NCBI GenBank assembly: GCA_003265895.1
Contig: QFBS01000013.1
Coordinates: forward strand, 1-42,032
Length of the DNA: 42,032 nt
Source: Candidatus Marinamargulisbacteria bacterium SCGC AG-410-N11
GTDB taxonomy: Bacteria; Margulisbacteria; Marinamargulisbacteria; GCA-2716485; AG-410-N11
Direction: 5' to 3'
Shown here: positions 1-42,032 of the stretch, piece after piece
Position numbering within the stretch: position 1 is the stretch's first letter
Layout of the letters: every line of letters starts with the position of its first letter
Notes under the pieces: model-generated
Told to the model about the DNA's origin: nothing
Database searches by the model: none
Seen by the model: the letters and a program-made list of their open reading frames with translations, nothing else
Translations under genes and position numbers: made by a program

Positions 1-19
1 CATCCCTCTTTTCTTTAAT

Positions 20-1396
20 ATGAGTTTAATTATAGAAAAATTATTAAAGTTATTACCTAAGGACATTATCTTTTGTTTTAATGAAAGTATGGATGTTTAT
101 AGGCGTGATTATTCTCATGCCCACGGAGAAAAACCATTAGTTGTTTTAAAGCCTTTTAAGGCGTCTCATCTTTCTTTGATTTTGAAGGTTTCTAGAGAAT
201 ATAAAGTTCCACTTTATGTTAGAGGATCAGGTACAGGTAAAACAGGGGGATGCATCCCGTTGTCTGAAGGTATAGTTGTTAGTATGGAGGATTTTAATAA
301 AATTATTGATATTGATTTTGTTAACTCTGTTGCTGTCGTAGAACCTGGTGTTATTACATATGATTTACAACTTGCGGCTGTTAAGAAAAATTTATTTTTT
401 CCTCCTGATCCAGCTAGTTTGAAGATGTCAACTATTGGTGGGAATATTGCAGAAAATGCAGGAGGACCTAGAACGCTTAAATATGGTGTTACATCTGATT
501 ATGTATTAGGTTTAGAAGGGTTTTTTGCTAATGGAGAGCCTTTTTCATTTGGAGGAGCTATATATAAAAATGTAGCAGGCTATAATATTAATCAACTTTT
601 AGTTGGTAGTGAAGGTACATTGGGGATTGTTACTAAAGCAATATTGAAATTAATTCCTAATCCCACGTGTAGAAGTTTTGTTTGGGTTGCTTTTCAATCG
701 ATTGACGATGCTATTTATTCATTAGGTCAGCTTAAGCTTAAAGGTGTTACTCCATCGATGGCAGAATTAATGGACTCAGTTTGTTTGAATGCGGTAAAAG
801 ATATGACAGGTGAAGATTATTTGGTTTCTAGCGCTATGTTTTATATGTTGTATGAGGTAGATGGTTTTTCAGAGTCTTTTGTAGAACGTGATGCAACTTT
901 AATTGTAGATATTTGCAAACAGTCAGGATCTTTGTTTGAAGAAGTATATATTGGCGATGAATGTCCTTTTTTAGAGCGCCGTCGATTAGTATCTTTGTCA
1001 TTAAATAAAATGGCGATTAGTAAAGTATCTCATGATGTTGTTGTTCCAATAAGTACATTGAAACAGTTTTTTAAATTTATTCAAAGTTTTAATATAGATG
1101 AAAAAATCAAAGTGTTGGCTTATGGTCATTTAGGGGATGGTAATTTACATGTCAATATTTTGAATTTATCTATGGAAACGGTTGAATGGGAAAAACTAAG
1201 TTCTAATATTGAATATAAAATTATGGAAAAGGTAATCGCTTTAAAAGGAAGTATTTCAGGTGAACATGGTATTGGATGTACTAAGAGTGATTATATGTCT
1301 TTAGCATTTACTCAAGAAGAGATTAATATTATGAAATTGATTAAAGATTCCTTTGACCCTTATCAACTATTAAATCCAGGTAAGATATTTAAATAA
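20..1396 (+). CDS. GlcD/D-lactate dehydrogenase-type FAD-linked oxidoreductase
   Basis: A 458-aa flavoprotein of the FAD_binding_4 plus FAD-oxidase C-terminal family, which oxidises 2-hydroxyacids such as glycolate or D-lactate. The FAD pyrophosphate loop is at residues 67-80 (VRGSGTGKTGGCIP). PPDPAS (128-133) and GGNIAENAGGP (140-150) follow, then VGSEGTLGIVTKA (195-207). The C-terminal substrate domain has GHLGDGNLH (369-377) and SGEHGIG (413-419), ending in the family tail FDPYQLLNPGKIF. Length is normal. No Shine-Dalgarno precedes the ATG, and the 19 bases before it may be the end of another gene. pntAA follows after about 70 bp. No glcE or glcF partner is visible, so the substrate cannot be named. 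Family certain, substrate open. Confidence 0.88.
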   Translation: MSLIIEKLLKLLPKDIIFCFNESMDVYRRDYSHAHGEKPLVVLKPFKASHLSLILKVSREYKVPLYVRGSGTGKTGGCIPLSEGIVVSMEDFNKIIDIDFVNSVAVVEPGVITYDLQLAAVKKNLFFPPDPASLKMSTIGGNIAENAGGPRTLKYGVTSDYVLGLEGFFANGEPFSFGGAIYKNVAGYNINQLLVGSEGTLGIVTKAILKLIPNPTCRSFVWVAFQSIDDAIYSLGQLKLKGVTPSMAELMDSVCLNAVKDMTGEDYLVSSAMFYMLYEVDGFSESFVERDATLIVDICKQSGSLFEEVYIGDECPFLERRRLVSLSLNKMAISKVSHDVVVPISTLKQFFKFIQSFNIDEKIKVLAYGHLGDGNLHVNILNLSMETVEWEKLSSNIEYKIMEKVIALKGSISGEHGIGCTKSDYMSLAFTQEEINIMKLIKDSFDPYQLLNPGKIFK

Positions 1397-1465
1397 ATAA
1401 GTTGCTTATTTTTAAACAGCTATTACTGTGATAAAATATAGATACATTTTAAAGGAAGAGTGTTT

Positions 1466-2584
1466 ATGAAATTAGGATTTTTAAATGATCAATCGTCGTT
1501 AGAGACACGATCTACCTTAGATTTAGTTTCTGCTAAAAAATTAATATCGAAAGGTATTGACGTTTTTGTTGAAAAATCTTTTTCAAAAGAACTATTTTCG
1601 GATGATGATTTTGTTCAAATCGGAGTTACAATAAAAGAACGTTATGATATTTTAAAATCGTCTGACTTTATTGTTCAATTGTCTCCTTTGAATGAAGATG
1701 AAATTAAAGTTATGAAAAAGGGTGCTATTTTTTATGGTTTTCTAAATCCTTTTTTTAATAGACCATTGTTAACCACTTTTTCTAAATTTGGAATTAAAGC
1801 AATTAGTATGGAAATGATTCCAAGAACTACAATTGCCCAAAAAATGGATATTTTAAGTTCACAAGCTAATTTGGCCGGTTATGTAGCGGTTATGGTTGCT
1901 GCTGAGAGAATTAAAAAGGTTTTACCTATGATGATTACTCCAGCAGGTACTATTTCACCTTGTCGAGTATTTGTTATTGGTGTAGGTGTAGCTGGATTAC
2001 AGGCTATTGCAACAGCTAAACGATTAGGTGCACGTGTTGAGGCATTTGATACACGTCCTGTTGTTGAAGAACAGGTTAAGTCTTTGGGAGCAAAATTTAT
2101 TAAGGTTGACCTTGGGGCAACTGGCGAAACTCAAGATGGGTATGCTAAAGAGTTATCGGCTGAGAAATTAAAAAAACAAAAAGAAGTTATGGCAAAGCAA
2201 TGTCAGTTATGTGATATTGTTATTACGACAGCTCAAGTATTTGGCCGGAGAGCTCCTCGTATTGTAACGAAAGACATGGTTTTAAATATGTCTAGAGGGA
2301 GTGTTATTGTTGACTTAGCTGTTGATTCAGGCGGTAATGTTGAGGGGGCTGAGTTGGGTAAAGAGATTTTGATTAATGGTGTTAATGTCATTGGATTAGC
2401 GAATTTTCCTGGGCATGTCGCTGTTCATGCTAGTCAAGTTTTATCTGCAAATATTTTTAATTTTATTGATGAGTTTTGGGATTCGGAAAATAAAATATTT
2501 CAATTTGATATGTCTAATGAGATATTATCCTCATCTGTTATTACAAATGATGGTGAAATTGTTAATAAGATGTTTTTAGAGTAA
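1466..2584 (+). CDS. pntAA: NAD(P) transhydrogenase subunit alpha 1 (NAD(H)-binding domain I)
   Basis: The 372-aa soluble domain I of proton-translocating transhydrogenase, which binds NAD(H) and passes hydride to domain III. The Rossmann motif GVGVAG is at residues 172-177, preceded by PRTTIAQKMDILSSQAN (119-135) and followed by FDTRP (194-198) and the mobile-loop region VDLGATGETQDGYA (214-227). An in-frame GTG lies at 1460, but the ATG at 1466 has GGAAG seven bases upstream and is preferred. This subunit is separate from the membrane part, as in the three-gene form of the enzyme. The next gene starts 11 bp after its stop, preceded by AAGGAG. Confidence 0.93.
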   Translation: MKLGFLNDQSSLETRSTLDLVSAKKLISKGIDVFVEKSFSKELFSDDDFVQIGVTIKERYDILKSSDFIVQLSPLNEDEIKVMKKGAIFYGFLNPFFNRPLLTTFSKFGIKAISMEMIPRTTIAQKMDILSSQANLAGYVAVMVAAERIKKVLPMMITPAGTISPCRVFVIGVGVAGLQAIATAKRLGARVEAFDTRPVVEEQVKSLGAKFIKVDLGATGETQDGYAKELSAEKLKKQKEVMAKQCQLCDIVITTAQVFGRRAPRIVTKDMVLNMSRGSVIVDLAVDSGGNVEGAELGKEILINGVNVIGLANFPGHVAVHASQVLSANIFNFIDEFWDSENKIFQFDMSNEILSSSVITNDGEIVNKMFLE

Positions 2585-2595
2585 GGAGTTTTTGG

Positions 2596-2880
2596 ATGGA
2601 ATTTATTTATTTATTATTTGTATTGGTATTAGCAACTTTTTTAGGATTTGAACTTATTTCCAAAGTTCCGTCTACGCTTCATACTCCTTTAATGAGTGGG
2701 TCTAATGCTATTTCTGGTATCACTGTATTAGGAGCGATTGTATTAGCTGGTAACGGGGATCATCATTTTTTGGCTTCTATTTTAGGTTTTATTGCGGTTA
2801 TTTTAGCTAGTATTAATGTTGTTGGTGGATATCTAGTTACAGAACGTATGTTGGATATGTTCAAAGGTAAAAAGACGTAG
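2596..2880 (+). CDS. pntAB: NAD(P) transhydrogenase subunit alpha 2 (membrane domain II, first part)
   Basis: A 94-aa membrane protein with three predicted helices (about residues 2-20, 38-55 and 58-82). It corresponds to the first part of the proton-channel domain II, which is fused to PntA in enterobacteria but separate here. The signature HTPLMSGSNAISGI (29-42) and the ending VTERML..F typical of the family are present. The SD AAGGAG (2583-2588) precedes the ATG. It sits between pntAA and pntB with gaps of 11 and 6 bp, so the three subunits are made from one message. Confidence 0.93.
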   Translation: MEFIYLLFVLVLATFLGFELISKVPSTLHTPLMSGSNAISGITVLGAIVLAGNGDHHFLASILGFIAVILASINVVGGYLVTERMLDMFKGKKT

Positions 2881-2886
2881 GCTATT

Positions 2887-4254
2887 ATGGAAATTTTTCA
2901 AAATTGTGTTTATATAGTTTCTGCACTATTTTTTATTTTAGGACTTAAAAAACTAAGTCATCCATCTACGGCTAGACAAGGTAATTTTTTATCTGTGATT
3001 GGTATGTTTTTAGGCGTTGTTATTACCTTATTTGATTATCAAATTTTAGATTATAAATTCATTATTGTAGGTATTTTAATTGGGTCTTTAATAGGCCTAT
3101 TTTCAGCAAGAATTGTGGCTATGACATCAATGCCAGAAATGGTTGCTTTATTAAATGGTTTTGGAGGTGCCTCTAGTTTATTTGTTGGTTGGTCAGCATT
3201 AGTTTCTACTACTATGTTTTCTTTGTTTAATAATGTTGTAACTGGTTTTTCTGTCTTTATTGGAGGGTTAACTTTTTCTGGAAGTATTATTGCATGGGCT
3301 AAATTATCAGAAAAGATTTCAGGGAAACCGTTTACATATAAAGGACAGATGTTTGTTAATATTTTACTTTTGCTAATTTGTGTAGTTTCTATTGTATTTT
3401 TTGTTTTAAGCCCAATAGATTATGGTTTTTGTTTTTATATTATAATAGGTCTTTCTTTGATAATTGGAATTCTTTCGGTTATTTCTATTGGCGGTGGAGA
3501 TATGCCTGTTGTTATTTCATTACTTAATAGTTATTCTGGAATTGCGGCATGTTTTGCTGGTTTTGTTATTGAAAATGTTTTATTAATTGTAGCGGGTTCA
3601 ATTGTTGGTGCAAGTGGATTAATACTTACTAATATAATGTGTAAGGCTATGAATCGGTCTCTATTTAATGTATTGTTTAGCGGTTTTGGATCTTTGCAGT
3701 CTTCTCAATCTAATGTCGATAGAGGTGAAGTTAGTCCTATAGTAGTAGATGATGCTTATCTAATTCTGGAAGCTGCTAGGTCTGTATTGATTGTTCCAGG
3801 ATATGGAATGGCTGTAGCTCAAGCTCAGCATGTGGTTAAAGAATTATCCGATTTATTAGAGAGTAATGGAGCTGAGGTGTCTTTTGCTATTCATCCTGTT
3901 GCTGGTCGTATGCCAGGTCATATGAATGTACTTTTGGCAGAGGCGAGTGTTCCCTATGAGCAGTTAGTTGAAATGGAAAGTGTTAATCCCGTGATTGATA
4001 GTATTGATGTTTGTATTGTTATTGGAGCTAATGATGTTGTTAATCCAGATGCAAGGGATAATGAGTCTAGTTCTATTTATGGAATGCCTATTATTGAAGT
4101 AGATAAAGCTAAGACAGTTTTTGTATTAAAGCGATCGATGAAACCTGGCTTTGCAGGGATTGAAAACCCTCTATTTTATATGCCTAATACAAGGATGTTA
4201 TTTGGAGATGCTAAATCTTCTATTCAATCTATAGTTAGTCAATTTAAAGATTAG
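2887..4254 (+). CDS. pntB: NAD(P) transhydrogenase subunit beta
   Basis: A 455-aa protein: membrane helices over residues 1-260, then NADP(H)-binding domain III. Membrane signatures include MTSMPEMVALLNGFGG (79-94) and GGGDMPVVISLLNSYSG (202-218). Domain III shows GYGMAVAQAQ (305-314), GRMPGHMNVLLAEA (340-353), GANDVVNP (380-387) and KRSM..GFAG (415-424), which fold over NADP. The full enzyme uses the proton gradient to make NADPH from NADH. The TAG stop at 4252-4254 directly abuts the stop of convergent nadA, leaving no room for a terminator between them. Confidence 0.95.
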   Translation: MEIFQNCVYIVSALFFILGLKKLSHPSTARQGNFLSVIGMFLGVVITLFDYQILDYKFIIVGILIGSLIGLFSARIVAMTSMPEMVALLNGFGGASSLFVGWSALVSTTMFSLFNNVVTGFSVFIGGLTFSGSIIAWAKLSEKISGKPFTYKGQMFVNILLLLICVVSIVFFVLSPIDYGFCFYIIIGLSLIIGILSVISIGGGDMPVVISLLNSYSGIAACFAGFVIENVLLIVAGSIVGASGLILTNIMCKAMNRSLFNVLFSGFGSLQSSQSNVDRGEVSPIVVDDAYLILEAARSVLIVPGYGMAVAQAQHVVKELSDLLESNGAEVSFAIHPVAGRMPGHMNVLLAEASVPYEQLVEMESVNPVIDSIDVCIVIGANDVVNPDARDNESSSIYGMPIIEVDKAKTVFVLKRSMKPGFAGIENPLFYMPNTRMLFGDAKSSIQSIVSQFKD

Positions 4255-5274
4255 TTATAAATTATTGTAATAAAACATATTTTCAATGCATTTTAGTGCT
4301 TTTTGTTGAATGTCTTTATCTATTTCAATTGTATTTTCAACTTTTGGACTTTCTAGACAAGTTAAAATATCTTGTAGGTTATTAGCTTTCATGTATTTAC
4401 ACATCGTGCAAGAGCCAATAAAGTTTTTACTTGGAGTTTCAGATTGCATTCGACTCGATAAACCACATTCAGTTAAAAGAAAAAAATTATTATGAATACT
4501 TTTTTTAACGTGAGTTACTATTTGTGAAGTACTTCCTACAAAATCTGATTGTTCTATTATGTTAGGGGCACATTCAGGGTGACTTATAATTTGAACTGTA
4601 TTATCTTTCGATTTTATACTATTAATAAGTTTAGGTTCATATTCTTCATGTACATAACAAGTACCATTCCATAACTTAATATTTTTTTTGATATTTTGCT
4701 TTTTTAAATCATTTATAATATTTTGACCCATTAACTTGTCGGGTAAAAAATATATATTTTCATTTGATATATTTTTAATTATTTTTGTTGCATTTGAAGA
4801 TGTTACACAAACATCACATTCTGATTTGATTTCTGCGGTAGTATTAATATAGCAAACAAAGGTATAGTTTGGATGCTTTTCTTTTAATAATTTAATGTCA
4901 TTTAATGTAATGGAGTCAGCTAATGAACAACCATTAAATGTAGAAGGAATATAAACACTTTTATTGGGATTAAGAATTTTTGCAGTATCTGCCATAAATT
5001 TAACCGCACAAAATATAATTGAGTCAGCATTTGAATTTTTTGCTGCTAGACTTAGTTCATAAGAATCTCCTACTTTATCAGCAATTCCATATAATATTTC
5101 AGGAGATACATAGGAGTGTCCTAATATAAGAGTGTTTTTTTCTTTTTTTAACTGATTAATCTTATTGATTATTGGTAATATAGATACACACTTTTCTAAG
5201 GAATATTTGCAATTTTCATTTCCTATCGAAATATTTTTTAATTTTAAATATAGATCTTGTGCTGTTAATGTCAT
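4255..5274 (-). CDS. nadA: Quinolinate synthase NadA
   Basis: A 339-aa [4Fe-4S] enzyme that condenses iminoaspartate with dihydroxyacetone phosphate to quinolinate for NAD synthesis. Likely cluster ligands are C116 (NGCSLAD), C206 (NGTCYVHEEY) and C289 or C292 (SCTMCKYMK). GHSYVSPEI (52-60), HPEC (232-235) and TECG (268-271) are also family motifs. The reading frame is open back to 5325, but the start at 5274 is preferred: its ATGA overlaps the ferredoxin stop, and GGAG lies seven bases upstream. It is therefore translationally coupled to the ferredoxin. No nadB or nadC is in the window, so the source of iminoaspartate is not visible. Confidence 0.94.
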   Translation of the reverse strand: MTLTAQDLYLKLKNISIGNENCKYSLEKCVSILPIINKINQLKKEKNTLILGHSYVSPEILYGIADKVGDSYELSLAAKNSNADSIIFCAVKFMADTAKILNPNKSVYIPSTFNGCSLADSITLNDIKLLKEKHPNYTFVCYINTTAEIKSECDVCVTSSNATKIIKNISNENIYFLPDKLMGQNIINDLKKQNIKKNIKLWNGTCYVHEEYEPKLINSIKSKDNTVQIISHPECAPNIIEQSDFVGSTSQIVTHVKKSIHNNFFLLTECGLSSRMQSETPSKNFIGSCTMCKYMKANNLQDILTCLESPKVENTIEIDKDIQQKALKCIENMFYYNNL

Positions 5275-5483
5275 TGACGTGCTCCAATTGCATTTACTGG
5301 GCATTTTTTTAAAGCTAGCATACACTGTTTAACATCAAATTCTTTATTAGGGTGTTTAACCACAATTGCGAGTGTATTTTGTTTATTCATTTCAAAATAA
5401 TTAGGCGCTATAGTAGTACAGGTATCGCAACCTATGCATTCATTAGAAATTGTTAAAAATAAAGATTTTTTAATTTTATTCAT
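5271..5483 (-). CDS. Small single-cluster 4Fe-4S ferredoxin coupled to nadA
   Basis: A 70-aa protein with C16, C19 and C22 (NECIGCDTC) and a distal CPVNAI (C61-P62), enough for one [4Fe-4S] cluster of the mono-cluster ferredoxin type. A further Cys at 54 has no clear role. The stop overlaps the nadA start (ATGA), so the two proteins are made together. By context it could feed electrons to NadA cluster maintenance or to a step upstream in NAD synthesis; this is inference. The start has no clear SD: a TATTAT box lies only 11 bases before the ATG, suggesting a very short leader. Confidence 0.85.
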   Translation of the reverse strand: MNKIKKSLFLTISNECIGCDTCTTIAPNYFEMNKQNTLAIVVKHPNKEFDVKQCMLALKKCPVNAIGARQ

Positions 5484-5494
5484 ATTTTGCTTCT

Positions 5495-5523
5495 ATAATA
5501 CTGGGTCTATTTAAAATAGCCAA
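5495..5523 (-). promoter_or_regulatory. Candidate promoter of ferredoxin-nadA
   Basis: On the bottom strand, TTGGCT (5523-5518) and TATTAT (5500-5495) are 17 bases apart. The predicted transcription start falls about 4-5 bases before the ferredoxin ATG at 5483, so the message would be leaderless or nearly so. It lies back to back with the promoter of the divergent omptin-like gene. Confidence 0.45.
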
Positions 5524-5542
5524 TATTTTTATAAATTTAGCA

Positions 5543-5551
5543 TGATATAAT
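5543..5551 (+). promoter_or_regulatory. Extended -10 promoter of the omptin-like gene
   Basis: TGATATAAT is a perfect extended -10 (TGn plus TATAAT at 5546-5551). No convincing -35 is seen at 16-18 bases. The predicted start near 5558 gives a leader of about 23 nt before the ATG at 5581, with no SD in it. Confidence 0.4.
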
Positions 5552-5580
5552 ACTATAAAATACTTTATTTATAAATATTT

Positions 5581-6654
5581 ATGATTTTGTGTATACGATT
5601 TTTATTTAACTTATTGGTAATTAGTTGTATGTTTTTTGGTGTTTTATCCAACACTGATAGTCTTTTTGGAAATCAGTCGATAAAAAATATTACATTATCA
5701 ATGACTCCTTCTTTATTTCAAGGAAGCTCTTTATATAAAATAGGTGGTAAAGTTAGTCAAACTTTATATGGCGGTTCTGGTTTAAGTGAATATTATTCAC
5801 ACTTTCCATTAAGTACTCTAGATTTTGATGTTAATACTATGGTTATGTCCTATCAATTGAATTTTGATTTAATGTTTCCATTTCAAAAATATATTAATCC
5901 TGATAGTAAAGTTAACATGTTCTTTGCTCATAGTATAACGAATAAAGTTAATGGAAAATTAAGAGATTATGATTGGGGGTTAGAATATGATCGTGATATT
6001 CAATTGTATGGATTTTCAGATAAACTTGATTCTTCCTTGGATATATACTCAGAAACGGACTTATATTTAACATATTATCAATTTGGTATGGAATTTTTAA
6101 CGCCAGTATTTTATTTTAAGAACGTAGGCTATTTATTTGCGGGGGTAGGAGGTCGGTTTTTAGATTTATCTTATGTAGGTAATGGTATGGTTCAGTGGGC
6201 ATATTCTGACTATGGTAAACAGATTATGGGGCAAGATAGACTTGAAATTAATAAGAACGTAATTTTTTATGATATTACATATTACATTCCTTATATTTCA
6301 TGTATGTATATGGCAAACTCCTTGGGTTTAAATGTCGAGTTAAAGTTAAATTTTTCGCCATATGTTTTAATTGTTGATGCGGATGATCATATATTACGTA
6401 ATAAATATTCTAAGGGACGAGTCATTGGGAATTTATTTGAATATAATGTATCGTTAACTTATCCAGTAATGGGGGGGATAAAATTATTTTTTTATTTTGA
6501 TAATCGATTAGTTTGGGGGTATGGTAAACAAACACAAACTCAATATTTGTCGTCTTCTTATGTGCTTTCTAATCAGTTATATTCAACTGAAATTGATCAC
6601 AAGATTCAATATAATACCAATACTATTTCTTTGGGATTAATTTATCAATTTTAA
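5581..6654 (+). CDS. Omptin-like outer-membrane aspartyl protease
   Basis: 357 aa with an N-terminal signal peptide (hydrophobic core about residues 4-22), alternating beta-strands throughout and a terminal aromatic strand (SLGLIYQF) as in outer-membrane barrels. Resemblance to OmpT goes beyond topology. DYDW at 129-132 matches the D-x-D-W of the OmpT Asp83/Asp85 pair. DADDH at 266-270 matches the DNDEH that holds Asp210/His212, and both are followed by a KGR. YYIPYIS (234-240) parallels the OmpT strand before that site. Omptins cleave surface-exposed or foreign peptides outside the cell. This one is about 40 aa longer than OmpT. A run of seven G (6471-6477) lies in the reading frame. Assignment is by motif, not by search. 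Confidence 0.6.
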   Translation: MILCIRFLFNLLVISCMFFGVLSNTDSLFGNQSIKNITLSMTPSLFQGSSLYKIGGKVSQTLYGGSGLSEYYSHFPLSTLDFDVNTMVMSYQLNFDLMFPFQKYINPDSKVNMFFAHSITNKVNGKLRDYDWGLEYDRDIQLYGFSDKLDSSLDIYSETDLYLTYYQFGMEFLTPVFYFKNVGYLFAGVGGRFLDLSYVGNGMVQWAYSDYGKQIMGQDRLEINKNVIFYDITYYIPYISCMYMANSLGLNVELKLNFSPYVLIVDADDHILRNKYSKGRVIGNLFEYNVSLTYPVMGGIKLFFYFDNRLVWGYGKQTQTQYLSSSYVLSNQLYSTEIDHKIQYNTNTISLGLIYQF

Positions 6655-6758
6655 TATTTAATTAATTTAGTATTGATTTTATAGATTTAGTATATTAGTA
6701 TGTTTTGAACTTATATCTTTCATATTAGGGTATAAAATAATATATTAAGGAGTTTGAT

Positions 6759-7352
6759 ATGAGCGTATTAGTTGGTAAACCAGCACCTCAATTTGACGTT
6801 AAAGCTGTTGTTAATGGAGGTGAAGTTGTCGATTCTTTTAAATTATCTGATTTGAAAGGTAAGTATGTTGTTTTATTTTTCTATCCATTGGATTTTACGT
6901 TTGTATGTCCAACAGAATTACATGCTTTTCAAGAAAAATTAGCTGAATTTGAAAAAAGAAATACACAAGTAGTTGCTTGTTCTGTAGATTCTTGGTTTTC
7001 TCATGTTGCTTGGTTAAAGACGGATAAATTATCAGGTGGTATTAGTGGTATTACTTATCCAATTATTTCAGATTTTAATAAAGAAATAGCTAAACAATAT
7101 GATGTTTTACAGGAAGAATTAGGTGCATCTTATAGAGGGTTATTTTTAATTGATCAAGAAGGTATTGTTCGTCATCAGGTTGTTAATGATTTACCATTAG
7201 GTAGAAATATTGATGAAGCTATTAGAATGGTGGATTCATTACAATTTTATGAGGCTAATGGGGAAGTGTGTCCTGCTAATTGGACTCAAGGGAAAACTGC
7301 GATAACGCCAAATGAAGAAGGGATAAAATCTTTTTTCAAAAAAGAATCATAA
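6759..7352 (+). CDS. Typical 2-Cys peroxiredoxin (AhpC/Prx1 family)
   Basis: 197 aa. The peroxidatic cysteine is C50 in FTFVCPTE (47-54), and the resolving cysteine is C171 in GEVCPANW (168-175). It reduces hydrogen peroxide and organic peroxides in the cytoplasm, using thioredoxin or a dedicated reductase. The GGLG loop of peroxide-sensitive eukaryotic enzymes reads GGISG (93-97), and the C-terminus ends FFKKES without the YF motif. A clear SD, AAGGAG, lies at 6747-6752. SOD follows after 24 bp, so the pair forms an oxidative-defence unit: superoxide to peroxide to water. Confidence 0.93.
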   Translation: MSVLVGKPAPQFDVKAVVNGGEVVDSFKLSDLKGKYVVLFFYPLDFTFVCPTELHAFQEKLAEFEKRNTQVVACSVDSWFSHVAWLKTDKLSGGISGITYPIISDFNKEIAKQYDVLQEELGASYRGLFLIDQEGIVRHQVVNDLPLGRNIDEAIRMVDSLQFYEANGEVCPANWTQGKTAITPNEEGIKSFFKKES

Positions 7353-7376
7353 ATTTAAATAAAAGGGAGAAAAATA

Positions 7377-8003
7377 ATGAGTTATAAATTACCAGAATTA
7401 AATTATGAATATAATGCATTGGAGCCTAATATTGATGCAAAAACAATGGAGATCCATTATTCAAAACATCATAATGCATATGTTACTAAGTTGAACGCCG
7501 CTATTGAAGGTACTAATTTAGGAGATCAATCAATAGAGGATCTTTTACGTAATATTTTATCTGTGCCTGAAAATATTCGTGGTGCTGTTCAAAATAATGG
7601 TGGTGGTCACGCTAATCATACTTTATTTTGGAGTACATTATCGTCAAACGGTGGAGGCAATCCTTCTGGTAATTTAGCTCAAGCAATTACTGATAAATTT
7701 GACAGTTTTGATTCATTTAAAGATGCATTTTCGCAAGCGGCAGCTACTCGTTTTGGAAGTGGATGGGCATGGTTAGTTGTTAATTCTAATGGTGAATTAG
7801 AGGTAACATCTACTGCAAATCAAGATAGTCCTTATATGAATAACCAAACACCTATACTTGGTTTAGACGTTTGGGAACATGCCTATTATTTGAATTATCA
7901 AAATAGACGGCCAGACTATATTGATGCTTTTTGGAATGTTGTTGATTGGCGTCAGGTTGAAAATAATTATTCAGAAGCAGCGGTAGCTAGAACTGCTGTT
8001 TAA
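7377..8003 (+). CDS. sodA: Superoxide dismutase, Fe/Mn family, Mn-type signature
   Basis: 208 aa. Metal ligands are H27 (EIHYSKHH), H81 ([10 protein letters not shown]), D164 and H168 (DVWEHAYY). The GGGHANH segment and the glutamine in NQDSPYM (148-154) are the arrangement typical of Mn rather than Fe enzymes, though cambialistic activity cannot be excluded. SD AAGGGAG precedes the ATG. No signal peptide, so it is cytoplasmic. It is downstream of the peroxiredoxin and convergent with bioB, with a 24-bp gap that contains a run of eight G (8020-8027) and no clear terminator. Confidence 0.93.
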
Positions 8004-8027
8004 TTAACTAATTAAAATAGGGGGGGG

Positions 8028-9104
8028 TTAAGTTTTTACAGTTACTTTTTTAGCGGGGTTTAATTCAGATAAAGATTTTAGTTTTACGTTCAATTCACTT
8101 GTTTTTAGTAGTAACTCAAGATCAAACTCTGATTCGATAGTAAATCCATTATCTTTAATTATTTGAAGTGTTTCAACTTGGTTTGTTCCTGTAGCATTTA
8201 AATAACCGTCCATAAATATTGAATTTGCAGCATGTAAGGCTAGTCCTTGTAGTGATCTAAGATGTAGTTCTCTACCTGCTGCGATTCTAATTTCTGCATT
8301 TGGATTAAAGAATCTCATTAAACATAGAATACGTACGCAAAATTCAGGAGATAAATTTGTCGGTGTTTTTTGTGAAAGAGGAGTACCTTCAATGGGAATA
8401 AAAAAGTTGATTGGTATAGATGGCACTTCCAGTTCTTTAAATTTAGTTGCTAATTCGATTATTTCTTCATTGCTTTCTCCCATTCCAACAATCATTCCAG
8501 AACATAGCTCTAGCCCTGCTTTTTTTGCAGATTGGAGTGTGTTTAATCTATCTTGATATGTATGAGTGCTGCAGATTTCTTGATATCTATTTTTTGAAGT
8601 ATTTAGATTGTGATTTAATCTGTCTAGTCCTGCTTCTTTAAGAGTTGTGGCGGATTCGTCATTAAGTAGACCAGGTGATAGACAAACTTGGATTGGATAT
8701 TTTTCTTTAATTTTACTAATTAGTTCTGCTAACTTTGATACTCGACGTTTGGAAGGTCCTCTTCCAGCGGATACCATGCAGTAACGAAATGCACCTCTTT
8801 CATAAGCTGCTTTTGCTTCATTAAGAATTTCTTCATCTGATTTTATTGGATAGTCATTGATGCCTGTTTTTGCTGTTTTTGCTTGGGCACAATAAGAACA
8901 GTCTTCAGGACAGAACCCGTTTTGTATATTATTAATGATATGAATAGTTACTGTATTTTTCCATTTTTCATAGCGAACTTTGTAAGCTGTTTGCACTAAA
9001 TCAAGTAGCGGAACTTCAGCTAGAATTTTTAAAGCTTCTGATTGTGTAATCGATTGTTTTGTTGTGCATTTTTGATATATTGAATTTAGAAAATTATCTT
9101 TCAT
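8028..9104 (-). CDS. bioB: Biotin synthase BioB (radical SAM)
   Basis: 358 aa. The radical-SAM cluster motif C-x3-C-x2-C is C65, C69, C72 (GFCPEDCSYCAQ). The auxiliary [2Fe-2S] ligands match C109 (YCMVSAGR), C141 (VCLSPG), C201 (LCSGMIVGMGE) and R273 (EIRIAAGRE). It inserts sulfur into dethiobiotin. No other bio genes are in the window. No SD precedes the ATG, and a TATATT box lies about 13 bases upstream, so the message may have almost no leader. The roughly 240-bp gap to the divergent 620-aa gene is AT-rich, and I see no palindromic operator or BirA-like site in it. Confidence 0.95.
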   Translation of the reverse strand: MKDNFLNSIYQKCTTKQSITQSEALKILAEVPLLDLVQTAYKVRYEKWKNTVTIHIINNIQNGFCPEDCSYCAQAKTAKTGINDYPIKSDEEILNEAKAAYERGAFRYCMVSAGRGPSKRRVSKLAELISKIKEKYPIQVCLSPGLLNDESATTLKEAGLDRLNHNLNTSKNRYQEICSTHTYQDRLNTLQSAKKAGLELCSGMIVGMGESNEEIIELATKFKELEVPSIPINFFIPIEGTPLSQKTPTNLSPEFCVRILCLMRFFNPNAEIRIAAGRELHLRSLQGLALHAANSIFMDGYLNATGTNQVETLQIIKDNGFTIESEFDLELLLKTSELNVKLKSLSELNPAKKVTVKT

Positions 9105-9342
9105 GATTAAATAATTTAATATAAAATCTTACTTTTTTCTATCTTTATTTGGTTCTTAAGTTTAAATGTATGCAACTTTTATTATTTTTTTTCGATAATA
9201 TAGTAAAAGCTAGAATATTTTTAAAAATAATGTCTAGGTTTAGGATAAAATAAGATTAATAAAAGGTTTTAATATAATTTTGAAATATATTGATGACAAA
9301 GTATTCGAATTGTAATAAAATTAAGGGTTAGTGAGGGAAAAT

Positions 9343-11205
9343 ATGATATTTAATAAACACGAATCTTCTGATTTACAGCATTTATTTCACATACCAGTTA
9401 TGGGTACTGCTTTTACTATTGATACCCCTATCAAAACAGCGAGATTTGGGATATCTTCAGTTATTTCTATTGGAGATGATGAATTATGTGAAACTATGAG
9501 TCAAGTTTATGCTAAACAATATAATATAGAATTTTATGATATTGATAAGAATCAAGATGATTTTCGTGCTAAAAGAATTACTCGTTATTTAAATTTAGTA
9601 AAACAAATTATTGACCAACAAGTATTAGAAATGAAGAGGCAGGGTTTTGCGGATAAAGATAATGATACACACAAGTATTTTCAAATGTTACCAACACATT
9701 CACATGTGCGACAGTTGTATTCTGATATGTTAGCTATGGAAGATTCTGATCAGAAAGTTGATGTACAAGCAAAATTGTTAGAACTGTTAGTACCAGGATC
9801 TATAGATGTTAATATTATGACCAAATTGGATAGAACTAACTATGATAAAAATGGACAGGAATTACCAATGGAATTTTCGGATGCTTTATCAGCATTTAGA
9901 GGGTTTGCTAAAAGTAATTTGAGTTCTAGTATTGTATTTTCCGCGGGATTTAATAGACGCTTATATTCGTATATTGATAAGTTTAATGACTTTTTTCCTG
10001 ATAAAAATGGGTTTATTAAAAAGAAAATTATTCTCAAGGTTTCAGATTATAGGTCGTCATTAACTCAAGGTAAGTTTTTAGCTAAAAAAGGATTATGGGT
10101 TTCTGAATATCGTGTTGAATCTGGGTTGAATTGTGGAGGTCATGCTTTTGCTACAGATGGATATTTATTAGGACCTATATTAGAAGAATTTAAAGAAAAG
10201 CGTCATTCGTTATTAGAATCATTATATGGAATATGTAATCAATCTTTGGAGTCTAATTCTAAGATTACTTTTCAAAAAGTACCCGCTACACTATTTACCG
10301 TTCAAGGTGGTATTGGTACTGCGAAAGAGCAAAACTTTTTAGCTAGTTATTATGAAATGGATTCAATGGGGTGGGCAACGCCTTTCTTATTGGTTCCTGA
10401 AGTTACTCAGTTAGATGATGAAACTAGAGAGTTATTAAAAAATGCTGGGAAAGATGATTTGTATACGAGTGGAATATCTCCATTGGGAGTTCCTTTTAAT
10501 TCGGTTAAAGGTACTGCTAGTGAAATTCAAAAATTACAAAGATTTGAAGATGGGCGACCAGGAAGTCCATGTCCAAAAGGTTTTTTAGTTAGTAATACAG
10601 AATTTTCAAAAAAACCAGTTTGTACAGCATCTACTTTCTTTCAAAAACGAAAAATTAAACAATTAAAGGAATTAAATTTATCTTTTGATGCATTAAAAAA
10701 TTCTATTCAACAAGTTATTGATAAAGTTTGTTTGTGTGAAGATTTAGCGTCTAGTTCTTTAATAAACGCCAAGGTTGATAATAAGCGTCCACTGAAGACT
10801 GCTGTTTGCCCTGGCCCTAATTTAGCATATTTTTCGAAAGTTGTTAGTTTAAAGGATATGGTCGATCATATTTATGGTCGTGTTAATTTACTAAACACAA
10901 CTAAGCGTTCTAATATGTTTGTTAATGAGTTGAGAATGTATATTAAGCATTTTGTGAAAGAAATAAATCAAGTATCTAATCAACCTTCAGATCGAGGTTT
11001 AAAAACAATTCGTTTATTTTCTGAAAATCTTAAAACGGGTATGCAGTATTATAAGAAAATGATTCCTAAACTGATTGAGGAAACAACTTCTTATCGATTA
11101 CAGATGTCACATGAACTGCAGCAAATTAAAGAAGAATTTGATTCTATACTTAAAAAATATCCATTGATTTTTGACTACTCATTAGGCGTGGCAGTCCCTG
11201 CTTAG
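9343..11205 (+). CDS. Conserved protein of unknown function, 620 aa, Cys-rich in the second half
   Basis: I do not recognise a named family with confidence. An in-frame GTG exists at 9331, but the ATG at 9343 is preceded by GAGGG five bases upstream. Distinctive segments look conserved: VMGTAFTIDTPIK (19-31), YGISSV-like FGISSVISIGDD (35-46), SGLNCGGHAFATDG (260-273), GGIGTAKEQNFLASYY (322-337), GWATPFLLVPE (343-353) and GRPGSPCPKGF (404-414). Cysteines at 264, 410, 427, 463, 465 and 489 could bind metal or an Fe-S cluster. GGIG and the glycine-rich loops suggest a nucleotide- or FMN-binding alpha/beta fold, but that is a guess. From memory, similar proteins occur in Bacteroidetes. Soluble: no signal peptide or membrane helix. 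Single-gene unit between divergent bioB and convergent thiC. Confidence 0.85.
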   Translation: MIFNKHESSDLQHLFHIPVMGTAFTIDTPIKTARFGISSVISIGDDELCETMSQVYAKQYNIEFYDIDKNQDDFRAKRITRYLNLVKQIIDQQVLEMKRQGFADKDNDTHKYFQMLPTHSHVRQLYSDMLAMEDSDQKVDVQAKLLELLVPGSIDVNIMTKLDRTNYDKNGQELPMEFSDALSAFRGFAKSNLSSSIVFSAGFNRRLYSYIDKFNDFFPDKNGFIKKKIILKVSDYRSSLTQGKFLAKKGLWVSEYRVESGLNCGGHAFATDGYLLGPILEEFKEKRHSLLESLYGICNQSLESNSKITFQKVPATLFTVQGGIGTAKEQNFLASYYEMDSMGWATPFLLVPEVTQLDDETRELLKNAGKDDLYTSGISPLGVPFNSVKGTASEIQKLQRFEDGRPGSPCPKGFLVSNTEFSKKPVCTASTFFQKRKIKQLKELNLSFDALKNSIQQVIDKVCLCEDLASSSLINAKVDNKRPLKTAVCPGPNLAYFSKVVSLKDMVDHIYGRVNLLNTTKRSNMFVNELRMYIKHFVKEINQVSNQPSDRGLKTIRLFSENLKTGMQYYKKMIPKLIEETTSYRLQMSHELQQIKEEFDSILKKYPLIFDYSLGVAVPA

Positions 11206-11306
11206 TTTATTTGCTTTTAAAATCACTTATTACAAAACGTTAGAAGAGCTTTTTGTATATTATCCTTTTATATAATTTAAATTTATAAAAATATCTGTTT
11301 GTTATT

Positions 11307-11341
11307 TATATATGGTCTCCTTTATTTGCAGACCATATATA
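11307..11341. terminator. Perfect 12-bp inverted repeat between convergent genes
   Basis: TATATATGGTCT (11307-11318) and AGACCATATATA (11330-11341) pair perfectly around an 11-base loop. It lies between the 3' ends of the 620-aa gene and thiC, so a bidirectional terminator role is likely. Neither side has a strong T run, so it may instead be an mRNA 3'-end stabiliser. Confidence 0.45.
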
Positions 11342-11390
11342 TTATAATTAGAAAAATTGATATATTGTTTATTTTATTATACGCAGTTTA

Positions 11391-13428
<2,038 letters not shown>

Positions 13429-13914
13429 ATGCAACAACTTTTAGCTTTTATAATTTTATATACTTTTTGGATAATATGGTCTGGTAAGTTTTATCCCTTT
13501 TATTTGTTAATAGGCGCAGTTTGTGTACTAATGATAATTTTTTGGTTTGGTGATCTTATTGTTGTTAAAAGTAAACGGTCTTTACAACGTAGGATTTATT
13601 CTTTTTTTAGATTTGAATTATATTCTGTATGGTTATTATGGGAAATAGTGAAAGCTAATATTCATGTTGTTAAGGTATCATTTTCTAGAGATGTAAGAGC
13701 AAGTTTAGAGCCTAGGATGTTGGAATTTAAAACAACGTTAAAGACAGATATGCAAAAGTTTTTATTAGCGCAATCAATAACCTTAACTCCTGGTACTGTT
13801 AGTGTGAGAATTAATAATGATGTTTTTTTAGTACATGCGATAACAGAGGATACTGCAAATGGTGTTCCAGGGGAAATGGAAAGTAGAATAAAGAATATTT
13901 CGAAAGGTAATTAG
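13429..13914 (+). CDS. mrpE: Mrp/Mnh cation:proton antiporter subunit E
   Basis: 161 aa, with two membrane helices in the first 50 residues and a cytoplasmic C-terminal part. The family signature SITLTPGTVSVRI is at about 115-127, and LWEIVKANIHVVKV lies before it. MrpE is needed for assembly or full activity of the multisubunit Na+(K+)/H+ antiporter. It is the first gene of the operon, whose order E-F-G-(A C-term/B)-C-D-D-small-D is one of the known layouts for bacteria with split D subunits. No strong SD. mrpF begins two bases after the stop. Confidence 0.9.
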   Translation: MQQLLAFIILYTFWIIWSGKFYPFYLLIGAVCVLMIIFWFGDLIVVKSKRSLQRRIYSFFRFELYSVWLLWEIVKANIHVVKVSFSRDVRASLEPRMLEFKTTLKTDMQKFLLAQSITLTPGTVSVRINNDVFLVHAITEDTANGVPGEMESRIKNISKGN

Positions 13915-13916
13915 AT

Positions 13917-14222
13917 TTGGTTAACTTTTTTATATTTGTTGGAATTATTATTTTAATATTAATGATGGTTGTGTTTTATCGTGTTCTTAAAGGACCAACC
14001 GTTATGGATCGTCTTTTAGGTGTTAACGTCATTGGTACAAAAGCAACCGTTTTATTAGTTGTTATGGGAGTGATTTTTGAAAGAGTTGATATGTTTGTTG
14101 ATATAGCAATTGGATATGGGCTCTTAAATTTTATAGCTTCAATTGGAGCTGCTAAATACTTTCAACATCATAAAGTTTTACAACCACGATCTCAATGGGA
14201 AGAGGATTTGACTAAGTCATGA
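13917..14222 (+). CDS. mrpF: Mrp antiporter subunit F (TTG start)
   Basis: 101 aa with three membrane helices. The conserved core GPTVMDRLLGVNVIGTKAT (about 25-43) and IGYGLLNFIASIGAAKY (70-86) identify MrpF. The only start that keeps the first helix is TTG at 13917, with AAAGG about nine bases upstream inside the end of mrpE. The stop overlaps the mrpG start (ATGA). Confidence 0.92.
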   Translation: MVNFFIFVGIIILILMMVVFYRVLKGPTVMDRLLGVNVIGTKATVLLVVMGVIFERVDMFVDIAIGYGLLNFIASIGAAKYFQHHKVLQPRSQWEEDLTKS

Positions 14223-14638
14223 TATTAAATATAATTTCAATTTTATTTTTTACTGCAATTTTGTATTTTTCATCGTCTCCATTAGTTTTTTATTTATTAA
14301 ATGGTTTAAGTATATGTTTGATTTTATTAGGTTTATTTTTCTTTTTAGGAACTAGTATTGGTGTTATTCGATTTCCTGATTTTTATACTCGGATGCATGC
14401 AGCGGGTAAAGGGGATACATTATCTTCAATTTTAATATTATTTGGAATTGCTTTATTTGTATTAAATACAGGTACTTTGAGTATAGGATTAGTATTGGTT
14501 TGTATTAAAATATTGTTGATTATTAATTTTATTTTTATTGGAAGTCCTACTGCAACACATGCTATTATGGATGCCGGATATGGTACAGAAGTAAAGCATT
14601 GGACAAATGATAGTGAAGGAATAAAAAAGAAAAAATGA
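14219..14638 (+). CDS. mrpG: Mrp antiporter subunit G
   Basis: 139 aa with about three helices. The signature IGVIRFPDFYTRMHAAGKGDTL (within residues 44-66) and the tail GSPTATHAIMDAGY are typical of MrpG. ATGA overlaps occur at both ends, with mrpF upstream and the MrpA/B fusion downstream, so translation is coupled. Confidence 0.93.
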   Translation: MILNIISILFFTAILYFSSSPLVFYLLNGLSICLILLGLFFFLGTSIGVIRFPDFYTRMHAAGKGDTLSSILILFGIALFVLNTGTLSIGLVLVCIKILLIINFIFIGSPTATHAIMDAGYGTEVKHWTNDSEGIKKKK

Positions 14639-15660
14639 TTTGGCAATTTGATATCCTTTTATTAACGTTAGTCGTTGTTTGCGGGTTTGTTTCTCTTTGG
14701 ATTAAAGATTTAATGGGTGCTGTTATTGTTTTTGGTGCATATAGTTTTTTAATGTGCTTAGTTTGGACTGGTATGGGTGCTGTAGATGTTGCCTTTACGG
14801 AAGCTGCTGTTGGTGCAGGTGTTAGTACTATTTTTTTTATAGCAACGGTTTTTCATACAAGTCGAACTATTCGATATAATAAATGGGATTTAAGTACTAA
14901 GTTTTTTTCTAGCATTATTTGTATTTTAATGGGATTCTTTTTGATGGTAGCTATTGGTGATTTTCCTGCTTGGGGGGATGCGTTATCTCCGGTAAATAAT
15001 AATGTAGCAAAATATTATCTAGAAAACTCTATGGAAGAAACAAAAGTACCAAATGTAGTAACGTCGGTGTTAGCCGATTATAGAGCTTTTGATACTATGT
15101 TTGAAACAGGTGTGGTTTTTGTGGCTAGTTTAGTAATTTTTACATTACTGCTTCAATCTGATGGACGAAAAAAATTAATGAAATCAGCTTTTCAGAAAGT
15201 TAGTTTTCTAAATGTATCAGAAAGCTTAATAATTAGAAAAGCTTGTGGTCTTATGGTTCCATTTATGCAACTTTTTGCTTTATATGTAGTTGTTCATGGC
15301 CATTATAGTCCGGGTGGAGGGTTTCAAGGCGGCGTTATATTAGGAGCCAGTCTTATTTTATTATCAATGGCATATGATATAAAGAAAGTGTTTGCTAGAT
15401 TTCACATGAAGTTTATGATAAAAAGTTTAGCTGTAGGTGTTCTTATTTTTGCTGGTATTGGTTTGATTTGTTTAATATTGGGGGGTAACTTTTTAGATTA
15501 CTCAGCATTATCTAAGCTTTTTCCATCAATGGGATCTATTAAATCTAGGTATAATGCAATGTTATGGGTAGAGGTTGGTGTTGCTTTGACCGTTATGTCA
15601 GGTATGTTTGCAATTTATACTAGTTTATCATCCAATGGTAAATTTGAAGAGGGATTATAA
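14635..15660 (+). CDS. mrpB: Fused MrpA C-terminal (MbhD/MbhE) and MrpB subunit
   Basis: 341 aa. Residues 1-70 match the DUF4040/MbhD module that forms the tail of MrpA (GAVDVAFTEAAVGAGVST, about 46-63). Residues 75-170 resemble MbhE. Residues 200-335 are MrpB (VPFMQLFALYVVVHGHYSPGGGFQGG, about 208-233; read as separate short motifs). The large NuoL-like N-terminal part of MrpA is missing from this protein and is presumably supplied by one of the D-type genes downstream. TAATG overlap with mrpC. Confidence 0.88.
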   Translation: MIWQFDILLLTLVVVCGFVSLWIKDLMGAVIVFGAYSFLMCLVWTGMGAVDVAFTEAAVGAGVSTIFFIATVFHTSRTIRYNKWDLSTKFFSSIICILMGFFLMVAIGDFPAWGDALSPVNNNVAKYYLENSMEETKVPNVVTSVLADYRAFDTMFETGVVFVASLVIFTLLLQSDGRKKLMKSAFQKVSFLNVSESLIIRKACGLMVPFMQLFALYVVVHGHYSPGGGFQGGVILGASLILLSMAYDIKKVFARFHMKFMIKSLAVGVLIFAGIGLICLILGGNFLDYSALSKLFPSMGSIKSRYNAMLWVEVGVALTVMSGMFAIYTSLSSNGKFEEGL

Positions 15661-16025
15661 TGTTTGAATATTTGATTACAAACTATAACTATATGGTAGT
15701 CGTGTTTCTCATGATGATGGGTTTATGGGCGATGATAGCTAAAAAAAATTTGGTAAAGAAATGTATTGGTTTGGTTATTTTTCAAACTGGAATAATACTT
15801 TTTTATATTTCTATGGGGGCAAAAAATAATTCTACAATACCTATAATTGATCCAAAATATGGTGAAGCTGCGATTAATTATGCAAATCCATTAACCCAAA
15901 TATTAATGTTAACGGCTATTGTAGTTGGCGTAGCAACATTGGGTGTAGGGTTAATGCTTGTACAAAGAATTTATAAAGAGTATGGATCAATCAACGAAGA
16001 TCGCATATTGGAGAAATTTAAATAA
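15660..16025 (+). CDS. mrpC: Mrp antiporter subunit C (NuoK-like)
   Basis: 121 aa, three helices, homologous to NuoK of complex I. The family motif ANPLTQILMLTAIVVGVAT lies at about residues 75-93. Start and stop both overlap their neighbours by a single base (TAATG). Confidence 0.92.
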   Translation: MFEYLITNYNYMVVVFLMMMGLWAMIAKKNLVKKCIGLVIFQTGIILFYISMGAKNNSTIPIIDPKYGEAAINYANPLTQILMLTAIVVGVATLGVGLMLVQRIYKEYGSINEDRILEKFK

Positions 16026-17524
16026 TGGCAGATCAATTTTTAGTTTTAATCGTTCTTTTTCCGTTATTTGTAGGTCTATTAATACCAATTATTGCATATT
16101 TCAATAAATCAGTTGTATGGCCTCTTGCAATTCTTTCTTTAATTGGATCATTTTGGGCTGTGTTTAATACTGCCACTCAATTACTAAAGTTAGATCCTAG
16201 TTCGTCAATCTCTTATTATTTAGGAAACTGGATGGCGCCATTTGGAATTGAATATGTTGTAGATCGTTTTAATATTATGGTTTTATTTGCGATTATATGT
16301 GTGTCATTGCTAACAACAATATTTGCTAAGCAAGTTATTGAAAAAGAACTAGGTGATAATGCGGCAAACTTTTATAGTTTATTCTTGTTATTTATAACGG
16401 GATTACTTGGTATTACAATTACTGGGGATGCTTTTAATTTATATGTTCTTTTAGAAATTGCGTCATTAACAAGTTATGGTTTAATTGCATTAGGAAGAGG
16501 CCGAGCACTAGTTGCTACATTTAACTATCTTATTATGGGTTCGATGGGAGCCTGTTTTTATCTGTTGGGTGTTGGTTATTTATTTATAAAAACAGGTACA
16601 TTAAACATGGATCAGTTGTATGATGTTTTACCTCTGTTATTTGATTCTAAAGCTGTGCTAGTGGGGTTTGTGTTTATTATACTAGGAATGTGGGTTAAGA
16701 TGGCTTTTTTTCCATTACATTCATGGCTTCCAAATGCTTATTCTTTAGCTCCTACTGCAGCAGCTTGTTTAATGGCGCCTTTAATGACAAAGGTTTCTGT
16801 TTATGTAATGATTCGGTTTATGCTTAACGTTTTTTCAACTGAATATGTTTACTCTGTTCTAACAATTAATAATATTATTGTTATTATGTCTTCTATTGCT
16901 ATTATAGCGGGGTCGATTTATGCACTATCTCAAAAAAATCTCAAAAAAATGTTGACGTTTATAATTGTTGCCGAGATAGGATATATGGTTGGTGGCGTAT
17001 GGACAGGGCATGTTGATGGTATTCGAGGTGCAATATACCATATAACTGCGGATGCGTTTATGACATTATGTTTATTTATGGCAGTGGGTTGTATTGTTTA
17101 TCGTGTTGGTAATGATAAATTGGAGTCTTTAAAAGGTATCTTTAAAAAAATGCCAATTACAATGATTTGTTTTTTAGTTGGAGGGTTCTCAGTTATTGGG
17201 ATTCCTCCTACATGCGGATTTTTTAGTAAATGGTATTTGATATCAGGAGCCTTTAACTCTGGCGCATGGTATTTTATTATTGCATTAATTATTTCTAGTT
17301 TAATTAATGCTGTTTTGTTTTTTAGAATTATTGAAATTGGATTTTTTGGAGCTATGTCAAACGAAAAGCCAGATTATAAATCTTTACAAAGTATCAAATT
17401 TAATGAAGTTCCAATTAATATGTGGCTACCATTAGTGATAGTATCAATGATTCTTATTATTTTAGGTATTTATACTAATGAAATTATGACAAACTTTATT
17501 TTAAATATTGTGCCAATGATGTAA
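16025..17524 (+). CDS. mrpD: Mrp antiporter subunit D, first copy
   Basis: A 499-aa polytopic protein of the proton-conducting antiporter-like family (NuoL/M/N, MrpA/D). The key helix-5 glutamate is in NLYVLLEIASLTSYG, and the conserved lysine region is in WVKMAFFPLHSWLPNAY. About 14 membrane helices are expected. It moves ions in the antiporter complex. Starts one base into the mrpC stop. The second D-type gene follows after 10 bp. Confidence 0.92.
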   Translation: MADQFLVLIVLFPLFVGLLIPIIAYFNKSVVWPLAILSLIGSFWAVFNTATQLLKLDPSSSISYYLGNWMAPFGIEYVVDRFNIMVLFAIICVSLLTTIFAKQVIEKELGDNAANFYSLFLLFITGLLGITITGDAFNLYVLLEIASLTSYGLIALGRGRALVATFNYLIMGSMGACFYLLGVGYLFIKTGTLNMDQLYDVLPLLFDSKAVLVGFVFIILGMWVKMAFFPLHSWLPNAYSLAPTAAACLMAPLMTKVSVYVMIRFMLNVFSTEYVYSVLTINNIIVIMSSIAIIAGSIYALSQKNLKKMLTFIIVAEIGYMVGGVWTGHVDGIRGAIYHITADAFMTLCLFMAVGCIVYRVGNDKLESLKGIFKKMPITMICFLVGGFSVIGIPPTCGFFSKWYLISGAFNSGAWYFIIALIISSLINAVLFFRIIEIGFFGAMSNEKPDYKSLQSIKFNEVPINMWLPLVIVSMILIILGIYTNEIMTNFILNIVPMM

Positions 17525-17534
17525 GGACTAAAAT

Positions 17535-19004
17535 ATGACAATTGTTTCAAATTTACCTATATATGCTATGTTAGTTTCCTTTCTTACGATTTTTCCAATT
17601 ATTATTTTTGGAAAAAATCAAAATGTAAGAGAAGTATTTACATTTATAGCGGCATTTACTAAATTATATATTTTATTTAATTTAGCTAAATTTGTTCTTG
17701 ATGGAAATGTTGTTGTTTGTAAACTTATACAAGTTTTATCTTTTATTTCTATTGATTTTAAAGTTGATGGGTTTGGTATGTTGTTAGCTATTGTTGCTTC
17801 CAGCTTATGGATTGTAACAAGTTTATATTCAATTGGTTATATGAGATCATTAAAAGAACACGCTCAAACCCGATATTTTTGTTGTTTTGCATTGGCATTA
17901 TCAGCTACCATGGGTGTTGCATTTTCCGCAAACTTATTAACTATGTATTTATTTTATGAATTGCTTTCTTTATCTACTTATCCTCTTGTTACGCATAACC
18001 AGGATCAGGATGCAAGAACCGGAGGGCGTAAATATTTAACATATCTATTAGGTACATCTATTGGCTTAGTTCTTCCTGCAATGATTATTACTTATAACTT
18101 AACAGGAACTTTATCCTTCAATGAAATGGGTATTTTTGGAAATTCCATTCAAATTGGAACTTTAACTATATTACTAATAATGTATTTATTTGGTTTTGCA
18201 AAAGCAGGATTGCTTCCTTTTCATTCTTGGTTACCAGGTGCTATGGTAGCACCTACTCCTGTTAGTTCATTATTACATGCTGTGGCTGTAGTTAAAGTTG
18301 GCGTTTTTTGTATTGTTCGTATTTTAACCCAAATTTTTGGAATTAATCTTTTATCATCAACGCATTTAGGTACAATTGTTTGTGTTATTGCTGGTTTAAC
18401 TGTATTAGTGTCTTCTTTGGTTGCAATATCTCAAGATAATTTGAAAAGACTTCTCGCTTTTTCAACTATTGGTCAATTAGGCTATATTGTTTTAGCCGCT
18501 GGTGTTGCTAGTAAGTTATCTGTTACAGGGAGTATGTTACATATTTCAATGCATGCCTTTGGTAAAATTACATTGTTTTTTTGTGCTGGTGCAATTTATG
18601 TAGCAACAGGTAAGAAGTATATTAGTCAGATGGTAGGAATAGGGCGGCGAATGCCATTCACTATGGTTGCTTTTTTTATAGGGTCTTTAAGTATAATAGG
18701 TCTTCCCTTAGCCGGTGGTTTTTTAAGTAAATGGTATATGGTGCTAGGTACATTAGATGTTGGTAAATCTTGGGTTATGGTAATATATTTAATTAGTTCC
18801 TTTTTAAATGTTGCTTATTTTTTTCCTATAATTTATAAAGCTTTTTTTTGTACAGATAATGAGTCTTTATTTCCTAATGAAATTAAAGAGGCTCCATTAG
18901 CGGCGCTACTTCCACCTTTAGTAACAGCATCCATTACAGTTGCTCTATTTATATTTCCTGATATATTTTTAAATTTAGCCAAAATTGTAGTAGGAGTTAA
19001 TTAA
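17535..19004 (+). CDS. mrpD: Mrp antiporter subunit D, second copy
   Basis: A 489-aa paralogue of the preceding gene. Motifs: YLFYELLSLSTYPLVTH with the helix-5 glutamate, FAKAGLLPFHSWLPGAM, and VVKVGVFCIVRI with the conserved lysine. SD is a weak AAGGA in TGTAAGGACTAAAAT. Several D-type subunits in one operon replace the large MrpA and may give separate ion paths. The stop overlaps the next gene by one base. Confidence 0.9.
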   Translation: MTIVSNLPIYAMLVSFLTIFPIIIFGKNQNVREVFTFIAAFTKLYILFNLAKFVLDGNVVVCKLIQVLSFISIDFKVDGFGMLLAIVASSLWIVTSLYSIGYMRSLKEHAQTRYFCCFALALSATMGVAFSANLLTMYLFYELLSLSTYPLVTHNQDQDARTGGRKYLTYLLGTSIGLVLPAMIITYNLTGTLSFNEMGIFGNSIQIGTLTILLIMYLFGFAKAGLLPFHSWLPGAMVAPTPVSSLLHAVAVVKVGVFCIVRILTQIFGINLLSSTHLGTIVCVIAGLTVLVSSLVAISQDNLKRLLAFSTIGQLGYIVLAAGVASKLSVTGSMLHISMHAFGKITLFFCAGAIYVATGKKYISQMVGIGRRMPFTMVAFFIGSLSIIGLPLAGGFLSKWYMVLGTLDVGKSWVMVIYLISSFLNVAYFFPIIYKAFFCTDNESLFPNEIKEAPLAALLPPLVTASITVALFIFPDIFLNLAKIVVGVN

Positions 19005-19261
19005 TGAATAATAAATCTAATCTTGGTTTTTTTGATAATTTAAGTAATAAGAAATTATTATGGAAGATTTTATTGGGCTTTGGTTTTGTTTTATTTATTT
19101 CTGAATTCTTTGTTGAAAGATATGGTTATTTTGGTGAGGATAGTTTAGATGGTCTTTTTGGGTTCTATCCAATTTTAGGACTTCTCGTTACTATAATTAT
19201 TGTAACTCTTGTCAATATTTTAGGGAAATTGTTACTTGTTGAGGAAAACTTTTATGATTAA
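19004..19261 (+). CDS. Small membrane subunit of the Mrp operon
   Basis: 85 aa with two predicted helices (about 18-36 and 53-76), separated by a loop with YGYFGEDSLDGLFGFYPILG, and a C-terminal ENFYD. From memory, two-helix proteins with an E..xFYx-GF core and an EDYYD-like end occur at this same position in other D-rich Mrp operons, which supports a real accessory subunit rather than chance. Overlaps mrpD upstream by one base and the next gene by eight. Confidence 0.8.
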   Translation: MNNKSNLGFFDNLSNKKLLWKILLGFGFVLFISEFFVERYGYFGEDSLDGLFGFYPILGLLVTIIIVTLVNILGKLLLVEENFYD

Positions 19262-21050
19262 TCTGTTAAATTCAAATCCAGCATTTATCTTTTATCTTGC
19301 AGCCGCAATTTTACCTTTTTTAAAAGGTCAGTTAAAAAATATTTTTGCAATTATAATTTTATTTATATCATTTATTTTTGTATATCAATTAGAACCTGGT
19401 ATTGTAACTTTTCCATTTCTACATTATGAACTAACAATATTGAGAGTGGACGTATTAAGTAAGGCTTTTGGTTATATTTTTACATTGAGTTGTTTAGCTG
19501 CCTTTATTTATGGATATTTTCAAAAAAAATCATTTGAATTAGTAAGCATATTAATTTATGTAGGTAGTGCTATAGGTGTAATATTTTCTGGGGACTTGTT
19601 AAGTTTATATATGTTTTGGGAATTAATGGCTGTTTTTTCTACTTTTTTGATTTTATCAAATAAGACCGTAAAATCAATGTTAGCTGCTAAACGATATATT
19701 TTAATACATGTCGCAGGAGGATTGGTTTTATTAGCTGGTATAATGTTGCATATTAATTCAACAGGAAGTATCGCATTTAATAGTTTTACTATAGAATCTA
19801 TGTCAACATGGCTTATATTAATTGGATTTTTAGTAAATGCTGCCGCTTTTCCTTTTAATTCATGGTTAACCGATGCTTATCCAGAAGCTACAATTTTAGG
19901 TGGTGTGATATTAAGTGCTTATACTTCTAAAACTGCTATATATGCGCTATTAAGAGGTTTTCCAGGTTGGGATATCTTAGTTATAATTGGTTGTATTATG
20001 GCTATTTATGGCATTATTTACGGATTATTAGAAAATGATATTAGAAGAGTTTTAGCATTTAGTATCATTAATCAATTAGGATTTAAAATATGTGGTATAG
20101 GTATAGGAACTTCATTAGCATTAAGTGGTGTTATTGCACACTCAATATGTTCAATATTATATAATTCTTTATTGTGGATGTCTGCTGGGGGTATATTATA
20201 CAGTGTTGGAAAGAGTAAATTTACTGAATTGGGCGGTCTATATAGATCAATGCCTTTAACGTGTATTTTTGCCATTATTGGAGCTTTATCGATATCTTCA
20301 TTTCCACTAACTAATGGTTTTACATCTAAAACTATTATATTATTGGCTGCACAAAATAAGGAATTATTACTTCCATGGTTTATTTTAAAGATCGGTTCAG
20401 TAGGTGCCTTTGTAATTATTGGACTTAAATTTATTTATTTTTCATTTTTTAATAAACAAAAAGAATTAAAGGTATCAAATCTACCAACGGGAATGTATTT
20501 AGGTATGGGTTTATTATCTATTTTATGTATTTATATTGGTTGTTTTCCTGAGGTTTTATATAATATTTTACCTAATTCAGATATCGTAAAAGAAACTGTG
20601 CCTTATACTTTTTATTCAATATATGTAAAGAAATTTGTTAAAGTCTTATCGCAATTTCAGATTTTAACATTTGCTACTATTGCGTTCTTTTTATTCCTTC
20701 CATTTTTTAAAATTAAGAATAAAATTTCTATTGATATAGACATTATATATCGTAGAGGTGCTCAGTATGTTTTTTGTTTTATTGATTGGTTTTTTAATTC
20801 TTTAAATAAAAATAGTCAAAAGTTAATTATAGATAACTTTGTAAACAAAGTTTGTGTATTTTGTAAACATGGTCCATCTTACGTTTTATATGGATCAAAT
20901 TATGTTTATTTATTAGCAACTAATAATCTTGATAAACTAAATCGCGAGAAAATATTTAATCGCTCTATAAATAATAATTTTCCTGTTGGAAATTCGGCTT
21001 TATTTATTTTAATCACTTTTATAATTATTATGTTCTTAAATAATATTTAA
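19254..21050 (+). CDS. Mrp antiporter D/A-type subunit, third copy
   Basis: A 598-aa antiporter-like subunit. A TTG at 19236 is in frame, but the ATG at 19254 has GAGGA eight bases upstream and is chosen. It holds LYMFWELMAVFSTF with the helix-5 glutamate, NAAAFPFNSWLTDAYPEAT, and SAYTSKTAIYALLRG with the conserved lysine. After the usual 14 helices there is an extension of about 120 residues with one final helix (VGNSALFILITFIIIMFL). It is longer and more divergent than the other two D subunits and could take the MrpA/NuoL role. Last gene of the operon. Confidence 0.87.
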   Translation: MINLLNSNPAFIFYLAAAILPFLKGQLKNIFAIIILFISFIFVYQLEPGIVTFPFLHYELTILRVDVLSKAFGYIFTLSCLAAFIYGYFQKKSFELVSILIYVGSAIGVIFSGDLLSLYMFWELMAVFSTFLILSNKTVKSMLAAKRYILIHVAGGLVLLAGIMLHINSTGSIAFNSFTIESMSTWLILIGFLVNAAAFPFNSWLTDAYPEATILGGVILSAYTSKTAIYALLRGFPGWDILVIIGCIMAIYGIIYGLLENDIRRVLAFSIINQLGFKICGIGIGTSLALSGVIAHSICSILYNSLLWMSAGGILYSVGKSKFTELGGLYRSMPLTCIFAIIGALSISSFPLTNGFTSKTIILLAAQNKELLLPWFILKIGSVGAFVIIGLKFIYFSFFNKQKELKVSNLPTGMYLGMGLLSILCIYIGCFPEVLYNILPNSDIVKETVPYTFYSIYVKKFVKVLSQFQILTFATIAFFLFLPFFKIKNKISIDIDIIYRRGAQYVFCFIDWFFNSLNKNSQKLIIDNFVNKVCVFCKHGPSYVLYGSNYVYLLATNNLDKLNREKIFNRSINNNFPVGNSALFILITFIIIMFLNNI

Positions 21051-21145
21051 ATTTGATTTATATAGTAGAATTATATAAATATTTATAAAAATTAAATAGT
21101 AACATTAAGTTGTTAATGAATAGATAATTATTTTAATTTATTTGT

Positions 21146-21718
21146 GATTCTAATATTAATACTTATTTAATGTATTTAATTATCTCATTCTACAAATTTA
21201 TTTATATTTTATAATTATAAGAATTAAGAGTCTTAAATTTTGAATATAAAAATTCCAATTTAAATCATATATTATTTTTAACGCTAACCCTAACAGCTAC
21301 AATCTATTCTTATATTTGGTAATATGAAAAAATAGATAAAAGAATTTATAGGAATTTCAAATAAGGAATTATAGAAGGTAATGCCTTTTGATAAAGACTA
21401 TATTATAAATAAACATGTATTTAATAACAACGCTTACTAATATTAATACTTATTTTATATATTTAATTATTGATTGCTATAAACTTATTTATAGTTTTAT
21501 AATTACAAGAATTAAGACTTTTAAATTTAGAATATAAAATCCAATTTAATTTATATATTATTTTTAATTCTAAAAGCTAGAATTTATACTTATATTTAGT
21601 AATATAAAAAATAGTGAATAAAATTAAATTTATATAAAAAAAAGGCATTACAATCTGTAATGCCTTTTGATAAAGAATATATTTTATTTTATAAATAAAC
21701 GCCGTATTTAATAACAAC
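21146..21718. repeat. Degenerate tandem duplication (about 287 bp x 2) including the hppA 3' end
   Basis: Copy A (about 21146-21431) and copy B (about 21433-21718) align over their full length. The offset is 287 bases at both ends and 279 in the middle. Shared anchors are TAATATTAATACTTATTT (21151/21438), TAATGCCTTTTGATAAAG (21379/21658) and GTATTTAATAACAAC (21417/21704). Copy B carries the last 30 or so bases of hppA and its terminator. Copy A carries a decayed copy of both. Apart from this, 21051-21145 is AT-rich with nothing recognisable, and no gene is seen in 21051-21688. Confidence 0.8.
21636..21668 (-). terminator. Intrinsic terminator of hppA
   Basis: AAAAGGCATTACA (21640-21652) and TGTAATGCCTTTT (21656-21668) form a perfect 13-bp stem with a 3-base loop, 20 bases past the hppA stop. 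On the bottom strand the stem is followed by a run of eight T (complement of 21636-21643). It is also usable by the convergent mrp operon, with four T on that side. Confidence 0.88.
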
Positions 21719-23962
21719 ACCTACAAATACTATTGATACTATTGTCATTAATTTTATTAAAATGTTCAGAGAAGGCCCAGATGTATCTTTAAATGGATCT
21801 CCTATAGTATCTCCTATAACAGCTGCTTTATGAGTTTCAGATCCTTTTCCATCGCAATTTCCTGCTTCTATGTACTTTTTAGCATTGTCCCATGCTCCTC
21901 CAGCATTATTTAAGAATATTGCTAAGCTGAACCCTGTTGTTAATGTTCCGATTAATAGTCCTAATACTCCACTTATATTTAGTAATAGACCAACAATGAT
22001 TGGAATAAATATTGCTAACATAGAAGGAATAATCATTGCTTTTAATGAACCTTCTGTTGAAATAGACACGCAACTTTTATAGTCTGGTTTACCAGTACCA
22101 TCCAGAATTCCTTTTATTTCTTTAAATTGTCGTCTTACCTCTTTAACCATATCTCCAGCTGCTTTTTCTACTGCAGAAATTGTTAGTGCACAAAATACAA
22201 ATGTCATCATTGCTCCAATAAATATTCCACATATAAATTTAGGGTTAATTATATTTATTTGAAAAATATTGACTAGGTCTAAACTTGTTATTGTTTTCAT
22301 TTTTTCTGTAGAAAATGTGATATCACCTAATTGTAATGGAGCATTCACAGTTAATTTAGTTATCCATAATTTTACAGAGTCTAAATAAGCAGTAATTAAT
22401 GCTAATGCTGTCAATGCTGCAGATCCTATTGCAAATCCTTTTCCTGTAGCGGCGGTTGTGTTGCCTAATGAATCGAGTGCATCTGTTCTTTTTCTTACAA
22501 TACTTTCTAGTCCTGCCATTTCAGCATTTCCTCCTGCATTATCTGCAATTGGACCAAACGCATCTGTTGCAAGTTGAATACCTAATGTTGAAAGCATTCC
22601 AATTGCTGAAAATGCTATTCCATAAATACCCATTGATAAATGTGTAGATCCACCAGAGGATAAAAAAGCTCCTATAATTGCTAATGCAATGACAACTACT
22701 GGAATTCCTGTAGATTTCATTCCTGTTGATATACCGCATAATATTCCAGTTGCTGTTCCACCTTTTGCTGCTTCTGATATTAATTGTGTTGGTTTGTATG
22801 TATCTGAAGTATAGTATTCAGTTGCTTGCCCAATGATGAATCCAGCTATTAGTCCAATAATAATACTTCCAAAGTTACCCCATGAAATTATATTAAGATT
22901 TGCTAGAATTGCTATATAAATTATAATTAGAACTGATGTTATACCCGTTCCAATTAATAAGGATGTTAGTAAATTCTTTTGTGTTGCATTTTCTTTTGTT
23001 TTAACTAGAAAAATTCCAATTAATGAGAAAATAATTCCACCACCTGCAATCAACATTGGAGCGATAATTGCATTTATACCAATGTTTGTAAATGTAAGCG
23101 CTAGCGATGAACCTATTGCTGTAGCAGCTAAAATACTTCCACAGTATGACTCATATAAATCTGCTCCCATGCCGGCTACGTCACCTACATTATCGCCAAC
23201 GTTATCAGCTATGGTTGCTGGATTTCTTGGGTCGTCTTCTGGGATTCCTGCTTCAACTTTACCTACTAAATCAGCTCCTACATCTGCTGCTTTCGTAAAT
23301 ATTCCTCCTCCAACTCTTGCGAATAGTGCCATTACAGAGGCTCCCATTGCATATGTTAATAGAGCATTACATATTTCTCTTAACTTTAAAGCTTCAAATT
23401 GTGCATTATTTAATAGTTCTGGTGTCCAAGTCATGGATAATGTATTTGCTATTGAATTGCTAACTCCAAATAAATTTAAATCGTAAAATATATTTAATAT
23501 TACGAACCAAATTGAAAGATCAAGTAATCCAAATCCTACTACCATTAACCCCATTATGGATCCTGCTCTAAATGATACTTTTAGACCATTATTTAGAGAT
23601 GATTGGCATGCAGAAGCAGTTCGTGCTGATGCATTTGTAGCTGTTTTCATTCCAAGATAGCCACAAATAGCTGACCAAAACCCACCACTAATAAATAAGA
23701 GAGGCACAAATGGTCCTTGTACTCCTAAAAATGCTAGAACTGTAAGAATGATAAAAATAAGTATAAATACAATGGTCATAATTTTATATTGTTTAAATAG
23801 ATAGGCCATTGCACCTTCTTTTACATATCCCGCTATTTCTTTCATTTTTGGGGTGCCTTCATCTTGGCTTAGTAATTTTTGATAAAGAATAAAAGCTGTA
23901 GTTAATGCTATTATTGCTGAAACTGGTGCTAAGTACCATATACTTGGAATTGACGTTAACAT
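21689..23962 (-). CDS. hppA: K+-dependent membrane pyrophosphatase, probably Na+-pumping
   Basis: 757 aa, about 16 membrane helices. It couples PPi hydrolysis to ion export across the inner membrane. Catalytic motifs are DVGADLVGKVE (227-237), EDDPRNPA (242-249) and DNVGDNVGD (253-261). GNTTAATGKG (500-509) has Ala where K+-independent enzymes have Lys, so K+ dependence is expected. The helix-6 glutamate sits in GADLYESY (E271), the position I associate with Na+-PPases rather than the position four residues later in plant H+-PPase. Na+ transport is therefore inferred. SD AAAGGAG lies five bases before the ATG. Its promoter and a leader hairpin are listed separately. Confidence 0.93.
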   Translation of the reverse strand: MLTSIPSIWYLAPVSAIIALTTAFILYQKLLSQDEGTPKMKEIAGYVKEGAMAYLFKQYKIMTIVFILIFIILTVLAFLGVQGPFVPLLFISGGFWSAICGYLGMKTATNASARTASACQSSLNNGLKVSFRAGSIMGLMVVGFGLLDLSIWFVILNIFYDLNLFGVSNSIANTLSMTWTPELLNNAQFEALKLREICNALLTYAMGASVMALFARVGGGIFTKAADVGADLVGKVEAGIPEDDPRNPATIADNVGDNVGDVAGMGADLYESYCGSILAATAIGSSLALTFTNIGINAIIAPMLIAGGGIIFSLIGIFLVKTKENATQKNLLTSLLIGTGITSVLIIIYIAILANLNIISWGNFGSIIIGLIAGFIIGQATEYYTSDTYKPTQLISEAAKGGTATGILCGISTGMKSTGIPVVVIALAIIGAFLSSGGSTHLSMGIYGIAFSAIGMLSTLGIQLATDAFGPIADNAGGNAEMAGLESIVRKRTDALDSLGNTTAATGKGFAIGSAALTALALITAYLDSVKLWITKLTVNAPLQLGDITFSTEKMKTITSLDLVNIFQINIINPKFICGIFIGAMMTFVFCALTISAVEKAAGDMVKEVRRQFKEIKGILDGTGKPDYKSCVSISTEGSLKAMIIPSMLAIFIPIIVGLLLNISGVLGLLIGTLTTGFSLAIFLNNAGGAWDNAKKYIEAGNCDGKGSETHKAAVIGDTIGDPFKDTSGPSLNILIKLMTIVSIVFVGVVIKYGVYL

Positions 23963-23980
23963 TTTAACTCCTTTAATTTA

Positions 23981-24016
23981 AAAATAAAAATACACCTGCT
24001 GTTAGGAGGTGTATTT
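23981..24016 (-). terminator. Terminator-like hairpin in the hppA leader / after lptG
   Basis: AAATACACCT (23988-23997) and AGGTGTATTT (24007-24016) form a 10-bp stem with a nine-base loop. Read on the bottom strand it is followed by a T-rich tract (TTATTTTT) ending just before the hppA SD. It may end the lptG operon, but the likely hppA promoter is upstream of it, so hppA transcripts must also pass through it. The bottom-strand sequence CACCTCCT at stem and loop is complementary to the hppA SD core AGGAG. Confidence 0.65.
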
Positions 24017-24039
24017 GTTAATCTATCTAATATACGGTT

Positions 24040-24068
24040 ATTATCGGTTATATTTTTAGTTATGTCTA
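24040..24068 (-). promoter_or_regulatory. Candidate promoter of hppA
   Basis: Bottom strand TAGACA (24068-24063; five of six) and GATAAT (24045-24040; five of six) are exactly 17 bases apart, in the 118-bp gap between lptG and hppA. The predicted start is near 24033, giving a leader of about 70 nt that contains the hairpin. Confidence 0.55.
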
Positions 24069-24080
24069 GTTATTTTTTTT

Positions 24081-25169
24081 TTATAATGAACTATTTTTTT
24101 TAAGTAATAAAATTCCTGTTAAACCAACTATAATATTTGGTATCCATGCTGCAAATAATGGAGACATTGTATTTGATAATCCTAATCCCATACTTATAGA
24201 AAGGAGTATAAAATAAACTAATATAATTATTAAACTTAATCCTAATCCCATGGCTGAAGAACTTCTATGAGGTTTGACACCAACTGAAATCCCAATAATG
24301 GAATAAATTAGTGATGAAAAAGCGATAGATAATTTAAGATGATAATTCATGATATCTTTTGATGGGTTTTCTCCGTTTCTAATTTTATTTAAAATTTGAT
24401 TCATTAGTTCTTTTCGGCTCATCTCTTCATAATTTTTTTTACGTTTTGTTAAATCTATTGGATTAATATTTATCTTTATAAATTCTTTTTCAAAGTTGAT
24501 AACAGTTAATTTTTTTTGTTCATTTTTTGGAAAGTAATGCATTATTCCATTATAAAATTCCCAACCAGTTAGTTTTTTCCATTTTCCTGTTTTTGATCTG
24601 ATAATTCTATGTAAACTACCATTTTCAAATTCAGCTACAGTTATTTCATTTAATATTCCTTCCTTGATATCTTTTACGTTTATAATTCTGATGGGAATTC
24701 CATCTTTATATTGTGTGAAATTAATATTTTCTTTAATAGTTGGTTTTTCACTGTGCCTGTACGATCTAAATAAATCTTCTGCCATTGAAGAAGCTTTAGG
24801 TACTATTGATTCGTTAAATCCGATTGTTAATAAACTAATTATGAGCCCAAATATAATAACCGGAATAGTAACTCGAATTAAACTAATTCCACTTGATCTA
24901 AAGGCAATTAGTTCTAGATCGTTTCCCATTCTTCCAAATACAGATATTGTTGAAAATAGTATGGACATTGGAAATGAAATCGCGATAATTTGTGGTAATT
25001 TTAAACTAAATAATATTATTAAATCTAATATAGGGATGTTATATTTAATAGATTCTCCAATTAAATTAAATAATAGTGTTGTTCCTGCTAATATAAATGT
25101 GAAAGCTGCAATACCAAATAGAAAGGGCCCTATTAGCTCTTTAAATATATATTTATCAATTATTTTCAT
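24081..25169 (-). CDS. lptG: LPS export permease, LptF/LptG family
   Basis: 362 aa of the YjgP/YjgQ family. Helices are near 13-33, 50-70 and 98-118, then a periplasmic beta-jellyroll-like region (about 130-260), then three helices near 270-355. It extracts lipopolysaccharide from the inner membrane, driven by LptB. Opening residues MKIIDKYIFKELIGPF and the segment FGRMGNDLELIAFRSSGIS are typical. Whether it is F or G cannot be told; G is chosen by its position after lptB. ATGA overlap with lptB. No lptA, lptC or second permease in the window. Confidence 0.85.
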   Translation of the reverse strand: MKIIDKYIFKELIGPFLFGIAAFTFILAGTTLLFNLIGESIKYNIPILDLIILFSLKLPQIIAISFPMSILFSTISVFGRMGNDLELIAFRSSGISLIRVTIPVIIFGLIISLLTIGFNESIVPKASSMAEDLFRSYRHSEKPTIKENINFTQYKDGIPIRIINVKDIKEGILNEITVAEFENGSLHRIIRSKTGKWKKLTGWEFYNGIMHYFPKNEQKKLTVINFEKEFIKININPIDLTKRKKNYEEMSRKELMNQILNKIRNGENPSKDIMNYHLKLSIAFSSLIYSIIGISVGVKPHRSSSAMGLGLSLIIILVYFILLSISMGLGLSNTMSPLFAAWIPNIIVGLTGILLLKKNSSL

Positions 25170-25909
25170 AGTTTGAAATTATCACCAAGGTAAAACTTTT
25201 TAGCTAGAGGATCATTTATTATATCTGAAGATGATCCTGATAAAATAAGTTTACCTTGGTGAATAAGGTATGCTCTATCTGTAATTTCTAATGTTTCTCT
25301 AACATTATGATCCGTAATGATAATTCCTAATTCCTTTTGTTTTAATGATTTAATAATATCTTGGATATCTTTTACAGCTATTGGGTCTATACCTGCAAAT
25401 GGTTCATCTAGTAAAATAAATCTAGGGTTTAATGCCAATGCTCTAACAATCTCTACTCTTCTTTTTTCACCACCAGATAATTGTACGCCTCTTGATTTTT
25501 TTAAATGTAAGATTCCCATTTCGTCAAGTAATTCATTTAGTTTTTTATCGTAATCCTTTTTAGGGATTGTACTTGATACTTCCCATAAAATTTTTACATT
25601 TTCTTCCACCGTTAATTTTTTAAAAATCGATGACTCTTGAGGTAGATAGCCTAACCCAAGTCTTGCTCTTTTATACATTGGTAATTTCGTAATATTAATA
25701 TCATTTAAAAACACATTACCGGAATTTGGTTTTATTAATCCAGTAATCATATAAAAAGTAGTTGTTTTACCAGCTCCATTAGGACCTAGTAATCCAACTA
25801 TTTCGTTATTTTTGATTGATAAACTTACTTCATTAACAACTTTTCTACCGCTGTAACTTTTAACTAAATTATTTACAGATATTGTACTAGTACTTTTGGG
25901 TTCGTTCAT
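25166..25909 (-). CDS. lptB: LPS export ATP-binding protein LptB
   Basis: A 247-aa ABC ATPase. Walker A GPNGAGKT (42-49), Q-loop in GYLPQESSIF (87-96), signature LSGGE (144-148), Walker B FILLDEP (164-170) and H-loop H201 (ITDHNVRE). The sequences YLPQE.SIF..L and LLDEPFAGIDPIAV are characteristic of LptB. It powers LPS transport with LptF/LptG. Its start shares one base with the rny stop (TAATG) and its stop overlaps lptG. Confidence 0.95.
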   Translation of the reverse strand: MNEPKSTSTISVNNLVKSYSGRKVVNEVSLSIKNNEIVGLLGPNGAGKTTTFYMITGLIKPNSGNVFLNDINITKLPMYKRARLGLGYLPQESSIFKKLTVEENVKILWEVSSTIPKKDYDKKLNELLDEMGILHLKKSRGVQLSGGEKRRVEIVRALALNPRFILLDEPFAGIDPIAVKDIQDIIKSLKQKELGIIITDHNVRETLEITDRAYLIHQGKLILSGSSSDIINDPLAKKFYLGDNFKL

Positions 25910-27438
25910 TATTTAGCTACACTAAATGCTCTCATTTCTCTAATAATTGATACTTTTACTTCTCCCGGATAATCTACTTCTTTTTCAACTTTTTGTGAAA
26001 TATCAAAAGCAAGTTTATGTGCTTCATTATCGTTAATTTGTTCAGGCCTTACAAAGATACGGAGTTCGCGTCCAGCTTGTATTGCATAGGCTTTTTCAAC
26101 ACCTTCAAAGCAGTATGCAATTCCTTCTAATTTTTCTAATCGTTTTATGTAATTTTGTAAGGATTCTCTTCTAGCACCAGGTCTTGAGGATGATATTGCA
26201 TCTGCAATCATTACAATAATGGCTTCAATTGTATCTGGTTCTTCTTCTTCATGATGAGCCATAATACAATTTAAAATCTCCGGTGATTCTCCGTATTTTT
26301 CACAAACATTTTTTCCTAATTGGGTATGAGTTCCTTCTTGTTCGAAGTCTAGAGCTTTTCCAATATCGTGAAGTAAGGTTCCTCTTTTTGCTAAAGCTAC
26401 ATTTACATTTAATTGTGATGCAATTATTCCTGCAACATGTGCTGCTTCTAAAGAATGGGATAAAATGTTTTGACCGTAACTTGATCGATAATGAAGTTTT
26501 CCTAGTAGTTCAATTATTTTGGGGTGGAATGTCATTCCTACTTCATCTGCAGCTTTTTCTCCTAGTTCAATTAATTTTTCATTAAGTGTTTTTTTAGCAT
26601 TAATTACAGATTCTTCTATTTTTGAAGGATGAATTCTACCGTCCTCAAGTAAGTTTTTAAGCGCTATTTTTGCTATTTCTCGACGAATTGGATCAAACGC
26701 AGAAATAACCACTGCACCTGGTGAATCGTCAATGATAATATCAACACCAGTTTCTGATTCAAATGCTCTTATATTTCTACCTTCTTTTCCAATTACTCTA
26801 CCTTTCATATCATCATCAGGTAGTTGAACTACTGATGTTGTTATAGAAGCGACATGGTCTACAGCTGTTCTTTGTATTGCATTAATGACAATTTCTTTGG
26901 CTCTTCGGTTAGCTATTTTTTTAGCTTGATCTTCTATATTCTTTATTGTAGATCCTGCTTTTTCTCTTATTTCTTTTTCTACATTTTGCATTAACTGTTT
27001 TTCAGCTTCTTCTTTAGAGAAGCCAGCAATTTTTTCTAATTTTGATGAAAGATCCTTAATAATATCATTTTGTTTTCTTTTCAACTCTTTTATTGCATCT
27101 ATTTCATTTTGTAATTGAGCTTCTTTTTCGTTTAAAAGAATATCTTTTTTATCCATTTCTTTTTGTCTATCAAAAATAGTTTTTTCAATTTGATTTATTG
27201 TTGAACGTCTTGTTTCTATTTCTTTTTCTAATTCTAATCTAGTTTTTGACATTAACTTTTGAGAGTCGGTTTGAGCTTTAGTTAAAATTTCAGTTGCTTC
27301 ATTTTTGGATGATTCAATAGTTTTTTTTGCCTGATTTTTGGCAGATTCTAGTTTTTTAAATACTTTTTGCCTATTTAAAAAGAAAATTAGTATCAGTACT
27401 ATACTTACTGAAAGGCTTATTATGATTGATATTTTCAT
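25909..27438 (-). CDS. rny: Ribonuclease Y
   Basis: 509 aa. An N-terminal membrane anchor (about 3-21), a long coiled coil (about 25-170), a KH domain with [13 protein letters not shown] (215-227), then an HD phosphohydrolase domain with catalytic H357-D358 ([10 protein letters not shown]) and the [11 protein letters not shown] segment (327-337). It initiates mRNA decay at the inner membrane. Normal length. The ATGA overlap with recA upstream couples their translation; the same order (recA then rny) is common in Gram-positive lineages and several candidate phyla. Confidence 0.96.
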
Positions 27439-28448
27439 TTTTTGATTACCTCTTTGGTTTCTTTTCCTTTAACTTTAGTATATATCTGTTTTTCAATTTT
27501 TTTAGCTAAAGTAGGGTTTTTAATTAAAAATTCTTTCGCAGATTCTCTACCTTGTCCCATTCGTTGATCTTCGTAGGAATACCATGTTCCATTTTTTTCT
27601 ACTATATTAAAATTTACTCCTAAATCAATAATATCACCTTCATAAGAAACTCCTTTTCCAAAAGTTATTTCTAATTCAGTAAATTTAAATGGTGGAGCAA
27701 CTTTATTTTTTACTATTTTAATTTTTGTTTTTATACCTGTAATATCTACTCCAGATTTTAATGATTCTGTTCTTCTAATATCTATTCTAATTGTAGAATA
27801 AAACTTTAATGCTCTTCCTCCAGGAGTTGTTTCTGGGTTTCCAAACATAATACCTATTTTTTCTCTTATTTGGTTTACAAAAATTACAGTACAATTGGAT
27901 TTATTAACTATTCCTGTTAGTTTTCGTAATGCTTGAGACATTAACCTAGCTTGTAACCCAACATGGCTATCTCCCATTTCTCCTTCAATTTCTGATTTAG
28001 GAACAAGTGCCGCTACTGAATCAACTACTATTAAGTCGATTGCTCCAGATCTAACTAATGTTTCAGTTATTTCTAATGCTTGTTCTCCATAATCTGGTTG
28101 AGATAGATATAAATTTTCTAACTTAATTCCAAGTGCTTTTGCATACGTTGCGTTTAAGGCATGTTCAGAATCAATATAGGCACAGGTACCTCCAGCTTTT
28201 TGTGCTTCTGAAACGGCATGTAAGGCAAGCGTTGTTTTTCCAGATGATTCAGGTCCAAATATTTCAATAATTCTTCCCTTAGGATACCCGCCAATACCAA
28301 GAGCTAAATCTAATGATAGGGCTCCTGAGGATGTGGTTGGGATAGTTAATGATGGCGTTTGGTTAAATTTCATTATAGAACCTTTACCATGATTTTTTTC
28401 TATCTGAGAAATTGCAAATTCTAGTGCTTTATTTTTTTGTTCATTCAT
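27435..28448 (-). CDS. recA: Recombinase RecA
   Basis: 337 aa. Walker A GPESSGKT (65-72), [19 protein letters not shown] as Walker B, and the L2 region [20 protein letters not shown] (read as family motif). It forms filaments on single-stranded DNA for recombination and SOS. AAAGGA precedes the ATG inside the end of the cinA-like gene, and the ATGA overlap couples the two. No LexA-like box is visible before the operon in the short gaps here. No recX. Confidence 0.97.
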
Positions 28449-28987
28449 AATTTATTTTCCTTTCTGTTGTTAATGGACATATTTTTTAATATTTGATGTA
28501 GAATACCTAAACAAGCAAAACTTGTATTATACAATATGGACTCTTTTGAACCATGTAATGAAAATTTTTTAATTTTATTAACATTTTTAACAATAAGTCC
28601 TATCTTAGCTAGTCCTTTATGATTGTTATTTGTATGAGACATTTGTCCAGTTGTCGCAATACAAATATCAGCTTTTGTTTTTTTTTGAATACTATTAACT
28701 AGGGTTTTAATAAAATTATCACTGTTTGGAGAGCAGTTTTTGAAAATATTTAAAGGTATTCCACAATAATTTATATATGCTAGTGGATGGTTGCAGATAA
28801 ATCCTCCTAAGAAGAAATTTGAGCTATTAGGGATATTAGATAACTCAGTTGCTAACTGTCCAGTTGTAAATGATTCTATAGTAGAAACTGTTAATTTCAT
28901 TTCATTTAATAATTCGCCAATAATATTTTTCATTGATGAATTAGTGTTATTAATCGCTGTATCTAGTTCTTCTTGAAATAGTTTCAT
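28445..28987 (-). CDS. CinA C-terminal/PncC-like protein, active site degenerate
   Basis: 180 aa, aligned by eye to the NMN deamidase domain of CinA: residues 24-36 ([13 protein letters not shown]), [13 protein letters not shown] (50-62) and a TG at 113-114. The family ESCTGG reads ESFTTG (38-43). The segment that normally holds the catalytic Tyr and Lys (Y-S-N-x-x-K) reads NHPLAY (66-71), and the GPGG-type loop is lost. Deamidase activity is therefore doubtful. The N-terminal molybdopterin-like half of full CinA is absent. It keeps the classical cinA-recA position, with its TGA overlapping the recA ATG. A structural or RecA-related role is inference. Confidence 0.7.
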
Positions 28988-29037
28988 TATTTTCTCACTT
29001 TATTTATTTTTGAGAAAATTATTAATTTTAAAATCTG

Positions 29038-30219
29038 TTAATTTGTTGTTTTTGTTAAATTCTTACTTACTGCTTCTTGCAATTTTTTTACTTTGTTTGT
29101 CTTTTCCCATTCAAATTCTATATCTTTTCTTCCAAAGTGTCCGTAAGCGGCAGTTTGTTCGAAAATTGGTTTTTTCAGATTTAATTCGTTAATAATTCCC
29201 TCTGGTGTTAAATTAAAATTATTTTTAATTAATGATATTATTTCCTTTTTATTTATTTTTTCAGTATTAAAAGTTTCAATTGTTATGCTAATAGGATTTG
29301 ATAACCCTATTCCATATGTGATTTGTATTTCAATTTCATCGGCTAAATTTGCAGCAACTATATTTTTTGCAATATATCTTGCCATGTAAGCTGCAGATCT
29401 ATCTACTTTTGTTGCATCTTTTCCTGAAAATGCGCCTCCTCCATGTCGAGACCAACCACCATACGTATCAACAATTATTTTTCTTCCTGTTAAACCGGCA
29501 TCGCCATTTGGACCTCCAATAACAAATCTGCCAGTAGGATTTATAATAATGTTTGTGTTTGGATCGATTAGGTTTTTATTTACATTTGGTTTAATTATTT
29601 GTTCAATTAGATCATTTTTGATGGTTTCTTGTGCTACTTCTGGATTATGTTGAGTAGAAATAAGTATTGTATGTATTCTTTTTGGTATTCTATTTTCAAA
29701 TTCCATTGTAACTTGTGTTTTTGCATCAGGTCGTAAATAAGGAATAGACTTGTTTTTTCTGGAAATACTTATTTGTTTTGCTAAATCATGAGCTATTTGA
29801 ATTGGTAATGGCATAAGAGATGGAGACTGATTACAAGCATATCCAAAAACAGATCCTTGATCACCTGCTCCTAATTCTTTATTTAGATTACTATCTTTAT
29901 CAACACCAATTGCTATATCACTTGATTGTTTATTTAGACATACCATTACATTGCATGTATCACTGGAAAATCCATATTCAGGTTTATTATAACCAATGCG
30001 TGAAATTGTGTTTTTTGCTATTTCAGCAATATTAAGTTGAGCTTTAGTTGTTAATTCACCACCAACTAGTAACAAGCCTGTTGTTGTAAAGCATTCAACA
30101 GCTACACGACTATTAGGGTCTTGATTAAGTGCAGCATCTAAGATTGCATCAGATACTTGATCACATAACTTGTCAGGATGACCCTCAGATACAGATTCTG
30201 AGCTAAATAAATTTATCAT
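29038..30219 (-). CDS. metK: S-adenosylmethionine synthetase
   Basis: 393 aa, makes SAM from ATP and methionine. Motifs: ESVSEGHPDKLCDQVSDAIL (8-27), GAGDQGSVFGYA, the phosphate loop GGGAFSGKDATKVDRSAAY, and FEWE near the C-terminus. Length is normal for the family. SAM is the co-substrate of BioB and ThiC in this window. There is no SD before the ATG. A perfect palindrome lies 11-26 bases upstream. No SAM riboswitch fits in the 79-bp gap. Confidence 0.97.
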   Translation of the reverse strand: MINLFSSESVSEGHPDKLCDQVSDAILDAALNQDPNSRVAVECFTTTGLLLVGGELTTKAQLNIAEIAKNTISRIGYNKPEYGFSSDTCNVMVCLNKQSSDIAIGVDKDSNLNKELGAGDQGSVFGYACNQSPSLMPLPIQIAHDLAKQISISRKNKSIPYLRPDAKTQVTMEFENRIPKRIHTILISTQHNPEVAQETIKNDLIEQIIKPNVNKNLIDPNTNIIINPTGRFVIGGPNGDAGLTGRKIIVDTYGGWSRHGGGAFSGKDATKVDRSAAYMARYIAKNIVAANLADEIEIQITYGIGLSNPISITIETFNTEKINKKEIISLIKNNFNLTPEGIINELNLKKPIFEQTAAYGHFGRKDIEFEWEKTNKVKKLQEAVSKNLTKTTN

Positions 30220-30229
30220 AAAATTATTC

Positions 30230-30245
30230 TATCATTTAAATGATA
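30230..30245. promoter_or_regulatory. 16-bp perfect palindrome upstream of metK
   Basis: TATCATTTAAATGATA is self-complementary over all 16 bases and ends 11 bases before the metK start. It could be an operator or overlap the -10 region (TATCAT or TAGAAT beside it). The AT-richness makes chance palindromes more likely. Confidence 0.35.
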
Positions 30246-30298
30246 ATCTTACTATGTTTTGATGCCATTAATTTTAGATAAAAGAATTTAGAATTATA

Positions 30299-31288
30299 TT
30301 ATTTTTTAATAGAAATTTGCATTTTTTCCATTACTTTTAATGCTATTTCTAGAGCTTTTTTTCCATTTTCACCGGTAATTAAGGGTGTTGATTTTGTTTG
30401 GATACAATTTATAAAATGATTGAGCTCATTAGCGAGAGGTTCTTTTTTTTCTAAGGAGATATTTTTCTTTGTTGGATTTCCAAATTTTATTATGTAATCT
30501 CCAAATGTATCAAAATCGGATGAATAATTACTTTCGTATACAGTCAGTTCTTGTGTCATATAATTTAATTCAGCATATCCTTTTGTTCCAGTTATTGCTA
30601 GGTTTCTTATTCTAATAGGAGTGATCCAGTTTACTTGAATAAACGCGTTTTGATCTCCATAAGTTAAGAATATCTCTGCATAATCTTCACGGTTACTATT
30701 TAATGCTCTTCCCGCATTTCCATAAATTTGATTAGGATTTTTATTAAGTAGATAAGAAAAAATGTCTATGTCGTGAACAGCTAAGTCAATGATAACGTTA
30801 GCATCTTTTATTTGTGCAGGAAAAGCACCTACTCGCTTACTGATTAGTGACGTTATTTTACCTAGTTTTCCTTCGTCTATAATTTCTTTTAGTTTTGTTA
30901 CGGCAGGATTAAATCTTTCTATGTGTCCGATCATTAATGTTAGATTGTTTTTCTTTGCAAGCTTAATTAGCTCATTTGATTTTTCTATATTATCTGAGAT
31001 TGGTTTTTCAATTAATAAGTTAATATTATTTTTGATTACTACTTTTGCTATTTCGTAATGATATCTAGTAGGAGCTGTTATGCTAACAGCATCTAAGTTT
31101 TCATTTTCTATCATTTTATTAAGGCATGTATAAGCTTTGCAGTTATACTGTGTTGCTAATTCATTGGCAACGCTTTCTTGGATGTCACAAACAGACACTA
31201 GTGTAACATTTTTTATTTGGGTGTAATTTCTAGCATGGTGTTTACCCATGTTACCAACTCCAATTACGGCTACTTTTAGATTAGACAT
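30299..31288 (-). CDS. Gfo/Idh/MocA-family NAD(P)-dependent oxidoreductase
   Basis: 329 aa. N-terminal Rossmann motif GVGNMGKHH (10-18), EKP (94-96) and catalytic-region H172 in LAVHDIDIF (169-177). GHIERFNPAV (121-130) is typical of the subgroup acting on UDP-amino sugars, such as UDP-GlcNAc 3-dehydrogenase, so a role in cell-envelope sugar synthesis is possible. The lpx or gnnB partners that would confirm it are not in the window. It starts one base after rpe stops, with AAAGG as SD inside the rpe end. Confidence 0.85.
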   Translation of the reverse strand: MSNLKVAVIGVGNMGKHHARNYTQIKNVTLVSVCDIQESVANELATQYNCKAYTCLNKMIENENLDAVSITAPTRYHYEIAKVVIKNNINLLIEKPISDNIEKSNELIKLAKKNNLTLMIGHIERFNPAVTKLKEIIDEGKLGKITSLISKRVGAFPAQIKDANVIIDLAVHDIDIFSYLLNKNPNQIYGNAGRALNSNREDYAEIFLTYGDQNAFIQVNWITPIRIRNLAITGTKGYAELNYMTQELTVYESNYSSDFDTFGDYIIKFGNPTKKNISLEKKEPLANELNHFINCIQTKSTPLITGENGKKALEIALKVMEKMQISIKK

Positions 31289-31289
31289 G

Positions 31290-31979
31290 TTAACCTTTGG
31301 CAGTATATTTGATTTGGGATAATTTATTTTGAAATGACTTTATGGTTTCTTTGTAGTTATTTGAAGAGAATATTCCAGAGCCAATGACAAACGTGTCTAT
31401 ACCATGTTCATAAACAGTTTGAATGTTATCTTCTTTAATTCCACCATCAATTTGTAATCTAATATTTTTGTTTGAATTATCAATTAATTGTCTAGCTTCT
31501 TTAATTTTGGGTAGTACATTGGAAAGAAATTTCTGATTTGGAAAGCCAGGGTTAACCGACATTAGTAGTATCATATCTAATTTATCTAGTACATGAGTTG
31601 CATAATCTAATGGTGTTGTGACATTAAATACAAGTCCTGCTTTGCAGCCATTATCTTTAATTAGAGATAAGCTTCTGTCTATATGATTGGATGCTTCTGG
31701 GTGAAACGTAATATAGGTTGCTCCAGCTTTGGCAAATTTAGGAATTAGTGAGTCTACATTATTTGTCATTAAGTGGACATCTATGGGAGCTGTTATTCCA
31801 TAATTTCTTAATGATTCACAAATTAGAGGACCGAAAGTTAAATTAGGAACATAATGATTGTCCATTACATCAAAGTGAATCCAGTCAGCTCCGTCACTAA
31901 TTACTGAAGAAGACTCTTCACCGAGTTTTGCAAAGTTTGCAGATAGTATAGAGGCTGCAATTATTGGTTTATTTAACAT
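31290..31979 (-). CDS. rpe: Ribulose-phosphate 3-epimerase
   Basis: 229 aa, TIM barrel, interconverts ribulose-5-phosphate and xylulose-5-phosphate. Metal ligands fit H35 and D37 (IHFDVMD), H69 (DVHLM) and the Asp in QIDGGI. Two normally conserved loops differ: MDGxFVPN reads MDNHYVPN, and NPGFGGQ reads NPGFPNQ. The frame is open to 31997, but the ATG at 31979 gives the usual N-terminus and lies nine bases after a perfect TATAAT (31994-31989), so the message is probably leaderless. Followed at once by the Gfo/Idh gene. Confidence 0.9.
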   Translation of the reverse strand: MLNKPIIAASILSANFAKLGEESSSVISDGADWIHFDVMDNHYVPNLTFGPLICESLRNYGITAPIDVHLMTNNVDSLIPKFAKAGATYITFHPEASNHIDRSLSLIKDNGCKAGLVFNVTTPLDYATHVLDKLDMILLMSVNPGFPNQKFLSNVLPKIKEARQLIDNSNKNIRLQIDGGIKEDNIQTVYEHGIDTFVIGSGIFSSNNYKETIKSFQNKLSQIKYTAKG

Positions 31980-31988
31980 AGTATGCAT

Positions 31989-31994
31989 ATTATA
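31989..31994 (-). promoter_or_regulatory. -10 box of rpe, implying a leaderless transcript
   Basis: Perfect TATAAT on the bottom strand, nine bases before the rpe ATG at 31979. The expected start site is within about three bases of that ATG. A weak TTGGAA lies 19 bases upstream as a possible -35. Confidence 0.45.
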
Positions 31995-32064
31995 CATTTA
32001 GGGTTAATTTATTTCCAATATTTTTAATTTAATTATAATTCGTTTATTTAATTAAACTTACTAC

Positions 32065-32092
32065 TTGAATGAAAATCAAATTATGTTATATT
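32065..32092 (+). promoter_or_regulatory. Candidate promoter of grpE
   Basis: TTGAAT (32065-32070), a 16-base spacer and TATATT (32087-32092), with TG one base upstream (extended -10). The leader is about 55 nt, with AAGGAG before grpE. No CIRCE inverted repeat (HrcA operator) is seen here. Confidence 0.5.
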
Positions 32093-32152
32093 TATTAAAC
32101 AAAAATATATTAAGATTTAAGTTAAAATTTAATTAGTTTAAGGAGTATTTTA

Positions 32153-32833
32153 ATGCAAAAAGATACCGTAAATGATTCTTTAAATATCGTTGAGGAGGAT
32201 ATTGAATCGGTTGATAACCACCTTGAGACTGGTGCAGATTTTGAATCTCAGACTAAGGATTCAGAATTTGAATCAAGTGATTCTGAAAACACGGAAGATG
32301 AACAACTAAAAGATGATTCTTCTACAGATGAAAATGATGAATCTCAACAAGTTATTTTAGATTATGAAAATAAAGTAAAGGATTTAAATGAACAATTAAA
32401 ACTAGAACGAGAAAAGGCTCTAAGGTCTTTAGCTGAATTAGAGAATTTTAAAAAACGTAAACAGATAGAGGTTGATAACTTTAAAAAATATTCAATTGAA
32501 AATGTAGTTGTTGAGTTATTGCCCATACTTGATAGTTTTGAGTTAGCATGTAATCATGCAACGAATGATAAAGACGAAACTATTAAAAATGATGAGAAGA
32601 GTATTATTGAAGGTTTTGTTTTAATAAAACAACAAATAGTGAATACTCTAGAAAAAATGAATGTGAAACGATTAGATTGTATTAACCAGGTGTTTGATCC
32701 AAACTTTCATCAAGCTGTAGCTGAGGAAGAGTCTGAGGGGGTTGATTCTGGGGTTGTTCTTAAGGAAATGCAGGCTGGGTATGTTTTACATGATCGTGTT
32801 ATCAGGCCATCTATGGTGGTTGTTTCAAAGTAG
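32153..32833 (+). CDS. grpE: Nucleotide exchange factor GrpE
   Basis: 226 aa. Residues 1-65 are strongly acidic and probably disordered. A long helix for dimerisation follows (about 66-115, with LAELENFKKRKQIE at 92-105), then the four-helix and beta-wing parts, ending YVLHDRVIRPSMVVVSK. It releases ADP from DnaK. SD AAGGAG. dnaK follows after 123 bp with its own likely promoter. Confidence 0.95.
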   Translation: MQKDTVNDSLNIVEEDIESVDNHLETGADFESQTKDSEFESSDSENTEDEQLKDDSSTDENDESQQVILDYENKVKDLNEQLKLEREKALRSLAELENFKKRKQIEVDNFKKYSIENVVVELLPILDSFELACNHATNDKDETIKNDEKSIIEGFVLIKQQIVNTLEKMNVKRLDCINQVFDPNFHQAVAEEESEGVDSGVVLKEMQAGYVLHDRVIRPSMVVVSK

Positions 32834-32900
32834 TTGTTTAATTATTGGACAGGCTGTTTAATATTTGTACACTTCTTGGCGTGTTTAAGAGTTGTTTTTT

Positions 32901-32917
32901 TTGGCACGAAATTTACA
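32901..32917 (+). promoter_or_regulatory. Sigma-54-like promoter element upstream of dnaK
   Basis: TTGGCACG, four bases, then TTACA resembles the -24/-12 consensus YTGGCACG-N4-TTGCW with one change (the G of the -12 GC is A). A TATAAT at 32930-32935 is present too, but has no -35 at a normal distance (TTGGCA is 23 bases away). Which of the two is used is unknown. Confidence 0.3.
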
Positions 32918-32956
32918 TTTTTGTGTCATTATAATTTGAATTAAAAGGAGAAAAAT

Positions 32957-34879
32957 ATGGGAAAAATAATTGGAATTGATTTAGGTACTACAAATTCTTG
33001 TTTTGCCGTTATGGAGGGAAAGGATGCTCAGGTTATTACTAATGCTGAGGGAACACGAACAACTCCGTCTATTGTTGCTTTTGGAAAGGATAAAGAGCGG
33101 TTAATTGGACAGCCGGCTAAAAGACAGGCAGTTACGAATCCTACGAATACTTACTTTTCAGTTAAAAGTTTAATTGGAAGACGGTTGAAAGAAATTAAAA
33201 AAGATCTTCCTTATAAGATAGATGAACGATCTGGTGGTGGAATTGTAATTAAAGGACCCGAAAAGGACTTTACTCCAGCAGAAGTTTCTGCCATGGTTTT
33301 ACAGAAAATAAAGGCTGATGCGGAAGCTTATTTAGGAGAGCCTGTTACTCAAGCTGTTATTACTGTTCCAGCTTATTTTAATGATAGTCAACGTAAAGCC
33401 ACAAAAGATGCTGGTGAGATTGCCGGATTAGAAGTTTTGAGAATTATTAACGAACCAACAGCGGCTGCATTAGCATATGGTTTAGATAAAAAGAATGATC
33501 AAAAAGTTGCTATTTACGATTTCGGTGGAGGTACTTTTGATGTTTCCATTCTAGAAATAGGAGATGGTGTTTTTGAGGTTCAATCAACTAATGGAGATAC
33601 TCAACTAGGTGGGGATGATATTGATAATGTGATTATTGAATGGTTGGTTGCTGAATTTAAAAAAGATCAAGGTGTAGATTTGAGTCAAGATCATATGGCA
33701 TTACAGCGGTTGAAAGAGGCTGCCGAAAAAGCCAAAATTGAACTTTCATCTACCGCTCAAACTGATATAAATTTACCGTTTATAACAGCCGATAACTCTG
33801 GGCCAAAGCATTTAAATGTACAATTAACTCGTTCTAAATTTGAAACAATGATTCAATCATTTATTGATCGAGCTTTGGATCCTTGTAGAAAAGCTTTAAA
33901 GGATGCTGATTTGACAGTTGAGGAAATTGATGAAGTTATTTTGGTAGGAGGAACTACCCGAATACCGGCTATTCAAAAATCAGTTGAAGATTTCTTTAAA
34001 AAGGAGCCACATAAGGGTGTGAATCCTGATGAGGTTGTTGCTATTGGGGCTGCTATTCAAGGTGGTGTATTAGCAGGCGATGTTAAAGATGTTGTTTTAT
34101 TAGATGTAACACCGTTATCTTTAGGTATAGAAACTTTAGGTGGTGTGTTTACTAAGTTAATAGAAAAAAATACAACTATTCCTTCTTCAAAGAGTCAGGT
34201 TTTTTCAACAGCAGCTGATAATCAGCCTAGTGTAGATGTTCATGTTTTACAAGGTGAACGAGAAATGGCTGCTAATAATAGAAGTTTAGGACGTTTTATA
34301 TTAGAAGGAATTGCTCCTGCGCCAAGAGGTATTCCACAAATTGAAGTAACTTTTGATATTGATGCTAACGGTATTTTAAATGTTAAAGCAAAAGATAAGG
34401 GTACAGGTAAAGAGCAGAAAATTACTATTCAGGCGTCTTCCGGTATTTCTGATGATGAAATAGAACGAATGAAGAAAGATGCTGAACAATACTCGGAAGA
34501 AGATAAAAAGAAACGAGAATCAATAGATACTAAAAATAATGCAGATTCTTTAGTTTATTCAACTGAAAAACTTTTAAAAGATAGTGCTGATAAAATTAGT
34601 GATGATCATAAAACTAAATTAGAAGATGGTGTCGCTAATTTGAAAAAAACGATAGAGTCAGATGATTTAGAAAAAATTAAATCTGAAACAGAAGAATTGC
34701 AAAAAGTAGTTTATGAAGTATCTGCAGAGCTTTACAAGCAAGATCCTCAAGCGGCTCAAGATGCTGCACAGCAGGCATCAGGAGATGCTGAAGCACAAGC
34801 TCAGGAATCTTCTTCTGAAAATAAAGATGATGATAATGTTGTAGATGCAGAGTATACCGAAGTTAAGGATCCAAAGTAG
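32957..34879 (+). CDS. dnaK: Chaperone DnaK (Hsp70)
   Basis: 640 aa. N-terminal ATPase with [11 protein letters not shown] (4-14), [32 protein letters not shown] and [11 protein letters not shown]. The substrate-binding domain includes [17 protein letters not shown]. The lid ends in an Ala/Gln-rich linker and the acidic tail [14 protein letters not shown]. It folds and protects proteins with GrpE and DnaJ. SD AAAGGAG seven bases before the ATG. Ends with TAG, so UAG is a normal stop here. dnaJ starts 44 bp downstream. Confidence 0.98.
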
Positions 34880-34888
34880 AATAGTATT

Positions 34889-34908
34889 AAAAAAGGGGGG
34901 GCTTTTTT
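34889..34908 (+). other. A-tract/T-tract hairpin with poly-G loop between dnaK and dnaJ
   Basis: AAAAAAG (34889-34895) and CTTTTTT (34902-34908) can pair around six G. It is a weak stem and may partly attenuate transcription or set the dnaK:dnaJ ratio. It could equally be a neutral homopolymer. Confidence 0.35.
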
Positions 34909-34923
34909 GAGAGGATAATAATT

Positions 34924-36033
34924 ATGTCAGAAGATTTATATGGAGTGTTAGGGATAGATAGAAGTGCGTCTGATACGGAGATAAAGTCTGCTTATAGGAA
35001 GTTGGCTAGAAAGTATCATCCGGATGTTAATAAAGAATCAGGGGCTGATGCTAAATTTAAACAGATTCAAAAAGCTTATGCTATATTATCAGACTCTCAA
35101 AAGAAGTCTCAATATGATCAATTTGGAGTTGCGGATGATTCTCCAGGAGGTAGTGGATTTGGTGGCTTCGAAGGTTTTTCTCAAGGTGGCGGATTTGAAG
35201 ATATTTTTGATGTTTTCTTTGGTGGCTCCAGATCTTCTGGTGGGCGTCGACGAGGTCCGTCTCAGGGCGATGATCTTCGTTATGACTTAGAAATTACGTT
35301 GGAAGAAAGTGCTCAGGGAGTTGAAAAAGATATAGAGTCTTATCATTTAGGTGAATGTACTCGATGTGACGGTAAAGGGGCTCAACCAGGAACAAAGAAA
35401 ACAGTTTGTCGGAATTGTAATGGTACGGGTCAAAAAGAAACCGTTCAGAGGACTATTTTAGGTACTTTTTCTCAAGTATCAACATGTACCGAGTGTCGAG
35501 GAGAAGGTTCGCGTATTGATCATCCTTGTATATTGTGTAATGGTAAAGGAATAGAAAAACAGAAGAAGAAAATTCATGTTAAGATTCCTGCAGGTGTTGA
35601 AACTGGAGTTAAGCTACGGGTTTCTGGTGAGGGTAATAAAGGTGAAAATGGAGGGCCTTCTGGAGACTTGTATGTATTTATATCTGTAAAAACTCATAAA
35701 TATTTTAAAAGAGAAAATGATGATATACATATTGATTTAGAACTACCTTTGACGCGAATGGTTTTAGGGACAAAAGTTGAAGTTCCTACTTTGAATGGAG
35801 TGGCAACATTATCAGTGCCTGATGGTACACAACCAGAGACTGTTTTTAGATTAAAAGGTAAAGGTATTCCACATCTTAACTCTTATGGCTCTGGTGATCA
35901 ATATGTACACTTAAAAGTTTTATTGCCTACTAAAATTTCTAATAGGGAAAAAGAATTGTTTTCTGAATTAGCTGAGATTAGGGGTGAAAATAAAGACCCC
36001 AAAAATGTATATGATTATGTGAGAAAGTCTTAG
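34924..36033 (+). CDS. dnaJ: Co-chaperone DnaJ (Hsp40)
   Basis: 369 aa. J domain with HPD at 32-34, a Gly/Phe-rich linker (about 75-105), and four CxxCxGxG zinc motifs at C145/148, C162/165, C188/191 and C202/205, then the two C-terminal beta domains. It delivers substrates to DnaK and stimulates its ATPase. SD AGAGG about nine bases before the ATG. Its stop directly abuts the stop of the convergent exonuclease gene. Confidence 0.97.
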
Positions 36034-37431
36034 TTATTTGCAGTAGTCACTTAATTCGTTTTCTTTAATAAAATGGTCGTAATACTTCTTAAGAGATAAC
36101 ATGATGAGTGAGTCTTTTTCAGTTGTGTCTTCATTTTTTTTAGTTAAATATTCTAATCGTTCATAGTTTTGGGGTAATGATGTAAAGTTGTCCCAGTCTC
36201 TATATAGTTCTCCTGTAATATATCTAGGAATTAAATATTTATGTAGATGTTCAATTTTAGGATTAGGGTGTGTGTTTAGGTAGTTTCTATTGAATAACTG
36301 AATTAAATAATTATCTTTGGTTGTTTTTCTCGATTTAATTAATTCTGATAATTGATTTAGATAATTTTGGGGATCTTTGATAAGTTTTGTGGATATAGTT
36401 TTTAGGGTATCAATATGTGCAAACCCTAACTCTGTTATTTGATACTCAATATCCCAGTCTTTTTTTATAAGATCGAAATAATGTTCAGGATTTTTTGATA
36501 ATTCTTTAAATAGATTGTTTTCTGAAATATCTTTTATGATTTCAGTCCAATCTTTTTGTTCTGTTAATGATGAGTTTTGAAGATGAAGAAAATGTTTGTT
36601 TGGATTAATATATCTGATGTTATCAATGAATGATATTGTATTTGTATTGTTTTCTTTAAATTTGGAAAGGTTAAACAATAGATATGCATTTTTAATTTTA
36701 TTTATTGTTAACCAGTAAGTATTTGTAAACTTTTGAGCGGTTTCATTTTTATTTGGAAAGTGTCTTGTTTTTTGTTTTGAAATAGACATTGGTGTAAGGT
36801 TTTCAGGTAGACAAATTGCATTAAAGTTGGTAAGCAATGTATTGAATTCAGACTGTAGTGTTTTAACTAGTGAAATGGTAATAAGAACGTCTTCTTTAGC
36901 ATCGTGAGATTGGTCTTGGTTAATAATATTAAATGATTTACATGTATCTTCTAATTTAAAGGAATAATAGCTGCGGTTGTCTTTAGTTTGGAGTGTCCAT
37001 GGATAATTATCAGGGAAGTTAAAGGCTATACTTTGAGTGTAGTGTAAAATGTCTTTATTTCCTAGTTTTCCCATAAAATAAGGGTTTAATCCGTATTTTA
37101 TTAAAAGGTTTCTTAAAAAAGCTAAATCAAAACTATTTGAATTAAAACCTACTAATTCGCAACGCCCATTTTCATTAATTATTTTGGATAAAAATTTATG
37201 AATTTTCTCTGCAGCAATATATTCTAAATCTCCATGTTGTTGAAGATTTAGAACGTCAATTTTGTTTGTTAAGATAGCATCTATTTCTGGTAATTGAGTT
37301 TTATTTAATCTAATATGGCCACATAATTCAGTTTGAATATTTAAGTTGAGGTCTGTAACAATAAACGCGTATGTTAGGATTTGACCTAGCAATTCACGGG
37401 AAGATGTTTCGAAGTCGTAAAAAATGAACAT
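36034..37431 (-). CDS. sbcB: Exonuclease I-like 3'-5' single-strand DNA exonuclease (DEDDh)
   Basis: 465 aa. The DEDDh catalytic set is complete: D6 and E8 (FYDFETS), D102 (SNSFDLAFLRN), H176 and D181 (SHDAKEDV). RSYYSFKLEDTCK (153-165) matches SFRLEHLTK of E. coli ExoI. The C-terminal half (residues 200-465) includes PRYITGELYRDWDNF (about 394-408), resembling the ExoI end. This makes a full ExoI-type protein (E. coli 475 aa) rather than a short DnaQ-type exonuclease more likely. It degrades ssDNA from 3' ends in repair. Divergent from the lipoprotein gene; no SD is obvious. Confidence 0.72.
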   Translation of the reverse strand: MFIFYDFETSSRELLGQILTYAFIVTDLNLNIQTELCGHIRLNKTQLPEIDAILTNKIDVLNLQQHGDLEYIAAEKIHKFLSKIINENGRCELVGFNSNSFDLAFLRNLLIKYGLNPYFMGKLGNKDILHYTQSIAFNFPDNYPWTLQTKDNRSYYSFKLEDTCKSFNIINQDQSHDAKEDVLITISLVKTLQSEFNTLLTNFNAICLPENLTPMSISKQKTRHFPNKNETAQKFTNTYWLTINKIKNAYLLFNLSKFKENNTNTISFIDNIRYINPNKHFLHLQNSSLTEQKDWTEIIKDISENNLFKELSKNPEHYFDLIKKDWDIEYQITELGFAHIDTLKTISTKLIKDPQNYLNQLSELIKSRKTTKDNYLIQLFNRNYLNTHPNPKIEHLHKYLIPRYITGELYRDWDNFTSLPQNYERLEYLTKKNEDTTEKDSLIMLSLKKYYDHFIKENELSDYCK

Positions 37432-37523
37432 TGAAAGTTATATTAGAGTATTATTATTATAATTGTCTAGAATTTTTTAATATTATACTATTAATGTTTA
37501 TTCAAAATATTGGCGAGTTATTA

Positions 37524-38426
37524 ATGGTTCATCATATAGTTAAGTATTGTAGTGTAATATTGTTAATAACTTTAGTAGGGTGTGCGTCTACTATCGAAAG
37601 AACTTCTAAGAATAGCAGTACGGTAGTTGCTGAAAATAATTCTGATGTTAAGTTAACTATTCAATCTATACCATCTAGTTATCAAGCTTTTTCTGGTTCT
37701 TTTAGTAAATATTTATCGGTGTTTGGCGTTGGTATTGTTGCTACGGATCAATGTGATGATGATAAGGTTATTCATGCAGCTACCATTATGTTTGAATATT
37801 TGGATAATAATGAAGATGGGACGCCTGATAATCGAGTAGTTGTGGATAAATTGGTTGAAAAAAAATCGGTGTTAGTGATAGGGCATACACAGGAATTTTT
37901 TGAAGATTTTGATTATGATACAATTGAGTTTGCAGGTTTTACTAATATACAAGATTTATATAATACTGAAATCGTTTTACCTGGTACTGAGACTGAACAA
38001 TTTGATGCAACTTTAGAGGAGGTTTTTCATTTAATTACTCATGTTGGTTATGCTCATGTATATCCTGATATTTTTGGAGAGAAAAGAGGCAGTAGTATTG
38101 CTAACGCGATGGATGTTGCTAGAGGTGGGTATTTTGAAACAATTCCTACAGGAGGACCTAAGCAAGGGTATCCTTCTAATTCTTGGTATCATTATACCGA
38201 TGATACGGCAGACTATGCGACTCAAATTACCGAATATTTTTATTGGGCGATGACGTCTTATTTAGGTGTTCAAGCTAATCGTTTTGAAGATATTAAAAAT
38301 GAGTGGGAATTAAATACTAAAGAAAAGTTACAAACAGGGGACTTTGCAATTTATAACTTAATTACAAACGGTACTTATCATTTACCTACGGTTTTGCCTA
38401 ATGGTTCTTATTTAGTTCAGGAATAA
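37524..38426 (+). CDS. Lipoprotein of unknown function with EF-hand-like loop and EExxHxxxH motif
   Basis: 300 aa from the ATG at 37524, chosen because it gives a lipoprotein signal with lipobox LVGC (17-20) and a GGCGAG stretch six bases upstream. In-frame starts at 37494 (ATG) and 37431 (TTG) exist. The mature part has a calcium-loop-like DNNEDGTPDN (94-103), TLEEVFHLITHVGYAH (163-178) with H169 and H173, AMDVARGG (195-202), and TEYFYWA (236-242). The two histidines with E166 or E237 could form a metal site, as in a peptidase, but HExxH is absent. From memory, similar sequences occur in marine bacteria and diatoms. No function assigned. Confidence 0.82.
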   Translation: MVHHIVKYCSVILLITLVGCASTIERTSKNSSTVVAENNSDVKLTIQSIPSSYQAFSGSFSKYLSVFGVGIVATDQCDDDKVIHAATIMFEYLDNNEDGTPDNRVVVDKLVEKKSVLVIGHTQEFFEDFDYDTIEFAGFTNIQDLYNTEIVLPGTETEQFDATLEEVFHLITHVGYAHVYPDIFGEKRGSSIANAMDVARGGYFETIPTGGPKQGYPSNSWYHYTDDTADYATQITEYFYWAMTSYLGVQANRFEDIKNEWELNTKEKLQTGDFAIYNLITNGTYHLPTVLPNGSYLVQE

Positions 38427-38552
38427 TTTTTTATTTTGTGTTATTAATTTTGAAATATTTTACATTTTCTTTATTAAAGTTGATTAGGATATTTAATTCG
38501 GGTTTATAAATAAATTTATTTTTATCTTTGAAAATATTTATTATTCTATATT

Positions 38553-39651
38553 TTAGGAGATAATCGTTTTGTTTTGATATTGGGCAAATAGTTTTTGCGT
38601 AATTGAGTAGTTTTTTTCTTTTAGTTTTATAACTAAAAATGTTATTGTACAGAGTTCTATGGTTTTTAGATGTTTTATGAAATAGTAGAGTGAAAAATGT
38701 TTATGAAAAAATGTGTTTGAAAACCCGTCATATTTTTTTGAAAATTGTATATATTTATTAATTAATCGATTAGGGGTCCAATTTTTAAATATTAGAGGGA
38801 TATGTAGTAGGGTATAGGAAGTTATAATATTTAGTAAATATATCCATAAAATAAGTATTATGGTTGAATTGAGGTTTAAATTATGCAATGGCTGTTCTGT
38901 TATTGATAGGATCAGGTTTTGATCGATTGTAATATTCCACAAAAAAATGGATGTGATTATCATTAATAATGATAATGTTGTTACTCTAAGGGTTAAAAAC
39001 GTAAAAAAAAATATAAGTAACAAAAATACTAGTCCCCATTTTTGAAAAGGGATAATAATTAAACAAATTCCGGTTATAAACTCTATAATGATAGCTTTCC
39101 AATTTAGAATTTTGTATATAAAACTTTTAGATATTTTATTAAATATAAAAAATAGTATTCCCTAGCTGGGATTTACTAATGGATACTCTATGTCTTTGTT
39201 TTGTTTGTATCCGAATTTTAGTTTGCATATGTTTGCTGATAATACAATTACCCCTAGTTCAATTTTAAATATAGTTAGTAATAATAATATACTTGAGTTA
39301 TTAGGTATTAATTGTATAATTTCATAGTTAGAGAGATAGTAGGTAAAATATATATCCATGAAATCCTGGGGTTAAAATACTTTTTATATCCTGTTTGATA
39401 TAAAGATGTCTAAAAATTAAAAAAAGAGATAATGAAGCGATTAAAGTAAACTGATTTAAAATTAGGGTTATTCTTGATAAGAACCAAATTAAACTAATTA
39501 TAAATCCTATTATTTTTATGGGTTGTTTTGTATTAGAAAAATTTGAATAAAAGTAGGGTATTGATAAAAGAAAATCGAAAAAAATGCATATTCCGATACA
39601 TTTTTTAAATGTTATTTCTACATTAATTGTAATAGTGTAGGTAGTATTTTT
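38553..39651 (-). pseudogene. Broken multi-spanning membrane protein gene, possibly HTTM family
   Basis: Three consecutive bottom-strand pieces read as one hydrophobic protein of about 360 aa. Piece 1 (39651-39328) has no normal start codon and ends in TAA in the frame of 39360. Piece 2 (39359-39162) continues one frame over and ends in a single TAG at 39164-39162. Piece 3 (39161-38553) follows in the same frame as piece 2 with no other stop for 202 codons. Segments such as GVIVLSANICKLKFGY and IIIEFITGICLII suggest the HTTM (vitamin K-carboxylase-like) membrane domain, tentatively. Neighbouring 38427-38552 and 39652-39706 hold nothing recognisable. Sequencing error is the alternative to decay. 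Confidence 0.6.
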
Positions 39652-39706
39652 CTAGATAATATAAAATCTAAAAACTTGCTTTTATAAGAGATTTAATCCT
39701 TTGAAA

Positions 39707-39780
39707 TGGCTGGGGTGGCTGGATTCGAACCAACGATCACGGGATCAAAACCCGGTGCCTTGCCGCTTGGCTACACCCCA
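39707..39780 (-). tRNA. tRNA-Gln (anticodon TTG)
   Basis: Bottom strand from 39780. Acceptor stem TGGGGTG pairs with CACCCCA, discriminator G, CCA encoded (39709-39707). Anticodon loop TTTTGAT gives TTG, reading CAA/CAG. The T arm contains GGTTCGAATCC. The canonical cloverleaf is complete. It has its own promoter and a hairpin in its 5' leader. Confidence 0.95.
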
Positions 39781-39785
39781 GAATA

Positions 39786-39829
39786 ACTGACCTGTCGAAT
39801 ATTGATATTTAAATTCGCTCCAGGTCAGT
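39786..39829 (-). other. Hairpin in the 5' leader of tRNA-Gln
   Basis: ACTGACCTG (39786-39794) pairs with CAGGTCAGT (39821-39829), and inside it CGAAT (39796-39800) pairs with ATTCG (39813-39817). It begins at about the predicted transcription start and ends just before the tRNA. It may guide processing or protect the leader. Confidence 0.55.
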
Positions 39830-39835
39830 GGATTT

Positions 39836-39864
39836 ATTATAATAGAAATTTTTTTTTGGTGCAA
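39836..39864 (-). promoter_or_regulatory. Promoter of tRNA-Gln
   Basis: Bottom strand TTGCAC (39864-39859), a 17-base spacer with an A tract, and perfect TATAAT (39841-39836). Located between the two tRNA genes, so tRNA-Gln can be made independently of recJ and tRNA-Arg. Confidence 0.6.
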
Positions 39865-39872
39865 CATGCTTT

Positions 39873-39949
39873 TGGCGCGCCCGAGAGGAGTCGAACCTCT
39901 AACCTCCTGATCCGTAGTCAGGTGCTCTATCCAATTAAGCTACGGGCGC
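39873..39949 (-). tRNA. tRNA-Arg (anticodon ACG)
   Basis: Bottom strand from 39949. Acceptor GCGCCCG pairs with CGGGCGC, discriminator G, CCA encoded (39875-39873). Anticodon loop CTACGGA gives ACG, whose A is normally edited to inosine by TadA to read CGU/CGC/CGA. T arm AGAGG-TTCGACT-CCTCT. Begins only six bases after the recJ stop, so it is likely co-transcribed with recJ or driven from inside it. Confidence 0.95.
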
Positions 39950-39955
39950 TTTAAT

Positions 39956-41950
39956 CTAATCTAATCCTTTATTAGAAGGGCGGATATCTAAAATATTTAA
40001 CTGAATACTTTGTATTGAGTTATCTTTTTTTCGCCATCTTGGATTGTTTTCTATCGTGAAAATTAGGTTGAAGGTGTCAATTTTTGATCGAATTGATTTT
40101 AATTTTTGATATTTTTCCCGTAGACCAAACCCAACGGCTTGAATCTCGTTAGTAGATACTTGGTCGTCTAGTACATTAAATCGAATGTGAGGCTTTAGTA
40201 GGCTTTGATATTTGTTTCCAAAGGATCTTCCTTTGGTTATTTTACAATTTTCTAAATAGAAAATAGGAAAGTCAAAATTTTGACCATATGGAGATATTTC
40301 ATCTAACATATCCAAAAATTTAGGGGATATTTGTTGAAACTCTATTTTGTCTATTATATCGTAAGAGTATTGAAATTTTTCATTATTTAATTTGGACATC
40401 TCGCTATTTAAGACATCTTCGAATAAATCAAAGTTGTCTTTATGGATTGTAAACCCACAGGCTTGAGAATGGCCACCAAATGCATTGACTAGTTTTTTTG
40501 TATTATAAGTGGTAATAACTTCATTTTGAAATATTTTTGTATTATGTTCTTTTTCACATAGTGTTTCAACATTATCTAATATATTGTACATGTCAATTGT
40601 AGGGATACTTCTAACGGAAGCTTTTAAGTAATTACTATTATCACTTTCAGTAAGTATTATTGCTGGTCGTAGATATCTTTCTTTTAGTCTATCAGTTACA
40701 ATTCCAATTATTCCAGAATTCCAATTTTTTCCTCTAACGACAATAATCTTTTTGTTTTCTATATTAATCTGCTTTGTTACAATTCGTTCAATTTCAGTTT
40801 CAATTTTTTCTGTTGCAAATTTTCTTTGTTCATTAACTTCATTAATTTGTTGTGCTTTGTTAATTGTTGTCGGCATGGTTTCTTTTTTTTGTTGGCTAAT
40901 ATTTAAAACAGTTTTAAATATATTGCCAATTTCTATTGCTTTTTGTGCATTCTTTTTTCCTACTCCCACTAATAAAAGATCAACAACTATTTTTGAGTCC
41001 GGAATTCCTTCATCTGGATTTCCTATTCTTCCAGGGGCATTTAACCTTGGTATTATTGTTCTGGATAAGTCTCTTGCCTTACTAAGCTTTTGAGATTTAT
41101 CAATGCATATTTTTTTTAAGCATTTAAGACCTTCACGTTTTGTTGTATTAAAATGAATGATCCCTTGTTTTACGATTAGTCTATTCATTTTATTGGTCAT
41201 TGACATACGGTCAGATAAGGTACCAAGGGTACATATACATATTAAAAAGTTTAATAGACTTTCGGGAAGTTCAATTTTGAAATATTCAAATGTTGCGATT
41301 ATGAATTTAAGAGCAACACCTGCCCCAGATAGATTTTTAAATAGTGTATCATGCTTAATAAGTTGAGGGTTAATAATTGCTACAGATTTTGGTAGTATAT
41401 TACCGATTATATGGTGATCTGTAATAATAATATCAATGTTTTTTTCATTCGCATAATTTGCAGCTTCTAGGTCTTTTGTTCCGCAATCTGTTGTTATAAT
41501 GAGAGATGCTTTTTTTTCAATCGCTTCATCAATAATTCTTATTTGAAGGCCGTGACCTTCTTGTGATCTTATAGGAAAGTCGTATATTATATCAGCGCCA
41601 AGATGGCGTAACCCTGCTACTAGAATTGTTGTTCCTGAGATTCCGTCAGCATCAGGGTCTCCATTGATCATAATTTTTTCTTTATTTTTAATGGCTTGAT
41701 GTATTCTTTGGACACCTTTTTTTAGTTCTTCGGGGGGAGTTACTTCGCTGTAGTCTGTTAATAATGATGATTCTGGATTAATAAATGAATTTATTTCATT
41801 TTGAGTACCTATTTTTCTAGCTAAAATTATTTTTGCTAATATAGGGTTGATTTTTAAATTTGTAGAAAGATTAGTAATCGACTCTTCATTTGCTTTGAAC
41901 AAATTCCATCTTTCTTGATTTATAAAAATATCTGACTCTTTATTTAACAT
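39956..41950 (-). CDS. recJ: Single-stranded-DNA exonuclease RecJ
   Basis: A 664-aa DHH-family 5'-3' exonuclease. Metal-binding motifs: GDPDADGISG (97-106), TTDCG (153-157) and DHH (178-180), then PGRIGNP in the linker and FGGHSQACGF of the DHHA1 domain, followed by the OB-fold tail. Longer than many RecJ proteins (about 560-580 aa), partly from a charged insert around residues 350-400. No SD: TATTAT lies 11 bases before the ATG, exactly as at the ferredoxin gene, pointing to a near-leaderless message. Confidence 0.93.
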   Translation of the reverse strand: MLNKESDIFINQERWNLFKANEESITNLSTNLKINPILAKIILARKIGTQNEINSFINPESSLLTDYSEVTPPEELKKGVQRIHQAIKNKEKIMINGDPDADGISGTTILVAGLRHLGADIIYDFPIRSQEGHGLQIRIIDEAIEKKASLIITTDCGTKDLEAANYANEKNIDIIITDHHIIGNILPKSVAIINPQLIKHDTLFKNLSGAGVALKFIIATFEYFKIELPESLLNFLICICTLGTLSDRMSMTNKMNRLIVKQGIIHFNTTKREGLKCLKKICIDKSQKLSKARDLSRTIIPRLNAPGRIGNPDEGIPDSKIVVDLLLVGVGKKNAQKAIEIGNIFKTVLNISQQKKETMPTTINKAQQINEVNEQRKFATEKIETEIERIVTKQINIENKKIIVVRGKNWNSGIIGIVTDRLKERYLRPAIILTESDNSNYLKASVRSIPTIDMYNILDNVETLCEKEHNTKIFQNEVITTYNTKKLVNAFGGHSQACGFTIHKDNFDLFEDVLNSEMSKLNNEKFQYSYDIIDKIEFQQISPKFLDMLDEISPYGQNFDFPIFYLENCKITKGRSFGNKYQSLLKPHIRFNVLDDQVSTNEIQAVGFGLREKYQKLKSIRSKIDTFNLIFTIENNPRWRKKDNSIQSIQLNILDIRPSNKGLD

Positions 41951-41984
41951 AGATATAGCAAATAATACATAATTTATTGGAATT

Positions 41985-42032
41985 ATGAAAGGTTTCTTTT
42001 TTTTTAGTTTTTTAGAAGAACTAGATTTTGTT
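41985..42032 (+). CDS. Possible start of a gene running off the right edge
   Basis: An ATG at 41985 opens a frame with 16 codons and no stop to the window end, beginning MKGFFFFFSFLEELDFV. It is divergent from recJ. The only SD-like bases are TTGGAA. Too short to identify, and could be chance. Confidence 0.25.
   Translation, partial: MKGFFFFSFLEELDFV

Follow-up and report, generated by a model that had tools for sequence, protein, structure and literature searches.

A terminator-like hairpin downstream of a conserved promoter in the leader of the membrane pyrophosphatase gene hppA of a Marinamargulisbacteria genome

Transcription termination inside 5' untranslated regions is common in Escherichia coli (Adams et al. 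2021, PMC7815308). Terminators in 5' leaders are less stable than those at 3' ends, and among them the rimP-leader shows no antiterminator that can be recognised (Naville and Gautheret 2010, PMC2965389); the main text of that study does not deal with hppA. The small RNA SisA controls hppA of Caulobacter post-transcriptionally (PMC12559287). The accessible portions of the literature found on control of hppA and pyrophosphatase leaders describe no terminator in an hppA leader.

The window considered here, meaning the whole 42,032-nucleotide stretch that was analysed, comes from Candidatus Marinamargulisbacteria bacterium SCGC AG-410-N11 (contig QFBS01000013.1) and carries hppA downstream of an lptG-like gene. 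Membrane pyrophosphatases allow energy-limited cells to recover energy from pyrophosphate, and to our knowledge little is known about how bacteria set their level. The features of this locus are as follows.

24081..25169, minus strand: lptG-like LPS export permease gene, upstream of hppA (best NCBIfam match LptG, below its cut-off)
24040..24068, minus strand: sigma-70-type promoter TAGACA-N17-GATAAT toward hppA (10 of 12 consensus matches; conserved in the order)
23988..24016, minus strand: terminator-like hairpin of 10 outer and 2 inner pairs (-11.2 kcal/mol)
23980..23990, minus strand: T tract TTTTTATTTTT, the putative terminator U tract (from the sequence; its first three T also pair in the stem)
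23968..23972, minus strand: Shine-Dalgarno (SD) core AGGAG of hppA (from the sequence)
21689..23962, minus strand: hppA, membrane-bound ion-pumping pyrophosphatase, 757 aa (NF001954, 957.9 bits against a cut-off of 894)
21640..21668, minus strand: 3' intrinsic terminator of hppA, 20 nt past its stop (-14.8 kcal/mol)

The minus-strand order is recA, rny, lptB, the lptG-like gene, a gap of 118 nt and hppA (ATG at 23962), all on the same strand. A plus-strand gene cluster at 13429-21050 converges with hppA, and the two of its genes that were scanned (17535-19004 and 19236-21050) matched models for subunit D of Mrp-like monovalent cation/H+ antiporters.

The promoter boxes, TAGACA at 24068-24063 and GATAAT at 24045-24040, stand 17 nt apart. 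Consensus-type matches are cheap in AT-rich sequence: 5 kb held 35 of them where 26.5 were expected. A full-length HppA relative is encoded in five of the seven genomes of the order (G000, which is this genome, and G002, G003, G004 and G005), three of the relatives being 70-72% identical to the protein here and that of G003 68%, and in all five the lptG-like gene lies directly upstream. Every one of these five readable lptG-hppA gaps, that of G000 included, contains TAGACA followed 16-17 nt downstream by a -10-like box (GATAAT, TATCAT, CATAAT, TATAAT and TATAAT), the spacing in G004 and G005 being 16 nt as read by eye. The 17-nt pattern occurs only three times in the 163,748 intergenic strand-bases of G000, the hppA site included, and is thus so rare that a TAGACA promoter in each gap is not due to chance. 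Because an automatic alignment of six lptG-hppA gaps left the TAGACA boxes out of register, the comparison rests on this anchor read by eye. A pattern search fixed at 17-nt spacing reported only three of the six gaps, given the 16-nt spacing in G004 and G005 and the gap of G012 (same class, another order), where the gene pair is present and TAGACA is missing. From the conserved promoter, transcription would start at about 24033, an unmapped position, and since the promoter lies upstream of the hairpin, the hairpin falls in the leader of hppA itself.

The hairpin, AAATACACCT-C-CU-AAC-AG-C-AGGTGTATTT at 24016-23988, begins about 17 nt past the expected transcript start. Its T tract lies on one flank only, in the hppA direction, and ends 7 nt ahead of the SD. 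The element joins a stable hairpin to an immediately adjoining U-rich tract, the mark of an intrinsic terminator, and it is placed as in an attenuator, between a promoter kept in all five readable genomes of the order, with its start predicted, and the start codon. In these respects the sequence-only reading, which had proposed a TAGACA/17/GATAAT promoter toward hppA and, some 15 bases past the start, a 10-bp hairpin with a T-rich tract just before the SD, proved accurate. The predicted stability has a z of -5.3, and none of 200 dinucleotide shuffles was as stable, for a segment chosen after the fact. The stem holds only four G-C pairs, the T tract is broken by an A, and a d'Aubenton-Carafa-type score is 6.8, which is positive yet under the 15 best intergenic matches.

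Strong intrinsic terminators are scarce in this genome, and Rho is encoded as well. A survey for hairpins with T tracts covered 1,080,911 bases, 813 genes from simple ORF calls and 392 gaps (81,584 bases), counting both strands and thus two-way palindromes twice. It gave 19 intergenic matches at dG <= -10.5, where 10 shuffles averaged 0.4; the corresponding figures are 19 and 1.2 at <= -9, and 22 and 3.3 at <= -7. Hairpins of the strictest class are thus rarely due to chance, and the hppA leader hairpin, scored at -10.6 in this survey, falls barely within that class; a first scan had missed it because only loops of 3-8 were counted. Among leaders of at least 60 nt, 5 of 444 carry such a match at dG <= -9, that of hppA included. 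Three of the other four begin 18-25 nt past a stop codon, and the fourth (L179) resembles coding sequence and was left out.

Three other loci of the same genome were noted alongside. At L160 (2801-2830, G000:C27), within rpsP-khpA-ylqD-trmD-rplS, the U tract of a strong terminator-like hairpin runs into the SD of trmD; none of the 20 other trmD starts placed in the class has such a hairpin within 70 nt, and one of them, L204, has it 78 nt upstream. At L153 (13263-17396, G000:C50) proteins of 184-196 aa, their N termini signal-like, form a tandem family; the neighbours at 13887 and 14720 do not differ in protein sequence, and three strong terminators come after members. At L139 (18829-20000, G000:C7) two copies of a 277-nt stretch, 86% identical, lie 895 nt apart, and both open with the same palindrome, which is two-way and terminator-like.

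The hairpin is likely to be a leader terminator, a form of control that is ordinary in kind and here confined to one lineage. The fuller reading, to which we give an even chance, is that hairpin and U tract form a premature, leaky intrinsic terminator that works without a cis sensor. Polymerase starting at the conserved promoter would meet the terminator some 45-55 nt later; a fraction of transcripts would end at the U tract and the remainder would read through into hppA, the leakiness being suggested by the intact hppA that stands behind the hairpin. The same element may also trim read-through from lptG. With no cis sensor, the terminator would most likely set a ceiling on hppA expression, and any regulation would have to act through trans factors or the conditions of elongation.

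The folding predictions bear directly on the matter of a sensor. Prefixes of 30, 34 and 38 nt of the predicted transcript from about 24033 fold at 0.0 kcal/mol, revealing no upstream competing fold or antiterminator, and the hairpin forms upon synthesis of its 3' arm, reaching -8.0 kcal/mol at 43 nt and -11.2 kcal/mol at 47 nt. The stretch from the expected start to the hairpin contains no ATG, GTG or TTG, leaving no short open reading frame for a leader-peptide attenuator. A riboswitch or T-box was likewise rejected: only about 17 nt precede the hairpin, no known aptamer lies upstream, and no Rfam match reached the gathering score in this leader or in seven other loci scanned. The sequence-only reading had further proposed that loop-side CACCTCCT can pair with the SD, so that the hairpin and an SD-blocking fold could alternate. 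CACCTCCT has 5 nt complementary to AGGAG, but it is mostly the 5' stem arm and not free loop, and the alternation is not supported: with CUCCU forced onto AGGAG the 131-nt fold reaches -11.1 kcal/mol against -18.7 when free, a penalty of 7.6 kcal/mol that argues against a switch pairing the SD with CACCTCCT. In the free fold the SD pairs with early downstream codons. Of the 148 genes called here with an AGGAG SD, 6 have CTCCT in the 80 nt ahead of it, which is uncommon and is not evidence of pairing. Regulated attenuation, an antiterminator and a cis sensor are thus unsupported, and of the proposed attenuation of hppA there stands a terminator-like hairpin in the gene's own leader, with no antiterminator, sensor or SD switch.

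Comparison with relatives shows the hairpin to be lineage-specific. It is missing from the lptG-hppA gaps of all four order relatives (G002, G003, G004 and G005), and selection on it is consequently not demonstrable. In G004 and G005 a weak A-U stem (TTTCTAT...ATAGAAA) occupies the same place ahead of the SD. From the -10 box to the ATG there are 77 nt in this genome against 32-59 nt in the four relatives, an excess of roughly the hairpin length. Neither a pattern search with fixed spacing, which found no second copy in this genome, nor a DNA search of 56 genomes, which returned only short AT-rich matches besides the hairpin's own site, points to a mobile or repeated terminator. The sequence-only reading had named lack of conservation in close relatives as evidence against itself, and this applies by half: the hairpin is absent from four genomes of the order with the same gene pair, but these are only 68-72% identical in HppA.

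Of the other explanations, the one that survives best, though we consider it unlikely, is that the hairpin is a 5' leader stem and not a working terminator, protecting the hppA mRNA or keeping the SD region open. Its closeness to the expected 5' end (about 17 nt), the A-U stem at the same place in G004 and G005 and the RNase Y gene (rny) two genes upstream of lptG are in keeping with such a role, for which, however, a U tract is unneeded. RNase J is the textbook case of a nuclease blocked by 5' stems, and a C-terminal domain search did not find it in this genome, which is about 56% complete; moreover, the pairing of the SD with downstream codons in the 131-nt fold indicates that the hairpin does not keep the SD open.

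Slightly less probable still is a 3' terminator of the recA-rny-lptB-lptG run that by chance lies beyond the hppA promoter. The genes are all on one strand and the 118-nt gap offers no other terminator-like hairpin, but a terminator in this place would cut hppA's own transcript too, and it begins 64 nt past the lptG stop where the other strong terminators mostly begin 2-25 nt past theirs. In four relatives of the order the gap between the same two genes has no such hairpin, and Rho is available to terminate lptG read-through. The earlier argument that a plain lptG terminator need not sit past the next gene's promoter is strengthened by the conservation of that promoter upstream of the hairpin.

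That the hairpin is neutral, recently gained sequence with no function is improbable: lineage specificity and a leader longer by roughly the hairpin speak for it, yet strength and T tract are far above shuffles, and a position between promoter and SD would very likely affect expression. Least probable is that a repressor uses the palindrome as its DNA operator, close behind the promoter, for although the near-perfect 29-bp dyad spans about +17 to +45 from the expected start, a fixed-spacing search allowing up to three mismatches returned just two weak sites besides this one, a yield under that of the control, and an operator does not require a T tract.

Beyond this lineage, among 94 hppA starts preceded by 100 nt or more of sequence, 6 have a terminator-like hairpin within 90 nt, the present one included, and only two, this one and L052, have it within 30 nt; at this survey's loop limit of 11 nt, attenuation across hppA genes is not general, and the long-loop leaders of G011 and G015 would be missed. 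In those two genomes, of one genus in the same class, a conserved TTTACA-N17-CATAAT is followed by an hppA leader of about 170 nt (G011:C50, L006; G015:C95, L005). At the end of this leader, immediately ahead of the SD, stand a long-range helix, AGAACTC...GAGTTYT, and a U tract. This structure is distinct from the window hairpin, has no Rfam match and, with two genomes, is a lead. It is conceivable, if very doubtful, that hppA leaders in this class independently gained SD-adjacent terminators, in this genome and in the G011/G015 genus, which would point to conditional control of the pump by transcription termination through an undescribed trans factor, the terminated leader of about 50 nt with its CACCUCCU motif possibly acting in trans.

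If real, the leader terminator proposed here would provide a simple handle on the level of a pyrophosphate-driven ion pump, with a reach limited to one lineage-specific element. By analogy, we propose that it works like known terminator-only leaders. Like the rimP-leader and other terminator-only 5' attenuators (PMC2965389), it has neither a visible antiterminator nor a large aptamer, and a hairpin weaker than the gene's own 3' terminator (-11.2 against -14.8 kcal/mol) agrees with the stability trend of that study; the rimP-leader, however, has a specific stem motif and is conserved in many species, whereas this hairpin is found in one lineage. The premature 3' ends in E. coli 5' untranslated regions were mapped experimentally (PMC7815308), whereas the hppA case is argued from sequence. 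The SisA case in Caulobacter shares with it the tuning of hppA at the RNA level, there through a base-pairing small RNA with no leader terminator described in the portions of the source consulted (PMC12559287), and here, as proposed, through a terminator in the leader.
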